Positions 1 through 64,000 of a stretch of DNA of 64,000 nucleotides are shown piece after piece. This stretch comes from Candidatus Stramentimicrobium fermentans (lineage in GTDB: Bacteria; Atribacterota; Phoenicimicrobiia; Phoenicimicrobiales; Stramentimicrobiaceae): positions 65,820 through 129,819 of the forward strand of contig JAAYOB010000007.1 of NCBI GenBank assembly GCA_012520575.1, in the 5' to 3' direction. Both the position numbers and the translations under genes were made by a program. Within the stretch, counting starts at the first letter, position 1; each line of letters opens with the position of its first letter. The notes beneath the pieces were generated by a model. It was given only the letters and a program-made list of their open reading frames with translations, did no database searches and was not told where the DNA came from.

Positions 1-480
1 GGGAAGTACTATTTTTGGTTTAATCTGTGCTATTACCTGATCTGCTTGTTGATAGCTAATAGTATAATATCCCCCAACGGGAACAAACAAAACATCCACT
101 TGTCCAATTTCAGTCAGCTGAACATCTTCTAATAAATGACCCAAATCACCCAGATGGCATAATACCATTTCATCTGCCCTAATAACAAAGATAGTGTTAA
201 TCCCTCTATGTTTTCCATAAGCACCATCATGATAGGAAGGTATTCCTTTAAAGAACATCTTATGGGTATCTCGATGAACAGCTCCCTTTAGCACTGTCGG
301 CTTTCCCTTAATCCCCATAGTATTATTGTGATCATAATGCTCATGGCTGATAGTAATGATGTTAATCTTTTCTTTAGTCATAGTATAGCCCAATGTAGTA
401 TCAAAAGGGTCGGTAAGGATATTGATACCTCTCTGATTAGTAATTAAAAAACAAGAATGTCCCAACCACTTGATTTTCAT
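1..480 (-). CDS. MBL-fold metal-dependent hydrolase, UPF0173/UlaG-like (3' end outside window)
   Basis: The reading frame begins with ATG at 478-480 and stays open for 160 codons to the window edge, so the C-terminus is missing. The N-terminus (M-K-I-K-W-L-G-H-S-C-F) and the metal motif S-H-E-H-Y-D-H are typical of metallo-beta-lactamase-fold hydrolases. The later segment D-V-L-F-V-P-V-G-G-Y-Y-T matches the UPF0173/UlaG-like branch, which includes L-ascorbate-6-phosphate lactonases and many cytosolic hydrolases of unknown substrate. No signal peptide is seen. It lies 31 bases downstream of the HARE-HTH gene on the same strand and may be co-transcribed with it. The fold is secure; the substrate is unknown. 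Confidence 0.85.
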   Translation of the reverse strand, partial: MKIKWLGHSCFLITNQRGINILTDPFDTTLGYTMTKEKINIITISHEHYDHNNTMGIKGKPTVLKGAVHRDTHKMFFKGIPSYHDGAYGKHRGINTIFVIRADEMVLCHLGDLGHLLEDVQLTEIGQVDVLFVPVGGYYTISYQQADQVIAQIKPKIVLP

Positions 481-511
481 TATTCTATCTTTATTTCTCC
501 CATGTTACAGA

Positions 512-2017
512 TTAATTTTTCGGGTTCCCAATAATATATTGCAAAATATTGCTAACCTTCTCCCGAGCAAGATGGTCAGGGTAGGCTAATATTATACTAC
601 CTGATTCTGATAATTCTAGCAATTTGAGCGGTTCCTTGCTTAAAACGGTAACCGCTTTTTTCACCTGAGCAGATTCGATATTAGTTTTGTTATGAGTTTT
701 CCCAATATTGTTCAGTTTTTTAGTTAACAAATTTATATCTATAAAGGTATTCTCAGTTCTAACTGCCTGCAAAATACTAATAATCATTTTTAGCAATTGC
801 CAACTTTGCCATTGATTCCTTCTAATTCTCTGTAGCATAACCAGATTATTATTGGCAGTATGTAAAGGGCTAAAAGCGAGCCTTAAATCAACTAAAGAAA
901 AAGGTACTTCCCCATGCTCCTTAATGATATACTCTAAGATAGCAAGTTCATACAATTGCACTCCTTCTTCACTGGCCCTTTCGATTAATCCCGGCAAAAT
1001 AAATTCTTCTGAAAACAGAATAACCGAATCAGCATTTTGGTCCTTTTTCACTTTTTTTAGCGTTGACCAGTCGATAGAATACACGATATTGTTATCATAA
1101 TTATTCAGTAAACCGGTAATGATTAAAGAATAAGATTTAGAAGCCAATTCGGCTCTAGCCAGAAAGGCTCCTGAGGTATATTTCTCAACAAATTCGGTAT
1201 TGTACCCCAAAAAGTTGAAACATTTTTGCAGTGAGATATGGTAGTCTTCTATATTTTCCTCTGTACCAAGATTAACAAAGAGCCTTTCTGATTCATCCAA
1301 CCATTCTAATAATCCCCATTGTTCTTTATTTGTTTTAGCAAACCGATTATCTTCATCTAAGATACCCCGCAGGTACTTCTCTAACAAGTTACCGGGACCG
1401 GGTTCCTGTTGGGTAATTTCTGAGTATATCTGAGAAAAGCTAAGCGGCTTATCTTCAATCCGTAATATTTTATAAATTTTATCACCTATATCTTTTTCGG
1501 TATCATGTTCAATCTCTTTTTGGGCAATTATAAAATATATCTTTTTGCTCTGGTCTATCAAACCCAGTAAAATTGTATCATTGACCTCTAGTGCCTTCTT
1601 TTGAAACCATTCTTTTAAGCCAATAATTGTCTTTTTCCGGTAGTCTACTACAACATTGATCTCCTCTCCTTCACTGTCAATAAAAGTAGCTTCCCTAAGT
1701 TGCTCTCCCTGCTGTCCGGCAAAATAAGGTTTTAAATAGTTGGTCAAAAAAATGGTACCGTTATGCAGACAATAAGAAGTTAGGGAATAAGGTAGATTAG
1801 CCTCCCGGTATTTCCATTTTAGCAATCCCCAAATTCCTCGTTGATATCTGACAAACCTCTGGTCTGCACCCATCAAAGCATTCACCCCATGGTGTGGTTT
1901 TTCTGCCTTTATATCGCTGATTTTCATTACTTCTTCAGTAATCTTTCGATAATGCATGGGGCGCCGGTTTTCTTCAAGGATATCATAGGCTAAATCAGCG
2001 ATTGATTTCCTGGACAT
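512..2017 (-). CDS. Protein with two HARE-HTH-like domains and a possible degenerate nuclease-fold domain
   Basis: 501 residues. Residues about 5-70 form a clear HARE-HTH domain (as in RpoE delta, ASXL and restriction-linked proteins), with the end motif G-I-W-G-L-L-K-W. Residues about 176-240 look like a second copy, ending Q-W-G-L-L-E-W. Between them is a beta-rich stretch (about 85-165). Residues about 256-365 have the alternating helix/strand pattern of a PD-(D/E)XK nuclease fold, but I cannot find the D...ExK catalytic set, so this part is tentative and probably inactive if real. HARE-HTH domains are known partners of DNA-modification and restriction enzymes; a DNA-binding or modified-base-sensing role is inference. 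The start has a strong GGAGGTG ribosome site 4-5 bases upstream. Confidence 0.75.
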   Translation of the reverse strand: MSRKSIADLAYDILEENRRPMHYRKITEEVMKISDIKAEKPHHGVNALMGADQRFVRYQRGIWGLLKWKYREANLPYSLTSYCLHNGTIFLTNYLKPYFAGQQGEQLREATFIDSEGEEINVVVDYRKKTIIGLKEWFQKKALEVNDTILLGLIDQSKKIYFIIAQKEIEHDTEKDIGDKIYKILRIEDKPLSFSQIYSEITQQEPGPGNLLEKYLRGILDEDNRFAKTNKEQWGLLEWLDESERLFVNLGTEENIEDYHISLQKCFNFLGYNTEFVEKYTSGAFLARAELASKSYSLIITGLLNNYDNNIVYSIDWSTLKKVKKDQNADSVILFSEEFILPGLIERASEEGVQLYELAILEYIIKEHGEVPFSLVDLRLAFSPLHTANNNLVMLQRIRRNQWQSWQLLKMIISILQAVRTENTFIDINLLTKKLNNIGKTHNKTNIESAQVKKAVTVLSKEPLKLLELSESGSIILAYPDHLAREKVSNILQYIIGNPKN

Positions 2018-2128
2018 TTTTCACCTCCATCCTCCCTCCCCCAGACATAGCCATCTGGTAAACCTAAATAATAAATCAGATACAATTATTTTTATGTTTT
2101 TAGCAGTTTATTCTCTGCAAAGAGGATG

Positions 2129-2659
2129 CTATTGGGATATCTTGTTTTTAAAACTGTTCTCTTGATATGATTTCATTAGCTGCACATATTCTTCTGCATG
2201 TTCCCTTAAAAAAGATACTTCTTCCGGGGAAATTGTTCTGACCACCTTACCTGGTATACCCATAACCATAGAATTAGCCGGAATTACAGTTTTTGGAGTT
2301 ATAACAGCACCGGCAGCGACAATAGAATTTTTCCCAATAATAACCTCATCTAATACGTTGGCACCGGAACCAATCAATACAAAATCATCGATTATGCACC
2401 CATGCAAGATCGCTCCATGTCCAATTGTAACATAGTTTCCAACCTTGGAAGGTAAAGTTTTTGTAACATGAATCACGACCCCATCTTGTACACTGGTATA
2501 ATCACCGACAGAAATATAGTTAATATCACCACGTAATACGGCAGAAAACCAGATACTGCTATACTTGCCTATATATACCTCCCCAATCAATGCAGCATTC
2601 TCTGCTACAAAAGAAGTTTTATCTATAGCTGGGGTCTTATTCCTGTATCTTAAAATCAT
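2129..2659 (-). CDS. Gamma-class carbonic anhydrase family protein
   Basis: 176 residues of left-handed beta-helix (hexapeptide repeats) with the gamma carbonic anhydrase histidines visible in G-V-V-I-H-V and in G-H-G-A-I-L-H-G. Members bind Zn or Fe at trimer interfaces and either hydrate CO2 or serve as PaaY/YrdA-like proteins of uncertain activity. I chose the ATG at 2657-2659 because GGAGG lies 6 bases upstream and the family N-terminus starts there; an upstream start at 2707 would add 16 residues with no family match. The gene overlaps the last 23 bases of uvrC, so it is probably translationally coupled to it. Cytosolic; the substrate is not proven by sequence. Confidence 0.88.
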   Translation of the reverse strand: MILRYRNKTPAIDKTSFVAENAALIGEVYIGKYSSIWFSAVLRGDINYISVGDYTSVQDGVVIHVTKTLPSKVGNYVTIGHGAILHGCIIDDFVLIGSGANVLDEVIIGKNSIVAAGAVITPKTVIPANSMVMGIPGKVVRTISPEEVSFLREHAEEYVQLMKSYQENSFKNKISQ

Positions 2660-4133
2660 GTCTTGCCTCCAGTATATCTTTGATTTTTTGAGCACTCTTT
2701 TTACCAATTCCGGGTAGTTTTTTAAGCTCCTCTAGTGAGGCATTTCTGATATGCTCAATACTTTTAAATTTTGTTAACAATAATGTCTTTCTTTTTTCAC
2801 CTATACCGGGAATAAAATCAATCAGTGAATTTCTAATTGTTTTACTGCGCAGTTTTTTATGGTAGCTAAGGGCAAAACGATGCGCCTCATCCCTAATTCT
2901 CTGTATCAAAAAAAAGGCATCAGAATTTCCGGGCAACAATATGGGGTCCTTAACCCCATGTTGGAAAAGTAATTCCTCTCTCTCTGCCAGCGAAACCAGG
3001 CTTATCAGCAAATTCAACTCCTGTAATACCCTTGCCGCAATATTTAGTTGGCCCTTCCCCCCATCTACCAGTATTAAATCTGGTAACTTTTCCTTATTCA
3101 GTTGGTAATTACCAAAACGCCGCCTTAGCACCTCTTCCATCATAGCACAATCATTGATGCCCTGTTCATATCTGATTTTAAAGTGTTTATATCTCTTCTT
3201 ATCAGGCATACCATACTGAAAAGAAACCATGGAACCTACGGCAAGCCTGCCCTGTATGTTAGAAATGTCATAAGCTTCAATGGTACGAGGTAATACTGGT
3301 AATTTTAAATATTCTCTTAGTTCTTGAAGTCCCTTTTGTAAAGATTCTTTAGCGGTATTTATCTTATTATAACTATCTATTCTCTTTATATAAGACCTGC
3401 TGGCCTTTTCCTGACTGAGCACTTTTTCGATCATGCTGATAGTATCTCTAATTTTTGCTGCTTTCTCATAAAGCATCAACTGTGCTGCGATTTTCATCTC
3501 CTGCTTCATATTCTTTAATAGAACTCTATGCCTACCGGATAAGAGCAGTGTACACTCTTTGACTTTTAAAAGATATTCATCCTGTTCTATTCTTCCGGCA
3601 CAAGGAGCTGAACATAATTCTATCTGATAATCCAGGCAGGGTTTCCCCGAATTAAATTTCTGTTGGCTGCAATTTCTTATTTTAAAAATATTTCTTAGTT
3701 TCTGCACAACCTTCCGAGTAGCTTCTACATCGGTAAAAGGCCCATAATAAAGGGCTTTCTTTTTCGTAATTTTACTACTCTTCCGGATGAGGCAAATAGC
3801 AGGAAAGGGATTGTCTCTAGTAATCTGAATAAAAGGGTAACTCTTATCATCTTTTAATTGGGTATTGAAGTATGGTTTAACTTTTTTTATTAATCTGCTC
3901 TCTAAAAGCAGGGCCTCTACCTCGGAGGCAGTTACAATATACTCTATATCAATAATTTGTTTTATCATTTGCTTAACTTTCGGTGAATGGGGGTAGTTCT
4001 TAATGAAGTAAGAGCTGACCCGATTCTTAAGGGAATTTGCCTTTCCGATATAGACAATCTCGCCATTCTCATTTTTAAAGAGGTAAACCCCGCTATTTTC
4101 AGGTAAGTTCTTTATTCTATCTGTTAGATTCAT
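2637..4133 (-). CDS. uvrC: Excinuclease ABC subunit C, unusually short
   Basis: UvrC makes both incisions in nucleotide excision repair after UvrA/UvrB find the lesion. Domains: GIY-YIG nuclease (about 8-90), a four-cysteine cluster at C155, C166, C174 and C178, UVR helix pair for UvrB contact (about 205-240), C-terminal RNase H-like nuclease with D289 in A-Y-D-I-S-N, the L-V-D-G-G-K-G-Q motif and the H of D-E-A-H-R-F-A, and a final helix-hairpin-helix pair. Both active sites look intact. At 498 residues it is about 110 shorter than E. coli UvrC; the gap falls between the UVR motif and the second nuclease (E. coli D399 aligns with D289). The gene follows uvrA by 41 bases. Confidence 0.95.
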   Translation of the reverse strand: MNLTDRIKNLPENSGVYLFKNENGEIVYIGKANSLKNRVSSYFIKNYPHSPKVKQMIKQIIDIEYIVTASEVEALLLESRLIKKVKPYFNTQLKDDKSYPFIQITRDNPFPAICLIRKSSKITKKKALYYGPFTDVEATRKVVQKLRNIFKIRNCSQQKFNSGKPCLDYQIELCSAPCAGRIEQDEYLLKVKECTLLLSGRHRVLLKNMKQEMKIAAQLMLYEKAAKIRDTISMIEKVLSQEKASRSYIKRIDSYNKINTAKESLQKGLQELREYLKLPVLPRTIEAYDISNIQGRLAVGSMVSFQYGMPDKKRYKHFKIRYEQGINDCAMMEEVLRRRFGNYQLNKEKLPDLILVDGGKGQLNIAARVLQELNLLISLVSLAEREELLFQHGVKDPILLPGNSDAFFLIQRIRDEAHRFALSYHKKLRSKTIRNSLIDFIPGIGEKRKTLLLTKFKSIEHIRNASLEELKKLPGIGKKSAQKIKDILEARHDFKIQE

Positions 4134-4174
4134 ATCCGGACTCCGGGAAGACCATATTTATTTTCCAATCCATT

Positions 4175-7003
4175 CTAATTCTCATCCAATATCCTCTTTA
4201 AAAATTGACCGGTAAAGGAGATCGGAACGTTAATAATTTCTTCCGGTGTACCGCTAAAAATAACCTCTCCCCCTTCTTCGCCGCCTCCCGGCCCCAAATC
4301 AATTATGTGGTCAGCAGATTTAATTACCTCTAAATTATGCTCTATAACCAATACGGTATTACCCTGTTCCACCAATCTGTTTAAGACATCCAGAAGTTTC
4401 CTGACATCATCAAAATGCAGTCCGGTGGTAGGCTCATCTAAAAGGTATAGCGTTTTACCGGTACCTTTTTTACTCAATTCTTTAGCCAATTTTACCCTTT
4501 GCGCCTCCCCTCCTGAAAAGGTGGTGGCTGATTGTCCTAATTTTATGTAACCCAAACCTACATCGATAAGAGTCTGTAAACCCTTTTCAATTTGCGGAAT
4601 ATTTTCAAAAAAATGACTGCACTCTTCTACTGTCATATTCAGTACCTGGGCAATATTCTTATCTTTGTATCTTATTTCCAATGTTTCCTGATTAAATCTT
4701 TGCCCCTTACAAACTTCGCAAGGAATGTATATATCGGGGAGAAAAAACATCTCAATTTTCACTATACCAGCACCCTGGCAGGCCTCACATCTTCCTCCCT
4801 TTATATTGAAACTAAACCGGGCCGGTTTATATCCTCTCATCCTGGCTGCACTGGTCTTTGTAAATAGCTCTCTAATAGGGGTAAAGACCCCGGTATAGGT
4901 GGCAGCATTGGATCGTGATGTCCGTCCTATTGGTGATTGGTCAATAATGATTACCTTATCGATATTTTCAGTTCCCTCCAATCGCTCATAATCCCCCGGC
5001 CTAACCCTACTGTGATAAAGCTTTTTTAAGAGCGCTTTATACAATATTTCCTCTATTAAGGTACTTTTACCGGAACCGGAAACCCCGGTAACACAATTGA
5101 ATTTTCCCAAAGGTATACTGATATCAACATTTTTTAGATTATACTGCCGGGCTCCAATTATCCTTATATTTTTTCCATTACCTGGCCTCCTCTTTAGCGG
5201 AACCATTATTTGACTTTTTCCACTTAAATATTGACCGGTTATGGAATTTGGACAAGCAATTATATCTTTTTGGTCTCCCGCCGCCACTACATTACCGCCA
5301 TGTATGCCTGCTCCCGGACCTAAATCAACGATATAATCTGCTGCCCTAATAGTTTCTTCATCATGCTCAATTACTATAACTGTATTCCCCTGGTCTCTCA
5401 ATTGGAATAGGGCTTTTAGTAATTTGTTATTGTCTCGCTGATGCAGTCCGATGGAGGGCTCATCTAAAATATAGAGAACTCCAGTTAGGTTAGAACCAAT
5501 TTGCGTAGCTAATCTTATTCTCTGACTCTCACCACCGGCTAAGGTGGAAGAAGCACGGGAAAGGGTTATATAATCTAATCCTACACCTATTAAAAAATTT
5601 AATCTGCCCAAAATTTCCTTCCTGGCCTGCTCAGAAATCTCAGCATCTCTTTCCTTTAAAACCAACTTTTCGAAAAAATTAATGAGTTGTTTCACAGTCA
5701 TATCAGAAAGGTCGGCAATAGAATACCCTCCTATTGTAATCATTAAGCTTTCCGGTCGTAGTCTTTTCCCTTTGCAGACCGAGCAATCATTCATGGTCAT
5801 GAACTTTTGAATCTCGGCACGTATGTACTCAGATTTAGTCTCACGATATCGTCTCTTTAAATTATTAATAACTCCCTCAAATTCATTCTGATGAATCCAA
5901 GAATTGTCCCCCTCTATGTTATTATACTCAAAAGATATTTTAGTACGACCGGAACCATAAAGCAGGACTCTCTGCTGTTCTTCAGTCAATTTATTAAAAG
6001 GTGTGGTCAATTTAAATCCATAATGTTTGGCTACACCAAGTAAAATATGGTAGAGATATCTCCCCTTAATAAATCCCCAGGGTACCAAAGCCCCATTAGT
6101 TATTGATTTGCTTTTATCAGGTACTACCAGGTCCGGGTCAAATTCCATTTTGTAACCTAGCCCTCCGCAATTAGGACAGGCGCCGTAAGGACTGTTAAAA
6201 GAGAATATGCGGGGTGTAATTTCAGGCAAGCTGACCCCACAATGTGGGCAAGAAAATTTCTCGCTAAAAATATGCTCTTTATCCTCTTCCTCAAGTACAA
6301 TTACCAATCCCTCACTTAAACTTAGTGCAGTTTCAATAGAGCCATTCAACCGACTTCTATTCTCCGCTTTTATCACTAAGCGGTCAACTACCACATCAAT
6401 TTGATGCATCTGATAACGAGCCAGGCTGATTTCATCATCCACCTCTACCATCTTTCCATTTACCCGTAATCTAATAAACCCTTTCTTTCTAATATCATCA
6501 ATAACCTGTTTATGCTCACCTTTTTTTGACCTGATAATTGGTGATAATATTTTTATACTTGTATCAAGGGGCAGCTTCATTACCTGATCTACAATCTGGT
6601 CAATGCTCTGCCTTACTATTTTTCTGCCACAGCTGGGGCAATGGGGTACGCCAATTCTGGCATAGAGGAGACGCAGATAATCATAAATCTCGGTAACAGT
6701 GCCCACCGTAGAACGAGGGTTCTTGCCCGCCTTTCTCTGGTCAATAGAGATAGACGGTGATAATCCTTCCATATAATCTACATCCGGCTTATCAATCTTC
6801 TCTAAAAATTGGCGGGCATAAGAAGACAAGGATTCCAAATAACGCCTCTGGCTCTCTGCATAAATAGTATCAAAAGCCAAAGATGATTTCCCTGAACCGC
6901 TTAAACCGGTAATCACAATAAGCTTATTGCGCGGTAGGCTGAGTGAAATATTTTTTAAGTTATGTTCACGGGCACCCTTTATAATAATCTTATTTTGTCC
7001 CAT
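4175..7003 (-). CDS. uvrA: Excinuclease ABC subunit A
   Basis: 942 residues, normal length. UvrA is the dimeric ATPase that scans DNA for bulky damage and loads UvrB. Two ABC ATPase cassettes are present with Walker A motifs [10 protein letters not shown] near residue 35 and [10 protein letters not shown] in the second half, two signature motifs (L-A-G-G-E-S-Q-R and F-S-G-G-E-A-Q-R), and the zinc modules with CxxC pairs (C-P-S-C, C-P-H-C, C-E-A-C ... C-E-V-C). It starts at ATG 7003, where the typical UvrA N-terminus [13 protein letters not shown] begins. It lies between uvrB (upstream, 461-base gap) and uvrC (downstream, 41 bases). Confidence 0.98.
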
Positions 7004-7464
7004 TTTAAGTTTAACTCCATCATATACACTACCAGATCCTTATACTGGCGGTGCTCTTAAAGTTCAATCTCTCTTTCCTGTAACTTCCTTTGGCAAGTGA
7101 ATATATACCTGTATGACCTGGTCATTGCTCCTAACTGTAGCAACAAGGTAATATTTTAGACTAAATACCTTTATCATTTTAGTATACTTTTCGCAAGAAA
7201 CTAACTCCTTCCATACTATTTTTCCAGCATTGAATTTAAAGTATTTGCTACATTACACAATTCATAATTAGACAAAATCTATCCGGAAGATATGGTATTG
7301 AGTTTAGTATATAGTTTAAATAGATCCTCTAAGTCTCATACTTATCATTATATATCAAAGCACAAAAGTGGATAAGTAAGATACGGTTACCTATTTTTCC
7401 CCTTGCAGACGGGAATTTCCGTTGGGCTGAATCCAAATTATTATTGCTTATAGAGGTATAGTAA
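7004..7464. other. Intergenic stretch between uvrB and uvrA, with possible gene remnant
   Basis: 461 bases with no confident gene. On the minus strand a frame is open from 7252 to a TGA at 7064-7066 (62 codons; the only ATG is at 7177, giving a 37-residue peptide). Just upstream, in another frame, about 20 coding-like codons end in TAG. The amino-acid composition looks protein-like but I recognise no family, so this may be a decayed small gene or chance. A perfect palindrome ATGACCTGGTCAT is at 7113-7125. I see no convincing terminator or promoter here. Confidence 0.3.
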
Positions 7465-9465
7465 TTATTTGAAAATAATTTTTTCTCGTTTCAGCCTTTT
7501 TATTTCATCTCTCAACAAAGCGGCTCTTTCAAAGTCCAGCTCTTTGGCTGCCTGATTCATCTCATTCTTCAAGGATTTTATTAAAGCACTTAGGCTGCTG
7601 TGAGGTAAATACTTTCTTTGACCTTCGCTTGCCTTATAGTTACTATCCCGCTCTTCGTCTCCTTCAAAATCTTCAAAGTAAACCATATCATCCAGTGGTT
7701 TTTGTATGGTCTGTGGAACAATATTATGTTTACGATTATACCCTAACTGAATCTTTCTCCTACGGCTTGTTTCCCTTATTGCCCTTTTTACCGAACCGGT
7801 TATCTCATCACAATACAGAATTACAGTACCGTTAACATTTCGGGCTGCTCTTCCCATGGTCTGTATCAGAGAAGTTTCCGAACGCAAAAACCCCTCTTTG
7901 TCAGCATCTAAGATAGCAACTAATGAGACTTCCGGCAAATCTAAACCCTCCCTTAACAGATTAACACCCACCAATACATCAAATCTGCCTTCCCGTAAAT
8001 CTTTTAATATTTTAATTCTCTCAATAGTACCAATCTCGGAATGGAGGTATCTAACCTTTATATCAATTTCCTGTAGATATTCAGCGGTATTTTCAGCCAT
8101 TCTTTTAGTAAGGGTGGTCACTAATACTCTTTCTTTCTGAGTAACCCTTTTTTTGATTTCAGCAATTAAATCATCTATCTGAAATTGGGCTGGTCTCACT
8201 ATTACCTCCGGATCTACCAGTCCGGTCGGCCTTATTATCTGCTCCACAACCTGCTCGCTTTGCTTCAACTCATACTTTGCCGGTGTTGCTGAAACAAATA
8301 GCACTTTTTCCAAATACTTTTCAAATTCATGAAATACTAAGGGTCTATTATCATAAGCCGAGGGAAGTCTAAATCCATATTGTACTAAACTATCTTTTCT
8401 AGATTTATCCCCGGCATACATTCCCCTCAATTGAGGAATAGTTACATGTGATTCATCTATCAATATCAGAAATGGTTTGGGGAAATAATTGAGTAAGGTG
8501 GCTGGCGGCTCACCTGCTTTTCTGCCACTCAAATGCCGAGAATAGTTTTCAACACCGGTACAATATCCGAACTGTGTTAACATTTCTAAGTCATATTTCG
8601 TTCTTTGCTCCAACCTTTCGGCTTCCAGCAGTTTGCCATTCTTTTGAAAATAAAACAATCTCTCTGTTAACTCTTTTTTAATAGTTCTGATTCCCTGCTC
8701 CATTCTTTCTGGTGGAGTTATAAAGTGCTTAGCCGGGTATATAGCTATCTTTTCTTTTCTTTCCATCCGGTGTCCGGTCAGAGGGTCAATCTCGTGAATT
8801 GCCTCTATAGTATTACCAAAAAACTCAAGACGAAAGGAACTCTCGAGATATGCCGGAAATACATCTAAAACATCTCCTCTTATTCTAAATATACCTCTTT
8901 CAAATTCAATATCATTCCGCTCATATTGGATATTAATTAATCTTCTGGACACCTCTTCTATCTCTATTTGTTGATCTTCCTTTAGCAACAAAACTTGCTC
9001 AGAAAAATCACTGGGTGAGCCTAGCCCATAAATACAGGAAACACTTGCTACTATCACCACATCCTTTCTTTCCAGTAAAGCTGTAGTGGCAAACAATCGC
9101 AACCGGTCTATCTCATCATTGATAGAGGCATCCTTCTCGATATAAGTATCGGTACGAGGTATATAGGCTTCCGGCTGATAATAGTCATAATAACTGACAA
9201 AATAACCGACCGCATTGTGAGGGAAAAATCGCCTGAATTCGGTACAGAGCTGTGCTGCCAGCGTTTTATTGTGAGAGATAACCAAGGTCGGTAATTGTAA
9301 ATACTGGATAACATTGGCCATAGTAAATGTTTTACCAGAACCGGTTACCCCCAAAAGAGTCTGTACATCTTTACCTTCTTTAAATCCATCACATATTTTT
9401 TTGATTGCTTCCGGTTGGTCCCCCTGGGGGGAATATTTAGAACTCAGTTGAAAGTTTTTATTCAT
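7465..9465 (-). CDS. uvrB: Excinuclease ABC subunit B
   Basis: 666 residues, usual length. UvrB is the damage-verifying helicase-like subunit that is handed DNA by UvrA and recruits UvrC. Visible parts: Walker A G-V-T-G-S-G-K-T near residues 39-46, the beta-hairpin region rich in Tyr ([13 protein letters not shown]) used to probe strands, the DEAD-like I-D-E-S-H-V-T, helicase motifs around T-L-T-K-R-M-A-E and Q-T-M-G-R-A-A-R-N, and a C-terminal UVR coiled coil (about 625-660) that pairs with UvrC. It starts at ATG 9465. A probable promoter lies about 100 bases upstream. It leads the uvrB-uvrA-uvrC set. Confidence 0.98.
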
Positions 9466-9557
9466 AGATTATCTTTCTTAATTTCCAGCAAGGTTCTAAT
9501 TTAAGATTGTAGAGTTTTTTATTTTAACATTACCTAATAATGAATTTATCGCCCTAA

Positions 9558-9588
9558 ATTATACCATATAGCGCAATTACTGAATCAA
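9558..9588 (-). promoter_or_regulatory. Possible promoter for uvrB
   Basis: On the minus strand TTGATT (9583-9588) and a consensus TATAAT (9558-9563) are separated by 19 bases, longer than the ideal 17. The site is about 95 bases upstream of the uvrB start in the 211-base gap after coaE. I did not see a clear LexA box. Confidence 0.4.
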
Positions 9589-9676
9589 ATCTTAATAATT
9601 CTAGAGGGAAGGCGTGGGACGGACAGGATGGATCTTTTTATTGTTTAAAAATGTAAAATCAATTTCATAAAATTAT

Positions 9677-10291
9677 TTACTTTCTATTCAGGTATTGCTT
9701 TAGCTCTTTCCAGATCCGTCTTACTTGTTTTCCAGTCTGCTCTCGAGAAAAAGAATTATTAATAACATAATCGGCTAAAGAAAGCTTCTTTTCCATAGGT
9801 ATCTGTGACTCTATTCTTCTTAATGCATCTTCCTTGCTGAGGTTATCTCTAAGCAGCAACCTCTTTAACTGCTCCTCTTTACCTATATAGACCACAATTA
9901 TCTTATCCATCATTTCTTCTAATTGGGCCTCAAAGAGCAAGGGTGCATCAATAATGCAAATCAAATCCCGGCCATAATTCTTTTTCAATTCCTCAATCTT
10001 CTGTTTTATAACAGCCGTAATTTTGGGATGGGTTATTTTGTTTAATATTGCTAATTTTTCTCTATCAGAAAATACAATTTTGCCTAATTCTTTACGATTA
10101 ATATGTAGATTGCTTTCTAATATTCCTTCGCCAAAATAGTCAACAATTTCTTGCCAGGCACTTTCTCCCGGACAAATAATAGTATGGGCAATCTGGTCGG
10201 CATCAATCACCTGTGCCCCTAATTGTCGGAAAATTTCGGCCACAGTTGTCTTTCCCGAAACAATTCCGCCTGTTAAGCCTACGATCAACAT
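9677..10291 (-). CDS. coaE: Dephospho-CoA kinase
   Basis: 204 residues, typical for CoaE, which phosphorylates the 3' hydroxyl of dephospho-CoA in the last step of coenzyme A synthesis. The P-loop reads G-L-T-G-G-I-V-S-G-K-T-T (residues 5-16; the more usual form is GGIGSGKS), followed by V-I-D-A-D-Q-I-A-H and the conserved D-A-P-L-L-F-E-A. It starts at ATG 10291, 52 bases after polA ends. The polA-coaE order is common in Firmicutes and related bacteria. Confidence 0.95.
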   Translation of the reverse strand: MLIVGLTGGIVSGKTTVAEIFRQLGAQVIDADQIAHTIICPGESAWQEIVDYFGEGILESNLHINRKELGKIVFSDREKLAILNKITHPKITAVIKQKIEELKKNYGRDLICIIDAPLLFEAQLEEMMDKIIVVYIGKEEQLKRLLLRDNLSKEDALRRIESQIPMEKKLSLADYVINNSFSREQTGKQVRRIWKELKQYLNRK

Positions 10292-10343
10292 TTTTAAAAA
10301 TACAAGCCTTTCTTTCTTCTTTTAAAACAAAATCTGATTTGTT

Positions 10344-13013
10344 TTATAGTTCGCCCCATTTATATCCACTAGCAAAATTTACCTTTAATGGTATATCTAA
10401 ATGTATGCAATTCTCCATAATCTCTTTAATAATGGCTTGCCTCCTTGCTAGCTCAGATTCGATAATTTCGAAGATTAGCTCATCATGAATCTGTAAAATT
10501 AAGCCGCTATCCTGATTCAGTTCTTCCATTTTAGAGTCTATACCAATCATGGCTATTTTTATTAAATCTGCCGCGGTCCCCTGTATGGGAGCATTGATAG
10601 CGATGCGTTCAAAAAATTCTCTGATTGACTTATTAGGACTATCAATTCCTTCTAAATACCTGATCCGATTAAACACGGTCTTCACATATTTCTTTTTTCG
10701 GGCAATCGTAATCTGTTCATCTACATATTCTTTAACCCTGTGATATCTTTGAAAATAAGCAGTAATATAGGTTTCGGCATCTTCCCTGCTTATTCCCAAG
10801 TTAGCCGATAGGCCAAAACTACTCATTCCATAAATAATACCGAAGTTAATAGTTTTAGCAATTCTCCTCATTTCTTCACTAACCAGACTGAGATCGACAT
10901 TAAATAATTGGGCTGCTGTGTAGGCATGAACATCTTGCCCTTGTAAAAATGCCTCCTTCAGATTTTCGTCTCCAGATAAATGTGCAAGAATTCTAAGCTC
11001 AATTTGAGAATAATCGGCAGATAAAAAAACATTTCCTGCCTCACAAATGAAAGCATCCCTGATGGCACGTCCCAATTCAGTTCTGACCGGTATATTCTGT
11101 AAATTAGGATTATTGCTGCTCAGCCTGCCTGTTGAAGTACCTGTTTGATTAAAACAGGTGTGAACTCTTCCGGTTTGAGGACTAATCAATTGTGGTAATT
11201 TGTCAATGTAGGTATTTTTTAATTTTTCTAATTCTCGGTAATCCAATATCTTGGCGACTACCTCATGTTTTTCCGATAATTCTGAGAGAACACGGGCATC
11301 TGTGGAATAACCGGTTTTAGTCTTTTTAATAGGAGGTAGTTTCAATTTTTCAAATAAAATTCGGCTTAACTGCTTTGGTGAATTCAGATTGAACTCTTCT
11401 CCCGCGAAATTAAATATTTCTATCCTAATTTGGGCAATTTTATGAGAAAATTGTTGGGACATCTTCTTTAAAAAAACATTGTCCAGCTTAATTCCTCTCT
11501 TTTCCATCTGATAAAGGACTTTAATAAGTGGAAGTTCGACTTCAAGGTATAATTCAAGTAGATTTTTTGCTGAGAGTTGCTGCCATAATGCCTGTTTTAA
11601 AGATGGTAAAGATTTAACCTTAGCACAAAGTTCTTCTTCCCAACCGGCAATATTTTTATCCTGTTTACCTTCTCTTTCCTGATAGTTGCTATCAGGTAGA
11701 TATTCTCTTAGCAGACTTGCTAAGGGGTAATCCTGCCGGGAGGGATTCAATAAATAAGAGGCTATCATGGTATCAAAACAAGGAAGGTAGAAAAAATTTA
11801 AATCTTTAAAGAGATATTTGCCTGAACTCTTTAGGTCAAAACCAATCTTTTCAATTTTTTCATCTTGAAAAAGTTCTTTTAACTTTTTTGATAATATTTC
11901 CTCAGAAAGGCCGTTGTTGTCTAATAGACTACCACAAGTATTGTATCTCACCAAAAACACTTCGTCTGAAAGGGCAAAGGTAATTCCCTGCATTGTTTTA
12001 TTGGTAGGCGATTGGTTTATTTGCGCCAACCAAGAAAAAGTTCCTACAGATTTAATCTTTTTATACAAATCCAATAGTTGTCCCTCTGTAGTAATTTCCC
12101 GAAATTCAATGCTCTTCTTTTTAATCTCTTGATTACTCTTTTTCAAAGGAGGGAGCTTTTCTAATAGTTTTTTAAATTCGTATTTTTGATATAATTCCCT
12201 TAATTGCTCCTGGTCCGGGCCCAAATAAGCTATCTCATTCAATCTTAAATCAAGGTCAACATCTTTGTTAATCACAGCCAATTCTTTACTCAAGCGAGCC
12301 TGATTTTCGTGCTGCTCAATCCTCTTTTTAATAGATTTATTCTCTATTTTTGATAAATTATTAATTATTTCCTCCAAGCTGCCATACTGTTGTATTAGCT
12401 TTTGGGCTGTTTTTACTCCGATGCCGGGAACACCGGGTATATTATCAGAGGAGTCACCTTTTAAGCCTATATAATCAGGAATCAATACCGGCGGAAATCC
12501 TAACATTTCCTCAATATTTGCTAAACCACGCTGTTCAACTTGGGTAAACCCTTTCTGCATTAAAAAAATCTCAGTATCTGTATCTGCCAGCTGCAATAAA
12601 TCACGGTCACCGGTAACAATTACTGGTTTATATTCACTATCTTTTATCTTATGGACAATAGTACCGATAATGTCATCAGCTTCATATCCTTCAATTGCAA
12701 AAGATAGTATATTAAAATTTTTTACAATCTCTTTAATAATGGGAACCTGTTCAATTAATTCTGTCGGCATCTTTTCTCTCTGAGCTTTATATTGCTGGTA
12801 AAGTTGGTGCCGGAAGGTGGGTTTTGGTGTATCAAAGGCAATAATGAGGCCATCCGGTTTTTGTTCTTCTAATAATTTTAGCAACAGCAGAGTGAAGCCA
12901 TAGGCAGCATTGATAAGCCGACCTTGGGAGGTTGTTAATTTAGGTAAGGCAAAAAAAGCTCGATAGATTAAACCCTGCCCATCTATTAAAAATAGTCTTT
13001 TAGTTTTTTCCAT
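10344..13013 (-). CDS. polA: DNA polymerase I (proofreading domain lacks catalytic acids)
   Basis: 889 residues. The N-terminal 5'-3' flap nuclease (about 1-290) has the acidic clusters F-L-I-D-G-Q-G, E-A-D-D-I-I-G-T and T-G-D-R-D-L-L-Q. The C-terminal polymerase has A-D-Y-S-Q-I-E-L-R-I-L (palm motif A), the O-helix R-R-I-A-K-T-I-N-F-G-I-I-Y-G and Q-I-H-D-E-L-I-F-E (motif C). The middle 3'-5' exonuclease domain (about 305-490) is present in length but the usual D-x-E of motif Exo I is replaced (G-T-F-S-W-L-A), so proofreading is probably absent, as in Taq and Bst Pol I. It fills repair gaps, here encoded upstream of the uvr genes, and removes RNA primers. Confidence 0.97.
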   Translation of the reverse strand: MEKTKRLFLIDGQGLIYRAFFALPKLTTSQGRLINAAYGFTLLLLKLLEEQKPDGLIIAFDTPKPTFRHQLYQQYKAQREKMPTELIEQVPIIKEIVKNFNILSFAIEGYEADDIIGTIVHKIKDSEYKPVIVTGDRDLLQLADTDTEIFLMQKGFTQVEQRGLANIEEMLGFPPVLIPDYIGLKGDSSDNIPGVPGIGVKTAQKLIQQYGSLEEIINNLSKIENKSIKKRIEQHENQARLSKELAVINKDVDLDLRLNEIAYLGPDQEQLRELYQKYEFKKLLEKLPPLKKSNQEIKKKSIEFREITTEGQLLDLYKKIKSVGTFSWLAQINQSPTNKTMQGITFALSDEVFLVRYNTCGSLLDNNGLSEEILSKKLKELFQDEKIEKIGFDLKSSGKYLFKDLNFFYLPCFDTMIASYLLNPSRQDYPLASLLREYLPDSNYQEREGKQDKNIAGWEEELCAKVKSLPSLKQALWQQLSAKNLLELYLEVELPLIKVLYQMEKRGIKLDNVFLKKMSQQFSHKIAQIRIEIFNFAGEEFNLNSPKQLSRILFEKLKLPPIKKTKTGYSTDARVLSELSEKHEVVAKILDYRELEKLKNTYIDKLPQLISPQTGRVHTCFNQTGTSTGRLSSNNPNLQNIPVRTELGRAIRDAFICEAGNVFLSADYSQIELRILAHLSGDENLKEAFLQGQDVHAYTAAQLFNVDLSLVSEEMRRIAKTINFGIIYGMSSFGLSANLGISREDAETYITAYFQRYHRVKEYVDEQITIARKKKYVKTVFNRIRYLEGIDSPNKSIREFFERIAINAPIQGTAADLIKIAMIGIDSKMEELNQDSGLILQIHDELIFEIIESELARRQAIIKEIMENCIHLDIPLKVNFASGYKWGEL

Positions 13014-13097
13014 TATTCATAACACTCTTTTATTAAATAAATTTTTACGATTGATTCAGAACTTGGGGGAACAATCCGGCAAATAACTGGTGAGCAA

Positions 13098-13126
13098 CTT
13101 GACATTAGTATCGGTCTAATCTATAA
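13098..13126 (+). promoter_or_regulatory. Consensus sigma-70 promoter of tRNA-Leu
   Basis: A perfect TTGACA (13098-13103) and a perfect TATAAT (13121-13126) are separated by 17 bases and lie 21 bases before the tRNA 5' end. Confidence 0.85.
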
Positions 13127-13147
13127 TTTTTAAGAATCTTTCTTTAT

Positions 13148-13236
13148 GCCGGAGTGGCGAAATTGGTAGACGCACTGGACTCAAAATCCAGCGAGCCTCA
13201 CAGCTCATGTCGGTTCGACTCCGACCTTCGGCACCA
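13148..13236 (+). tRNA. tRNA-Leu (anticodon CAA)
   Basis: 89 bases including an encoded CCA. The acceptor arms GCCGGAG/CTTCGGC pair, the anticodon stem CTGGA/TCCAG encloses the loop CTCAAAA (anticodon CAA, reads UUG), a long variable arm typical of class II tRNAs follows, and the T arm has GGTTCGACTCC. It has its own consensus promoter and converges on dnaE, whose stop is 13 bases away. Confidence 0.95.
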
Positions 13237-13248
13237 TCATTAAGTCCC

Positions 13249-16200
13249 TCAATATTTTCCACTTTGATACCATATTTCAGCTGAGGGTAAAAATTCCTGA
13301 ATTTCCCGAATCAACTTATCATTATAGGCAATGCTTATTTGTTCACTAACCTGCTGTCGATATGTTTTTAGTCCAACTTTAAAATACAAAATTATACCGT
13401 TTTTTCCGGGATATTTTTGAAATATCTCTTTTAAATCTATTAGTTTTTCCGGACTCAGTTCGGTAATATCCACCTTAATATTAAGATTTCTATTGTTATT
13501 ACTCTTTTTCTTTTCCTTTGTATCAGCGTTTTTCCGATTATCGTAGTCATGAATAGAGTAAATCGCTTCTGCCAGTAGTTTTATGTTGACCTCCATGGCA
13601 TCCAAACGACCCTCAACAATGACAATACTCTCATTAGTAAGAACTTCTTTGCATTCTTCAAATATTTTAGGGAAAACAACAACCTCCACAGTTCCGAATA
13701 AATCTTCTAAGGAGAAGTAAGCCATTGCATTCCCATTTTTAGTAGTCTTCTTTTTGATATTGGTAACTACACCACCCAGGATTACATGGCTCTTGTCGGA
13801 AAAGTCTTCCAGATGAGCGGAATCGGTATTGGTAATCTCAGCTAACCTATCATGATAATCATCTAAGGGATGGTGCGTAAGATAAAAACCGAGGGTTTCT
13901 TTCTCCATAGTGAGCAGTTCTTGCCTGGTAAATTCTTGTACTGTGGACATATCGGGAAAACCCTGAAAATTGTCGAGCAACCTTTCATTTTTTATCACAA
14001 AGAGACTAGCCTGTCCATTCCTCTTTTCTCTTTGTTGGTCCTGAGCTATTTGTATGGATTTATCTAATACTGCCAGTAATTGAGCCCTAGAGGTTTTAAG
14101 TGAATCAAAAGCGCCACACTTTATTAAACTCTCTATCACCCTCCTGTTCATAGACCTTAAATCTACTCTCTGACAAAAATCGAGTAAAGAAGAGAATGAT
14201 CCGCCTTCCTCTCTCTCTTTAATGATATTTTCTACTGCTACTCTCCCTACGTTTTTAACGGCAGCCAATCCAAATCGTATAGTCTTATCATCTACTACTG
14301 TAAAATCAATCAAACTTTCATTGATATCGGGCGGCAGTATCTTCAATCCCATATTCTGGCATTCTTTAATATATTTCACAACCTTATCAGTATTTTGCAT
14401 AATACTGGTAAGCAGAGCAGCCATAAATTCCACCGGATAATGCGCCTTCAGATAGGCGGTCTGATAAGATAGGAAAGCATAAGAAACACTGTGGGATTTA
14501 TTAAATCCATACCCTGCAAAATAAGCGATAAGGTCATAGATCTCCTCTGCAGTCTTTTTGTCAATTCCATTTTTTACAGAACCCTCAATAAACTGTTTTT
14601 GCTGCTTTTTCATTACCTCTTTTATCTTCTTACCCATAGCTTTTCTTAGGATATCTGCCTGCCCTAAGGAATAACCTGCCAACTGACTGGCAATCTGCAT
14701 AACCTGCTCCTGGTAGACTATTACCCCATAAGTATCTCTGAGTATGGGCTCCAGTTTGGGATGCAAATATTTAATCTCTACTTTACCTTTTTTCCTATTG
14801 ATAAAATCATCAATCATTCCGCTGCCCAATGGTCCCGGCCTAAACAGTGCTAAGAGGGCGGTAATGTCTTCAATGCTTTCTGCTTCCATTCTTTTTACCA
14901 GATCTACCATTCCGGAACTTTCTAATTGGAAAATACCACAACATTCTCCCTTAGCCAATAGTTCATAGACTTTCGGGTCATCTAAGGGAACTTTGTCTAT
15001 ATCAATCGTCTCTCCTTTGGTTTTACTAATAATATTTAAGGTATTGTAGATTACAGAAAGTGTTCTCAATCCTAAAAAGTCCATCTTTAATAATCCCAAG
15101 GGCTCTAAATCTTCCGCTATATATTGTGTTGATATTTCCCCTTCACTGGTTAACTGGAGGGGAACAAAATCGGTCAACGGTTCTCGGGAAAGAACAACTC
15201 CTGCAGCATGAGTGGAGGCATGACGGGATAAGCCTTCTAATTTAGATGAGATTTCAATCATCTTCCTGACAGTAGGCTCATTTTCCATCCTATTCTTCAA
15301 ATCCGGCTCCATCTGTAAAGCCTTCTCTATAGTCATATTGGGCTCGAAGGGAATCATTTTAGCAATCTTATCTACCTGACTATAAGGGACCCCCAGGGCT
15401 CTACCCACATCTCTAATTACTGCCCTAGCCGCCATGGTTCCAAAGGTAATTATCTGGGAAACTTTATCACGTCCATACTTTTTACTAACATATTCAATTA
15501 CTTCTCCTCTTCCTTCAATGCTAAAATCAATATCAAAATCCGGCATACTGATTCGTTCCGGGTTTAGAAACCTTTCAAAGAGTAGATTATAATCTAAGGG
15601 ATTAATGTTGGTAATGTTGAGGCAATAAGCTATTAAGCTACCGGCAGCCGAACCTCTTCCGGGCCCAACCATAATATTATGTTTTTTGGCAAAATCAACA
15701 AAATCCCAAACGATCAAGAAATAGGTAGCAAAACCCATCTTTTCGATTACTGCTAACTCGTAATCCAAACGTTCCTTCACTTCAGCGTCCACATGTTTAA
15801 ATTTATTTAAAGCCCCCTCATAGCACAATTGTTTTAAATAATCTTGGTCTGTAAGGTTGTTCGGTACATTGAAGTCAGGAAGATGAGCATTGCGAAATTC
15901 AATTTCCAGATTGCATTCATCGGCAATCTTGAGTGTATTTTCCAGTGCCTCAGGAACGTCCGCAAAATGTTGCAGCATCTCTTCCTGGGTATTAAAATAG
16001 AATTCATTGGTACTAAACTTCATCCTATCCGGGTCATCTAGATTGGTGGCAGTCTGAATACATAATAGGATATCATGTGCTTCAGAATCTTCTTTATTAA
16101 TATAGTGCACATCATTGGTAGCAACTAAAGGAATCCCGAGAGTTTTACTCAGTTCGATTAATTCCTGATTAACCTTAAGCTGTTCAGGCATGGTATTGTT

Positions 16201-16737
16201 TTGCAGCTCTAAATAAAAATTACCCTCACCGAATATTTCTTGATAATTCAGTGCCAATTTCTGAGCTTCTGTAAAACTGTTCTGTAATATGAGACGTGGA
16301 ATCTCCCCTTGCAGGCAGGCGGATAGTCCTATGAGTCCTTCACTATACTCTTTAAGTATCTCCTTATCAATCCTAGGCTTGTAGTAGAAGCCTTCCAAAA
16401 ATGATTTAGTAACCAATTGAATGAGATTTTGATAACCGATCTTATTTTTCACCAGAAGAATTAGATGGCTGGGCGTTTCTTTCTTACCATAGGATTTATC
16501 CTTCCTGCTGTTAGGAGCAAGATAAACTTCACAACCAATTATAGGTTTGATACCCTGGGCTACCGCTTCTTTGTAAAACTGGATAACTCCATACATAACC
16601 CCATGATCAGTCAAAGCTAGAGCAGGCATATTGTTTTCTTTAGCTTTATTGATTAATTCTTTGATACGGCAAGCCCCGTCGAGCAGGCTATACTCGGAAT
16701 GAACGTGGAGATGAACAAATCCTTGTTTTTTTGACAT
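13249..16737 (-). CDS. dnaE: DNA polymerase III alpha subunit
   Basis: 1162 residues, the DnaE1-type replicative polymerase. The N-terminal PHP domain starts H-L-H-V-H-S-E-Y-S-L-L-D-G-A (about 8-21). The C-family palm contains P-D-F-D-I-D-F-S with the catalytic aspartates, and G-P-G-R-G-S-A-A-G-S is intact. The finger region, helix-hairpin-helix and a C-terminal OB-fold (about 980-1050, V-I-L-G-G-V-V-T) can be followed. No 3'-5' exonuclease domain is inserted, so it is DnaE and not PolC. It starts at ATG 16737, 44 bases after pfk. Confidence 0.97.
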   Translation of the reverse strand: MSKKQGFVHLHVHSEYSLLDGACRIKELINKAKENNMPALALTDHGVMYGVIQFYKEAVAQGIKPIIGCEVYLAPNSRKDKSYGKKETPSHLILLVKNKIGYQNLIQLVTKSFLEGFYYKPRIDKEILKEYSEGLIGLSACLQGEIPRLILQNSFTEAQKLALNYQEIFGEGNFYLELQNNTMPEQLKVNQELIELSKTLGIPLVATNDVHYINKEDSEAHDILLCIQTATNLDDPDRMKFSTNEFYFNTQEEMLQHFADVPEALENTLKIADECNLEIEFRNAHLPDFNVPNNLTDQDYLKQLCYEGALNKFKHVDAEVKERLDYELAVIEKMGFATYFLIVWDFVDFAKKHNIMVGPGRGSAAGSLIAYCLNITNINPLDYNLLFERFLNPERISMPDFDIDFSIEGRGEVIEYVSKKYGRDKVSQIITFGTMAARAVIRDVGRALGVPYSQVDKIAKMIPFEPNMTIEKALQMEPDLKNRMENEPTVRKMIEISSKLEGLSRHASTHAAGVVLSREPLTDFVPLQLTSEGEISTQYIAEDLEPLGLLKMDFLGLRTLSVIYNTLNIISKTKGETIDIDKVPLDDPKVYELLAKGECCGIFQLESSGMVDLVKRMEAESIEDITALLALFRPGPLGSGMIDDFINRKKGKVEIKYLHPKLEPILRDTYGVIVYQEQVMQIASQLAGYSLGQADILRKAMGKKIKEVMKKQQKQFIEGSVKNGIDKKTAEEIYDLIAYFAGYGFNKSHSVSYAFLSYQTAYLKAHYPVEFMAALLTSIMQNTDKVVKYIKECQNMGLKILPPDINESLIDFTVVDDKTIRFGLAAVKNVGRVAVENIIKEREEGGSFSSLLDFCQRVDLRSMNRRVIESLIKCGAFDSLKTSRAQLLAVLDKSIQIAQDQQREKRNGQASLFVIKNERLLDNFQGFPDMSTVQEFTRQELLTMEKETLGFYLTHHPLDDYHDRLAEITNTDSAHLEDFSDKSHVILGGVVTNIKKKTTKNGNAMAYFSLEDLFGTVEVVVFPKIFEECKEVLTNESIVIVEGRLDAMEVNIKLLAEAIYSIHDYDNRKNADTKEKKKSNNNRNLNIKVDITELSPEKLIDLKEIFQKYPGKNGIILYFKVGLKTYRQQVSEQISIAYNDKLIREIQEFLPSAEIWYQSGKY

Positions 16738-16781
16738 AATTATTTCTCTCTTCCCAAAAATTACCGGGTTTATTAAAAGAA

Positions 16782-17813
16782 TTACTTAAAAAATATTTTA
16801 GCAAAATCAAGCCACTCTTTATTTACTATTTTAATCTCTTTGGTTGCCTCTTCTAAGGGTACCGAGATAATCTTATCACCATTCATAGCTGCCATCTTAC
16901 CAAAATCTTCTTTTGCTATTAATTCCATGGCTTTAACCCCGGTACGTAAACCTAACATCCGATCAAATACGGTAGGGATACCGCCTCTTTGAATGTGACC
17001 GATAACCGCATGGCGAGTTTCCAGACTGGTTTTCTCACAGATTAAGTCTGCTAAGACTTGCCCAATCTCTCTCTTTCTCAAAATCATATGCCCAAACTGG
17101 TCTAATTCTTCTTTTTCGATACCGATACTCGGTAATTTAATCCCCTCCGATACTACTACCAGGGCATATTTTTTTCGGGCATACACTCGCTGGAGCTGTT
17201 TGCACATCTCCTCGATATCCGGTTCTTCTTCCGGCAGTAATATCCAATCGGCTCCGGAGGCCAATCCGGTATAGAGAGCAACCCAGCCTGCATATCGACC
17301 CATTACCTCCAGTATCATAACCCGATGGTGAGATTTTCCGGTATCCTCTAAACTCTTCATTGCTTCTACTGCTCTCGTAACTGCACTATCAAAACCAAAG
17401 GTGAAATCAGTGGAGGATAGATCGTTATCCATGGTTTTAGGTGCTCCTACTATCTTCACCTTACATTCCTTATATAGTCTAGAGGCAACTCCTAAGGTAT
17501 CTTCTCCACCCATAGCTAAAAGAGCATCAAGACCATAGTTTTTTATGGTACTTATTACTCTTTCTACTCCATTTTCCATTTTAAACGGGTTGGTACGAGA
17601 TGTCCCTAAAATTGTACCGGACTTATCTACTAATTCCTCCACATCCTGCAAGTCAATTTTAACTATATTTCCATCGATCAAGCCTCTCCAGCCATCTTTA
17701 ATACCAAAAACTTCATAATCGAAATCATGGGCTCGATAGACAGCACCACGAATAGCCGGATTGAGCCCGCAGCAATCTCCTCCGCCTGTTAAAATACCAA
17801 CTCTTTTCGACAT
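16782..17813 (-). CDS. 6-phosphofructokinase, probably pyrophosphate-dependent
   Basis: 343 residues of the PfkA superfamily, phosphorylating fructose 6-phosphate. The start G-I-L-T-G-G-G-D-C-C-G-L-N-P is typical. Two residues that decide the phosphate donor are of the PPi type: G-G-E-D places Asp105 where ATP enzymes have Gly (E. coli G104), and P-K-T-M-D-N-D places Lys126 where ATP enzymes have Gly124. So PPi use is likely; a mixed or ATP activity cannot be excluded from sequence, and Glu104 for the usual Asp is unusual. It is 39 bases downstream of fba, so the two make a glycolytic pair, transcribed toward dnaE. Confidence 0.93.
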   Translation of the reverse strand: MSKRVGILTGGGDCCGLNPAIRGAVYRAHDFDYEVFGIKDGWRGLIDGNIVKIDLQDVEELVDKSGTILGTSRTNPFKMENGVERVISTIKNYGLDALLAMGGEDTLGVASRLYKECKVKIVGAPKTMDNDLSSTDFTFGFDSAVTRAVEAMKSLEDTGKSHHRVMILEVMGRYAGWVALYTGLASGADWILLPEEEPDIEEMCKQLQRVYARKKYALVVVSEGIKLPSIGIEKEELDQFGHMILRKREIGQVLADLICEKTSLETRHAVIGHIQRGGIPTVFDRMLGLRTGVKAMELIAKEDFGKMAAMNGDKIISVPLEEATKEIKIVNKEWLDFAKIFFK

Positions 17814-17852
17814 CTTATTCTCTCCCTTATTCTTTACTTTTTTCTACCTAAT

Positions 17853-18719
17853 CTAAACTCTGTTCTGGGAACCTAATACTCTGATACGGTCTCGAATAAC
17901 CTCTTTAGCAGCCTCTTTAGCCACACCCAAAACCTTTCTGGGGTCTATCTCTTGGGGATTTTTGGTTAAGTATTCTTTTGCTGCCCTGGTAAAGGCCATC
18001 CGTATCATAGTATCTATATTTACCTTGCATATTCCGGCTGTTATTCCTTTTCTAACTTCTTCATCGCTTGCTCCCGATGCTCCATGCAATACCAGAGGAA
18101 GACCGGTCAAATTTCTTATTTTTTCAATCCGGGGTATGTCTAATTGAGCTATTGGTTCTTGGCAACCATGTATAGTACCTACAGCTGCGGCCAGTGAATC
18201 AATACCGGTTAATTTGACAAATTTTTCCGCTTCGATAGGATCAGCAAAAAATTCTTTTATCTTCTCCCGAGCTACCCCGGGTTCATCACTGGAATCCATC
18301 TTACCAATCTGGCCTATCTCTGCCTCTACCGGAATACCAACAGCATGTGCCATCTCCACAACTTTTTTGGTTAACATGACATTTTCATCAAAAGGTAAGG
18401 CTGAACCATCGAACATCAAAGAGGTAAATCCGGCCCTCAGACACCTAATGTTTTGTTCGTAATCAGTTCCGTGGTCTAAATGCAAAACTACCGGTATAAA
18501 GGTCCTCTCTGCTAACACTTTCACCATAGCTACAATCATATCCAAACCGGCATACTTAATGGCACCTTGAGAAGCTTGAACTATTACCGGTGCTCTTTCT
18601 TCTTCTGCAGTCTCGATAATAGCCTGTACTATCTCCATGTTATTGGCATTAAAGGCACCAATTGCATATCGGTTTTTTAATGCATCCTGCAATATTTCTT
18701 TACTGTTTACTAATGGCAT
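17853..18719 (-). CDS. fba: Class II fructose-1,6-bisphosphate aldolase
   Basis: 288 residues of the zinc-dependent class II family, which cleaves fructose 1,6-bisphosphate to dihydroxyacetone phosphate and glyceraldehyde 3-phosphate. Zinc-site motifs are visible: L-H-L-D-H-G-T-D-Y (about 79-87), the Glu-rich loop V-E-A-E-I-G-Q-I-G, and V-L-H-G-A-S-G-A-S followed by K-V-N-I-D-T. The related tagatose-bisphosphate aldolases look similar; the glycolytic partner pfk just downstream favours the fructose enzyme. It starts at ATG 18719 with AAAGGAG about 5 bases upstream. A promoter candidate lies about 130 bases upstream. Confidence 0.94.
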   Translation of the reverse strand: MPLVNSKEILQDALKNRYAIGAFNANNMEIVQAIIETAEEERAPVIVQASQGAIKYAGLDMIVAMVKVLAERTFIPVVLHLDHGTDYEQNIRCLRAGFTSLMFDGSALPFDENVMLTKKVVEMAHAVGIPVEAEIGQIGKMDSSDEPGVAREKIKEFFADPIEAEKFVKLTGIDSLAAAVGTIHGCQEPIAQLDIPRIEKIRNLTGLPLVLHGASGASDEEVRKGITAGICKVNIDTMIRMAFTRAAKEYLTKNPQEIDPRKVLGVAKEAAKEVIRDRIRVLGSQNRV

Positions 18720-18845
18720 TCTACTCTCCTTTCTAATGCTAAGTTTAAATTCAGTTTAACTTTTTTGGAAACTATTTAAAGGCGGTCTTGACCATAAGCA
18801 ACTAATCCCAGGAACTAACAAGAAAAATTAATTTGCCGTCATTTT

Positions 18846-18874
18846 ATTATATATTTCTGAAGAATTTATTGCAA
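18846..18874 (-). promoter_or_regulatory. Probable promoter of the fba-pfk unit
   Basis: On the minus strand TTGCAA (18869-18874) and TATAAT (18846-18851) are 17 bases apart, giving a leader of about 120 bases before fba. Confidence 0.5.
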
Positions 18875-19227
18875 TTAACTTTACTATTAACTTTTTTGAG
18901 AGCCTCTTTTTCAGAGACAATACAAATTACTTTGCATAATTCCGGTTGGGGGAACCTGTTTTCGGAAAAGAGTTGTAGACCAACCTTACCTTTTACTATA
19001 GCATATCTTGATACTATTTAAGAAAAAAATTATTACTATCTTCTTATTATTTGATAAGTTCAATTTTAAAGACTCTAACATCTTTAGCGAAAGAGGGTTC
19101 CCGTAGAGTCAAAGAGCTATGGAAAAGAGAAATATGAAATATAGGTGGAAGATAAAACTATTGATAGTAATTATAGGATTCCTATCAAACTATTACCCCA
19201 ACAGAAACGAGATTTTAGTATGCTATA
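18875..19227. other. Intergenic stretch downstream of the RNase H fusion gene
   Basis: Together with the fba leader this makes a gene-free gap of about 500 bases. I see no coding region. A hairpin with arms GACTCTA (19071-19077) and TAGAGTC (19104-19110) could end the upstream transcript on the minus strand, where TTTAAAATT follows, but it is weak. A GGTTGG/CCAACC pair around 18945-18990 is also possible. No known RNA family recognised. Confidence 0.3.
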
Positions 19228-20877
19228 TTAATAACCTTCCTCCAGGTTTATTTTATTTTCTGGTTCTTCCCCCTCGAAGATCCGTTTAATATTTTTATAC
19301 ACCTCTAATACATTTTCTTCTACTGCTTTGTCGGTATAGCCAGCACTATGCGGTGACATTACAACATTAGATAATTCCTGAAAGGCAAATTTACTGGGTA
19401 ACCTTTGCGGGAAATCTCGGTTGGGGTACTGGTACCAGGTATCTATCCCCGCTCCTGCCAGGGTTCCGTTTTTTAGATATCTATAGAGAGCCTCCTCATT
19501 AATAACCTTTCCCCTACCTACATTGACCAGATATTTCCCTTTCATTAATTTTAACATAGAACCACCAATTACATCTTCGGTCTTGGCTGTCAGGGGCAAG
19601 GTAACAACGATGAAATCAGATTGTGATATAACATATTCTAATTGTTCCATCGTTCCTAAGAAGGTTAAATTATATTTCTTTTGCAGGTCTTCCTCTTTTT
19701 TAAGAGTACGTTTTACCGCATAAACCTTCATACCAAAAGAGATGGCTCTTTGAGAGATCTCCAAACCGATGGCACCTAAACCTATGATTCCTAAGCTTCT
19801 ACCGGCGAGTTGAATGGTAGGCTCTTGAGTAGTATACCCATGCCACTCACCCTTTCTCAATTCTCTGTCACTGTATATTAAATTTTTAGCCAATGCCAGT
19901 AATAGGCAGAAGGCTAATTCTGCAACTGCAGAACTATTGCCATGAGTATTGCAAACATTTATCTGGGGAAACCTTTTAAAAACATTCATGTTCTGTTGGT
20001 CGACTCCGGTAAAAGGTATTTGAAATAATTTTAAACTTTTAGCCATATCGAGCTCGGATTCACTCAACTCTCCTCCTATAATTACCTCAGCCGAGGCCAA
20101 TTGGTCACTCGTTAGCTTGCTATCTCGTTCCGGAAAAATGAACTCAAGGGGTAATTGCTCTTCTTGATTATATCTATTTAATAATTCTACCCATTGTTTT
20201 TGACTGACCATCTTGCTAAATATTATTATCTTCATTTTTCTATAATCCCTTTCGGTTATTTGACTTTCTTCGCCTTTGAGGTATTCTCGAACTGCTACTA
20301 AATGCTTACACTCTAAATTCCATTTTCGGCAGTTATGCTCGAAATCATAACAATCACATTCAGGAACTGATAGATTGACATGATACACTTTGCTATTCTT
20401 TTTATTCTTAACCAGAAAGTGCTCTCCTGCATCCTCTACTCTTAAGTCTTTAGAGGCAAGCGCCCTCTTATTCTGCTCTTCCTTTACCAGTAGCTTCCTT
20501 GCTAATTGATCTGCCAGCTGATTGTTTTCCCTTCTGTTCCAAATAAAAAAGATTGGCGCCTTTATTTTTTTAACCAATTCCTGTGTTTTTTCATAAAGTG
20601 GAATTATTTTCTTGTTTTTTACCTTAAACTGCCCATTCAATTGCTTCACTACTAATTGACTATCACAATAAAACTCAATAGAATCAGCCGACAAATCTTT
20701 TATTTCTTCTAAGCCTCTAATAACGGCACAATACTCGGCAATATTGTTGGTTCCTACTCCAATCAGTTCATTGATTTTTTTCCATAATTCACCATCACGA
20801 TAGATAACAATCCCGATAGCCATATTACCAGGATTGGGAATACAGGACCCATCTACACGTATTAACAGTTTCGCCAT
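19228..20877 (-). CDS. Fusion of RNase HI, SWIM-like zinc motif and D-2-hydroxyacid dehydrogenase
   Basis: 549 residues in one uninterrupted frame. Residues 1-132 are an RNase HI fold with all four acidic catalytic positions (D9 in V-D-G-S, E48 in I-A-E-Y, D72 in C-D-S-Q, D123 in L-A-D-Q). Residues about 165-200 carry C174-x-C176 and C190-x-H192, a SWIM-type zinc motif. From about residue 215 (M-K-I-I-I-F) a D-2-hydroxyacid dehydrogenase follows, with NAD motif G-L-G-A-I-G-L-E, N-V-G-R-G and P-H-S-A-G; the usual catalytic Glu motif (D-V-F-E) reads D-T-W-Y. Met215 is a natural start for a stand-alone dehydrogenase, so internal initiation is possible. The gene follows the TIGR00725-like gene by 13 bases. 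The joint function is unknown. Confidence 0.85.
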   Translation of the reverse strand: MAKLLIRVDGSCIPNPGNMAIGIVIYRDGELWKKINELIGVGTNNIAEYCAVIRGLEEIKDLSADSIEFYCDSQLVVKQLNGQFKVKNKKIIPLYEKTQELVKKIKAPIFFIWNRRENNQLADQLARKLLVKEEQNKRALASKDLRVEDAGEHFLVKNKKNSKVYHVNLSVPECDCYDFEHNCRKWNLECKHLVAVREYLKGEESQITERDYRKMKIIIFSKMVSQKQWVELLNRYNQEEQLPLEFIFPERDSKLTSDQLASAEVIIGGELSESELDMAKSLKLFQIPFTGVDQQNMNVFKRFPQINVCNTHGNSSAVAELAFCLLLALAKNLIYSDRELRKGEWHGYTTQEPTIQLAGRSLGIIGLGAIGLEISQRAISFGMKVYAVKRTLKKEEDLQKKYNLTFLGTMEQLEYVISQSDFIVVTLPLTAKTEDVIGGSMLKLMKGKYLVNVGRGKVINEEALYRYLKNGTLAGAGIDTWYQYPNRDFPQRLPSKFAFQELSNVVMSPHSAGYTDKAVEENVLEVYKNIKRIFEGEEPENKINLEEGY

Positions 20878-20890
20878 AGATACCTCACCT

Positions 20891-21397
20891 TTAATAATTA
20901 TAAATAATTGCTAACCTTTCCTTTACAAGTGTTTTTAACTCTGCCACCTCATTGATATAATAAACTTTTCCTTCTTTTTGGAATGGCTTCAGCCAGCCAC
21001 CAACCTCGAACCTGAATAAGATAACTTCTTTCCCATATTTCAAAGCGAGGGCAATCTCTGAAATGGTCCCGGCACTTCCCGGCAGAGCTATAATCAGATC
21101 TGAACTCAATATATTAATTACATTTCTAGCCATACCCATCCCGGTTGCAATAGGTATATCAATGTATTGGGAAGCCCAATCGGGGTTATCTACCGGTAAA
21201 ATTCCCACTGTAATTCCACCGTTATCTTTGGCGCCTTTTGCTGATGCCTTCATCACTCCTGCATCCCGTCCACCATTTAACAATACCCAACCTTCCTGGG
21301 CAATCATGGCCCCTATTTGATAGGCAAACTGTTCATCCTGGGGATGCACAAATTGTGTTCCCCCCATTACCCCTATGACTATTCTTTTAATAGGAAT
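20891..21397 (-). CDS. TIGR00725/LOG-family (lysine-decarboxylase-like) nucleotide-binding protein; 5' end uncertain
   Basis: Rossmann-like protein of the TIGR00725 group, related to LOG cytokinin-riboside phosphoribohydrolases and molybdenum-cofactor carrier proteins. The motifs G-G-R-D-A-G-V-M and P-G-S-A-G-T-I-S-E match the G-G-x-x-G-x-M and P-G-G-x-G-T-x-x-E signatures. The first ATG (21367) would remove the family's opening strand; the frame upstream reads I-P-I-K-R-I-V-I-G-V-M-G-G-T and fits the family N-terminus. It is open into an 11-G run but has no ATG, GTG or TTG nearby. Either an ATT start behind the G-run is used, or the run has the wrong length: one more G would join an ATG at 21423. 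I drew it to the ATT at 21395-21397. Confidence 0.78.
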   Translation of the reverse strand: MPIKRIVIGVMGGTQFVHPQDEQFAYQIGAMIAQEGWVLLNGGRDAGVMKASAKGAKDNGGITVGILPVDNPDWASQYIDIPIATGMGMARNVINILSSDLIIALPGSAGTISEIALALKYGKEVILFRFEVGGWLKPFQKEGKVYYINEVAELKTLVKERLAIIYNY

Positions 21398-21408
21398 CCC
21401 CCCCCCCC
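21398..21408. repeat. Homopolymer of 11 C (G on the coding strand)
   Basis: Eleven consecutive C on the plus strand, an outlier in AT-rich DNA, at the 5' boundary of the TIGR00725-like gene. It can be an assembly or sequencing artefact, a slippage (phase-variable) tract, or an extreme G-rich ribosome site. Confidence 0.95.
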
Positions 21409-21686
21409 TTCTTTTAAGAACATTCTACTTATTTACACCCTATTATATGCTTCTGTATAATACTTTCGCAAGCTTGCCTTTTTTAAATCTAAAAATAGGC
21501 TAGAAGAAAGCACAATACCGGTGTTTTAGCAAATATAATCAAACTCTTCCCAATTGGGTCATTTTAACCATTCAAGTGTTAGCGTTCTTTTAATTTTCCT
21601 CTCTAATAATTTTTAGCTTAAAACTAACTTTGGAATAGGAAAAAATATTTGACTATAAGTGTTAGAAATCAACTTAGCCCTGTTAT

Positions 21687-21714
21687 TTGACATTTTGAAA
21701 TAATTCGTTAAAAT
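21687..21714 (+). promoter_or_regulatory. Sigma-70 promoter of the two-gene unknown unit
   Basis: TTGACA (21687-21692), 16-base spacer, TAAAAT (21709-21714). It gives a leader of about 95 bases before the gene at 21814. The rest of the roughly 400-base gap (21409-21813) shows no gene. Confidence 0.7.
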
Positions 21715-21813
21715 GTGGTATGGGAATTTGTTGAATAAAAATCACAAGCTGATTTGGATATTCTTGAAAAATAACTGTTATTCTAAAAATTATAGCCTAA
21801 AGAGGTAGACTAC

Positions 21814-22548
21814 ATGAACATGGATGAAAGAATAAAACATGCTTTTGAGTATTCCAAGATATTGAAATGGCCTAAACAATTACTCTCCTCCTTTGGTTCT
21901 TCCGAAGTTAACTACCATGTTTTAACTGAACCTGTTTATCAAGAATTTACCAAAGGAGAGGTAGAAACAGTTGTAAGAGAAGGAAAGGTAAGCTGGTATA
22001 GGCCTCAATTGATAACACCAGAATATATTTTACGTATCGAAGGTTTTAGTGAAGAGGCCAGAAAAACACTTCTTTCCATAGCCCAGGAGATGCCTGATTT
22101 AGCGAATATCCTTTATCGTTTCCATTTTAAAAGAGAAGTAGACTCTATGAGCTTTGTTTCGGGAAGTATCGAAGCGGTCGCTGACAAGATATCACGAGAT
22201 ATTGACAAAAGGGGCGATAATCTTTCGGCAATTATCAGGGGAGAGGGTGATTTGTGGGATATTTCACTCTCAAAATTTATTCTTGATATGATGACCAGGA
22301 GCGCAATGCAATCTCAATTTCCGGAATTAAGGAAAAGGGGGCTAATCAACTACAACAGCTCAGGGTATCAGACCATAATACGTGATAGACAAGGTATTCC
22401 CCTAGTAGCCAAGAAGGAGATTGAAATTATGTTTGATATGGTAAAACACGGCGATATGGAGCCTAAAGAACTAAAGATTGAATTAGACCGTTGGGGATTA
22501 TTCCAAATATACCAAGACCGTTTTTTTAATCTTTTTAGAAGGAGGTAG
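21814..22548 (+). CDS. Conserved-looking protein of unknown function (first gene of unit)
   Basis: 244 residues, no family recognised. No signal peptide or membrane segment is visible, so it should be cytosolic. It is rich in charged residues and predicted helices; the C-terminal 45 residues (after an I-P-L-V-A-K-K-E segment) end in a Phe/Arg-rich tail F-F-N-L-F-R-R-R. A central S-x-S-I-E-A-V-A-D-K-I-S segment could be a dimer or nucleotide-contact region, but this is a guess. The start ATG at 21814 follows A-A-A-G-A-G-G by 8 bases. The next gene begins 6 bases after the stop, and its ribosome site overlaps this gene's last codons, so the two are translationally linked. Own promoter upstream. 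Confidence 0.8.
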   Translation: MNMDERIKHAFEYSKILKWPKQLLSSFGSSEVNYHVLTEPVYQEFTKGEVETVVREGKVSWYRPQLITPEYILRIEGFSEEARKTLLSIAQEMPDLANILYRFHFKREVDSMSFVSGSIEAVADKISRDIDKRGDNLSAIIRGEGDLWDISLSKFILDMMTRSAMQSQFPELRKRGLINYNSSGYQTIIRDRQGIPLVAKKEIEIMFDMVKHGDMEPKELKIELDRWGLFQIYQDRFFNLFRRR

Positions 22549-22554
22549 TATATA

Positions 22555-23154
22555 TTGGTATTTATTAAATCCGCTCGCGAAATAGCCTTAGAAAAAGTTT
22601 CCCAAAAAAAACTCAGCAGCAAGGAAATTGATGAGATAAAACAACAAGCTAAGATAGATACTGTCTTAGCAAAATATTACAAAGACCAGATTGAACCTGA
22701 CCAATTATGGTCTCACTTAAAAGAAATTCCTGAAAAATATCTCAGTCTGGCGCAGAATAATTTTCTTAAAACCTTGACTTTTTATAGTAATCCTTATGAT
22801 ACGGAGAAAAGGAAAAAAGGACTACTGGCTATAGAAAAGGTAAAAAAAATTGACCAATCCTCTGATGTAGAATTCTATTTCAATCAATTAGTTGAGGTCC
22901 AAAATGGTTTCCAAAATGAGATTGACCAGTCAATGGAAAAGGTAAAAAAAGATTTAGAAAACAATCCTGAAAAGAGATTGCGGACTTTTCAACAGGGAAA
23001 TCAGATTATTATAAAAGAACTGAGCGTTGAAGAAATTGTGGAACAGGATAAAGGACTAAAAGAAGCATTAAAGCAAATAGAAAAAGAATATATTGATAAA
23101 TATAATATCTTAAAAGAGAGACTGGCTGATTTTCTGAACAAAGCAGTCCAATAG
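22555..23154 (+). CDS. Charged, helix-rich protein of unknown function (second gene of unit)
   Basis: 199 residues beginning with TTG at 22555, chosen because AAGGAGG lies 9 bases upstream. No family recognised. It is dominated by Lys, Glu and Gln in long helical stretches (about 85-195), suggesting coiled coils; there are no cysteines, signal peptide or membrane segments. It could act as a structural or binding partner of the preceding gene product; that is inference from coupling alone. A terminator 48 bases downstream closes the unit. Confidence 0.78.
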   Translation: MVFIKSAREIALEKVSQKKLSSKEIDEIKQQAKIDTVLAKYYKDQIEPDQLWSHLKEIPEKYLSLAQNNFLKTLTFYSNPYDTEKRKKGLLAIEKVKKIDQSSDVEFYFNQLVEVQNGFQNEIDQSMEKVKKDLENNPEKRLRTFQQGNQIIIKELSVEEIVEQDKGLKEALKQIEKEYIDKYNILKERLADFLNKAVQ

Positions 23155-23201
23155 AAGGAAAGCTTTTGATTTAAGGATTATCATAATTAGCACAAATATC
23201 C

Positions 23202-23243
23202 AAAGGATGGGTTTCCAAAGATTTAAAGGAGGCTCATCCTTTT
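23202..23243 (+). terminator. Rho-independent terminator closing the two-gene unknown unit
   Basis: Arms AAAGGATGGG and CTCATCCTTT pair over about 10 bp with one G-U, followed by TTTATTTATATT. It lies between convergent genes; the minus strand also has A/T-rich flanks but a weaker tail. Confidence 0.75.
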
Positions 23244-23258
23244 ATTTATATTATTTCT

Positions 23259-24518
23259 TCATTCATCGAGTGCAGTACCCTTTACTAGTTTAGAAGCTTT
23301 ATCTTCAAAATAATTGAGAAGATACATTAAGAAAGAAGAAAGGATTGCCAACAAAAATACTATGGGCCAAATATTTTCCACTCCATAATATTTTATAAAT
23401 AATCCCGCCAGATAGGGTCCAAGAATAAAGCCAGACCCAATCAAAATATGGATAATAGCGCTAAACCTTCCTCTATGAGAGATGGGGGTATGGTTAATTA
23501 TATAGACATCCGAATAGGTAGTAGCAATAATCTCACCCAAAGTCCACAAGATGGTAGTAAGTGAAAATAGAAGTAGATTATGGCTAAAATAAATTGCACC
23601 AAATCCAAAAGCATACAATATTCCGGCTAAGGATACATTAAGAATCGGCTTAATATTTCTGGTCATTCGAATAATCACTACCGTACAAAAAATAACCACC
23701 AGACCGCTAATAGTCATAATAGTGCCGAAGTACTGTGGCCCGGCCTCTCCAAATATCTTTATCATTTGAATGGGAAGAGTAAAATCACTGTTCACATAAA
23801 TGAAAGAATAGAGTGTATATATTAAGGTAAAAACAATCAGATGGGGCCTAGTTAGCAATACTCTCCAAATGCTCCCCTCCTCTGGTCTTTCCGAACTGCT
23901 GTCAGAAACAAGAGAATCTTTGATATTGTCCTGTATAGGAATAGTCTCTTCAATTAAGAAAAAAATCAACAGTACGGCAATAATGGTAGAGAGAGTATCG
24001 CCCACAAAGATTAGATTCAGATAATTATTATATAATAAACCGGCAACCAATGGACCAACAGCAAATCCAATGTTCAGACCCAAATACAACAAAGAAAAGG
24101 CTGCTTTTCTATTGTCAGGATTAGTTAAGTCGGCAGCCATCGCCTTTAGAGCGGGGTAATTAGCTCCATTGAAAACCGCTGATAAGACTAAGAGCCAGGG
24201 TATTATTTCTTTTTTCTGAACTATTAAGCAGGAAAGAATAAATAGTGCTGATATGGTGCTGAAAATGACAAATATTCTTTTTCGACCAAAAATATCGACT
24301 AATTTTCCCCCCAACAGTAAACCGGGTATCTTAGCACCAGTAGCCAACATTACATAAAAACCGGCTTGCTGTTCACTATACAGCAGGGTTTTGGTGAAAA
24401 AAATAGTCAGAAAAGGAAATACAAAGCTACCCATTGAACTGACTATCTGGGCAAAAAATAGAATAAATATGCTTTTAGGTAATTCGGTGTAATCTTCGAA
24501 AAAATTTTTTATTTTCAT
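23259..24518 (-). CDS. Major facilitator superfamily (MFS) transporter
   Basis: 419 residues with about 12 hydrophobic segments in the MFS pattern. The loop 2-3 signature is present as G-G-K-L-V-D-I-F-G-R-K-R (about residues 75-86), and the inter-domain loop (about 195-215) is charged. It belongs to the drug-efflux/sugar-efflux type of MFS (DHA1-like) by general shape; the substrate cannot be read from sequence. It starts at ATG 24518. Same strand as the secreted-protein gene 136 bases upstream, with no obvious promoter between them. Confidence 0.88.
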   Translation of the reverse strand: MKIKNFFEDYTELPKSIFILFFAQIVSSMGSFVFPFLTIFFTKTLLYSEQQAGFYVMLATGAKIPGLLLGGKLVDIFGRKRIFVIFSTISALFILSCLIVQKKEIIPWLLVLSAVFNGANYPALKAMAADLTNPDNRKAAFSLLYLGLNIGFAVGPLVAGLLYNNYLNLIFVGDTLSTIIAVLLIFFLIEETIPIQDNIKDSLVSDSSSERPEEGSIWRVLLTRPHLIVFTLIYTLYSFIYVNSDFTLPIQMIKIFGEAGPQYFGTIMTISGLVVIFCTVVIIRMTRNIKPILNVSLAGILYAFGFGAIYFSHNLLLFSLTTILWTLGEIIATTYSDVYIINHTPISHRGRFSAIIHILIGSGFILGPYLAGLFIKYYGVENIWPIVFLLAILSSFLMYLLNYFEDKASKLVKGTALDE

Positions 24519-24654
24519 CTAAATAGACACCAGTCCAGTATTATTGTATTCATTTTAATCTATACTGCCTTGCTGGTACTCAAATGTCTTTATCTGTGTT
24601 TCTTCCCTTTTTAACATGTTCTGATGTAATCTTAATCCACCAAGCATAATTATT

Positions 24655-25176
24655 TTATATTTCTCCACGAGCCTTAAAAAAGATAATAGCCAGACTTTCG
24701 ATCATCCTGGTTATCTCATTCCTGACAATCTGCTTAATACCTTTTATGTCACTATATCCCAACGCCTCTTGGTGCCACAATTCATAGTTTTTGTAACTAC
24801 CTGCCCGACATTCTACATAGTAAGCGATAGGAAAATCATCACCTACAGTCCATACTCTGAACCAGATACTGCCCACTTTTTTGGCTTGTTCTTCTTCCTG
24901 ATAGAGGTATGTTTCTTCAACCGGTATCTCCTGAAAAGCAATATGGGCAAAATTATTTTTATATTTCAGACGAGCAAAACTGGTAAGCTCCTCACTATTC
25001 AAACCGATTAAAAAAGCCTGTTCTCCCTGTACTTTTACCGCAATGTAACCAAAGTTTTCAATTTCTTTAAAATCCTGATATAAAAAATCTTCCAGTGATT
25101 CCTGAGAATGTATGCTATTGCTAATAGTTAAAAGAATTGAAAAGATTAATAGCAGTGTTAAATTTCTTTTATTCAT
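24655..25176 (-). CDS. Small secreted protein of unknown function
   Basis: 173 residues. The N-terminus has a signal peptide (M-N-K-R-N followed by about 15 hydrophobic residues, then S-I-H-S-Q-E). There is no Cys at the cleavage region, so it is probably exported and not a lipoprotein. The mature part has alternating beta-like stretches (Y-I-A-V-K-V, I-W-F-R-V-W) and a helix at the end; no family recognised. It lies 33 bases downstream of the flavodiiron gene and may be its passenger. Confidence 0.7.
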   Translation of the reverse strand: MNKRNLTLLLIFSILLTISNSIHSQESLEDFLYQDFKEIENFGYIAVKVQGEQAFLIGLNSEELTSFARLKYKNNFAHIAFQEIPVEETYLYQEEEQAKKVGSIWFRVWTVGDDFPIAYYVECRAGSYKNYELWHQEALGYSDIKGIKQIVRNEITRMIESLAIIFFKARGEI

Positions 25177-25209
25177 TTTATGCTCACCTATACTACTTAT
25201 AGACTTGTC

Positions 25210-26388
25210 TCATTCTATCTTTTGATGGTTTAGCATAATTTGCTCGGCTAAAGAATCTAATTTCTGAAAATCTTCAGCCCTGGGGTAACCTTTAATAATT
25301 ATAGATGGTAAGAACTCTGCCTTTAGATTTCCCAACATTTCCAAGATATCCTGTTCCATCTTTCCCCCCCAACCGTATGAGCCGATAATTCCGGCAAAAC
25401 GGACTTTAGGTCTTAAAAAATTACAGAGATAGGCAGCAAAAGCAACTTGAGGGTGAGGACCGGTTATTACTGTAGGTGAGCCCAGTATAATAGTAGCTAC
25501 ATCTACTAAAGCCATAGCCAGAACGCCGATATCGGTATAGGTTAAATGGTAGGGGGTTACTTTTATCTTTCTTTTTATTAATTGCCCCACAAGGTATTCT
25601 ACCATTGCAGCTGTACTGCCATGCATAGAGATGTAAGGAATAATAACCTCTTTCTTTACTAAATCGGAGACCCATTCACTATAATAGTTTAAAATGGTAG
25701 CGGGATTTTTATGAAGAGGTCCATGGCTGGGAGCTATAATGTCAATAGAAAATTCCTGCAGCATCTGCAGGTGTTTCTGTATATTTTTTCGGAAAGGCAT
25801 CATTATTTCCGCATAGTAACGTTTCGCCGCTAAATAGCTATTAGTGCTTTCAGAGGCCCACAAACTACTACTGGCTAGATGTGAACCAAAAAGATCACAG
25901 GTAAATAGTATCTTTTTTTTAGGGAGGTGGGTTAGAAACGTTTCAGGCCAATGAACCCAGGGGGCAAATAAGAATTGCATCTCCTGCCCACCAAAAATAA
26001 AAATCTCTCTATCTTTAATTTCATGAAAATCTTCTTCTTTTAAATGTAATTCGTCAATTAAGATATCAATACATTTACGATTGGTAATAACTTTACAGCC
26101 AGGAAATCTTTTTAGTACTTCCCTTATACAGCCAGAGTGGTCCTGTTCAGCATGTTGAGCAACTATATAGCTAATTCTCTTTACCTGCAACTCCTCAATA
26201 TTTTGAAAGAATTCGGTAATTTTTGAGGGGTCTACTGTATCGATTAATAAGGCATCATCCTGACTCTTAATTAAATAAGAATTATAACTGGTTCCCTCAG
26301 GTAGCGGGATAAGTTCATCAAAAAGCCTTCTGCTCCAATCAATAGTACCCACAAAATAGATATCCTTAGAAATTTCCCGGAAAGCCAT
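25210..26388 (-). CDS. Flavodiiron protein (FprA-type A flavoprotein)
   Basis: 392 residues. The N-terminal MBL-like domain carries the diiron ligands H-A-E-Q-D-H (H-x-E-x-D-H), the His of W-V-H-W-P-E-T, the Asp of C-D-L-F-G-S-H and the His of S-H-G-P-L-H. The C-terminal flavodoxin domain (about 250-390) has the FMN loop M-H-G-S-T-A-A-M. Such proteins reduce O2 to water or NO to N2O with electrons from rubredoxin and protect anaerobes. The rubredoxin gene sits directly upstream, its stop codon inside this gene's GGAGG ribosome site, which indicates coupled synthesis of donor and oxidase. Confidence 0.96.
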   Translation of the reverse strand: MAFREISKDIYFVGTIDWSRRLFDELIPLPEGTSYNSYLIKSQDDALLIDTVDPSKITEFFQNIEELQVKRISYIVAQHAEQDHSGCIREVLKRFPGCKVITNRKCIDILIDELHLKEEDFHEIKDREIFIFGGQEMQFLFAPWVHWPETFLTHLPKKKILFTCDLFGSHLASSSLWASESTNSYLAAKRYYAEIMMPFRKNIQKHLQMLQEFSIDIIAPSHGPLHKNPATILNYYSEWVSDLVKKEVIIPYISMHGSTAAMVEYLVGQLIKRKIKVTPYHLTYTDIGVLAMALVDVATIILGSPTVITGPHPQVAFAAYLCNFLRPKVRFAGIIGSYGWGGKMEQDILEMLGNLKAEFLPSIIIKGYPRAEDFQKLDSLAEQIMLNHQKIE

Positions 26389-26390
26389 GA

Positions 26391-26552
26391 CTATTCCTCC
26401 TTTTCAAATTCATCTTTACCTACCCCACATACGGGACAAACCCAATCCTCAGGCAGATCGGCAAAAGATGTTCCTAGCTCAATGCCCGAGTCAGGGTCGC
26501 CGATTTCGGGGTCGTAAACATACCCGCACACTGTACAGACATATCTATCCAT
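26391..26552 (-). CDS. Rubredoxin
   Basis: 53 residues: the classical rubredoxin with two Cys pairs, C-T-V-C-G-Y and C-P-V-C-G-V, binding one iron, and the conserved Y-D-P-E-x-G-D-P and D-W-V-C-P segments. It is a cytosolic one-electron carrier, here very probably the donor for the flavodiiron protein encoded 2 bases downstream. The start ATG (26550-26552) has an excellent AGGAGGTG ribosome site. It follows gatB by 52 bases. Confidence 0.97.
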
Positions 26553-26604
26553 TATTACACCTCCTTTCTCAATTCTCTGTTTTTTTTGAAAAGAAAAACA
26601 TTTT

Positions 26605-28059
26605 TTAATACGGTTTGTTAATTCTTTCCTTAAGAAGCTCCAGTACTAAATCCGGCTGAGCCCTACCCTTAGTGTGTTTCATAACCTGCCCCACTAAGAA
26701 ATGTATTGCTTTTTCTTTACCGGAACAGAAGTCCTGCACAGTCTGAGCATTATCTTTGATAACCCTATCAATTATACCATTAATTTCATTCTTATTACTT
26801 ATCTGAGTAGTTCCACTCTCTTTAATTAGCTTTGCCGCACTCTTACCGGTCTTAAACATCTGTTCAAAGATATCTTTGGCAATTTTACCACTGATAGTTT
26901 TATTATCTATCAGTTTTAATAATTCCACAAGTTTAGAGGCAGAAATAGGGCATGTTTCAATATTGGCATTCTCTTCACCTAAACATCTTAACAGTTCACC
27001 AAGAATCCAATTTGCTAAATGCTTGTAATTATGATAGTCTTGGGCAGCTCTTTCAAAATAATCACCTAGAGATCTGACTTCAATCAGTCTACGGGCATCG
27101 TAATCAGAAAGTTGATAATCGGTAATAAATCTTTCTTTCCGCTCCTCCGGTAATTCCGGTAGAGTACTGTTAATCTCTTCAATCCATTCCTGTTTAATAG
27201 TCAGAGGCAATAAATCCGGTTCCGGAAAATATCGGTAATCAAGAGCCTCTTCTTTGCTGCGCATAATTATAGTTCTGCCATTCGCTTCATCCCAGCGCCT
27301 GGTCTCCGATAATACTGACTCTCCATTCTTAATGAGCTTCTTCTGCCGGACTATCTCAAATTCCAATGCCCTTCTAATAGCCCTAAACGAATTCATATTT
27401 TTAAGTTCAGTCTTGGTGCCCAATGCACTCTTTTCGGATTTCCTAATAGAGATATTGGCATCACAGCGCATTGAACCTTTTTCTAAATTACCGTCACAGA
27501 CCCCGAGATATTGGACTATGGCTCTCAATTTCTGCAGAAAATCTATAGCTTCTTCCGGTGATTGTATATCCGGTTCTGTTACAATTTCCAATAATGGAAT
27601 ACCCGAGCGGTTGTAATCAACCAACGAGTGCACTATTTCACCATCTCTTTCTAAATGGATTAGCTTGCCTGCATCCTCTTCCATATGCACCCTGTTGATT
27701 CTAATTCTTCTTCTTTCTGCACTACTTCCAGAATCTACCATCAAAAAACCATTCACGGCAATGGGTTTATCATATTGAGATATCTGATACGCTTTTGGTA
27801 AATCGGGATAGAAATAATTTTTGCGGTGAAATAGATTAGTCCTGTTTATTTCACAGTTTAAAGCCAGAGCAGTCTTTAAAGCAAATTCTACCACTTTTTT
27901 GTTTAGTACCGGTAGACTTCCCGGTAGCCCTAAACATACCGGACAGGTATGAGTATTGGGTTCCTGCTCAAAATAATCGGTACTGCAATTACAAAATATT
28001 TTAGCCTGTGTCAATAGTTGGATATGTATCTCTAGGCCTATTACAATGTCATCTGGCAT
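26605..28059 (-). CDS. gatB: Asp/Glu-tRNA amidotransferase subunit B
   Basis: 484 residues, normal length. GatB carries the kinase active site and the tRNA-binding helical and YqeY tail (about 410-480) of GatCAB, which converts misacylated Glu-tRNA(Gln) and/or Asp-tRNA(Asn). The start I-G-L-E-I-H-I-Q-L, the zinc cysteines (C-N-C-S ... C-P-V-C) and [12 protein letters not shown] are typical. Presence of GatCAB suggests the organism lacks GlnRS and/or AsnRS. It follows gatA by 83 bases; AGGAG lies upstream of the ATG. Confidence 0.97.
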
Positions 28060-28142
28060 ACAGAACTCCTGATTCTTTGATTCTTTATTATTTTAAAAAC
28101 TACTGGGATTAGAAAAAGTATTTAATTAAGATATTTTATTCA

Positions 28143-29621
28143 TTAATTTGGAATTGGATTAAATGATAAATTTGGCCGGATTTTATTAACTTCTTCTAAG
28201 GCAACCTCTAAATTATAAGCTGCTCTCAATATCTTTTCCTCTTCAAATACACGTCCTATAATCTGCAGTCCTATTGGTAAATTATCATTTTTACTAAAAC
28301 CACAATTAAGGGATAAGCTGGGTAACCCCGCCAGATTGCCAGGCACTGTATAGGCATCTGCTAATAATGTATCTTTTTTCCCAGCCCCTATCTTAAAGGG
28401 AAGTATGGGAGAGGTAGGACCAACCAATAGGTCGAATTTTTTAAAAGCATGGTCAAAATCCTCCTTGATGAGGGCTCTTACCTTTTGTGCCTTTAAATAA
28501 TAGTCCTCATAATTTCCCTCGCTCAAGATATAGGTACCCATAATGATTCTTTGAAGTACCTCAGTACCAAATCCCTTGCCTCTGGTCTTTAAGTACATAT
28601 CTTCCAGGTCATCATTGTTATCTATTCTTAAGCCATACTGCACCCCATCAAATCTAGCCAGACTGGAACTTGCTTCAGCAAAGGCAATTAAACGATAGGT
28701 AGGTACGGCATATTCTAAATGGTGCAAAGAAGTCTCCTCAACTTTCCCCCCCAAATTTGAAATCTTTTCAATGGCACCTTTTACCCTTTCTCTTACTCGG
28801 CAATCTACCTCTGAACTAAAAAATTCACATGGAATGCCGAACTTTAAATCATTGATACCCTCCCGACAGGACAATAAGAAATTGGGAACAGTAACCTCAG
28901 AGGATGTGGAATCATGGGAATCATAACCACAAATTATATTCATCAATTGAGCTCCGTCTTTAATGCTCTTACTTAGAATCCCAACATGGTCTAAGGAGGA
29001 GGCATAGGAAATTACTCCATAACGAGATATTCGGCCATAGGTTGGTTTAATGCCGCAAATACCGCAAAAAGAAGCCGGTAATCTAACTGAACCACCTGTA
29101 TCGGTTCCCAAGGCAATTAAGGTCTCGTCTGCTGCCACAGCAGCTCCTGAACCACCGCTGGAACCGCCAGGTACACGGGTAATATCCCAAGGATTGAAAG
29201 TAGCATGAAAAGCAGAATTTTCAGTAGAAGCCCCCATAGCAAATTCATCAAGATTGGTTTTGCCAATGATAATTCCGCCAGCCTCTTTTATCTTTTTAAC
29301 TATGGTAGCGTCATAGGGTGGAATAAATCCTTTTAAAATCCGAGAAGCACAGGTAGTCTCTATGCCTTGTGTACACACATTGTCCTTTATAGCTATAGGC
29401 AACCCTGCCAGAGGCGGTATTCTCTGACCCTCTTTTATTCTCCGGTCCATTTCTCTGGCCTCTGATAAAGCCCCTTCTTTATTCAGATATAAATAGGCCT
29501 TTACTGTCGGTTCAACCTTATCAATCTGGGAAAAAATGTCTTTCACTACCTGCTCTACACTAATCTTCCTCTCTTTTACCATCTCTAAATAATCAACAAC
29601 TTTTAATTCATTTAGTGGCAA
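28143..29621 (-). CDS. gatA: Asp/Glu-tRNA amidotransferase subunit A
   Basis: 492 residues of the amidase-signature family; GatA hydrolyses glutamine to feed ammonia to GatB. The catalytic triad Ser-cisSer-Lys is visible: the Lys in P-I-A-I-K-D-N (about 79) and the serines in the G-G-S-S-G-G-S-G-A-A stretch (about 152-175). It starts at ATG 29621, 51 bases downstream of gatC. Confidence 0.97.
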   Translation of the reverse strand: MPLNELKVVDYLEMVKERKISVEQVVKDIFSQIDKVEPTVKAYLYLNKEGALSEAREMDRRIKEGQRIPPLAGLPIAIKDNVCTQGIETTCASRILKGFIPPYDATIVKKIKEAGGIIIGKTNLDEFAMGASTENSAFHATFNPWDITRVPGGSSGGSGAAVAADETLIALGTDTGGSVRLPASFCGICGIKPTYGRISRYGVISYASSLDHVGILSKSIKDGAQLMNIICGYDSHDSTSSEVTVPNFLLSCREGINDLKFGIPCEFFSSEVDCRVRERVKGAIEKISNLGGKVEETSLHHLEYAVPTYRLIAFAEASSSLARFDGVQYGLRIDNNDDLEDMYLKTRGKGFGTEVLQRIIMGTYILSEGNYEDYYLKAQKVRALIKEDFDHAFKKFDLLVGPTSPILPFKIGAGKKDTLLADAYTVPGNLAGLPSLSLNCGFSKNDNLPIGLQIIGRVFEEEKILRAAYNLEVALEEVNKIRPNLSFNPIPN

Positions 29622-29672
29622 GCCTGCATCCCCCCTGCTCTAGTAAAAATCAAATTATTTATTTCTAATTCT

Positions 29673-29966
29673 TTAAAGTATTCTCGGAACTTGAATATAG
29701 CCGCTTTCTCTGTATTTGGTCATAGCTAGAACTGTACTCTGGGAAAGAGAGGGTTTTACAATATCCTCATTAAAGCGTTCCCCGTGATTAGTATTATTAG
29801 TATCTACCCCTATCTTACCTACTTCTAATTCTCTAAACTTAGAATAGCTGGAAAGGAAATTATTTATTTCTCTATAGAATATCTCTTTTTGTCCCTCATC
29901 TAACCCTAGTTTCGCTAATTTTGATACCGTTTCTAATTCTCTTTTAGAAATTATTTCTTTAACCAT
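29673..29966 (-). CDS. gatC: Asp/Glu-tRNA amidotransferase subunit C
   Basis: 97 residues, the small belt subunit that holds GatA and GatB together. The N-terminal two-helix part (V-S-K-L-A-K-L-G-L) and a C-terminal R-E-S-G-Y-I-Q-V-P-R-I-L tail match GatC. It starts at ATG 29966 with AGGAGTGAGG just upstream, 25 bases after ligA. Confidence 0.93.
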   Translation of the reverse strand: MVKEIISKRELETVSKLAKLGLDEGQKEIFYREINNFLSSYSKFRELEVGKIGVDTNNTNHGERFNEDIVKPSLSQSTVLAMTKYRESGYIQVPRIL

Positions 29967-29991
29967 AAAAAGTCCTCACTCCTATCCTGAA

Positions 29992-32004
29992 TCAGAGCTG
30001 TAACATTTTTTTAAAATCTTCTTCTTCAATGATTTTTATATTTAAGTCTTTTGCCTTTTGGTATTTTGAACCGGGTTCTTTACCTAATAGTAAAAAATCG
30101 GTTTTTTTAGTAACGCTGCCTGTTACACGGCCACCCAATCTTTCAATTAAATCTCTAGCTTCTTCTCTGGTAAAGTGCTCTAGGGCTCCGGTTAAAACAA
30201 ATTGAGTACCCTCTAAATATTTTTTTTGTGCAACCGGCTTCTCCTGCGAAAAATTCACCCCGGCTTTCTGTAATCTTTCAATTAGATCTCTGTTCTCTCT
30301 TTGCTGGAAAAATAAAACAATGCTGTCTGCCATAGTGGGCCCTATACCATCTATTTGCATTAAATCTTCTCTGCTAAAGCTTTCCAAATCGCAGAGATTA
30401 TTAATTCTTTCTGCCAGCAATTGAGAAGCATATATCCCTATATGACGAATACCTAGAGCAAAAATTAAATTAGCCAGTGGCCTATTTTTGCTATCCTTAA
30501 TGGCTTCAATAATATTATTAGAGGATTTTTCAGCCATTCTTTCTAACTTAAGCAGGTCTTCCTTCTTTAAATAATATAAATCAGCAAAATCTCTGATTAT
30601 CTTTTTGTCTACCAACTGATTAATAAGGGCGGGACCCAGACCCTCCACATCCATTGCGCTACGTGAAACAAAATGCCTAATAGCCTCCTTAACCTGGGCC
30701 GGACAAGAAACATTATTGCAACGGGAAACAACTTCGCCATCTATCTTTACTACCTGTGAGCCACATACGGTACACTTGGTAGGCATCTGAAATATTTTTT
30801 CTTTTCCGGTCCTCTTCTCTTTCACTACCCGTACAATTTCGGGTATTATTCCACCGGCTTTCTGTACTAGTACAGTATCACCGATACGCACATCTTTCCT
30901 TTTTATTTCATCCTCATTGTGCAGCGTAGCCCTCTGTACTCTGGAACCGGAGATAAAGACCGGGTCCAAGATTGCCACCGGCGTTAAAGCGCCTATACGC
31001 CCTACGCCAACTATAATATCTAAAACTGTAGTAGTCATCTGCTCAGCCGGAAATTTATAGGCAATTGCCCATCTGGGGGTCTTGGTGGTTGAGCCCAGTT
31101 TTCTTCTTAAATCCAATTGATTAACTTTAATAACCATCCCATCAACGTCATAGTTTAATTCATTTTTCTTATTCTGCCAGTGTTTACAATAATCAATAGC
31201 CTCTTCAATAGTGGAGCAGAGCTTGACATTGGAGTTAACCCTGAAACCCGCCTCTTTCAGAAAACTGAGCAGCTCCATATGAGTGGAAAAATCATCTATT
31301 TTACTACCGACGGCTTGATAAATAAAAGTATCCAATTTTCTACTCGCGGTAATAGTTGAATCAAGCTGACGAACAGAGCCAGCCGAGGCATTTCTCGGGT
31401 TAGCAAATATATTCTCATTATTCTTAGCACGTTCTGCATTAAGTTTTTTGAAACTCTCCCTGTTCATGTAAACTTCCCCATACACCTCAAGTACATCCAT
31501 TTCTGAGTACTCTCTTAATTTAAGGGGTATACTTTTGACAGTTCTTAAGTTTTGGGTTACATCTTCCCCTAAAACACCATCTCCTCTGGTCGCACCCCGA
31601 GAAAGAAGACCGTTTTCATACAACAGAGCTATGGCTAATCCATCAATTTTCAATTCTACAACATAGTCATAATATTCCCGGGGGTGATTTTTCTTGATGC
31701 GCCGGTCGAAATCTATCAATTCTTTTTCCAAAAAAGCATTGGCCAGACTGAGCATAGGCACCATATGCCTGGCAGTCGTAAATTGCGCTAAGGGCTTAGC
31801 CCCTACTCTTTGTGTAGGAGAGTCGGCAGTGATGTATTCCGGAAAATCCTTCTCTAATCGAGTTAACTGTCTCATCAATTCATCATATTCCCGGTCTGAT
31901 AGAATAGGCTGATCAAGCACATAATAATAATAATTGTGCTTGTTAATCTCTTCCTGTAAACTTTCTATTTCTTTTTTTATTGCCACATTATTTTTTTGGG
32001 GCAT
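29992..32004 (-). CDS. ligA: NAD-dependent DNA ligase
   Basis: 670 residues, usual length. It seals nicks in replication and repair using NAD. The adenylated lysine lies in V-E-L-K-I-D-G (about 120); the NAD-binding Ia domain, OB-fold (R-V-G-A-L-T-P-V region), four-Cys zinc finger (C-T-V-C ... C-N-N-V-S-C), helix-hairpin-helix repeats (about 480-580) and a BRCT domain (about 595-670) follow in order. It begins the ligA-gatC-gatA-gatB-rubredoxin-flavodiiron run. A possible -10 TATAAT lies at 32050-32055 upstream on the minus strand, without a good -35. Confidence 0.97.
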   Translation of the reverse strand: MPQKNNVAIKKEIESLQEEINKHNYYYYVLDQPILSDREYDELMRQLTRLEKDFPEYITADSPTQRVGAKPLAQFTTARHMVPMLSLANAFLEKELIDFDRRIKKNHPREYYDYVVELKIDGLAIALLYENGLLSRGATRGDGVLGEDVTQNLRTVKSIPLKLREYSEMDVLEVYGEVYMNRESFKKLNAERAKNNENIFANPRNASAGSVRQLDSTITASRKLDTFIYQAVGSKIDDFSTHMELLSFLKEAGFRVNSNVKLCSTIEEAIDYCKHWQNKKNELNYDVDGMVIKVNQLDLRRKLGSTTKTPRWAIAYKFPAEQMTTTVLDIIVGVGRIGALTPVAILDPVFISGSRVQRATLHNEDEIKRKDVRIGDTVLVQKAGGIIPEIVRVVKEKRTGKEKIFQMPTKCTVCGSQVVKIDGEVVSRCNNVSCPAQVKEAIRHFVSRSAMDVEGLGPALINQLVDKKIIRDFADLYYLKKEDLLKLERMAEKSSNNIIEAIKDSKNRPLANLIFALGIRHIGIYASQLLAERINNLCDLESFSREDLMQIDGIGPTMADSIVLFFQQRENRDLIERLQKAGVNFSQEKPVAQKKYLEGTQFVLTGALEHFTREEARDLIERLGGRVTGSVTKKTDFLLLGKEPGSKYQKAKDLNIKIIEEEDFKKMLQL

Positions 32005-32212
32005 ACACTCTCTCTATTTTTCTATCTTATCAAGCTACCTAGTATGTATATTATAATATGTTGACATAATTTTGGAAATATTGGTATGGAAATTAAAAAG
32101 CAAAATAACTAAAACAAATTTTAGAAGATACCATGGTTATAGTATATACCAAAACTAACTAAAAGCTCAATAAAAATATCCTTATTTGATAGGCTATGGC
32201 AATTTTTACTAT

Positions 32213-32241
32213 TTGACAAAAAAGTTGCTTACAATTATATT
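32213..32241 (+). promoter_or_regulatory. Promoter of the SurA-like foldase gene
   Basis: TTGACA (32213-32218), 17-base spacer, TATATT (32236-32241), 44 bases before the ATG. The remaining part of this 280-base gap between ligA and the foldase gene holds nothing else that I recognise. Confidence 0.75.
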
Positions 32242-32285
32242 AATAATCGATATTCAAAATATTCTGAAGGAGAACAATAATTATT

Positions 32286-33416
32286 ATGCAATTTATTAGG
32301 AATAATATGAAGCCGGTGTTACTGGCAATAGTTATCGTTTTTATAGCTTCAATTTTCTACGGATTTGGCCAGCACAGGAGATCTACCGGCAACCAAATAC
32401 AACATGCCGGGAATATTATAGCTGAGGTGAATGGCAACGCTATTACCTATCAACAATGGTACAATGCCTATATGGGGCTCATATCTCGCTATGACAGTCA
32501 AACACTTTCTTCTATCGGCGATGAACTATTAGCTAATCTTAAAAATAATGTTACCGAGCAATTGATAAATACCACACTTCTACATCAATTTGCCGAAAAA
32601 CAGAATATAAGCGTTTCTTCTGATGATGTAAATGAGGAGATTGAGCGGATTAAAGCTAATTTTGATTCAGAACAGGAATTCAATGATGCCTTGAAAAGGA
32701 ACAATCTGACTTTGAACCAATTAAGAGAAAGCTTGAAAAGCCAGATAAAAGTAGATAAGGCAATTCAAAATGAATATGATAAAATTGATACCTCCGATGA
32801 AGAGCTCGCACAGTATTATGAAGAGAACAGGAGCTACTTTTTCCAACCAGAAAAAAGAAAGATAAGCCATATCCTGGTAGAAGATCAGGAAGAAGCAGAG
32901 TTGCTTCGCAGCCAATTAAATGAAGGCCTTCTTAATTTTGAACAGACTGCTAAAGATAAATCAACCTGCCCTTCTGCTGAGCAAGGCGGTGATTTAGGTT
33001 ATATCATGCGTGGACAGATGGTCTCTGAATTCGAAGAGGTTGCCTTTTCTTTAGAAGTTAATGAATTGAGTAACGTGGTAAAGACCGAATATGGCTACCA
33101 CATCCTGCAATGTTATGATATTCAGGAAGAGAAACAGCTTAGTCTGGAGGAGGCAGAAGATAATATTAAAAACATTTTGACCAACCAAAAACAGAATGAA
33201 GCAATTCAAACACTCTTAACTCAATTAAGAGAAGAGGCTGATATAAAAGTAATTTATGATTTTACTTCCGAATTAGAGCCAAAAGAAGAGACCAAAGATA
33301 TCGACCAGACTGAGGAGATTGGGATAGTCTCCGATGGTGAAGAAGAAGCCGTTCCCGAAGAAGATATTTTAGATAGCAGTATTATGGAAGAGGCTATCGA
33401 AAAAAACACAGAGTAA
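32286..33416 (+). CDS. SurA/PpiC-like peptidyl-prolyl isomerase, membrane-anchored
   Basis: 376 residues. A single hydrophobic segment (about 11-28) anchors or exports the protein. Residues about 40-160 resemble the SurA N-terminal chaperone domain, and about 185-285 are a parvulin rotamase domain (I-S-H-I-L-V ... G-G-D-L-G-Y ... V-K-T-E-Y-G-Y-H-I-L). The last 60 residues are an acidic, probably disordered tail. It should help fold exported proteins outside the cytoplasm. It has its own promoter and a strong terminator, so it is monocistronic. The ATG at 32286 follows GAAGGAGAAC by about 8 bases. Confidence 0.9.
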   Translation: MQFIRNNMKPVLLAIVIVFIASIFYGFGQHRRSTGNQIQHAGNIIAEVNGNAITYQQWYNAYMGLISRYDSQTLSSIGDELLANLKNNVTEQLINTTLLHQFAEKQNISVSSDDVNEEIERIKANFDSEQEFNDALKRNNLTLNQLRESLKSQIKVDKAIQNEYDKIDTSDEELAQYYEENRSYFFQPEKRKISHILVEDQEEAELLRSQLNEGLLNFEQTAKDKSTCPSAEQGGDLGYIMRGQMVSEFEEVAFSLEVNELSNVVKTEYGYHILQCYDIQEEKQLSLEEAEDNIKNILTNQKQNEAIQTLLTQLREEADIKVIYDFTSELEPKEETKDIDQTEEIGIVSDGEEEAVPEEDILDSSIMEEAIEKNTE

Positions 33417-33443
33417 ATATCTGTCAATTCTATTAAATCTAAA

Positions 33444-33479
33444 AAGCCCTCGGGCGATATTTCTTTTGCCCGAGGGCTT
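33444..33479. terminator. Strong bidirectional terminator
   Basis: A perfect 12-bp stem, AAGCCCTCGGGC with GCCCGAGGGCTT, with a 12-base loop. T-rich tails lie on both sides (ATCTTT on plus; TTTTT on minus). It separates the convergent foldase and VanW genes. Confidence 0.93.
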
Positions 33480-33510
33480 ATCTTTCATTATTAGCTTTGG
33501 GTAAAATCTT

Positions 33511-34899
33511 TCAATCTACTATTACCTTCTGAGGGACGCTATTATAGCGATCTTCAGAAATAAATTCTCTTCTTTCTCCGTTATAATCTTTGATAAAACG
33601 ATAAACTCTAACGGTGTATCCCGGAATTCCCTCCTGCAGAACATTACTATCAACCCCGGTTTTAGTTAGCTCTCCTCGCTTAATTTCTATCACATCACAA
33701 TCATAGGTCTTTAAATCCTCAGTAATAATTCTGATATCCTGTTCCGGTTTTTCAGCTCCCCAAATAGTAACTGTTAAATAATCAGATTTGAGTTCGCTGA
33801 ATATGACAATGGGGTGACCTAAAGAATTGGTAAATTTTAGGTCTTTATAGCCGTAAAATACTGCCGCATCCCTCCCCTGCGGCACATAATTGGTAGCCTC
33901 TCCATAAATAGAATGATTATACCTCTCTGTAATAGGTAGATTTGCCAGCAAAGCAGCATTATAGAGAGTTGTAGATACCTGACAAACCCCTCCTCCATAA
34001 CCAATTACAAACTGTCCATTAGCTATTATAGTACTTTCTCTATAACCATCCTCCTTCTCAGCCGGACCAATTAATTTATTAAAGGAGAAGGCTTCACCCG
34101 ATCTTAATATGACACCGTTAAGCTCATTAGCTGCCTTCTCAATATTATAGAGGGAATTTTCTTGCTTGCCCCGCAAAGAAGTTTCATAACTGCTTATGGG
34201 CTCTAAAATTCCAAGGTCAGCCAATACCTCTTCTGTTGATAGCTCATATTCCTGATAAAGCACCGGTAAATCGAAATTATTTGGAATATTTGGTTGAACG
34301 GATTTAATCATACTATCTTCTATATTTTTTATTAATTGTTCTCGTTCAATGACTATACCCATCCGTGCCGGAATTATTTTATTGACAGCAAGAGAGGCAT
34401 TACGGGGAGACCTTTCTATTTCTTCCTGCAGTTGTTGATAAAAAGATCTAAAACTATTAGTTTCCAACTTTAAAAAATTAGGGAGTTTATAATTATTCCT
34501 GGTTAAATATATTCTTTCTCTTGCCTTAAATAGGAGAGAGCCTCTACGACCGATAGAATAAGCATTGTTAATTAACCCTTCTAAATCAATTGTTGCCCCT
34601 AAGGTGTCCTGAGGAACAATACTGATCTTCCTTCTTTCATAATTGATTATTAGCGGATGGCTAAGGATTTCTAATGCAACCGGCTGCAGTCTTTGATAAG
34701 CCTCATTACGGGTTAATCCGCCGATTCTGTGCTGCAATGCTATTACATTAGGATAGATTTTCCCCCTATTCATTAATGAATCTATAGCAAAAAGAAGTAG
34801 AAATAATAAAATAAGAGCTGTAAAAATAATAAATATCTTACTAATAATCTTACTGCCTTGACTTACTTTCTGCTTACTATATTTGCGGTAACTATACAA
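33511..34899 (-). CDS. VanW-family protein with N-terminal membrane anchor
   Basis: 462 residues. One transmembrane helix (about 20-45) is followed by a region resembling the putative peptidoglycan-binding PG_binding_4 domain (about 65-200). The VanW core (about 240-380) contains G-E-x-F-S-F-N, G-G-G-V-C-Q-V-S-T-T-L-Y and N-H-S. A short beta tail (about 395-455) may be G5-like. VanW proteins are common in Gram-positive and related bacteria and associate with the cell wall; their precise activity is not established. It faces tRNA-Gly and has no partner on its strand. Confidence 0.9.
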   Translation of the reverse strand: MYSYRKYSKQKVSQGSKIISKIFIIFTALILLFLLLFAIDSLMNRGKIYPNVIALQHRIGGLTRNEAYQRLQPVALEILSHPLIINYERRKISIVPQDTLGATIDLEGLINNAYSIGRRGSLLFKARERIYLTRNNYKLPNFLKLETNSFRSFYQQLQEEIERSPRNASLAVNKIIPARMGIVIEREQLIKNIEDSMIKSVQPNIPNNFDLPVLYQEYELSTEEVLADLGILEPISSYETSLRGKQENSLYNIEKAANELNGVILRSGEAFSFNKLIGPAEKEDGYRESTIIANGQFVIGYGGGVCQVSTTLYNAALLANLPITERYNHSIYGEATNYVPQGRDAAVFYGYKDLKFTNSLGHPIVIFSELKSDYLTVTIWGAEKPEQDIRIITEDLKTYDCDVIEIKRGELTKTGVDSNVLQEGIPGYTVRVYRFIKDYNGERREFISEDRYNSVPQKVIVD

Positions 34900-34959
34900 C
34901 AGCCTCTCCCTTTTGATTCTACTCTGAAAATTAGTAAGGTTTAATATTTAAAAATCTGA

Positions 34960-34988
34960 TTGAAAAAAAGAGAAATTCCTTATATAAT
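34960..34988 (+). promoter_or_regulatory. Promoter of tRNA-Gly
   Basis: TTGAAA (34960-34965), 17-base spacer, TATAAT (34983-34988), 39 bases before the tRNA 5' end. Confidence 0.7.
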
Positions 34989-35027
34989 ATTACAGGTCGT
35001 CTTTTATGTTCTTCTCTTTTAGATTAA

Positions 35028-35100
35028 GCGGGAATAGCTCAGTAGGCAGAGCGTTGGCTTCCCAAGCCGAAGGCCGCGGGTTCAAACCCCGTTTCCCGCT
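35028..35100 (+). tRNA. tRNA-Gly (anticodon CCC)
   Basis: 73 bases; acceptor arms GCGGGAA/TTCCCGC, anticodon stem TTGGC/GCCGA around TTCCCAA (anticodon CCC, reads GGG), and GGGTTCAAACCCC in the T arm. CCA is not encoded. A run of T follows directly and may end transcription. Confidence 0.95.
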
Positions 35101-35143
35101 CTTTTTTATAAGTTTCCTACTGTAATTTATAGAATGAAGTGTA

Positions 35144-35362
35144 TTATGAAGATCCGAATAGTTTCAAGATTATATCTTCACCCTGTAACATCAAAAATAT
35201 CAGATAAGCCAGCATAGCCAGCAAGAATCCCAAAAGCATTCTTCCTAAAAAAATAGGTGTCCTGTATTTTGGATTACCTGCTCTCATCATTCTGACAATA
35301 ACCTGAGCCAGAAGAAGAATTATAAAAAAAATAACAAGGAGTAAAATAATCTGGTCATTCAT
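35144..35362 (-). CDS. Small two-helix membrane protein of unknown function
   Basis: 72 residues: a hydrophobic segment (about 4-24), a basic loop with R-M-M-R-A-G-N-P-K-Y-R, a second hydrophobic segment (about 40-61) and a short polar end. The positive loop suggests it stays on the cytoplasmic side. No family recognised. There is no good ribosome site before the ATG at 35362, so I rate it as probable only. It lies downstream of the FAD-oxidoreductase remnant, on the same strand. Confidence 0.5.
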   Translation of the reverse strand: MNDQIILLLVIFFIILLLAQVIVRMMRAGNPKYRTPIFLGRMLLGFLLAMLAYLIFLMLQGEDIILKLFGSS

Positions 35363-35421
35363 ATTGCTTTATGCATCTTCTTAATTCTGTACTGTCTTTA
35401 TCCATTATTTTTAAAATACCC

Positions 35422-35685
35422 TTAACAGTTTTTTACCGTTCTTTTATCGATTTCACGGACAGTTATTACACCAGAAACAAAAAATCAAATAAGACCTCTG
35501 GTAATTCCAGCTTCATCACCGATAGCAAAGAGATTTTCAATTCTGGTTTCCAACTGTAGCGATAGACCTAATCTCGCCGAGTAAAATTTGACCCCTGCCC
35601 TGTAGGGTAAGGTTTGTTCACTGTAATGTCGGAAATAATTCTATCTAAAGCTTTCAACATCTCTAAAATATCGCTGAAAATTCAA
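35422..35685 (-). pseudogene. Remnant of an NAD(FAD)-dependent oxidoreductase (C-terminal part)
   Basis: Translated on the minus strand, one frame gives D-I-L-E-M-L-K-A-L-D-R-I-I-S-D and runs to Y-P-T-G-Q-G. The next frame continues with G-V-K-F-Y-S-A-R-L and N-L-F-A-I-G-D-E-A-G-I-T-R-G-L-I, then a TGA (35485-35487), after which F-V-S-G-V-I-T-V-R-E-I still matches. This is the tail of a large FAD-dependent dehydrogenase family whose C-terminus reads like N-L-Y-x-x-G-D-G-A-G-I-T-R-G-L. It has at least one frameshift and one stop and lacks its N-terminal two-thirds. I see no clear homology from 35690 to 35801. Confidence 0.75.
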
Positions 35686-35801
35686 CAGGATTAAACAATA
35701 TCCCTATCGTTAACTTAAAATAAGACCGGGTAATTTATTACACTTTATTAAAAAAGAAGTTTACCCTTACCTTAAACATCGGATACTTCGATACCATAAG
35801 A

Positions 35802-37019
35802 TTAGTCTGCCAATTTGGAGATAATTATATCTTTTAATTCTTCCAATGTACTTGCAGCAACATTAAAATTGTGTTTCTCTAAAATGCCCGTATATTTTAT
35901 GCCGGCACCGGTTATTATAGCGACACAGCGAGATTCTTTATTAATAACTCCCTCTGCTTTTAATTTTTGCAGGGCGGCAATAGATACAGACGCTGCTGGC
36001 TGAGCAAATATTCCCTCTCTCGCCAGCATAAGCTGTCCCGATAATGCCTCCTCATCTGAAACAGTAGTTACTATGCCCCTAAATTTCCTTAATAGTCTTA
36101 ACAGTGCCTTGCCGCTAGGCGGAAAAGGATTGGCAATAGCATTATCTATAGCTACCGGGTTTTTTATAGTAGATACACTATCTTCTTTATTAATCCAGGC
36201 TTGATAAATAGGAGCACATCCGGCCAATTGGATACAGATAAATTGGGGCAATTTTGTGATCAGCCCTTTTTCGTAAAATTCTAAGAATCCCTTTATAATA
36301 CCACGCCCATTACCTCCGGAACTGGTGGGAATAAGTATATAGTCCGGTACCTTATAGTCTAATTGCTCACAGATTTCAAAGGCGATACTCTTAGAGCCTT
36401 CTACTCGGAAAGGCACATCTGAACTCAGAAAATAGATACCCAGCTCTCGACCAATTTTTAAACTGTCATAGTATATCTGACCATAATCGCCACTAACTTT
36501 AATCAAAATAGGGTGATAAATTAAGATGGGGCCAATCTTTTCTGAAGGTATGTCGGCACTGACCAGAATAATGGTCTTCAGCCCGGCACGAGCGCCGTAG
36601 GCCGCTACAGAAACGGCCATATTTCCACTGGAAAGAGTTCCAATAGTATCACATCCCAAGCTAAGTGCATGCTGTACACCAACATAGGTACCTCTGTCTT
36701 TAAAGGACCAGGTCGGATTAACGGTCTCATTCTTGAGATATATATTATCTATTTCTAATAGTTGGGAAAGCTTATCAGCCTTGATTAAGGGAGTAAATCC
36801 CTCCTTTAAAGAAAGTTTTTGCTCAATTTCAGAAAAAGGATAGAAATGGGCATAATGCTCTAAAATATTTCTGGAAAAGAGTGCTTTATCTGTAATAAAT
36901 TTTTTTGTGGAGACAAATCTGACTTCTAACGGTTCAAAGCAGTTATCACAGCGCGGAAAAATCCTATCCAGAGGATACTCTTTTTGACACCCGGTACAAA
37001 TTAAGTAATTACTACTCAA
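35802..37019 (-). CDS. thrC: Threonine synthase-like PLP-dependent enzyme
   Basis: 405 residues of fold-type II PLP enzymes. The N-terminus carries two CxxC pairs (C-T-G-C, C-D-N-C), a small zinc-like knuckle seen in many threonine synthases. The PLP lysine is in T-W-S-F-K-D-R-G-T (about 107), and the glycine-rich phosphate loop reads T-S-S-G-G-N-G-R-G. It would convert O-phosphohomoserine to threonine. Other members of the family (cysteate or diaminopropionate enzymes) are less likely given this N-terminus. No threonine-pathway neighbour is present. It follows tRNA-Pro on the same strand by 32 bases. Confidence 0.85.
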   Translation of the reverse strand: MSSNYLICTGCQKEYPLDRIFPRCDNCFEPLEVRFVSTKKFITDKALFSRNILEHYAHFYPFSEIEQKLSLKEGFTPLIKADKLSQLLEIDNIYLKNETVNPTWSFKDRGTYVGVQHALSLGCDTIGTLSSGNMAVSVAAYGARAGLKTIILVSADIPSEKIGPILIYHPILIKVSGDYGQIYYDSLKIGRELGIYFLSSDVPFRVEGSKSIAFEICEQLDYKVPDYILIPTSSGGNGRGIIKGFLEFYEKGLITKLPQFICIQLAGCAPIYQAWINKEDSVSTIKNPVAIDNAIANPFPPSGKALLRLLRKFRGIVTTVSDEEALSGQLMLAREGIFAQPAASVSIAALQKLKAEGVINKESRCVAIITGAGIKYTGILEKHNFNVAASTLEELKDIIISKLAD

Positions 37020-37051
37020 AGTTACTCACCCAAATTAATAATGAGCTCTGG

Positions 37052-37126
37052 TCGGGGCGAGAGGACTCGAACCTCCGACCCCCTGAACCCCATTCAGGTG
37101 CGCTGGCCAAACTGCGCTACGCCCCG
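37052..37126 (-). tRNA. tRNA-Pro (anticodon GGG)
   Basis: 75 bases. Acceptor arms CGGGGCG/CGCCCCG, anticodon stem CCTGA/TCAGG around ATGGGGT (anticodon GGG, reads CCC), and T arm GGTTCGAGTCC. The 3' discriminator is A and CCA is not encoded. Confidence 0.95.
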
Positions 37127-37145
37127 ACTAAACTTTTACGAATAC

Positions 37146-37174
37146 ATTATACAGCAGCTTCCCTTCCCTCGCAA
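37146..37174 (-). promoter_or_regulatory. Promoter of tRNA-Pro
   Basis: On the minus strand TTGCGA (37169-37174), 17-base spacer, TATAAT (37146-37151), 19 bases before the tRNA 5' end. It may also serve the threonine synthase gene downstream. Confidence 0.7.
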
Positions 37175-37230
37175 CTAAACAAATAAAAAATATGATCGAT
37201 TTGTGCTTTATTTAAACCTTTTTAATACTG

Positions 37231-38382
37231 TCAGATAGTTATATATCTCTTACCTTCAATCTCTTTAATCATATTCTTTAATTCTAAGGAGAGCAGTACC
37301 TCGCTTACCTTGCTGAAAGAAAGAGCGGCTAATTCTGCTATCTCATCTATATGCAAAGGCTCAATAGAAATATAGTTTAACAGCTTCTTCTCATAACCGG
37401 TCAGCTCTTGCATAGTCTTAGATTTCTTCTCTTTATTGTCAATAGTGCTTCCCCGGAACGGCTCTTCTCTTTCCGAAAATTCTTCCAGAATATCCTGAGA
37501 ACTATTTACCAGCTTTGCCCCCTGTTTTATCAGATTATGACAACCGGTAGAAAGAAAAGAATGAATAGAACCGGGAACCGCGAATACCTCTCTCCCCTGG
37601 TCTAGGGCATAATCAGTAGTGATCAAAGCTCCACTTTTTCGGGCAGCCTCTACCACTAAGGTTCCTAGTGACAATCCGCTAATAATCCTATTTCTCCTGG
37701 GAAAATTATTTTTCTCCGGTTTGGTAAAGAGAGGAAATTCGGTTATAACTGCTCCGTTATCCTTAATGCGTTTAGCCAGATTCCTGTTTTCCGGCGGATA
37801 TATTCTATCAAGGCCACACCCTAAAACTGCAATGGTCTGCCCTTGAGCCTCTAGGGCTCCCAAATGAGCATAGGTGTCGATACCCTTAGCTAAGCCGCTT
37901 ATAATAACATAACCGGCTCCAGCCAACTCAGCTGCAATTTCTCGGGCGACTTTACGCCCATAATAGGTTGCCTTCCGAGAACCAACTATAGCTAGACCCT
38001 TAGCTTTTTGCATAATAGTTACCAGTTCTCCCCAATAGTAGATAACCGGTGGTGGACTATAAATATTTTTTAAAATAGCAGGATAACCATCCTCCTTGAT
38101 AGTAATGATTTTGATATCCCACTTTTTTAATAAACCCCATTCCTGCTCCGGGTCAATCTGCTTCCTTTCCGTTTCAATCTTATGTAAAGTCTCTTTCCCC
38201 AAGCGTAGATTTTTTCTAATCTCACTGGTATTCAAATTAGAACTCCAGGCTTCTTCCAGCGAAGAAAAATGTTGAATTAACTTTGAAAGACGGATGGGGC
38301 CTATCTCTTTCACCTTATTCCAGGCAACCCAGTATTTTAATTCTTCTTTTTCCATGTTTCTTGACCCAATTTTTATTTGCAC
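37231..38382 (-). CDS. dprA: DNA-processing protein DprA (Smf)
   Basis: 383 residues. A short N-terminal helix-hairpin-helix-like region (about 15-60) precedes the Rossmann-like DprA core, with G-S-R-K-A-T-Y-Y-G and G-Y-V-I-I-S-G-L-A-K-G-I-D. A C-terminal winged helix (DML1-like, about 325-383) completes it. DprA loads RecA on incoming single-stranded DNA in transformation, but is also widespread in bacteria not known to be competent. It is the last gene of the yicC-to-dprA operon, 6 bases after the PASTA gene. Confidence 0.95.
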   Translation of the reverse strand: MQIKIGSRNMEKEELKYWVAWNKVKEIGPIRLSKLIQHFSSLEEAWSSNLNTSEIRKNLRLGKETLHKIETERKQIDPEQEWGLLKKWDIKIITIKEDGYPAILKNIYSPPPVIYYWGELVTIMQKAKGLAIVGSRKATYYGRKVAREIAAELAGAGYVIISGLAKGIDTYAHLGALEAQGQTIAVLGCGLDRIYPPENRNLAKRIKDNGAVITEFPLFTKPEKNNFPRRNRIISGLSLGTLVVEAARKSGALITTDYALDQGREVFAVPGSIHSFLSTGCHNLIKQGAKLVNSSQDILEEFSEREEPFRGSTIDNKEKKSKTMQELTGYEKKLLNYISIEPLHIDEIAELAALSFSKVSEVLLSLELKNMIKEIEGKRYITI

Positions 38383-38388
38383 TTTCTG

Positions 38389-38931
38389 TTAATAGGCACC
38401 CTTACTGACTAAAATATTCACCCTTCCGCTATTATTCTTATCCTCTCCAGCCATCGGCTCCTGAGCAATAATCATTCCTTCTGGTAATGTTTGGTGTAAA
38501 GCGTAGGCAATGCTTCCAACTTGAAAACCATATTCCAAGAGTATTACCTCTGCTTCAGAAATAGTCTTTCCCGCTAAATCAGGTACCCGCTTGAATGTTT
38601 TAGCTGTTCGAACTTCTACCTCTACCGTACGATTCTTTTTTATCACTGTACCGGCGGCGGGATTCTGTTTTACTGCTATATAACGTTCCCCTTCTTGAAA
38701 AATATTATCATCAACGACGGCCATCTTTAATCCTGTTTTATATAGTGTTTGTCGTGCTGCATCAAGCTCCATTTCCAGGACTGAGGGAACGCGGACATTG
38801 GGAACGGCAAAGACAGACTGATAGACAAGAAAGGCGGCATACCCTCCCAGAATAATAGCGGTAATGCTAAATGAGACCAAAATTAAGAAACGAATAAATA
38901 TTCTCACAGGGTTTACTCTAAAATTACCCAT
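38389..38931 (-). CDS. Membrane-anchored PASTA-domain protein without kinase
   Basis: 180 residues. A transmembrane helix (about 12-38) is followed by two PASTA domains (about 42-110 and 113-180; e.g. V-P-S-V-L-E-M-E-L-D-A-A and V-P-D-L-A-G-K-T-I-S-E-A). PASTA modules bind uncrosslinked peptidoglycan or muropeptides outside the cell. In many Gram-positives the PASTA-containing Ser/Thr kinase and its phosphatase sit directly after rsmB; here only this short PASTA protein is present at that place. It may be a remnant of that receptor or an independent wall-sensing protein. It starts 12 bases after rsmB. Confidence 0.9.
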   Translation of the reverse strand: MGNFRVNPVRIFIRFLILVSFSITAIILGGYAAFLVYQSVFAVPNVRVPSVLEMELDAARQTLYKTGLKMAVVDDNIFQEGERYIAVKQNPAAGTVIKKNRTVEVEVRTAKTFKRVPDLAGKTISEAEVILLEYGFQVGSIAYALHQTLPEGMIIAQEPMAGEDKNNSGRVNILVSKGAY

Positions 38932-38942
38932 AATTATAGCCT

Positions 38943-40325
38943 TCAGCCGACCTTCCTCATTTTAACAATATAAAATCCATCCATATTGCTGCCAGAATAT
39001 CCGGGGACTATTTGTATAGCCTCTTTAATGCTACTATCATATTTAACTAAACCTTTTTCTTTAACAAACTGTGAGCTTTCCCTAACAACAAAGTTGGTAT
39101 TCTTTTTAAGAAACCTTAATATTATATCCTCATTTTCCTCTTTTTCCAAACTACAGGTAGTATAGAGTAATTCTCCTCCCGGCTTTAAATACCGGGCAGC
39201 GGTCTCAAGCAGGTTTTCCTGTGTTTTGTTTAATTCTTTAAAGTAATTCCGACCCCATTTTTTCCATTTTATATCGGGTTTTTTTCTGATTACCCCTGTT
39301 CCGGAACAGGGGGCATCAACTAATATCTTATCAGCTTTTTCTAGATATTCTTTAATTAATAGGCAAGAATCTGCTAAGACAGGTACAATCATATCGATTC
39401 CCAACCTGCTGGCTTCCTTCTGAACCATTTCCAACCTACTTTTGTTTTTTTCCAGAGCAAATATGGTACCTTTGCTCTGCATAATTTGAGCTATATGGGC
39501 AGTCTTTCCCCCCGGTCCACTGCACATATCTATGATGGTTTCCCCTGCTAAGGGGGCTAAAAATTCTGAAGCCAACATGGAGCTCTCATCTTGAATAGAA
39601 AATAATCCCTTCCTATAAATTGGTGAATTAGCAATATCGTCAAAACCCTTTACATTAAGTGCAATATCCGGAAGGAATGGACTCAATTTAAAAGAAATTT
39701 TAAATTGAGTCAATATTTTTTGAAATTGTGCCATATCTATTTTTAGAATATTAACGCGCAAGGCAAGATCGGATCTAATATTACTTGCTGCACAAATGTC
39801 CTGACACATTTCTAAGCCAAATCTTTTTATCCATCTTTCTACTAACCATTCCGGAAAGGAATAAAATACTGAGATATATTTGACCGGTTCTTCTCCTCGA
39901 TCAGGCCAAATGATTTCAGTGGATTTCCGTGTGATATTTCTTAAGACGGCATTTATCATGCCGGCATAGCCCCGGTATGAACTATTCTTTACCAATTCTA
40001 CCGACTCATTTACTATAGCATAATCCGGTATCTTTTCTAAATAAAAAAACTGATAAACAGCAATCCTTAAAATATTTCGAACAGTCAGAGGAATTTGTTT
40101 ATCTTTATATACTAGAAATTGCCCGATAATCCAGTCTAATTTTTTTTTAAAGCGGGTAACTCCATAGCTTATTTCCTGTAGAAGGGCCTTATCCAAACTA
40201 TCTAAACGGTGTTTTGAAAAATAGGAGGGTAGCAAAATATTTAAATATGAATCCTGCTTTTCCATCCTATCTAATATTTCAACAATTAATTTTCTGCTAC
40301 TATTCATATTAAAATAATTTACCAT
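38943..40325 (-). CDS. rsmB: 16S rRNA m5C967 methyltransferase
   Basis: About 460 residues. The N-terminal NusB-like domain (about 8-140) is followed by an SAM-dependent methyltransferase with D-M-C-S-G-P-G-G-K-T-A-H, D-A-P-C-S-G-T-G-V-I-R and the T-T-C-S-L-E-K-E-E-N motif holding the catalytic Cys pair. It methylates 16S rRNA C967 (E. coli numbering). Possible starts are TTG 40328, ATG 40325 and ATG 40307; none has a good ribosome site, and I use ATG 40325. The fmt-rsmB order is widespread. Confidence 0.93.
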   Translation of the reverse strand: MVNYFNMNSSRKLIVEILDRMEKQDSYLNILLPSYFSKHRLDSLDKALLQEISYGVTRFKKKLDWIIGQFLVYKDKQIPLTVRNILRIAVYQFFYLEKIPDYAIVNESVELVKNSSYRGYAGMINAVLRNITRKSTEIIWPDRGEEPVKYISVFYSFPEWLVERWIKRFGLEMCQDICAASNIRSDLALRVNILKIDMAQFQKILTQFKISFKLSPFLPDIALNVKGFDDIANSPIYRKGLFSIQDESSMLASEFLAPLAGETIIDMCSGPGGKTAHIAQIMQSKGTIFALEKNKSRLEMVQKEASRLGIDMIVPVLADSCLLIKEYLEKADKILVDAPCSGTGVIRKKPDIKWKKWGRNYFKELNKTQENLLETAARYLKPGGELLYTTCSLEKEENEDIILRFLKKNTNFVVRESSQFVKEKGLVKYDSSIKEAIQIVPGYSGSNMDGFYIVKMRKVG

Positions 40326-40360
40326 CAAAATTAGTTAATTTGTTAAAAATTCAATCAGTC

Positions 40361-41311
40361 TTATTCAAATCTATCCCCTACTTCCACATGATAGCCATTG
40401 ATGAAGCCAGAGGCATCCATTTCTGATGAGCCAGAAGGGATTACCTTTTTAATAACTACTACCCTGCCATCTCCGGCTAATACCATTATCCCGTTTTTGC
40501 TCAGCTCAATTATGGAACCTGGTTGATATGACCAAGAGTTATCCCTTATCTCTTTCTGGTCTAAGAGATGTGCCTCTACTATTTTAACTCTTCTCCCATC
40601 ATATTCGGTATAAGCGCAGGGTGATAGAGTGAGCCCTCTTATAAGATTGCAAATTTTTCTACTATCCTGCTTCCAGTCGATTCGACAATCATCTTTATCT
40701 ATCTTCCTGGCATAAAAATACTCTTCTTGGGGCTGAGGACATAGGGTGCATTCCTCTTTTTCTACAGTAAATAATACTCCCTCTAGCAATTTTGCACTCT
40801 CTTCTGCCAACCTTGAGCTTAATTGTTCAAAATTTTCCCCGGCTAATATCTTTATTCTTTTCTGCAGAATAATATCACCCGCATCAATTTTTTCATCCAT
40901 AAATAAAAAAGTGATTCCTGTCTCCTCTTCTCCTTTAATCAGTGCCCAGTTTATAGGGGCAGGACCCTTATATTTTGGCAGCAAGGAGGGGTGAATATTC
41001 AAGCAACCATGGGTGGGCAGCTTCAGCACTGTCCCGGATAATATCTGTCCATAGGCAACTAAAACTATCAAATCGGGCTGTAGTCTGGAAATCTCTCTAA
41101 TTGCATCCTCTGAATTTATATCCTCTGGTTGAAAAACATATAACCCATATTGCAAGGCAAGTGCTTTTATAGGTGATGCCTGAATTTTTTTACCCCTTCC
41201 ACAGGGCCTGTCCGGTTGAGTAATGACTGCCACTACGTCTTTTTTTAAGTCCATCAATTTGCTTAGTATTGGTATACCAAAAGAAGAAGTACCAATAAAA
41301 ACAATTCTCAC
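40361..41311 (-). CDS. fmt: Methionyl-tRNA formyltransferase
   Basis: 316 residues, normal length. It formylates Met-tRNAi with 10-formyl-tetrahydrofolate. Visible: V-F-I-G-T-S-S-F-G at the start, the folate/catalytic loop H-P-S-L-L-P-K-Y-K-G-P-A-P-I and the C-terminal OB-like tRNA domain (about 205-316). It lies 27 bases after def, the deformylase that later removes the same formyl group. Confidence 0.96.
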   Translation of the reverse strand: MRIVFIGTSSFGIPILSKLMDLKKDVVAVITQPDRPCGRGKKIQASPIKALALQYGLYVFQPEDINSEDAIREISRLQPDLIVLVAYGQILSGTVLKLPTHGCLNIHPSLLPKYKGPAPINWALIKGEEETGITFLFMDEKIDAGDIILQKRIKILAGENFEQLSSRLAEESAKLLEGVLFTVEKEECTLCPQPQEEYFYARKIDKDDCRIDWKQDSRKICNLIRGLTLSPCAYTEYDGRRVKIVEAHLLDQKEIRDNSWSYQPGSIIELSKNGIMVLAGDGRVVVIKKVIPSGSSEMDASGFINGYHVEVGDRFE

Positions 41312-41338
41312 TATATTGTTTCCTCAACTTTTCTATCA

Positions 41339-41827
41339 CTATTCGATATTTTCTAAATCCCCTTTTAGCATTAATCTCCGGGCAGGGCTTAATCTATCTA
41401 TAAAAAGATAGCCGTTTAGGTGGTCAATCTCATGTTGCAAAGCAATAGATAACAAACCTTCTTGTGTGGTCCGGAATTTTTTCTCTTCTAAATCCATTGC
41501 TTCCACGGTAACCTTGGAAAACCTCTTCACCGGTGAATATACTTCCGGTACACTGAGGCATCCCTCTTCTTCTTCTTTTAATTCTCCCTCTTTCTTTATA
41601 ATTACCGGGTTAATTAATACTATTACTCCCTGCTCTTCAGTATCTAACACCACTATTCTTTTTGATACCCCCACCTGGGGAGCGGCTAAACCAACGCCTG
41701 ATTCGGCATACATTGTCTCAATCATATTTTGTACCAGTTCTTTAATTTCCTCATCAACTTTTTCCACTGGTAATGCTTTTTCTCTTAAAATGGGAGAACC
41801 ATATTTTTCTAATTTTAAAATTGCCAT
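41339..41827 (-). CDS. def: Peptide deformylase
   Basis: 162 residues from ATG 41827 (AGGAG 8 bases upstream; a TTG just before it is less likely). All three PDF motifs are present: G-V-G-L-A-A-P-Q-V-G, E-G-C-L-S-V-P and Q-H-E-I-D-H-L-N-G, which together supply the metal ligands Cys, His, His and the catalytic Glu. It removes formyl groups from nascent proteins. It sits between priA (upstream, 16 bases) and fmt (downstream), the common priA-def-fmt order. Confidence 0.97.
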   Translation of the reverse strand: MAILKLEKYGSPILREKALPVEKVDEEIKELVQNMIETMYAESGVGLAAPQVGVSKRIVVLDTEEQGVIVLINPVIIKKEGELKEEEEGCLSVPEVYSPVKRFSKVTVEAMDLEEKKFRTTQEGLLSIALQHEIDHLNGYLFIDRLSPARRLMLKGDLENIE

Positions 41828-41846
41828 CAATTATTCTCCTCCCCTC

Positions 41847-43829
41847 TCAATATAACTTGATAGGCTCAATATCTATAATTAATTTTACCTTATTTCTTTT
41901 GTATTTTAAAATAAAGGGATGCAATAACTTTCTAACTTCTTCAAAATTTTTATTCTGCTCTTTTATTTTGAGCAAAAAGCAAATCTGGCTATCGCCCATC
42001 TCATTAATCCTAAATAGTTTATCATCTCTAAAGAGAACACTCCGCCCAACCAGCGAGCTTATTGCAGATTGCTCCATAAACTCTCTAAACTCTTGAGCTT
42101 CCTTCCTTACCAATTCTCTATCTGCACCAATAAATCCAATCTTTATAATTTTGCTAAAGGGAGGGTATTCTAACTCTTCTCTGAGCGCCATCTCGTTTTG
42201 ATAAAATAGAGAATAATTCCATTCTTTCAGGGCTAACAGAGTATGGTGTTCAGGTTGACAGGTCTGAATTAATAGGATTTTAGCTTTTTTTTGCTCCCTC
42301 AATTCCGAAGTTACCCGTAACACTAATTGAAAGGTATTCTCTGCACTGTGGTAATCGGGAATGTTTAAAAGGTGGTCTATTAGAATGAAGCCTGCCAGAG
42401 CAGTATGTTGAAAGTCTAACCTATTAATTAATAGCTGAGTGCCTATCAATACATCTATTTCCCCGCTTTTATATTTTCGCAATATCTGCTGTTGTGTCTT
42501 AATATTGGGAGCGGTATCGCTATCAAAACATTGTACTGCCGCCTTAGGAAACATGCGGTGAATTACATCTTCCACATACTGAGTTCCAAATCCCATTGGG
42601 TTTAAAGATTTTTCCCCACAAGTAGGGCAATTCCAATTCTCTTCAATCTTTTTTCCACATTTAGAGCAAATAAAAAGCCCACGGTTTCCGCTTTTACGAT
42701 AAGACATTAAAGAATTACAGTGGAGGCATTTCAAGACCTGGCCGCACTTTCTGCAATATATATATCCGGCAAACCCTCGTCTGTTCAAAAATAAAGCAAT
42801 CCCTTTCTTTTCCCTAAGGCACTGAGCAATCAACTCTTGCAGCTTATAGCTGATAACTCTCTGAAATGATTTTTCTTCTTCCAGATCCACAAAAATAGTC
42901 TGTAATAATTTATTTTGTTCAGTGAGAATCTGTTGTTTTTGAGTCTTTAAAATATAGTTCTTATTAAGACCCTGCCGATAACTCTCTAAAGAAGGTGCGG
43001 GAGAACCCAAAATAACCTGAAAGGATTCTAATAAACCTCTTGCTAAGGCGACTTCTCGAGCATGGTAGCGAGGCATTCTCTCTTCTTTATATAAGCTAGA
43101 TTCCTCTCGCTCCACAATTACAAGCCCTAACTTACGAAAGGGTAGAAAAATACTGGATCTGGTCCCGATAACTATTTTGATATCATTGCTCTGTACGGTG
43201 AGAAAACGAAGATACTTCTGAGCCGAACTAACATTCTGGTTAAAAGTAACCAAATATTTCCCATATTTCTTAACTAATTTTTTCTTGAGTTCACTGTTGC
43301 TAAATTGGTCAGGAACCAGAACTAAAACCTGTCTTCCTTCTTGAATGGCATTCTCTATCATCTGGAAATAATAGAGGTCTCTTTCCTTAATGTTATAGTA
43401 GTGAAAGAGTATTGGTTTGATTAATTTGCCATCACCAATATTTTTTTCTTCCAATATAGAATTCAAGATGGGAAAATCATTCAGAAAACTAATAACTTTT
43501 TTAGGGGATACTTTTGCTGGAATGATGTGAGAAATTATAGTTCCTATAGAACAGAGATAATAACCGGTAATCCACTTAGCTAAGGACAGGACTGCTTCAG
43601 AAAGAATGGGGATAGGGTCAAGAATTTCTTCAATCTCTTTGAGTTCTTTAATGGTACTCTCACAAAAAATATCTAGAATGATTCCCACTTTTTTTTTATT
43701 TCTGAAGGGGATGGTAACCCTTTTACCAACTGCGGCTTTATCTTTTAGTGGTAGAGGGATTTGATAATAAAAACCTTGCTCCAGATTTAACTTTAGAGGG
43801 AGCACCTCTGCAATTTGCACATCTTCCAT
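41847..43829 (-). CDS. priA: Primosomal protein PriA, ATPase motifs degenerate
   Basis: 660 residues (usual about 730-820). The N-terminal DNA-binding domain (about 1-100), the helicase-lobe skeleton (G-T-R-S-S-I-F-L-P-F, R-Y-H-A-R-E-V-A) and the Cys-rich zinc module (C-R-K-C, C-L-H-C, C-S-K-C, C-P-T-C) are recognisable, so the identity is clear. The ATPase signatures are not: the Walker A G-V-T-G-S-G-K-T is replaced by L-F-H-Y-Y-N-I-K-E-R (about 141-150), DEEH is E-R-E-E (240-243), and motif VI (GRAGR) is missing (T-S-E-L-R-E-Q). The enzyme probably cannot hydrolyse ATP or unwind DNA and may act only as a restart scaffold. Its ATG overlaps the coaBC stop (TAATG). Confidence 0.92.
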   Translation of the reverse strand: MEDVQIAEVLPLKLNLEQGFYYQIPLPLKDKAAVGKRVTIPFRNKKKVGIILDIFCESTIKELKEIEEILDPIPILSEAVLSLAKWITGYYLCSIGTIISHIIPAKVSPKKVISFLNDFPILNSILEEKNIGDGKLIKPILFHYYNIKERDLYYFQMIENAIQEGRQVLVLVPDQFSNSELKKKLVKKYGKYLVTFNQNVSSAQKYLRFLTVQSNDIKIVIGTRSSIFLPFRKLGLVIVEREESSLYKEERMPRYHAREVALARGLLESFQVILGSPAPSLESYRQGLNKNYILKTQKQQILTEQNKLLQTIFVDLEEEKSFQRVISYKLQELIAQCLREKKGIALFLNRRGFAGYIYCRKCGQVLKCLHCNSLMSYRKSGNRGLFICSKCGKKIEENWNCPTCGEKSLNPMGFGTQYVEDVIHRMFPKAAVQCFDSDTAPNIKTQQQILRKYKSGEIDVLIGTQLLINRLDFQHTALAGFILIDHLLNIPDYHSAENTFQLVLRVTSELREQKKAKILLIQTCQPEHHTLLALKEWNYSLFYQNEMALREELEYPPFSKIIKIGFIGADRELVRKEAQEFREFMEQSAISSLVGRSVLFRDDKLFRINEMGDSQICFLLKIKEQNKNFEEVRKLLHPFILKYKRNKVKLIIDIEPIKLY

Positions 43830-45067
43830 TATACCGTCAAACCCTTACTCTGTTGCTCAAAATAAGAAACTAATATACCGCAGAGATATTCGGCAACCTC
43901 ATATTTAGTCATGAGGGGTAAATCAACAATTTCTTCCTTACGGTTAATAATTGACACTTTATTGGTATCTACTCCAAATCCGCTGTCTTCTCTGGTAATA
44001 TCGTTGACCACGATAAAATCTAAATTTTTAGATCTTAATTTAGAGAGTCCATTTTCTTTTAATTGACTGGCCTCTGCTGCGAAGCCTACCAGCACCTGAT
44101 TTACTTTTTCCTCTCCTGCTTCTTTTAATATATCAGCATTTTTTTTCAATTCTAAGGTCAAAGTTTCCCGTTCTTCTTTTTTTATTTTTCCATCAAATTG
44201 CTCAGCAGGACGGAAATCCGATACGGCAGCTGCTGAAATAAAGACATCTGCTTTCTTAAAACGGGAGAATACCTCTTCTCTCATCTCTGCCGCGGTATTC
44301 ACCCTAATCGTCTCAATTCCGGCAATATCCGCTAAAAAAGTAGGACCGGTAATGAGAATTACTTCTGCGCCACGCCTTTTAGCTGTTTCAGCCAAGGCAA
44401 ATCCCATCTTACCGGTAGAATAATTGGAGATAAACCTAACTCTATCAATAGGCTCTCTGGTTGCTGATGCCGTAATTAATATCTTTTTATTGCTTAAGGA
44501 ACTCGCCTGGGTAATTCTATTATTTATAAATTTAAGGATATATGCCGGCTCTGCCATTCTACCCTCGCCAAAGTCACCACAGGCCAGGCTGCCCCTTTCT
44601 GATTTTATAAAATTATACCCTTTCTGCAACAAATAAAGGGCATTGTCCTTATAAACCGAATTATTTACCATAACCTTATTCATAGCCGGTACAATGATAA
44701 CCTCCCCCTCAAAAGCCAATATGGTAGAGGTGAGTAAGTCATCGGCTACACCATGGGCTAATTTAGAAATAGTATTGGCTGATGCCGGTGCAATCACTAC
44801 CATATCAGCCCATTGTGCCAGTGAAATATGTCTTATCTCCTGCTGTTCTTCCTCTTCGGTTGAAAAAAGATTGATATAAACCCTGTTTTCCGATAGAACA
44901 GCCATCGTTAAAGGAGTGATAAAACGAGTGGCATTCCTGGTCATCACTACCTTTACCTGAAACCCCTCCTTTTTCATTAAGCGAACCAGTTCGGCACATT
45001 TATAGGCGGCAATTCCGCCGGTAATGCCCAGCAAAATATTCATTTTTCTGTCTGTTTTTACACCCAT
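43829..45067 (-). CDS. coaBC: Bifunctional phosphopantothenoylcysteine decarboxylase/synthetase
   Basis: 412 residues. The N-terminal CoaC domain (about 1-185) is a flavin-dependent decarboxylase with the active-site His near I-S-L-A-Q-W-A-D, P-A-M-N-K-V-M and the mobile S-L-A-C-G-D-F-G-E-G-R-M flap. The C-terminal CoaB domain (about 190-410) joins cysteine to 4'-phosphopantothenate with CTP. Together they perform two steps of CoA synthesis, complementing coaE in this window. The first ATG is at 45067; family alignment fits better with the ATG at 45043 (M-N-I-L-L-G-I-T-G-G). The usual rpoZ between gmk and coaBC is absent. Confidence 0.96.
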   Translation of the reverse strand: MGVKTDRKMNILLGITGGIAAYKCAELVRLMKKEGFQVKVVMTRNATRFITPLTMAVLSENRVYINLFSTEEEEQQEIRHISLAQWADMVVIAPASANTISKLAHGVADDLLTSTILAFEGEVIIVPAMNKVMVNNSVYKDNALYLLQKGYNFIKSERGSLACGDFGEGRMAEPAYILKFINNRITQASSLSNKKILITASATREPIDRVRFISNYSTGKMGFALAETAKRRGAEVILITGPTFLADIAGIETIRVNTAAEMREEVFSRFKKADVFISAAAVSDFRPAEQFDGKIKKEERETLTLELKKNADILKEAGEEKVNQVLVGFAAEASQLKENGLSKLRSKNLDFIVVNDITREDSGFGVDTNKVSIINRKEEIVDLPLMTKYEVAEYLCGILVSYFEQQSKGLTV

Positions 45068-45094
45068 GACTCATCTCTGACAATCAAATATTTC

Positions 45095-45721
45095 TTAATT
45101 ACTACAATTAAATAATCTCATTATTGTTTTATCCTGTTTCTTTATGCGGCATCTTTCACTGACAATAATGGCTTTAAGCTCTTCCACTGCTTTCTCCAAT
45201 TGATTATTAACAACCATGTAATCATAGTATTTGGCCTGCTCCATCTCGGTACGGGCATCTTCCAACCTTTTTTTTAAATCATCCTCTTTCTCTGTTTTTC
45301 TGCCTCTCAACCTATTCTCCAGTTCATCCCAAGAGGGTGGTACAATAAAAATAAATATACCCTCCGGGTACCTCTCTCTGATCTGCATTGCCCCTTGTAC
45401 ATCAATTTCCAGTACCATGTCATGATCTTCGGCGAGTGCTTTATCAATGGTACTTACCAGAGTACCTTTGTAATCCCCATGCACCTTGGCCCATTCTGCA
45501 AATTTATTAGCCTTAATGTAATCTCTAAAAGTCTCCTCATCTATGAAAAAATAATCATGCCCTTCCAGCTCTTCTTTTCGAGGCTTTCTGGTCGTTACCG
45601 AAACTGAATAGCACAAATCCGGCACCAGCTCAAATAGTTTTTTACGAAGTGTTCCTTTACCAACACCTGAAGGCCCGGAAAAAATAAATAAATTACCCCG
45701 TTTTCCTTCCACTTTCTCCAC
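45095..45721 (-). CDS. gmk: Guanylate kinase
   Basis: 208 residues. P-loop S-G-P-S-G-V-G-K-G-T (about 15-24), then S-V-S-V-T-T-R-K-P-R and G-H-D-Y-F-F for GMP binding. It makes GDP from GMP and ATP. It follows remA by 10 bases; yicC-remA-gmk is the familiar Firmicutes order. Confidence 0.96.
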   Translation of the reverse strand: MEKVEGKRGNLFIFSGPSGVGKGTLRKKLFELVPDLCYSVSVTTRKPRKEELEGHDYFFIDEETFRDYIKANKFAEWAKVHGDYKGTLVSTIDKALAEDHDMVLEIDVQGAMQIRERYPEGIFIFIVPPSWDELENRLRGRKTEKEDDLKKRLEDARTEMEQAKYYDYMVVNNQLEKAVEELKAIIVSERCRIKKQDKTIMRLFNCSN

Positions 45722-45731
45722 CTGTTACTAT

Positions 45732-45989
45732 TTAATTATCTCGCTTTTTATAGCTACTCAAACGGTTTACCACTGTCTCCGGTTGTAAGGCAGATAGAAT
45801 AATATGACTGCTGTCAGTAATTATTATAGACCTGGTCGGCCTGCCGTAAGTAGCATTAACTAATCTTTGAGCCTCTTTGGCATCTTCTCTCAATCTCTTC
45901 ATGGGAGCTGATTTAGGGTCCAAGATAGCTATGACCCTTTCCAAATTAACAAAATTTGCAAAACCAATATTCATCATAATCTGTTTCAT
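45732..45989 (-). CDS. remA: RemA-like DNA-binding protein (DUF370)
   Basis: 85 residues with the DUF370 signature: N-I-G-F-A-N-F-V, A-I-L-D-P-K-S-A-P-M-K-R and the A-T-Y-G-R-P-T-R-S-I-I segment. In Bacillus RemA is a ring-forming DNA-binding protein that activates matrix and osmoprotection genes; elsewhere its targets are unknown. The first Met may be at residue 1, 5 or 6; the longest form is shown. It lies between yicC and gmk. Confidence 0.92.
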   Translation of the reverse strand: MKQIMMNIGFANFVNLERVIAILDPKSAPMKRLREDAKEAQRLVNATYGRPTRSIIITDSSHIILSALQPETVVNRLSSYKKRDN

Positions 45990-46007
45990 ATCATATCAAC
46001 CCCTCTC

Positions 46008-46883
46008 TTATTCAATATTCCTGGCTTGTTCTTTAACTTTTTCTAATTCATCTTTCAATCTGATGACCTTTCGGCCGATACTCTGCGTAATAGATTTAGC
46101 GCCAATAGTGTTTATTTCTCGCCCTATCTCCTGAGTATAAAACTCTAATTTTCGTCCGATAGGCAGCTTGTTGCCGGTAATCCTCTTTAGTTGGCTAAAA
46201 TGGCTCTTTAACCTTGCTATCTCTTCTGTGATATCGCTTTTTTGCACTAAGAAAGCGGTCTCCATTTCCAATCTGCCCTCATCCAGCGAGACAGTTTGGG
46301 CTAATTGTTTTATTCTTTCTAATAACTTTTCCCGATATTCCTGCAAACATCCCCTTTTTTCTATTTCTATCTCTTTCAATAGTTTTTTCATTTTGGCAAT
46401 ACTTTTTTGAATATCTTCCATCAGTTTATTCCCCTCTTCTTCTCGGCTTTGCAGCAGCAAGTACAGAGCTTTATTTAGAGCTATTCTGATGGATTCCCAT
46501 TTTTTTTCCTCTTCTTCTGTTTTGACTAATTCAAATATTTCTCTACACCTCAGCAAGTCTGCCAAGTTTATTTTCTCCTCTAATTGGGCAATATCTTTCA
46601 GTCTGGCTAAAGACTGTAAGTAGGATTTTAAGAGTGCTTCATTCAGCCTTATCTCATTAATATGATCACAGCCACTATCGATTTTTACCAAAACATTAAC
46701 AGTCCCCCTCTTAATACTCTTTTGAATAATGTTCTCAATTCTTTGTAGAATATCTAAGGAGAGCAGGGGCATCTTGACTTTGATATCACAGTAGCGATTA
46801 TTTACTGTTTTTATCTCAACAATTGTAGTAATTCCATCCACCACGGCTTCGCCCGTTCCGAAACCGGTCATGCTCCTTACCAA
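46008..46883 (-). CDS. YicC-family endoribonuclease
   Basis: 291 residues. The start is TTG at 46881-46883, because AGGAG lies 6 bases upstream and the family N-terminus is M-I/V-R-S-M-T-G-F-G; the ATG four codons later has its AGGAG-like site too close. The N-terminal YicC domain (about 1-155) is followed by DUF1732 (about 200-291; S-D-I-T-E-E-I-A-R-L, E-I-G-R-E-I-N-T-I-G-A-K-S). YicC/YloC proteins are recently described RNA endonucleases. First gene of the long operon with a near-consensus promoter 36 bases upstream. Confidence 0.93.
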   Translation of the reverse strand: MVRSMTGFGTGEAVVDGITTIVEIKTVNNRYCDIKVKMPLLSLDILQRIENIIQKSIKRGTVNVLVKIDSGCDHINEIRLNEALLKSYLQSLARLKDIAQLEEKINLADLLRCREIFELVKTEEEEKKWESIRIALNKALYLLLQSREEEGNKLMEDIQKSIAKMKKLLKEIEIEKRGCLQEYREKLLERIKQLAQTVSLDEGRLEMETAFLVQKSDITEEIARLKSHFSQLKRITGNKLPIGRKLEFYTQEIGREINTIGAKSITQSIGRKVIRLKDELEKVKEQARNIE

Positions 46884-46918
46884 AAATGACTCCTTCCAAT
46901 TCCTATTATTTTACAATC

Positions 46919-46947
46919 ATTTTAGGTAATTACCGTGCCCCTGTCAA
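46919..46947 (-). promoter_or_regulatory. Promoter of the yicC-remA-gmk-coaBC-priA-def-fmt-rsmB-PASTA-dprA operon
   Basis: On the minus strand a perfect TTGACA (46942-46947), exact 17-base spacer and TAAAAT (46919-46924), followed by a leader of about 30 bases. It drives roughly 9.6 kb of closely spaced genes. Confidence 0.85.
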
Positions 46948-47011
46948 ATATATCAGCCATGTTTTTTGGTTTGCAGTTAATTGGCTTTGGCTCTGCAATA
47001 GTTATCTTTTC

Positions 47012-47040
47012 TTCACATAGTAAGTTTCTTGCCCTATAAT
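47012..47040 (+). promoter_or_regulatory. Promoter of rqcH
   Basis: TTCACA (47012-47017), 17-base spacer, perfect TATAAT (47035-47040). Divergent from the yicC promoter, 64 bases away. Confidence 0.65.
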
Positions 47041-47160
47041 AAAAATAGTACTGCACTTTTATACTGAATAGAATATTGAGCTGGCCTGAATTCTAATTAA
47101 GCGGCAGCCTATTATTTAGTATAGAAGAAATTCCATCAGGTTTGGAAAAGAGGTAAATAT

Positions 47161-48960
47161 ATGAGGCTCGATGGCATAACTCTGGCATTGGTACTCTCTG
47201 AAATCAAAAAACAATTAATCCCTGCTGAGATAGTGGCTTTCCACCAGATTGACCAATACGGGAACATGCTGGTTTTAAAGAATAATCAGGATTATCACAG
47301 ATTATTCTTCTCCCTTCGGCCGGACCGTATGGCTTTCTTTATAAGTGAACTTGTCCCTCTCCCAAATAATACTAACTCCATGTTTTCTAGGCAACTGAAC
47401 AGTTTACTAAGAGGAGGCAGATTATTGGCTATCAAACAGGTAAACTTAGACCGTATAATTGAATTGGACTTAGAACAATACCACAAATTCGGACCAACCA
47501 GCAAATATAAACTGATAATCGAATTTATGGGCAAACATAGTAATGCTATACTGATTGATGCAAAAGGCTCCATTAAAGCGGTTTTTAAACAAGTCGGTTC
47601 TGATATTAACAGATACCGAGAAATTAAACCGGGAATCTTTTATAAATCCCCTCCGGAACCAAATAGATTGAATCCCCTAACAGTAAGCAAAGAACAATTC
47701 CTGAGCATGGCTCAAAAAGCTGATGCATCATCACAGCCGGAATATCTATGGCAATTCTTTGCCAGCCGTTTTCAGGGGATTGGCGCCAATAGTGCCCAAG
47801 AAATAATTGATTTCTTAAACTACCCGTCAAAACAGATACTCTCCGAACTCACTGCAAACCAACTTCTGCTCCTGTGGGATGGCTTTCGCAAATTAACAGA
47901 AAAAATAATAGAGCAAGATATTTTTCCGGTATTGCTATTAGATAAGGAAAGCGGGAAACCTCTCGACTATTCCTTGTTTTGTCCCAAAAAACAGCCGGGC
48001 ATAGATTATCTGCCATTTGACCGGATCTCCCTCTGTCTGGAATCCTTCTATACTAAGATTAACCAAGAAGATAAAAAGCTTAAACTATACCAATTAATCC
48101 AAAAATCTCTAAATAAATATCAAAAAAAGTTGTTAGAAAAAAGAGAGTATTTAGAAAAAAGGAGTAAAAAAATAGAAAAATTTGAGCACTATAAGAAAGA
48201 AGGAGAACTACTCAAAGCTAATTTATGGAATATCAAGCGCGGGATGAAACAGATTACTCTAATTGATTATAGTGACCCGACCCATTCTGCCCTTACCATT
48301 GTCTTAGACCCAGATTTATCACCATTGCAAAATGTACAGCAGCTCTTTCAAAGATATAAAAAATTAGCCTCCGACAAAAAGGGTGTACAGAAACAACTTT
48401 TGGAAAACCAGAAACCTTTAAAGCAATTACAGGAGTTTTTGATAGAATTGGGTACCGCCAGAAATTCCATAAGCAGACTAACTACGCTCTATGAAAAATT
48501 AATAGAATTAGACATTATTAAGAATAAAAGAGAGAGAACGATTAAAGGCAGCGGACAGAGAATTCCAACTCCGCTAAAATTTATCTCAGCAGATGACTGG
48601 ACTATACTGGTAGGAAAGAACAACCGGCAAAATGAATATATTCTGACCAACCTCTCACGGGGGAATGATTTCTGGTTACACAATGAGAGCAGATCCGGCG
48701 CTCATGTCTTAATAAAGAATCATCAAAACTTAGCAGCTCCTCCCCCTGCCACTTTAAACTTTGCAGCTCGATTAGCCGGTTATTACAGTAAAGTTAAAGA
48801 TGGAGAGACCGCCCCCATAGTATACACCTTCAGAAAATATGTTAGAAAACCTAAAGATGTTAAAGTTGGCAAAGTCGTTTACTCTCAGGAAAAGAGCATA
48901 CCGGTCCGCATTGCTTACGAGGAAATCGAAAAAGAAATAAAGAAGATGACAGCAAGGTAA
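47161..48960 (+). CDS. rqcH: Ribosome quality-control protein RqcH (NFACT family)
   Basis: 599 residues. The NFACT-N domain (about 1-180) carries the D97-R98 motif needed for tRNA contact, then HhH (about 190-270), long coiled coils (about 300-460) and the NFACT-R domain (about 470-590; V-G-K-N-N-R-Q-N-E, W-L-H-N-E-S-R-S-G-A-H-V). RqcH binds stalled 50S subunits and recruits alanyl-tRNA to add Ala tails that mark the peptide for degradation. Older databases call it a fibronectin-binding protein. Alone on the plus strand, with its own promoter, convergent with rluD by 5 bases. Confidence 0.95.
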   Translation: MRLDGITLALVLSEIKKQLIPAEIVAFHQIDQYGNMLVLKNNQDYHRLFFSLRPDRMAFFISELVPLPNNTNSMFSRQLNSLLRGGRLLAIKQVNLDRIIELDLEQYHKFGPTSKYKLIIEFMGKHSNAILIDAKGSIKAVFKQVGSDINRYREIKPGIFYKSPPEPNRLNPLTVSKEQFLSMAQKADASSQPEYLWQFFASRFQGIGANSAQEIIDFLNYPSKQILSELTANQLLLLWDGFRKLTEKIIEQDIFPVLLLDKESGKPLDYSLFCPKKQPGIDYLPFDRISLCLESFYTKINQEDKKLKLYQLIQKSLNKYQKKLLEKREYLEKRSKKIEKFEHYKKEGELLKANLWNIKRGMKQITLIDYSDPTHSALTIVLDPDLSPLQNVQQLFQRYKKLASDKKGVQKQLLENQKPLKQLQEFLIELGTARNSISRLTTLYEKLIELDIIKNKRERTIKGSGQRIPTPLKFISADDWTILVGKNNRQNEYILTNLSRGNDFWLHNESRSGAHVLIKNHQNLAAPPPATLNFAARLAGYYSKVKDGETAPIVYTFRKYVRKPKDVKVGKVVYSQEKSIPVRIAYEEIEKEIKKMTAR

Positions 48961-48965
48961 AGGAG

Positions 48966-49913
48966 TTAAATCGGCGCTAGCATTCTTAGTTGTTCTTGAA
49001 AATCTGCCGGCAAAAGTGAGGTAAAGTCTAATAATTGATGAGTAACCGGATGTCGAAATTGCAAAAAGTGAGCATGCAGGGCTTGCCTTTTTATTATTAT
49101 CAGAGAATTCTTTTCTTTACTCAACCCGTAGACTTTATCTCCTACAACGGGGTGCCCTATGAACTGCAAATGAACCCTTATCTGATGAGTTCTACCGGTA
49201 TACAAAGTGATTAATAGCAGTGTAAATGAACCGAACTGCCGGACAACCTGAAAATAAGTTATAGCTTCACGACCCTTTATACCAGTTACCGCCATTTTAT
49301 TACCATGTTTTGGATGTCGGCCAATAGGTGCCTCGATACAACCTTCCTGATTGAGTACTACACCTTTAACTAAAGCTAAATATTTTTTAACAATCTCTCT
49401 TTCTTTAAGCTGCTGGCTCAAAAAATGGTGTGCCGGTTCAGTTTTAGCAACCATCAAAAGCCCTGAGGTCTCTTTATCCAACCGGTGCACAATACCGGGG
49501 CGCTCCTTTCCGCCAATATCGGGAAGCTGTCTCCGGCAATGGAATAGCAGGGCATTTACCAGAGTGCCGCTCTTTACCTTCCCCGTTGGATGAACAATCA
49601 TACCGGCTTCCTTATCAACCACCATAATATGTTCATCTTCATAATATATATTAAGGGGGATATCTTCAGCCGGTAATGGTGTTCCCTGATGATTAGGAAT
49701 AGAAAAAGAAACCAGGTCTCCGGGTTTTAGTATGTAACTGGGCTTTATCTTCAGATTGTTTACGGTAATATGACCATGGGTGATAAATTCTTTAATTCTG
49801 CTTCGGGATAAACTAGCAATCTCTTCTTTTCCCAGAAAGACATCTATTCTAATCTTTTCTGGTTGATTGTATCGTATTTGTCCGGAAAGTTTTCCAGAAA
49901 TAGCTTTCTCCAT
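48966..49913 (-). CDS. rluD: RluA-family 23S rRNA pseudouridine synthase
   Basis: 315 residues. An S4 RNA-binding domain (about 22-85) precedes the RluA catalytic domain with the active-site motif H-R-L-D-K-E-T-S-G-L-L and G-R-T-H-Q-I-R-V-H. RluD-type enzymes make pseudouridines in helix 69 of 23S rRNA. The lspA-rluD pairing is a common gene order and supports the RluD assignment within this family. It follows lspA by 24 bases. Confidence 0.93.
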   Translation of the reverse strand: MEKAISGKLSGQIRYNQPEKIRIDVFLGKEEIASLSRSRIKEFITHGHITVNNLKIKPSYILKPGDLVSFSIPNHQGTPLPAEDIPLNIYYEDEHIMVVDKEAGMIVHPTGKVKSGTLVNALLFHCRRQLPDIGGKERPGIVHRLDKETSGLLMVAKTEPAHHFLSQQLKEREIVKKYLALVKGVVLNQEGCIEAPIGRHPKHGNKMAVTGIKGREAITYFQVVRQFGSFTLLLITLYTGRTHQIRVHLQFIGHPVVGDKVYGLSKEKNSLIIIKRQALHAHFLQFRHPVTHQLLDFTSLLPADFQEQLRMLAPI

Positions 49914-49937
49914 TCTTTTTACCGCCTGACAAATACC

Positions 49938-50402
49938 TTACTTTTCCGGTCTTTCCTCTTCTGGTGGTTTTTCCTGACAGAACAAATAGTGAATGATGAG
50001 CATAAAAACCCCAATATTTATAGCTAAGTCAGCCACATTGAAGATGGGCCATATTCTAAAATCTAAAAAATCAATCACGCTGCCGATTCTAAAACGGTCT
50101 ATCAAATTACCTAAAGAGCCACCCAAAATTAAAATAAAAGAGTAGAAAACCAGCTTATCACGTCTGGCAAACCTGCTCAGAAAAATAATGCCCAGTATTA
50201 TAATTATTATTCCTATTATTATGAAAGTTCTATTACTGAAAGGTAGCAAACCAAAAGCAGAACTGGGATTTTGAATATAAGTCAGATGAAAGATCCCATT
50301 TATTACCGGAATACTCTCCCCTAATTCCAAATGGCTTGCTATCCAGATTTTACTAACCTGGTCAGTAAGAATTACTAATAATACCCCTATTACAAAACCC
50401 AT
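49938..50402 (-). CDS. lspA: Lipoprotein signal peptidase
   Basis: 154 residues with four membrane helices and the catalytic Asp pair in G-N-L-I-D-R-F-R and F-N-V-A-D-L-A-I. It cleaves signal peptides of diacylglyceryl-modified lipoproteins in the membrane. It lies 84 bases after ileS; ileS-lspA-rluD is a conserved order. Confidence 0.96.
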   Translation of the reverse strand: MGFVIGVLLVILTDQVSKIWIASHLELGESIPVINGIFHLTYIQNPSSAFGLLPFSNRTFIIIGIIIIILGIIFLSRFARRDKLVFYSFILILGGSLGNLIDRFRIGSVIDFLDFRIWPIFNVADLAINIGVFMLIIHYLFCQEKPPEEERPEK

Positions 50403-50486
50403 TAAGTATCCTCTGTCTAAAATAATAATACCGGTAAGGAAATACTTTTTTAACTAATATCATTAAGGAACTGCTCTTTGCCATTA

Positions 50487-53294
50487 TTAGTAGCTTTCTG
50501 CTTTTTCCAATACCGAAACACATTTCTGGCAAATATCGGGATAACGGCTATTCTGCCCTACTGTTTCAGAATAGCACCAGCATCTCTCACATCTTTCACC
50601 CGGAGCTGCCTTTATTGTGATAGAAAGCTCTGGCACTTCTTCTCCCGTAAAGGTATTCTCCTCCGGAATATTTTCTTTACCAAAGAATAGATTTACCTTC
50701 GATACGATAAAAACCATTGCTAAATCATCTTCAAACTGTCTTAAATATTCATACCAAGACTTATCCTTGGCATACAAATCTACTTGAGATTGCAGGGAAT
50801 TACCGATAAAACCCTCTTTCCTACGAATTTCCAGAGCCTTTAAGACATCCCTTCTCACTGTTAGAAGCTTATCCCATTTACCCTCCATTTCGGTTTGCAC
50901 TAATTCTTGATCCACTTGGGGCCAGCTGGCTAAAAAAACACTCTCTTCTAAATTATTGCTCTTTTTTAAGACCTGCCATATCTCCTCAGCAGTAAAGCTC
51001 AACACCGGGGCTAGTAAGCGGGTCAAATCATCGATTATTCTATATAAAACAGTTTGAGCAGCCCTACGGGATGGGGAATCGGAATTTAAAACATAAAGCC
51101 TATCTTTTATTATATCCAGATAGAAGGAGCTTAGGTTTAAAGTGCAGAAATTATGAATATCATGATAAAGTGAATGAAATTCATAATGGTCATAATTTTC
51201 AGAAGTCTTCTTAATTAAATTCTGAAATTGACTCAAGATAAGTTTATCTATTTTTTCTAATTCTTCATAGGGTACCTGGTGTTGTTCGGCAACAAAATCA
51301 TACAGATTCCCCAAGATAAAACGGGCCGTATTTCTAATTTTTCGGTAAATCTCTACTAACTGCTGCAGTATTTTTGTAGAAATTCTGATATCTTTTTTAT
51401 AATCAGAAGAGGCTACCCATAATCTCAGAATGTCTGCCCCATATTGGTCTATAACTTCCTGAGGAGATACCACATTACCTAAAGATTTAGACATCTTTCT
51501 GCCGCTCTCGTCAACAGTAAAACCATGTGTCAACACAGATTTATAGGGAGCTTGGCCAAAAGCCGCCACTGCTACTAAGAGTGAGGTTTGAAACCATCCA
51601 CGATGCTGGTCAGACCCCTCTAAATATAATTCACAGGGCCAGTGTAAATTCTTTCTATTCCTCAACACAGCAGCATGGCTACAACCGGAATCAAACCAGA
51701 CATCCATAATATCGGTCTCTTTTTCTAATTCAATCCCTCCGCAATATGGGCATTTAAATCCCTTGGGCAGAATTTCCCGGGCACTCATGGTAAACCAAGA
51801 ATCTGATCCTTTATCTCTAAATAACTCTTTTACGATAGTTATTGTCTCGGAAGTAACCGCTATTTTGTTACACTGGGAACAATAGAAAGCAGGTATAGGA
51901 ACTCCCCATACCCTCTGGCGTGAAATGCACCAATCCGTTCTTTCTTTTACCAGGTCGGACATCTTTTCTTTCCCCCAGCCGGGAATCCATTTAACTTCAT
52001 TTATAGCCTTCAAGGTCTGCTCTCTGAATTTTTCTACCGAGACAAACCATTGTTCGGTTGCTCTGAAAAGAATGGGATTCTTGCAGCGCCAACAATGGGG
52101 ATAAGAATGACTTATCTTCCCTGACCCTAAAAGAGCGCCACTCTCCTGTAAAGTCGTAATTATTTTTTTATTGCCTTCCTCAACGTATAAGCCATTGAAG
52201 GGACCTGCATTTTCATTGAGTCTGCCTTTGCTATCCAATACCGAAACAATAGGTAGGCCATACTTTATACCTATCTCATAGTCTTCCTGACCATGTCCCG
52301 GTGCAGTATGTACCGCCCCGGTTCCCTCCCCCAAAATAACGTGTTGGCCTAAGATAATAACTGACTTTCGGTCCAATAGGGGATGCTGGCACTCGATACC
52401 CTCAAACTTATCACCCTTCTGATTAGCTAGAACTCGGTAATTGGAGATACCGATTTCTTTCATTACCCTTTCTACCAGACCGGCAGCAAGTATTAGATAA
52501 CCCTGCTCCGTCTTTACTAAACTGTACTGTAAATCGGGATTAAAGGCAATGGCAAAATTACCGGGAATAGTCCAAGGTGTAGTGGTCCATATTAAAACAT
52601 AGGTTTCACCAGATTTTGCTTCTGGAAAAATGGAATTGAGGTCATCTAAAACCTCAAACCTAACATAGATGGAATCACTCTCCTCATCACTATACTCAAT
52701 TTCAGCGGCAGCCAGAGCCGTCTCACAGGAAGGGCACCAGTAGACTGCTTTTAATCCCTTATAAATGTAACCTTTATTGTACATTTCTCCAAAAATGGCA
52801 ATCTGAGTAGCTTCATATTCCGGTAAAAAGGTTAAATAAGGACGCTCCCAATCACCTATAACCCCTAATCTCTTAAACTCCTCTCTTTGGATATCGATAT
52901 ATTTTTCGGCATATTCTTTACACTTTTTCCGTAATTCTACCGGGTCTATATCATGAATCGTTACTTTGAGTTCACGGCTAACCTGATGCTCAATGGGCAT
53001 ACCGTGAGTATCCCAACCCGGTACATAATAGGAATTAAATCCCTTCATCCACTTATACTTAGGTATTATATCTTTAAGAATTTTATTATAGGCAGTCCCG
53101 ATATGAATCTTCCCATTGGCATAGGGCGGTCCGTCATGTAAGATAAACTTTTCTCTATCCTGATATTTTTCTAATAATTTTTTGTCCAACTCTATATTTT
53201 GCCAGAATGTCAACATTTTTGGTTCTTCTTGGGGCAAATTAGCCTTCATTGAAAAATCAGTCTTTGGTAAGTTTAGTGTCAATTTATAATCCAT
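50487..53294 (-). CDS. ileS: Isoleucyl-tRNA synthetase
   Basis: 935 residues from ATG 53294, which has AAGGGAG upstream; the GTG 18 bases earlier would place that site inside the gene. Class I catalytic core with P-Y-A-N-G-K-I-H-I-G-T (HIGH motif written HIGT) and K-M-S-K-S-L-G-N. The CP1 editing domain (about 190-380; T-T-P-W-T-I-P-G-N, G-T-G-A-V-H-T-A-P-G-H-G) and the C-terminal zinc finger (C-E-R-C-W ... C-Q-K-C) of the bacterial form are present. Expression should be controlled by the T-box leader upstream, responding to uncharged tRNA-Ile. Confidence 0.97.
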   Translation of the reverse strand: MDYKLTLNLPKTDFSMKANLPQEEPKMLTFWQNIELDKKLLEKYQDREKFILHDGPPYANGKIHIGTAYNKILKDIIPKYKWMKGFNSYYVPGWDTHGMPIEHQVSRELKVTIHDIDPVELRKKCKEYAEKYIDIQREEFKRLGVIGDWERPYLTFLPEYEATQIAIFGEMYNKGYIYKGLKAVYWCPSCETALAAAEIEYSDEESDSIYVRFEVLDDLNSIFPEAKSGETYVLIWTTTPWTIPGNFAIAFNPDLQYSLVKTEQGYLILAAGLVERVMKEIGISNYRVLANQKGDKFEGIECQHPLLDRKSVIILGQHVILGEGTGAVHTAPGHGQEDYEIGIKYGLPIVSVLDSKGRLNENAGPFNGLYVEEGNKKIITTLQESGALLGSGKISHSYPHCWRCKNPILFRATEQWFVSVEKFREQTLKAINEVKWIPGWGKEKMSDLVKERTDWCISRQRVWGVPIPAFYCSQCNKIAVTSETITIVKELFRDKGSDSWFTMSAREILPKGFKCPYCGGIELEKETDIMDVWFDSGCSHAAVLRNRKNLHWPCELYLEGSDQHRGWFQTSLLVAVAAFGQAPYKSVLTHGFTVDESGRKMSKSLGNVVSPQEVIDQYGADILRLWVASSDYKKDIRISTKILQQLVEIYRKIRNTARFILGNLYDFVAEQHQVPYEELEKIDKLILSQFQNLIKKTSENYDHYEFHSLYHDIHNFCTLNLSSFYLDIIKDRLYVLNSDSPSRRAAQTVLYRIIDDLTRLLAPVLSFTAEEIWQVLKKSNNLEESVFLASWPQVDQELVQTEMEGKWDKLLTVRRDVLKALEIRRKEGFIGNSLQSQVDLYAKDKSWYEYLRQFEDDLAMVFIVSKVNLFFGKENIPEENTFTGEEVPELSITIKAAPGERCERCWCYSETVGQNSRYPDICQKCVSVLEKAESY

Positions 53295-53409
53295 ATTTAG
53301 CTCCCTTTTCACTAATAAATAATATGTTAATAATAAATTACTGTACTTATAAAACTATTATAATAGCATCACAATGTTCACAATATTACTTTTTGATTCA
53401 CAAATAAAA

Positions 53410-53700
53410 CAAAACCCCTTGCCGGTAAAGGGCAAGAGGTTGCGACTTCCTGCGGTACCACCTTATTTTTTAACTATAGTTTTCATAAGATTAAGAGATG
53501 ATTCTTACTAATCGCTAAAAATATAATTAAGAATATAACGGATTAATACGAATGTAAAACTATAAGACTTAAATAAAAGAATTTCATTATTCTTTATTAT
53601 TCTGTTCTAACGGCCCAACCGCCTCAGCTTACTGTCACTAATTCGGCCGAAGCTATTTGAGGTGATTTTTGGTATACCATTACCTACTCTTCCTCAGTTT
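53410..53700 (-). promoter_or_regulatory. T-box riboswitch leader of ileS, with compact Stem I
   Basis: Minus-strand leader. The T-box AAGGTGGTACCGCA (53451-53464) is followed by a terminator with arms CCTCTTGCC (53431-53439) and GGCAAGGGG (53415-53423) and TTTTGTTTT. AGGT of the T-box can pair with ACCT of the terminator arm to form the antiterminator, and UGGU matches tRNA ACCA. A stem TATAGTTTT (53556-53564)/AAAACTATA (53475-53483) precedes it. Near the 5' end TGAGG (53692-53696) and CCTCA (53658-53662) enclose a loop with AGAGTA on one side and ATC (53664-53666), an Ile codon followed by A, on the other. Stem I thus seems to be only about 40 bases. CGGCC and GGCCG downstream can form the Stem II pseudoknot. 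Confidence 0.88.
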
Positions 53701-53865
53701 CTGATATTATTAAAAATTTAAAGAGCATTGGGGCTTTTTCATTCAACCTTTGAAGATAAGCCTTACAGTTAAAATTAGATTCAGTTTATACTATCAACTG
53801 ACTTTTAGCAACTGTTTAGAAAAAATACAGACCAGGGGCTGAATAAACATATTCAAGCGATATAT

Positions 53866-54459
53866 TCAAACTTCTGAATCTTTTTCTTTATTTTCAGTAC
53901 CCACCTCAAATAGGTTTTTGTTTTCCGGCTCTCTTTCAGGATATGATCTCATTTTTAAGTTTTCTGTGGTCTTGTCCTGAAGGTATTGAGCATCTTTCTC
54001 CTCATCCGGTTCTTCTGCCATTTCTTCCTCAAGCATACGAATATAAAGTTTCAGTGTACTTTTCAACTTCTCTAAAATCAGAAACTTCCTCTTCTTTAGA
54101 GCGGTAATCTCATTAGTGGTATCCAGAGTTTCTTGCATTGCTCTTTGCCTTATTCTTTCGGCTTCTATCTGTGCATTTTCGATAATATTTTCAGCATCTT
54201 TTTGTATAGATTCTTTGATATGGGAGGCACTTTGCTGAGCATTAACCAACGCAGTTCGTAAAGTCTCCTCCATTTTTACATATTCATCTAACTTGGCTTG
54301 CAGTCTTTCCACTTCTTCTTTAGTCTTAGCATTCTCCTGGAGTATTTCTTCATAATCTTTGGCAATTCGATCTAAAAAAATATCAACTTCTTCTTCATTA
54401 TATCCTCTAAATGACCTTCCAAATTGCTGTTGTTCAATATCCATAGGACTAATTCTCAT
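53866..54459 (-). CDS. divIVA: DivIVA-family cell-division/polarity protein
   Basis: 197 residues from ATG 54459 (GGAGG 6 bases upstream; a TTG just before is less likely). The N-terminus I-S-P-M-D-I-E-Q-Q-Q-F and G-Y-N-E-E-E-V-D-I-F-L-D is the DivIVA membrane-curvature-binding module. Coiled coils follow (about 35-150) and an acidic tail. DivIVA marks poles and septa and guides division or growth. It follows yggT by about 60 bases, the same order as in Bacillus and its relatives, and the ileS leader comes next. Confidence 0.93.
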   Translation of the reverse strand: MRISPMDIEQQQFGRSFRGYNEEEVDIFLDRIAKDYEEILQENAKTKEEVERLQAKLDEYVKMEETLRTALVNAQQSASHIKESIQKDAENIIENAQIEAERIRQRAMQETLDTTNEITALKKRKFLILEKLKSTLKLYIRMLEEEMAEEPDEEKDAQYLQDKTTENLKMRSYPEREPENKNLFEVGTENKEKDSEV

Positions 54460-54523
54460 CAATTACCTCCTTCTCTATCATGGTCAATTCTATTATCATC
54501 ATGGATTCGTCTACCCTGATAGA

Positions 54524-54793
54524 TTAATAGTATATATTAATAATAAGTCTAATTAAAGATGTCCTCAAAATGTTCAGCAAAAAAAGGACAATGATGGGTG
54601 ATAGATCTAAACCCATTCCATCCAGCGATATTATTACTCGAAAAGGTTCTAAGATTGGCTCGGTAATCTTGTATATTAACCGGACAATGGGATTATTATG
54701 ATCAATCGGAAACCAGGACAGTAATATCCTGGCTAAAATAATATAACTATATATTTTAAATATATAGTTAATAATTTTAATGATTGGTATCAT
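54524..54793 (-). CDS. YggT-family membrane protein
   Basis: 89 residues with two hydrophobic segments (about 4-26 and 63-85) around the conserved L-L-S-W-F-P-I and E-P-I-L-E-P-F-R segments. YggT (YlmG) proteins are membrane proteins encoded beside divIVA and division genes; their exact role is unsettled. A promoter lies about 100 bases upstream. Confidence 0.92.
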   Translation of the reverse strand: MIPIIKIINYIFKIYSYIILARILLSWFPIDHNNPIVRLIYKITEPILEPFRVIISLDGMGLDLSPIIVLFLLNILRTSLIRLIINIYY

Positions 54794-54894
54794 TTCGGTT
54801 TATTTCTTTCTGCTCTCTTCTGTTAAGCATAAACCCGGGAGCTCTAATCTTTTCTTAACTATTTTCCATTATTAAATTATAAGAACTTTCATAT

Positions 54895-54923
54895 ACTATA
54901 ACAAAAAAGTTTATTCTTTTCAA
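54895..54923 (-). promoter_or_regulatory. Probable promoter of yggT-divIVA
   Basis: On the minus strand TTGAAA (54918-54923), 17-base spacer, TATAGT (54895-54900). Confidence 0.6.
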
Positions 54924-54954
54924 TTAAATTAAAACAAGCAGTTCCGTAGTCTTG

Positions 54955-55224
54955 TTAGCCCCTCTGAGAAACAGCCGGTGCCTTCCGGATATTCTGCTCC
55001 ACCAGTAATATAGCCACACTCTGTTTATTGATTTCTTTAATGATTTTAAAGATCTGCTGCACCAATATGGGAGCTAAACCCAAAAAAAGCTCATCTGCAA
55101 GTAATGGTTTAGAATCACTCATCAATACCCTGCCGATAGCCAGCATCTGTTGTTCTCCTCCAGAAAGAGTGCCTGCTAATTGATTCTTCCTCTGGCTAAG
55201 AATAGGAGATAGACGGTAAGCCCG
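54955..55224 (-). pseudogene. Remnant of a LivF-type branched-chain amino-acid ABC ATPase
   Basis: The open stretch begins after a TAG at 55225-55227 and reads P-I-L-S-Q-R-K-N-Q-L-A-G-T-L-S-G-G-E-Q-Q-M-L-A-I-G-R, the ABC signature of LivF. The Walker B region reads L-L-A-D-E-L-F-L-G-L instead of L-L-L-D-E-P-S-L-G-L, and the frame stops shortly after L-L-V-E-Q-N. The Walker A half is gone. Only about 90 of 235 residues remain, so it is a pseudogene. No other liv gene is visible in the window. Confidence 0.85.
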
Positions 55225-55295
55225 CTACTTCCTTTCCCTAATCAGTCGATGGTCTCTACGCCGACATTTCATTTAGACCACTGAAGGCTCTAAAA

Positions 55296-55565
55296 TTAAT
55301 TCTCCCCGTTCAAAAAGGTCCTCAAAGGTATAGGTTTGACGGGTGGACGGAAGGTAGATAAGGAAATCTCCTCAGGTGATTTATTAAAATAACGGGCTAT
55401 GGCATAGATTAATGTACGACGGCAGGTCTTGCCCTGACAGGGCCCCATACCGGCACGAGTAATACGCTTTATCTCATCGAGTGTATGATAGCCCTTGTCT
55501 AACTGTTTTCTTATCTCTCCCCAGGTAATATCCTCACAACGGCAAATAATAGTATTATCATCCAT
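55296..55565 (-). CDS. BFD-like [2Fe-2S]-binding protein
   Basis: 89 residues with the BFD-type four-cysteine set C-R-C ... G-P-C-Q-G-K-T-C, the same module as in the small subunit of dye-linked proline dehydrogenases and opine/glycine oxidases. It probably passes electrons within a flavoprotein dehydrogenase complex. It overlaps the ferredoxin gene by 8 bases and has GGAG upstream of its ATG. The flavoprotein subunit next door is broken, so its present partner, if any, is unknown. Confidence 0.85.
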   Translation of the reverse strand: MDDNTIICRCEDITWGEIRKQLDKGYHTLDEIKRITRAGMGPCQGKTCRRTLIYAIARYFNKSPEEISLSTFRPPVKPIPLRTFLNGEN

Positions 55566-56055
55566 TGAGGCTCTCCTTTACTTTGATATTGCGTACCACT
55601 AAGGCCAACTCCTTAGGTACTATGATGCTTATTATGTAGGTCTTCTGTTTGGTCTTCTGTACTTTTATTACCTCTGTTTGAGCGACTTCCCGGCCTTCAC
55701 GATTTAGAGCTGTAACCAGCTGCCCGGGTCGGGGCAAGGGAAGCATTTCATAGGGCAGCTTGATGAGCGCTTTATCTTTTGAATAGGTCATATCAAGTAC
55801 AAAGATAGCCAGTCCCGGACAGGAGGCGATACAGAGTCCGCAGCCGATACATTTGTCATAGTTTATCTGGGGCAGATCATTGATATCGGCAAAGGGGAGT
55901 ATTGCCCCAAAAGTGCAGCTGGCTGCACAGGGATCACAGGGGATATGCTGAAAGCATTCTACCATAACTGACGGCTTCTTAGCGAGAATATCGGCAGGAG
56001 GTGTAACTCTTTTTATCTCTTCCTGATCCGGTATACCGCTATGTGCTACAGACAT
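55558..56055 (-). CDS. Ferredoxin with two [4Fe-4S] motifs
   Basis: 165 residues. Two clusters are suggested by C-F-Q-H-I-P-C-D-P-C-A-A-S-C and by C-I-G-C-G-L-C-I-A-S-C-P. The C-terminal 80 residues are beta-rich with no Cys and resemble the tail of ferredoxin subunits of proline/hydroxyproline-type dehydrogenase complexes. It overlaps the flavoprotein pseudogene by 17 bases and the BFD gene by 8; an AAAGGAGG ribosome site precedes its ATG. Both Fe-S genes look intact although the catalytic subunit is not. Confidence 0.87.
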   Translation of the reverse strand: MSVAHSGIPDQEEIKRVTPPADILAKKPSVMVECFQHIPCDPCAASCTFGAILPFADINDLPQINYDKCIGCGLCIASCPGLAIFVLDMTYSKDKALIKLPYEMLPLPRPGQLVTALNREGREVAQTEVIKVQKTKQKTYIISIIVPKELALVVRNIKVKESLNG

Positions 56056-56708
56056 GGCTTCCTCCTTTTCTGAGTGTGGCTTTCTCTATTCCACGCAGAA
56101 TAACTTTGCTTATCTCATTGTGACGCAATTGGGCTAATTCTCCCTTAAAGGCTTGGTTTAATTCATAATAATTAGGGGGAGCGAAATCCAGGCTTGCTGC
56201 TGTATTGAGTCCGGCAAGTTGCCCTTCGACCATGGCGGAACTGGCCTCCTCTATCCCGGTGACATCACCGGCAATATAAATGTGGTCAAGTGATGTTTTC
56301 AGGTTCTCATCCCGTAAGGCTACATAACCGCAGAGTTCCGGTATGTAACGCATCTCACACCCGGTCTGAAAGAGCAGTTCGGTTAAAGGAGAGAGGCCTA
56401 CAGCGAGACAGATGGTATCTACTTCTAAGTTTCTTTCGGTACCGGGAATATAATTAAATTTCTCATCGAGTGATGCGATAACAGCGCCTGTTACCTCAAG
56501 GGTAACCTTTACCTCCTTATAAGGTGGTAGAGGTGTAGATGGGGATACCGAGTCTACAAACTTTGCTCCCATATATCCAGTAACCGGCTGCGGCGAGAGC
56601 GGCAGCTATAGGTTCACCGGAGTAGCCCTCCATCTGCCTTCCTTCAAAAGTGAAGGTGACAGTATTGCCAGAGGTGAAGTGTAAGATGGGGTGGTTCTTG
56701 ATACACAT
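56039..56708 (-). pseudogene. Rearranged FAD dehydrogenase: HcnA-like N-terminus joined to HcnB/PDH-alpha-like C-terminus
   Basis: From ATG 56708 the first ~41 residues (I-L-H-F-T-S-G-N, F-E-G-R-Q-M-E-G-Y-S-G-E-P-I-A-A-A-L) match the [2Fe-2S] N-terminal subunit. The text then jumps to Y-W-I-Y-G-S-K-V-C-R-L-G-I-P-I-Y-T-S, which belongs to the middle of the FAD subunit; the Cys cluster of the first and the dinucleotide-binding N-half of the second are lost. The frame stops, and the continuation (V-I-A-S-L-D-E-K-F-N-Y-I-P-G-T-E, then I-Y-I-A-G-D-V-T-G-I-E) is in another frame from about 56572 down. So there is one deletion-fusion and one frameshift. An FAD-less fragment might still be made from the ATG at 56572, but function is unlikely. 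Confidence 0.8.
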
Positions 56709-56755
56709 AGATACTCCTCTTTATCTTTAGCTACCATAGTTTATAACATAAAAAG

Positions 56756-56797
56756 AAAAAGTAGAGCACAATATTAATTCTTCATACTCTACTTTTT
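56756..56797 (-). terminator. Terminator downstream of ftsZ
   Basis: An 11-bp stem AAAAAGTAGAG (56756-56766) with CTCTACTTTTT (56787-56797). On the minus strand TTTTTCTTTTT follows, matching the end of the division operon; on the plus strand a T run also follows, so it may work both ways. Confidence 0.8.
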
Positions 56798-56952
56798 TTA
56801 ATTAAAAATATTCGCACCGGAGGAATTAAAACTCTTTTTTGTCATACTCTCCTTGCTTTCATTTTTCTGTTTTATTATCTTTGTACAGCTAAAAATGGCC
56901 AAATTAGAGGGTTTATATTAAAAGATTCAGGAGAGGTTTCTCCTTATATGAA

Positions 56953-58068
56953 TTATCTTTTTTTCCTTAAAAATGTCGGAACTTCTAAATCCTCATAGTT
57001 TAAGTCATTCTGACCGGCTTCTTCAATAACCGCTTTTTCATTTACACCCTGTACCTCTTTAACCCTTGTCTGTTCTGGACCTTCCTCTTCTGTGGGTATC
57101 TCTTCTTCAGAGTGAGCTTCATCAAAACCGGTGGCAATAACTGTAATTCTAATATCTTCACCAAGAGCATCATTCACTACTGCCCCAAAAATAATATTGG
57201 CATCGTTATTGGCAGCTTCCTGAATTATTTCAGCAGCCTGGTTAACTTCATAGAGGGTCATATTCTTACCACCAGAAATATTAAATAAAATACCCTTGGC
57301 ATTGGTTATTTTTGTACCTAACAGAGAACTGTTTACTGCATTATAAGCTGCCTCAGCCGCACGATTTTCACCAGTTGCCCGACCTATTCCCATAATGGCA
57401 GTACCGGCACTTTCCATAATCATCTTGACATCAGCAAAATCAACATTGATTAATCCCGATTCCACCACTATCTCTGAAATTCCCCGGATACCATGCAGTA
57501 AAATTTCATCGGCAACCTTAAATGCCTCTAAAACGGGAGTATCCTGAGTGGTAATTTGCAATAATCTATCATTAGGAATAACAATTAAAGTATCCACATG
57601 CTCCTTTAATAAAGTAATACCTTCCAGAGCCTGTTTTTGTCGCTTTATGCCTTCAAAAGAAAAAGGTAAGGTAACTACCGCCACAGTCAAAGCACCCAAT
57701 TCTTTCGAAATTTTGGCAATAACCGGACTACCACCGGTACCGGTTCCACCACCCATACCGGCAGTAATAAAGACCATATCTGCCCCTTCTAATGCCTTGC
57801 CAATTTTATCCTTATCTTCTTCTACAGCCCTTTTGCCAATTTCGGGATTAGAACCACTGCCTAAACCCATAGTAATCCGTGTACCTATTTGGATCTTCTG
57901 TTCGGCATTGGAAAGAGCCAGTGCTTGGGCATCTGTGTTGGCAGAAACATAATTAACTCCGTTTATCCCCTCTTCAATCATACGGTTAACCGCATTCCCT
58001 CCGCCGCCGCCCACGCCAATAACTTTGATGCATACGAATGAATCAGCTTTTTCTGGTATGTTACTCAA
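56953..58068 (-). CDS. ftsZ: Cell-division GTPase FtsZ
   Basis: 371 residues. Tubulin-like GTPase that forms the division ring. The GTP motif G-G-G-T-G-T-G is present as [10 protein letters not shown], the N-terminal [13 protein letters not shown] is intact, and the T7-loop N-V-D-F-A-D-V-K is present. A disordered linker (about 318-355) leads to the conserved tail [10 protein letters not shown] that binds FtsA. It lies 77 bases after ftsA and is followed by a terminator. Confidence 0.98.
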
Positions 58069-58145
58069 AAATTAACCCTCCTTCCATTCTTTCTTTTATT
58101 CTTTTATTATCTTTAAATTAATATTCTTTTCTCTCAAGCTATATT

Positions 58146-59378
58146 TTAAAAGAAATCTCGTAACCAACTAATTGCTTTGATCAAAAAAGATATACCTTTC
58201 TGTCTTTTATTTTTTCTAGGAGAACCAACAATTGACGCTTTTAACGCATACTCCAGTAACCCCATTTCCGTAGAAAAGCGAGGGTCGTTAACCAAGTCAC
58301 TTAGGGCCCCCTGGTAATTAGGTCTTCCAATCCGTACATTAGTTTCGAATACTTTTGCTGCTAAATCAACAATTCCGGGCAGAAGAGCGCAACCACCAGT
58401 CAATACCACCCCTTGAGTGATACTATTTAAGTAATTTGCTCGCTCCAATTCTTCCTTAATTAGGCTAAAAATTTCATGTACTCTGGGCTCTATGATATCA
58501 ACTATAAATTTCTTGGCCACCTTTTCTTTTGTTGCCCCGCTCTCCCGGTTAATTTCGACTACTTCATCCGGGGAGATATAGTTTTCCATCACATTGCCGT
58601 ATTTAATCTTCAGCCTTTCTGCCTCTTCAATAGTAGCCTTCAGACCTATAGCTAGATCATTAGTAACCTGTATTCCCCCCAAGGGTAATATGGAAGAATA
58701 AGCCATATTATCATTGATAAAGATTGATATATCAGAGGAACCGGCTCCCATATCGATAAGTAGAACGCCTAATTCTTTTTCGGTCTTATTCAAAATAGCA
58801 TTGCCGCAGGCTAAATTGCCAAATATCAAATCATCTACCTCTATTTCAGTAATTTCCAAACACTTTAATAGATTTTGAATAGCGGTTGCTGAACCGGTCA
58901 CTATATGTACTTTTCCTTCCAGACGGGAACCGGACATCCCTAAAGGATCCAAAATACCCTTCTGTCCATCTAATATGAATTCTCTGGGTAAAATATGTAT
59001 CAACTCCCTTTCCGGAGCGATTACTCCAGCTTGGGCAGCCTCAATTACTTTTTCAATATCATTTTCTGTTATCTCAGAATGCTCCCCCGAAATAGCTATG
59101 ACTCCCTGGCTGTTAAAAGAGGAGATATGACTGCCGTTAACTGCTACTACAGCTGAATCAATCTGTATGCCGGCCATCCGTTCTGCTTGCCCTACCGATT
59201 CGCTTACTACCTCAGCAGCCTGCTCCAGATCAATAATAACTCCTCTTTTAATCCCTCTGGAAGGGGCTGAACCTACCCCCACAATCTCTAAGCTATTATT
59301 TTCTCCCAATTCGGCTAAAAGTGTATTAGTCTTATCGGTTCCGATATCCAAACCGACTAATAGTGTTTCACCTCTCAT
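58146..59378 (-). CDS. ftsA: Cell-division protein FtsA
   Basis: 410 residues of the actin-like ATPase superfamily, anchoring FtsZ to the membrane. G-L-D-I-G-T-D-K-T (about 9-17), the SHS2 insertion (about 80-165), I-D-M-G-A-G-S-S-D-I and V-L-T-G-G-C-A-L-L-P-G follow in order. The last residues (about 396-410, I-S-W-L-R-D-F-F) form the membrane-targeting amphipathic helix. Upstream gene ftsQ is 82 bases away. Confidence 0.97.
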   Translation of the reverse strand: MRGETLLVGLDIGTDKTNTLLAELGENNSLEIVGVGSAPSRGIKRGVIIDLEQAAEVVSESVGQAERMAGIQIDSAVVAVNGSHISSFNSQGVIAISGEHSEITENDIEKVIEAAQAGVIAPERELIHILPREFILDGQKGILDPLGMSGSRLEGKVHIVTGSATAIQNLLKCLEITEIEVDDLIFGNLACGNAILNKTEKELGVLLIDMGAGSSDISIFINDNMAYSSILPLGGIQVTNDLAIGLKATIEEAERLKIKYGNVMENYISPDEVVEINRESGATKEKVAKKFIVDIIEPRVHEIFSLIKEELERANYLNSITQGVVLTGGCALLPGIVDLAAKVFETNVRIGRPNYQGALSDLVNDPRFSTEMGLLEYALKASIVGSPRKNKRQKGISFLIKAISWLRDFF

Positions 59379-59460
59379 AAATATCCTCCTATCTGCTCCG
59401 GTAAATAATTATTATTACTCATTTACCTGCCTAAAGTAATGCAGTTATTATCTAGAACAG

Positions 59461-60267
59461 CTATTCTTTCAATATTAGCAATAGCCTTTCCTTATATTTC
59501 ATATTAATTTCCTGCAGTGGTATTTCTTCCTGGTTAACTTTTTGCAAGGCCGATTCCAATAAATACCATTCATTTATCAATTGCTCTCCATTTTCTATTC
59601 TAACTTTTATCTTATTATTGCTGTGAAAGATTAAGAACTCATCTTTGGAAATGATTTGTATCTTATAAAATTGTCCGGGGAAAAGGTTATCCAGTCCATA
59701 GATTATTCTTTGTATTTCTAAATATTCTCGATTATCAATAACTTCTCCCGGTCGTCTATTGCCAACATCCAGGCCGGTTATCAGATACTGTCTGAAATCA
59801 GTATTCAGCTGTTCAAAGCGTTCCAGAATTATGCCTTCTTCCGTAACCAAATAATAACGGTTATGGGCATAGATAAGGGCTCCCGGCTTGCGTTCTTTAA
59901 TGTTAATATCCAAGTGATTGGGTAATACTTTTTTCAAGACGGCTTCTTGAACCCAAGGATTTTTTAGTATTTTTTCACGTGTTCCTTTAATATCAAAATG
60001 AAAGATATTATGAGAACCCTTTATTTCAGCCTGCTCTAAAATAGCGTCTTTGCTAAGATAATAATTCCCTCGAAATGTAATTCGGGATACATCAAACCAG
60101 GAAGAGGTAAACATAAAGGAAAATACAATCCAACCGGAAAACCCTATAACAATGTAAAGCATCAAAATTTTAAATAAATTATATTTTCTGCTACTCCTTA
60201 GCTTCCCCTCACCAGAAGATTCTTCTTCATTATCTTCCAGAACCTGGTATTGGTCCGATAAAATCAA
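59461..60267 (-). CDS. ftsQ: Cell-division protein FtsQ/DivIB
   Basis: 268 residues with one transmembrane helix (about 33-52), a POTRA domain (about 58-128; I-T-F-R-G-N-Y-Y-L-S ... E-R-K-P-G-A-L-I) and the FtsQ/DivIB beta domain. It links early and late division proteins outside the membrane. The start is TTG at 60265-60267, behind GGAGAGAGA, inside the last 38 bases of murB, so translation is coupled. Confidence 0.93.
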   Translation of the reverse strand: MILSDQYQVLEDNEEESSGEGKLRSSRKYNLFKILMLYIVIGFSGWIVFSFMFTSSWFDVSRITFRGNYYLSKDAILEQAEIKGSHNIFHFDIKGTREKILKNPWVQEAVLKKVLPNHLDINIKERKPGALIYAHNRYYLVTEEGIILERFEQLNTDFRQYLITGLDVGNRRPGEVIDNREYLEIQRIIYGLDNLFPGQFYKIQIISKDEFLIFHSNNKIKVRIENGEQLINEWYLLESALQKVNQEEIPLQEINMKYKERLLLILKE

Positions 60268-61165
60268 TCTCTCTCTCCAGTTTTATACCAAAGGCTTTTT
60301 CAACCATATCCTCTATTTTTTCAATTAACTGCAATATATCATTGGCTGTAGCTGCACCGAGATTAATAATAAAATTGGCATGCTTGGAAGAAACTTGAGC
60401 ATCACCTATAGTAATCCCTTTGGCTCCCGATTTTTCAATAAGATATCCAGCCGGTTTCTGAACAGGATTTTTAAAAACACATCCTGCGGTCAGAAAATTA
60501 ATGGGCTGGTTTGCCTTTCTTTGTTTATAGAGCTGTTCAATCTTTAAAAAAATCTTTTCTTTTTCCTGGGGAGATAGGGACAAACTTGCTCCTAATACCA
60601 CAAATTCTTTAATTCCCAAGTCTATGCCTCGATAAAAAAAGGAAAATTGTCCCCGGTCAAGCCTTTTAATCAGACCATTCTTATAATCAAACAGAGTAAT
60701 ATCATGCACAATACCTGCCATGGAATCTTTCCCAAAACCGGCATTGTTCAGGATGGCACCGCCTAAGGTACCGGGAATGTGGGCGGCAAATTCGAGCCCT
60801 CCCAGCCCATTTTTCACCGCATTTCTAACCAGAGACGGTAATAAAATACCGGCTCCCGCTTTTATCATTTTACCAGAATATTCCACTTTGTCGATAGTAT
60901 GAGCAATCTTAACCACTAAGCCCCTCAGACCTTCATCCGGTACCCATAGGTTAGTTCCGTTGCCTATAATGTAGGTCGGTACTCCGTAATTTTGGGCAAA
61001 GAGTAGAATTTTTTTCAGCCGGTCCTGATTCGCAGGGATACAAAAAAAATCGGCATTGCCGCCGATTTTCCAGGAGGTATGGGCTCTCATTTCCTCATCA
61101 CGGTTAATGTCCTTTTCCAGTCGGTGACTCTTTATTTCCTTCCAAATTAATTCCTTATCAAGCAT
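60230..61165 (-). CDS. murB: UDP-N-acetylenolpyruvoylglucosamine reductase
   Basis: 311 residues. FAD/NADPH enzyme that forms UDP-MurNAc. Visible: H-T-S-W-K-I-G-G-N-A-D at the start of the FAD domain, G-N-G-T-N-L, G-L-E-F-A-A-H-I-P-G-T-L-G-G-A and the catalytic Ser/Glu region (A-G-C-V-F-K-N-P). The YxxxS-less short form is the type IIb-like version common in Gram-positives. Its ATG overlaps the murC stop (TAATG). Confidence 0.96.
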   Translation of the reverse strand: MLDKELIWKEIKSHRLEKDINRDEEMRAHTSWKIGGNADFFCIPANQDRLKKILLFAQNYGVPTYIIGNGTNLWVPDEGLRGLVVKIAHTIDKVEYSGKMIKAGAGILLPSLVRNAVKNGLGGLEFAAHIPGTLGGAILNNAGFGKDSMAGIVHDITLFDYKNGLIKRLDRGQFSFFYRGIDLGIKEFVVLGASLSLSPQEKEKIFLKIEQLYKQRKANQPINFLTAGCVFKNPVQKPAGYLIEKSGAKGITIGDAQVSSKHANFIINLGAATANDILQLIEKIEDMVEKAFGIKLEREIDFIGPIPGSGR

Positions 61166-62574
61166 TAATGGTCAATTCCTACTTTTAATTCATGGGATTG
61201 TACCTTTTTCATCAGCTCTACACCGGTCTGCCATATATCGCCTGCTCCCATGGTTATCACAATATCTCCCTCTGTTACCATATTTTTTAAAAAAGAAACG
61301 GTCTCTTTTCTATCTGGAATGTAGTTAATGCCTTTCTCTTTCTGTTTTTTTATCTCACGGTATACCAGTTCTCCCGAAATATTAGGGATAGGCTTTTCAT
61401 TAGCCGAATAGATATCATTAACAATGACTACATCAGAATCATGAAAAGCAGAGCCAAAATCCTTTAATAATAACTTGGTTCTGCTGTAACGATGTGGCTG
61501 AAAAACAGTAATAATCCTATGCTCCGGCCATCCCAATCTGATGGCTTGCAGGGTTAGCTTTATCTCTGAAGGGTGATGTCCGTAATCATCGATAATCATA
61601 AATCTATCATTAAGCCGAAAAATAATCTCTTGTCTTCTTTTGACGCCCTTGAAATAGGATAGTATCTCCGCAATATCCTCAAATTTTAGCCCCAGCCCTA
61701 TACCGGTAGCAACAGCAGCAAGTCCATTAGAGATATTGTGATAGCCGGGCACATGCAGGCTTAGAGTTCCTAATTTATGTTTTCTTAAATAAATATCAGA
61801 GGTGGAAGAATTTTTAAATAGGCAGGAGTTGACAGCCCTCAAATCAGCATTCTGTCCAAAGCCAAAAGAAATAATCCTCTTTTTATCAAATATTTCACTG
61901 CAAATCATTCTGGCGTTAGGGCAATCCCAGCCATATACCAGAAAACCATCCTCAGGAACCTTCTTTAAAAAAAGCTTGAAACTGTCCTTAGCTTTCTCAA
62001 GATTAGCGTAATAATCTAAATGGTCGTTTTCAATATTGGTCACAATTACGAAATTGGGATTGAGCAATAAAAAAGAACCATCGCTCTCATCGGCTTCCAC
62101 CACCATATAATCTCCTCTGCCCAGTTTAGCATTTCCGCCAATATCATTAGCCTCCCCACCGATAGCCACTGTAGGCTCCAAATGCATACCCTCCAACAGC
62201 ATGCTAATCATGGAAGTAGTGGTAGTCTTGCCGTGAGTACCTGATATTGCGATACGGTATTTTTGGTTCATAATTCGGGAAAGCATTTCTGCCCTGGGAA
62301 TTATTTCAATATTATTCTTCAGAGCAGCCAGGATTTCTTCATTTTCCTTATTTATAGCTGAGGAGGTTACTACAAGGTTTGCTCCCAATACATGATTACC
62401 ACTATGGCCTTTATAAATTTGGGCGCCTTTATCGCTTAATCTCTTGGTGGATATATTAGTTTGCAGATCGGAACCGCTAACCCGGTATCCCAGCTCCAAT
62501 AAGAGGGAAGCAATGCCACTCATTCCGGCTCCGCCAATTCCTATAAAGTGAATGTGGTTATCTTTATTATTCAT
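61165..62574 (-). CDS. murC: UDP-N-acetylmuramate-L-alanine ligase
   Basis: 469 residues. ATP-dependent ligase that adds L-Ala to UDP-MurNAc. N-terminal Rossmann domain I-H-F-I-G-I-G-G-A-G-M-S-G, P-loop S-G-T-H-G-K-T-T-T-T (about 110), V-E-A-D-E-S-D-G-S and Y-G-H-H-P-S-E-I. Length and motifs are normal. It lies 82 bases after murG. Confidence 0.97.
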   Translation of the reverse strand: MNNKDNHIHFIGIGGAGMSGIASLLLELGYRVSGSDLQTNISTKRLSDKGAQIYKGHSGNHVLGANLVVTSSAINKENEEILAALKNNIEIIPRAEMLSRIMNQKYRIAISGTHGKTTTTSMISMLLEGMHLEPTVAIGGEANDIGGNAKLGRGDYMVVEADESDGSFLLLNPNFVIVTNIENDHLDYYANLEKAKDSFKLFLKKVPEDGFLVYGWDCPNARMICSEIFDKKRIISFGFGQNADLRAVNSCLFKNSSTSDIYLRKHKLGTLSLHVPGYHNISNGLAAVATGIGLGLKFEDIAEILSYFKGVKRRQEIIFRLNDRFMIIDDYGHHPSEIKLTLQAIRLGWPEHRIITVFQPHRYSRTKLLLKDFGSAFHDSDVVIVNDIYSANEKPIPNISGELVYREIKKQKEKGINYIPDRKETVSFLKNMVTEGDIVITMGAGDIWQTGVELMKKVQSHELKVGIDH

Positions 62575-62656
62575 AATTTTCCTGTATAGTCAGTTGATAG
62601 AACTACTATTTTCATCTAATAGTTTACCCTATTTTAATCATTATTCAAATACCATT

Positions 62657-63775
62657 TTAGGAAAAAGTTTTACTTTGAATACTATCATAAATTCCCTCAA
62701 CTATATCTCGAGCTGCTCCACGTTTGCCCAACTTTTTACTATTTTGAGCCATTGCCGACAATCTTTCCTGATCTGACATTAATTTTACTAATTCCCGGGC
62801 TAATTTTTCATCGGTCAGGTCCTCTTCTGTAATGACCACCGCTGCCCGATTAGCCTCTAAAAATCGGGCATTGTACAGCTGATGATTTCCGGTAGCATAG
62901 GGATAGGGTATCAATATTGCCGCTAACCCTTTAGCGGTAATCTCTGCGACTGTGGTAGCTCCAGCCCGGCATACCACCAAGTCTGCCAGGTCATAGGCAT
63001 CCCCTATCTGATGCAGGTAATCCATTACCTCCACTTGCCCTTTATATTCTGAATGTACCGCCTCTTCTTTTAAGTTAAAGTAATCTTCTTTGCCACTGAC
63101 AATCAGTACCTGCCATTGCATCCAGAGTGCTTTATCTATTAGCTTTAAACTTGTCAGCAGTGTTTGGTTAATGGCGCTGGCTCCTTTGCTTCCCCCAAAA
63201 ACCAATATAGTTTTTTTATTTAAACTCAATTTTGTTTTTTTTATTAGATTAGCTCTGTTGCCTTGCCAAGTATTTTCCCGAACAGGATTGCCAAAAAAAA
63301 CAACTCGATTCTTCCTCCAGAAATACTTTTGTGATTCCGGAAAACTTGCCAACACTTTTCGGACAGTTAGAGACAGAAACTGATTGGTAATGCCCGGTAT
63401 TAAGTTTTGCTCTTGAATGAAGGTAGGAATTCCCATAAGGGAGGCTAACAGTGCAACCGGCCCGCTGACATAACCCCCGGTTCCAATTACCACATCCGGC
63501 TTAAACTTTTTTATTATCCGGTAAGAAGTTATTAGGGAACTCAAAAAAAGCCATAGAGAAGATAAGTTAGCTAAAGAGAATTTCCTTTCTATACCCTTTA
63601 CTCTTAAGCCATAGAACCGAAACCCTTCTCGCGGTATTATCTCTGCTTCCATTTTGTGCTCTGCTCCTACAAAAATAATCTCATTACTACCATCTCGCCT
63701 CTTAAATTCCTGTGCCAAGCTTATACCCGGGTAGATATGCCCCCCTGTTCCTCCGCCGGTAATGATAATTTTCAT
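62657..63775 (-). CDS. murG: Lipid II synthase MurG (UDP-GlcNAc transferase)
   Basis: About 372 residues from ATG 63775, where the family start M-K-I-I-I-T-G-G-G-T-G-G-H begins; another ATG 18 bases earlier, inside the end of ftsW, is possible and has about as weak a ribosome site. The lipid loop G-G-T-G-G-H, the G-T-G-G-Y-V-S-G loop, and the UDP site (F-G-G-S-K-G-A, C-R-A-G-A-T-T-V-A-E) are intact. It transfers GlcNAc to lipid I on the inner membrane face. Confidence 0.96.
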   Translation of the reverse strand: MKIIITGGGTGGHIYPGISLAQEFKRRDGSNEIIFVGAEHKMEAEIIPREGFRFYGLRVKGIERKFSLANLSSLWLFLSSLITSYRIIKKFKPDVVIGTGGYVSGPVALLASLMGIPTFIQEQNLIPGITNQFLSLTVRKVLASFPESQKYFWRKNRVVFFGNPVRENTWQGNRANLIKKTKLSLNKKTILVFGGSKGASAINQTLLTSLKLIDKALWMQWQVLIVSGKEDYFNLKEEAVHSEYKGQVEVMDYLHQIGDAYDLADLVVCRAGATTVAEITAKGLAAILIPYPYATGNHQLYNARFLEANRAAVVITEEDLTDEKLARELVKLMSDQERLSAMAQNSKKLGKRGAARDIVEGIYDSIQSKTFS

Positions 63776-63779
63776 ATAA

Positions 63780-64000
63780 TTACAAAACCTCATCTGGTAT
63801 GGAAATATTTTTAGAGATATTGAGCAGGATTCCGCAGCAAAACATATTCAAAATAAGAGAAGAACCCCCATAGCTAATAAAGGGCAGAGTAATGCCGGTA
63901 GTAGGAATTAATTTAGTTACCACACTGATATTTACCAGAGCTTGGAACACAATTAGCGAGGTAATGCCGGCAGCCAATAAGGAACCAAAAGAATCTTTTG
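63780..64000 (-). CDS. ftsW: FtsW/RodA-family lipid II polymerase (C-terminal part; start outside window)
   Basis: The last 73 codons are visible and stay open to the window edge. The segment I-P-T-T-G-I-T-L-P-F-I-S-Y-G-G-S-S-L is the SEDS-family signature near the last membrane helices. Between murG and the mur/fts genes it is almost certainly FtsW, the division glycosyltransferase. It ends 4 bases before the murG ATG chosen here. Confidence 0.93.
   Translation of the reverse strand, partial: KDSFGSLLAAGITSLIVFQALVNISVVTKLIPTTGITLPFISYGGSSLILNMFCCGILLNISKNISIPDEVL

Follow-up and report, generated by a model that had tools for sequence, protein, structure and literature searches.

The window analyzed here, a 64,000-nucleotide stretch of a Candidatus Stramentimicrobium fermentans contig, contains a single gene in which an RNase HI, a SWIM-like zinc motif and a D-2-hydroxyacid dehydrogenase-like domain are joined in one frame. 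The fusion is genuine and old: it became fixed in the common ancestor of a single order of Atribacterota. With a probability of roughly two in three, the best reading of this order-specific protein is a predicted RNase HI whose zinc tail would bind the substrate, tethered to an independent dehydrogenase-like oxidoreductase. The gene and its parts are as follows.

19228..20877, minus strand: the fusion gene itself, starting with ATG at 20877 and encoding 549 aa before the stop; found at full length in 18 genomes of the order
20488..20877, minus strand: RNase HI domain of the Sulfolobus tokodaii ST0753 type, residues 1-130 (Pfam, solved relatives, invariant acids)
20281..20446, minus strand: SWIM-like zinc motif region, approximately residues 145-199 (invariant ligands, weak Pfam SWIM, predicted strands and helices)
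20236..20283, minus strand: linker, residues 199-214, of near-constant length and low identity; site of the split in genomes G002 and G008
19231..20235, minus strand: D-2-hydroxyacid dehydrogenase-like domain, residues 215-549 (Pfam, GxGxxG at 366-371, R455, H510, Tyr484)

Gene structure and neighborhood

The first-pass annotation had described an uninterrupted 549-codon frame without giving its strand. The frame is confirmed, begins with ATG and runs from 20877 to 19228 on the minus strand, the plus strand over the same interval having many stops. The succession of RNase HI, zinc motif and dehydrogenase in one frame, also noted earlier, is borne out by Pfam and by 18 full-length fused frames; such a frame lies far beyond chance, because 18 independent genomes hold the whole of it open without stops. 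Mean pairwise identities among the 18 fused proteins were 70% for the RNase H region, 64% for the dehydrogenase, 59% for the SWIM region and 31% for the linker, the length of which stayed within 16-18 residues in all of them. In the AlphaFold model, residues 1-200 were predicted well (most blocks at 70-94) but the dehydrogenase poorly (pTM 0.38, with a shallow alignment).

Around the fusion gene, the following neighbors were recognized by Pfam, the latter two lying downstream and being syntenic.

20891..21367, minus strand: SLOG cluster-4 (LDcluster4) gene, co-directional, 13 bases upstream of the fusion
17853..18719, minus strand: class II fructose-bisphosphate aldolase
16782..17813, minus strand: phosphofructokinase

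The SLOG gene and the fusion likely belong to the same operon. The SLOG gene stands beside the fusion in most relatives and is missing there at three loci (L024, L029 and L034), while the gene order SLOG, fusion, aldolase, phosphofructokinase, dnaE is common to many of them. Two genes without a Pfam match (window 21814-23154, plus strand) diverge from the SLOG-fusion pair and are likewise syntenic in many relatives. A role in a defense system was considered and rejected: PADLOC gave no match to the fusion, and the SLOG gene matched PsyrA weakly (E 8e-5).

Distribution and history of the fusion

Whether other genomes carry the fusion had been left to a search, and it was found, complete and without internal stops, in 18 of the 24 genomes of the same Atribacterota order, which comprise two families (f1 and f2). 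The bacteria of this order are uncultured in every record examined. The 17 orthologues are full-length and 52-73% identical to the window protein. Four of the 24 genomes, 63-76% complete, had no match to the RNase part. Whether relatives encode the halves as separate adjacent genes had likewise been asked; in G002 and G008 the gene is split in the linker, and each half occupies a frame of its own, overlapping the other. In the tree of fused proteins, the split version of G002 falls together with G000 (support 0.987) and that of G008 with G009 (support 1.0), so that both are nested inside the fused family f1, with both halves intact. This nesting among fused relatives indicates that the fused form is ancestral in the order and was split twice later, unless the splits are errors in runs of A.

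Outside the order, the fusion was not found in the other 26 Atribacterota genomes, except for a contig-end fragment, or in about 340 other bacteria; neither the fusion nor the SWIM tail appeared among the matches listed in a search of 386 genomes. Nor was either found in 59 viral RNase H loci, and no match in phage records covered 80% of the query. In other Atribacterota families, RNase HI is plain, about 32-39% identical, and ends near residue 133, or none was detected. The fragment comes from a genome of another Atribacterota family (G045), where an N-terminal piece of the fusion, 80% identical, lies at a contig end and the genome has its own plain RNase HI too; misbinning and transfer are both possible. 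On that contig (L035:114-8346), genes that from their sequence are likely gas-vesicle genes are followed by SLOG and then by the fusion piece. As for the claim that no protein with this domain order was known, no description of one was found in the open-access papers searched.

RNase HI domain and SWIM-like zinc tail

The RVT_3/RNase_H profiles match residues 4-128 of the fusion (E 4e-17 and 1e-10), both PF00075 and PF13456 being above cut-off in the window protein. The four catalytic acids named in the first-pass annotation (D9, E48, D72 and D123) do not vary among the 18 fused orthologues. The best solved relatives of this part are 3aly/2ehg from Sulfolobus tokodaii (E 5e-21), followed by Mycobacterium Rv2228c (3hst). 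The archaeal enzyme (Sto-RNase HI, ST0753) has the same short RNase HI core and is the closest solved structure but, unlike the fusion, it stands alone, with neither zinc tail nor dehydrogenase. The fusion is the genome's sole PF00075 match, and there is one RNase HII besides. We infer that the cell has no type 1 RNase H other than this N-terminal module, which is predicted to remove RNA from RNA/DNA hybrids.

All four ligands of the zinc motif (C174-x-C176 and C190-x-H192, residues 174-192) are invariant in 18/18 fused orthologues; the C-x-C...C-x-H pattern itself had been seen earlier in the single sequence. This is the ligand pattern of the SWIM zinc finger (PF04434), although the window protein scores below the profile threshold and had no match at E<1; eight of the 18 members matched weakly at E<1, the best at E 0.017. 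Structure prediction confidently gave strands plus helices for the region. Judging from the motif, we infer that the tail binds nucleic acid, although its net charge is only slightly positive, and close to zero in several members. In some RNases HI, a hybrid-binding domain has been proposed to compensate for an absent basic protrusion (PMC1950709). RNase H1 with such a domain (dsRHbd/HBD) is likewise an RNase HI with an added, presumed substrate-binding domain (PMC1950709), whereas the tail of the fusion has a zinc motif, lies C-terminal to the RNase and is unrelated in sequence. By analogy, the zinc tail could do here what the hybrid-binding domain does in those enzymes.

A two-domain archaeal RNase H-SWIM protein of 211 aa (locus L076) passes PF04434 (19.9 versus a cut-off of 19.6), and no other RNase H-SWIM was found among its 101 relatives. 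Its RNase H is 40-46% identical to its best matches among other archaeal RNases H compared with 32% to the fusion, and this closeness suggests that the two proteins may have acquired the SWIM motif independently. This stand-alone protein is encoded in a Nitrososphaeria MAG (L076:6360-11138), between a UvrD-like helicase and Csm1/Cas10, and may be associated with a type III CRISPR locus.

Dehydrogenase-like domain

The 2-Hacid_dh_C/2-Hacid_dh profiles match residues 227-544 (E 2e-44 and 2e-10), with PF00389 and PF02826 above cut-off in the window protein and matched by all 18 orthologues. The nearest solved structures are archaeal dehydrogenases and glyoxylate reductases (E ~1e-33). Like D-2-hydroxyacid dehydrogenases such as Pyrococcus glyoxylate reductase 2dbq, the domain has, by sequence, the family fold, the GxGxxG motif (366-371) and the active-site Arg455 and His510, all three identical in 18/18. 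The catalytic Arg-Glu-His set is nevertheless incomplete: in all 18 proteins the Glu is replaced by Tyr484 (motif DTWYQYP), which aligns with Glu270 of 2dbq, the residue that we take to be the catalytic Glu. Hence, the earlier description of a complete NAD-dependent dehydrogenase is right as to length but overstated as to the canonical catalytic Glu and the NAD cofactor. As judged from these residues, the dehydrogenase half is a homologue in a non-canonical subfamily and would differ in mechanism from canonical members.

Relatives from other lineages that stand alone have a D-[TV]-W-[WYF]-x-Y-P motif in common with it, from which it follows that the replacement of Glu is older than the fusion and marks the subfamily. 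At six loci of these stand-alone dehydrogenases, neither RNase H nor SLOG was found in conserved context. After the second strand, K389 is invariant and there is no acidic residue, which hints at NADP rather than NAD as the cofactor.

The junction and the reality of the fusion

The natural methionine at residue 215 had prompted a second possibility, namely that a stop codon was lost recently and that two products are made. A recent loss is not supported, the fused frame being common to two families of the order. The chance that two neighboring genes were joined artificially, by misassembly or by a recent frameshift, is negligible. Two relatives do have separate overlapping frames, but the fused frame is present in 18 genomes from different assemblies and the linker is in frame everywhere, its length changing in whole codons only; the orthologues thus refute an assembly artefact. 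The converse, that the splits in G002 and G008 are themselves artefacts of indels in A-runs and that all members of the order carry the fusion, is less easily dismissed, though still rather unlikely: both genomes are metagenome assemblies and differ from their fused relatives near A-runs, but the downstream frames have usable starts (Shine-Dalgarno energies of -11.6 and -7.6 kcal/mol) and G002 differs from its relatives across the whole linker.

Production of a free dehydrogenase besides the fusion, by a restart at Met215, is not supported either and seems improbable. The codon is ATG in 14 of 18 orthologues, a purine-rich stretch precedes it in some f1 members (L004, L005 and L006), and the upstream stretch in the split G002 is strong (-11.6 kcal/mol). 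However, the other four orthologues have ATT, ATA, ATA and CTA at this position, and among them is L006, which has the best upstream stretch. The Shine-Dalgarno signal was scored by pairing the 17 preceding bases with the 16S tail and compared with random internal codons; the median fraction was 0.54 at the junction, indistinguishable from a random internal codon, versus 0.02 at the true start. The losses of Met215, together with the lack of a signal at the junction, make a conserved internal start unlikely.

RNase HI fusions elsewhere

Fusions of RNase HI with a metabolic enzyme are already known as a class, to which the present protein belongs. The published example is the actinobacterial RNase HI-CobC (Rv2228c, MSMEG_4305, SCO2299; NCBIfam PRK07238), which likewise consists of an N-terminal RNase HI, a variable linker and an unrelated metabolic enzyme, with separable domains. 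In contrast to the present protein, its partner is a phosphatase and it has no SWIM tail; the two match in sequence over the RNase part only, and by Pfam the fusion has no phosphatase profile but a dehydrogenase in the C-terminal place. In MSMEG_4305, growth and in vivo hybrid levels changed little when CobC was removed, CobC was dispensable for the RNase role, the linker was highly variable, and fixation by drift was proposed (PMC7466739).

Further fusions were found among unusually long RNase HI frames in other genomes. In three genera of one family (L211:468-2348, L209 and L210; G074, G221 and G359), RNase HI forms the C-terminus of a CoA-binding, succinyl-CoA ligase-like (acyl-CoA ligase-like) protein. 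It precedes in frame a complete IMP dehydrogenase with CBS domains in G201 (L212:1929-3899). A C-terminal RNase HI follows KdsA (DAHP_synth_1) in two families (L213:814-2142 in G179; L214:1997-3304, minus strand, in G316) and IspF (YgbB) in two families (L222:1175-2296 in G160; L227 in G296, the latter judged from sequence only). A PDDEXK_3 (GxxExxY-type) nuclease domain is joined to RNase HI in G282 (L224:1500-2402). L217 (G084) and L228 (G229) seemingly have two or three tandem RNase H-like repeats, in which the later copies lack some of the acids. Thus, RNase HI has been joined to housekeeping enzymes repeatedly, which makes the dehydrogenase case less surprising and the class more interesting.

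Independence or coupling of the two halves

In the preferred reading, the N-terminal module would remove RNA from RNA/DNA hybrids such as R-loops and primers, its short Sulfolobus-type core gaining a grip on the substrate from the SWIM tail, much as from a hybrid-binding domain elsewhere. The C-terminal module would be a separate, non-canonical 2-hydroxyacid dehydrogenase-like oxidoreductase, and the variable linker would tether the two and ensure their equal expression, each remaining independent in catalysis. That two species re-split the fusion suggests that the enzymes probably work independently, and since the halves do not appear to need each other, drift or co-expression is the probable reason why the fusion became fixed, and not channelling or mutual control. 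Counting against independence, its retention in 18 genomes means that the covalent linkage may bring some advantage.

Functional coupling, in which the dehydrogenase-like domain would sense NAD(P)H or a ligand and gate the RNase H or direct it to a site that depends on redox state or on a metabolite, perhaps together with the SLOG protein, is unlikely. It would account for the retention across two families, for the replacement of the catalytic Glu by an invariant Tyr484 and for the gene of a nucleotide-binding superfamily (SLOG) just upstream in most relatives. However, the split G002 and G008 keep both halves, the linker is unconserved, the Tyr motif also occurs in dehydrogenases from other lineages that stand alone and lack a neighboring RNase H, and SLOG is not beside the fusion at the three loci mentioned above. 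The more specific proposal of a dehydrogenase-like domain that senses redox state or a metabolite and switches the RNase HI-SWIM nuclease on RNA/DNA hybrids appears very doubtful; if true, it would tie central metabolism, with aldolase and phosphofructokinase adjoining, to R-loop or primer removal.

The fusion offers a clear, order-wide example, complete with natural splits, for the question of why RNase HI repeatedly joins unrelated metabolic enzymes, and in it a zinc motif may take the place of the hybrid-binding domain. As fused and split versions both exist in nature, drift and function as causes of the fusion become directly testable against each other.
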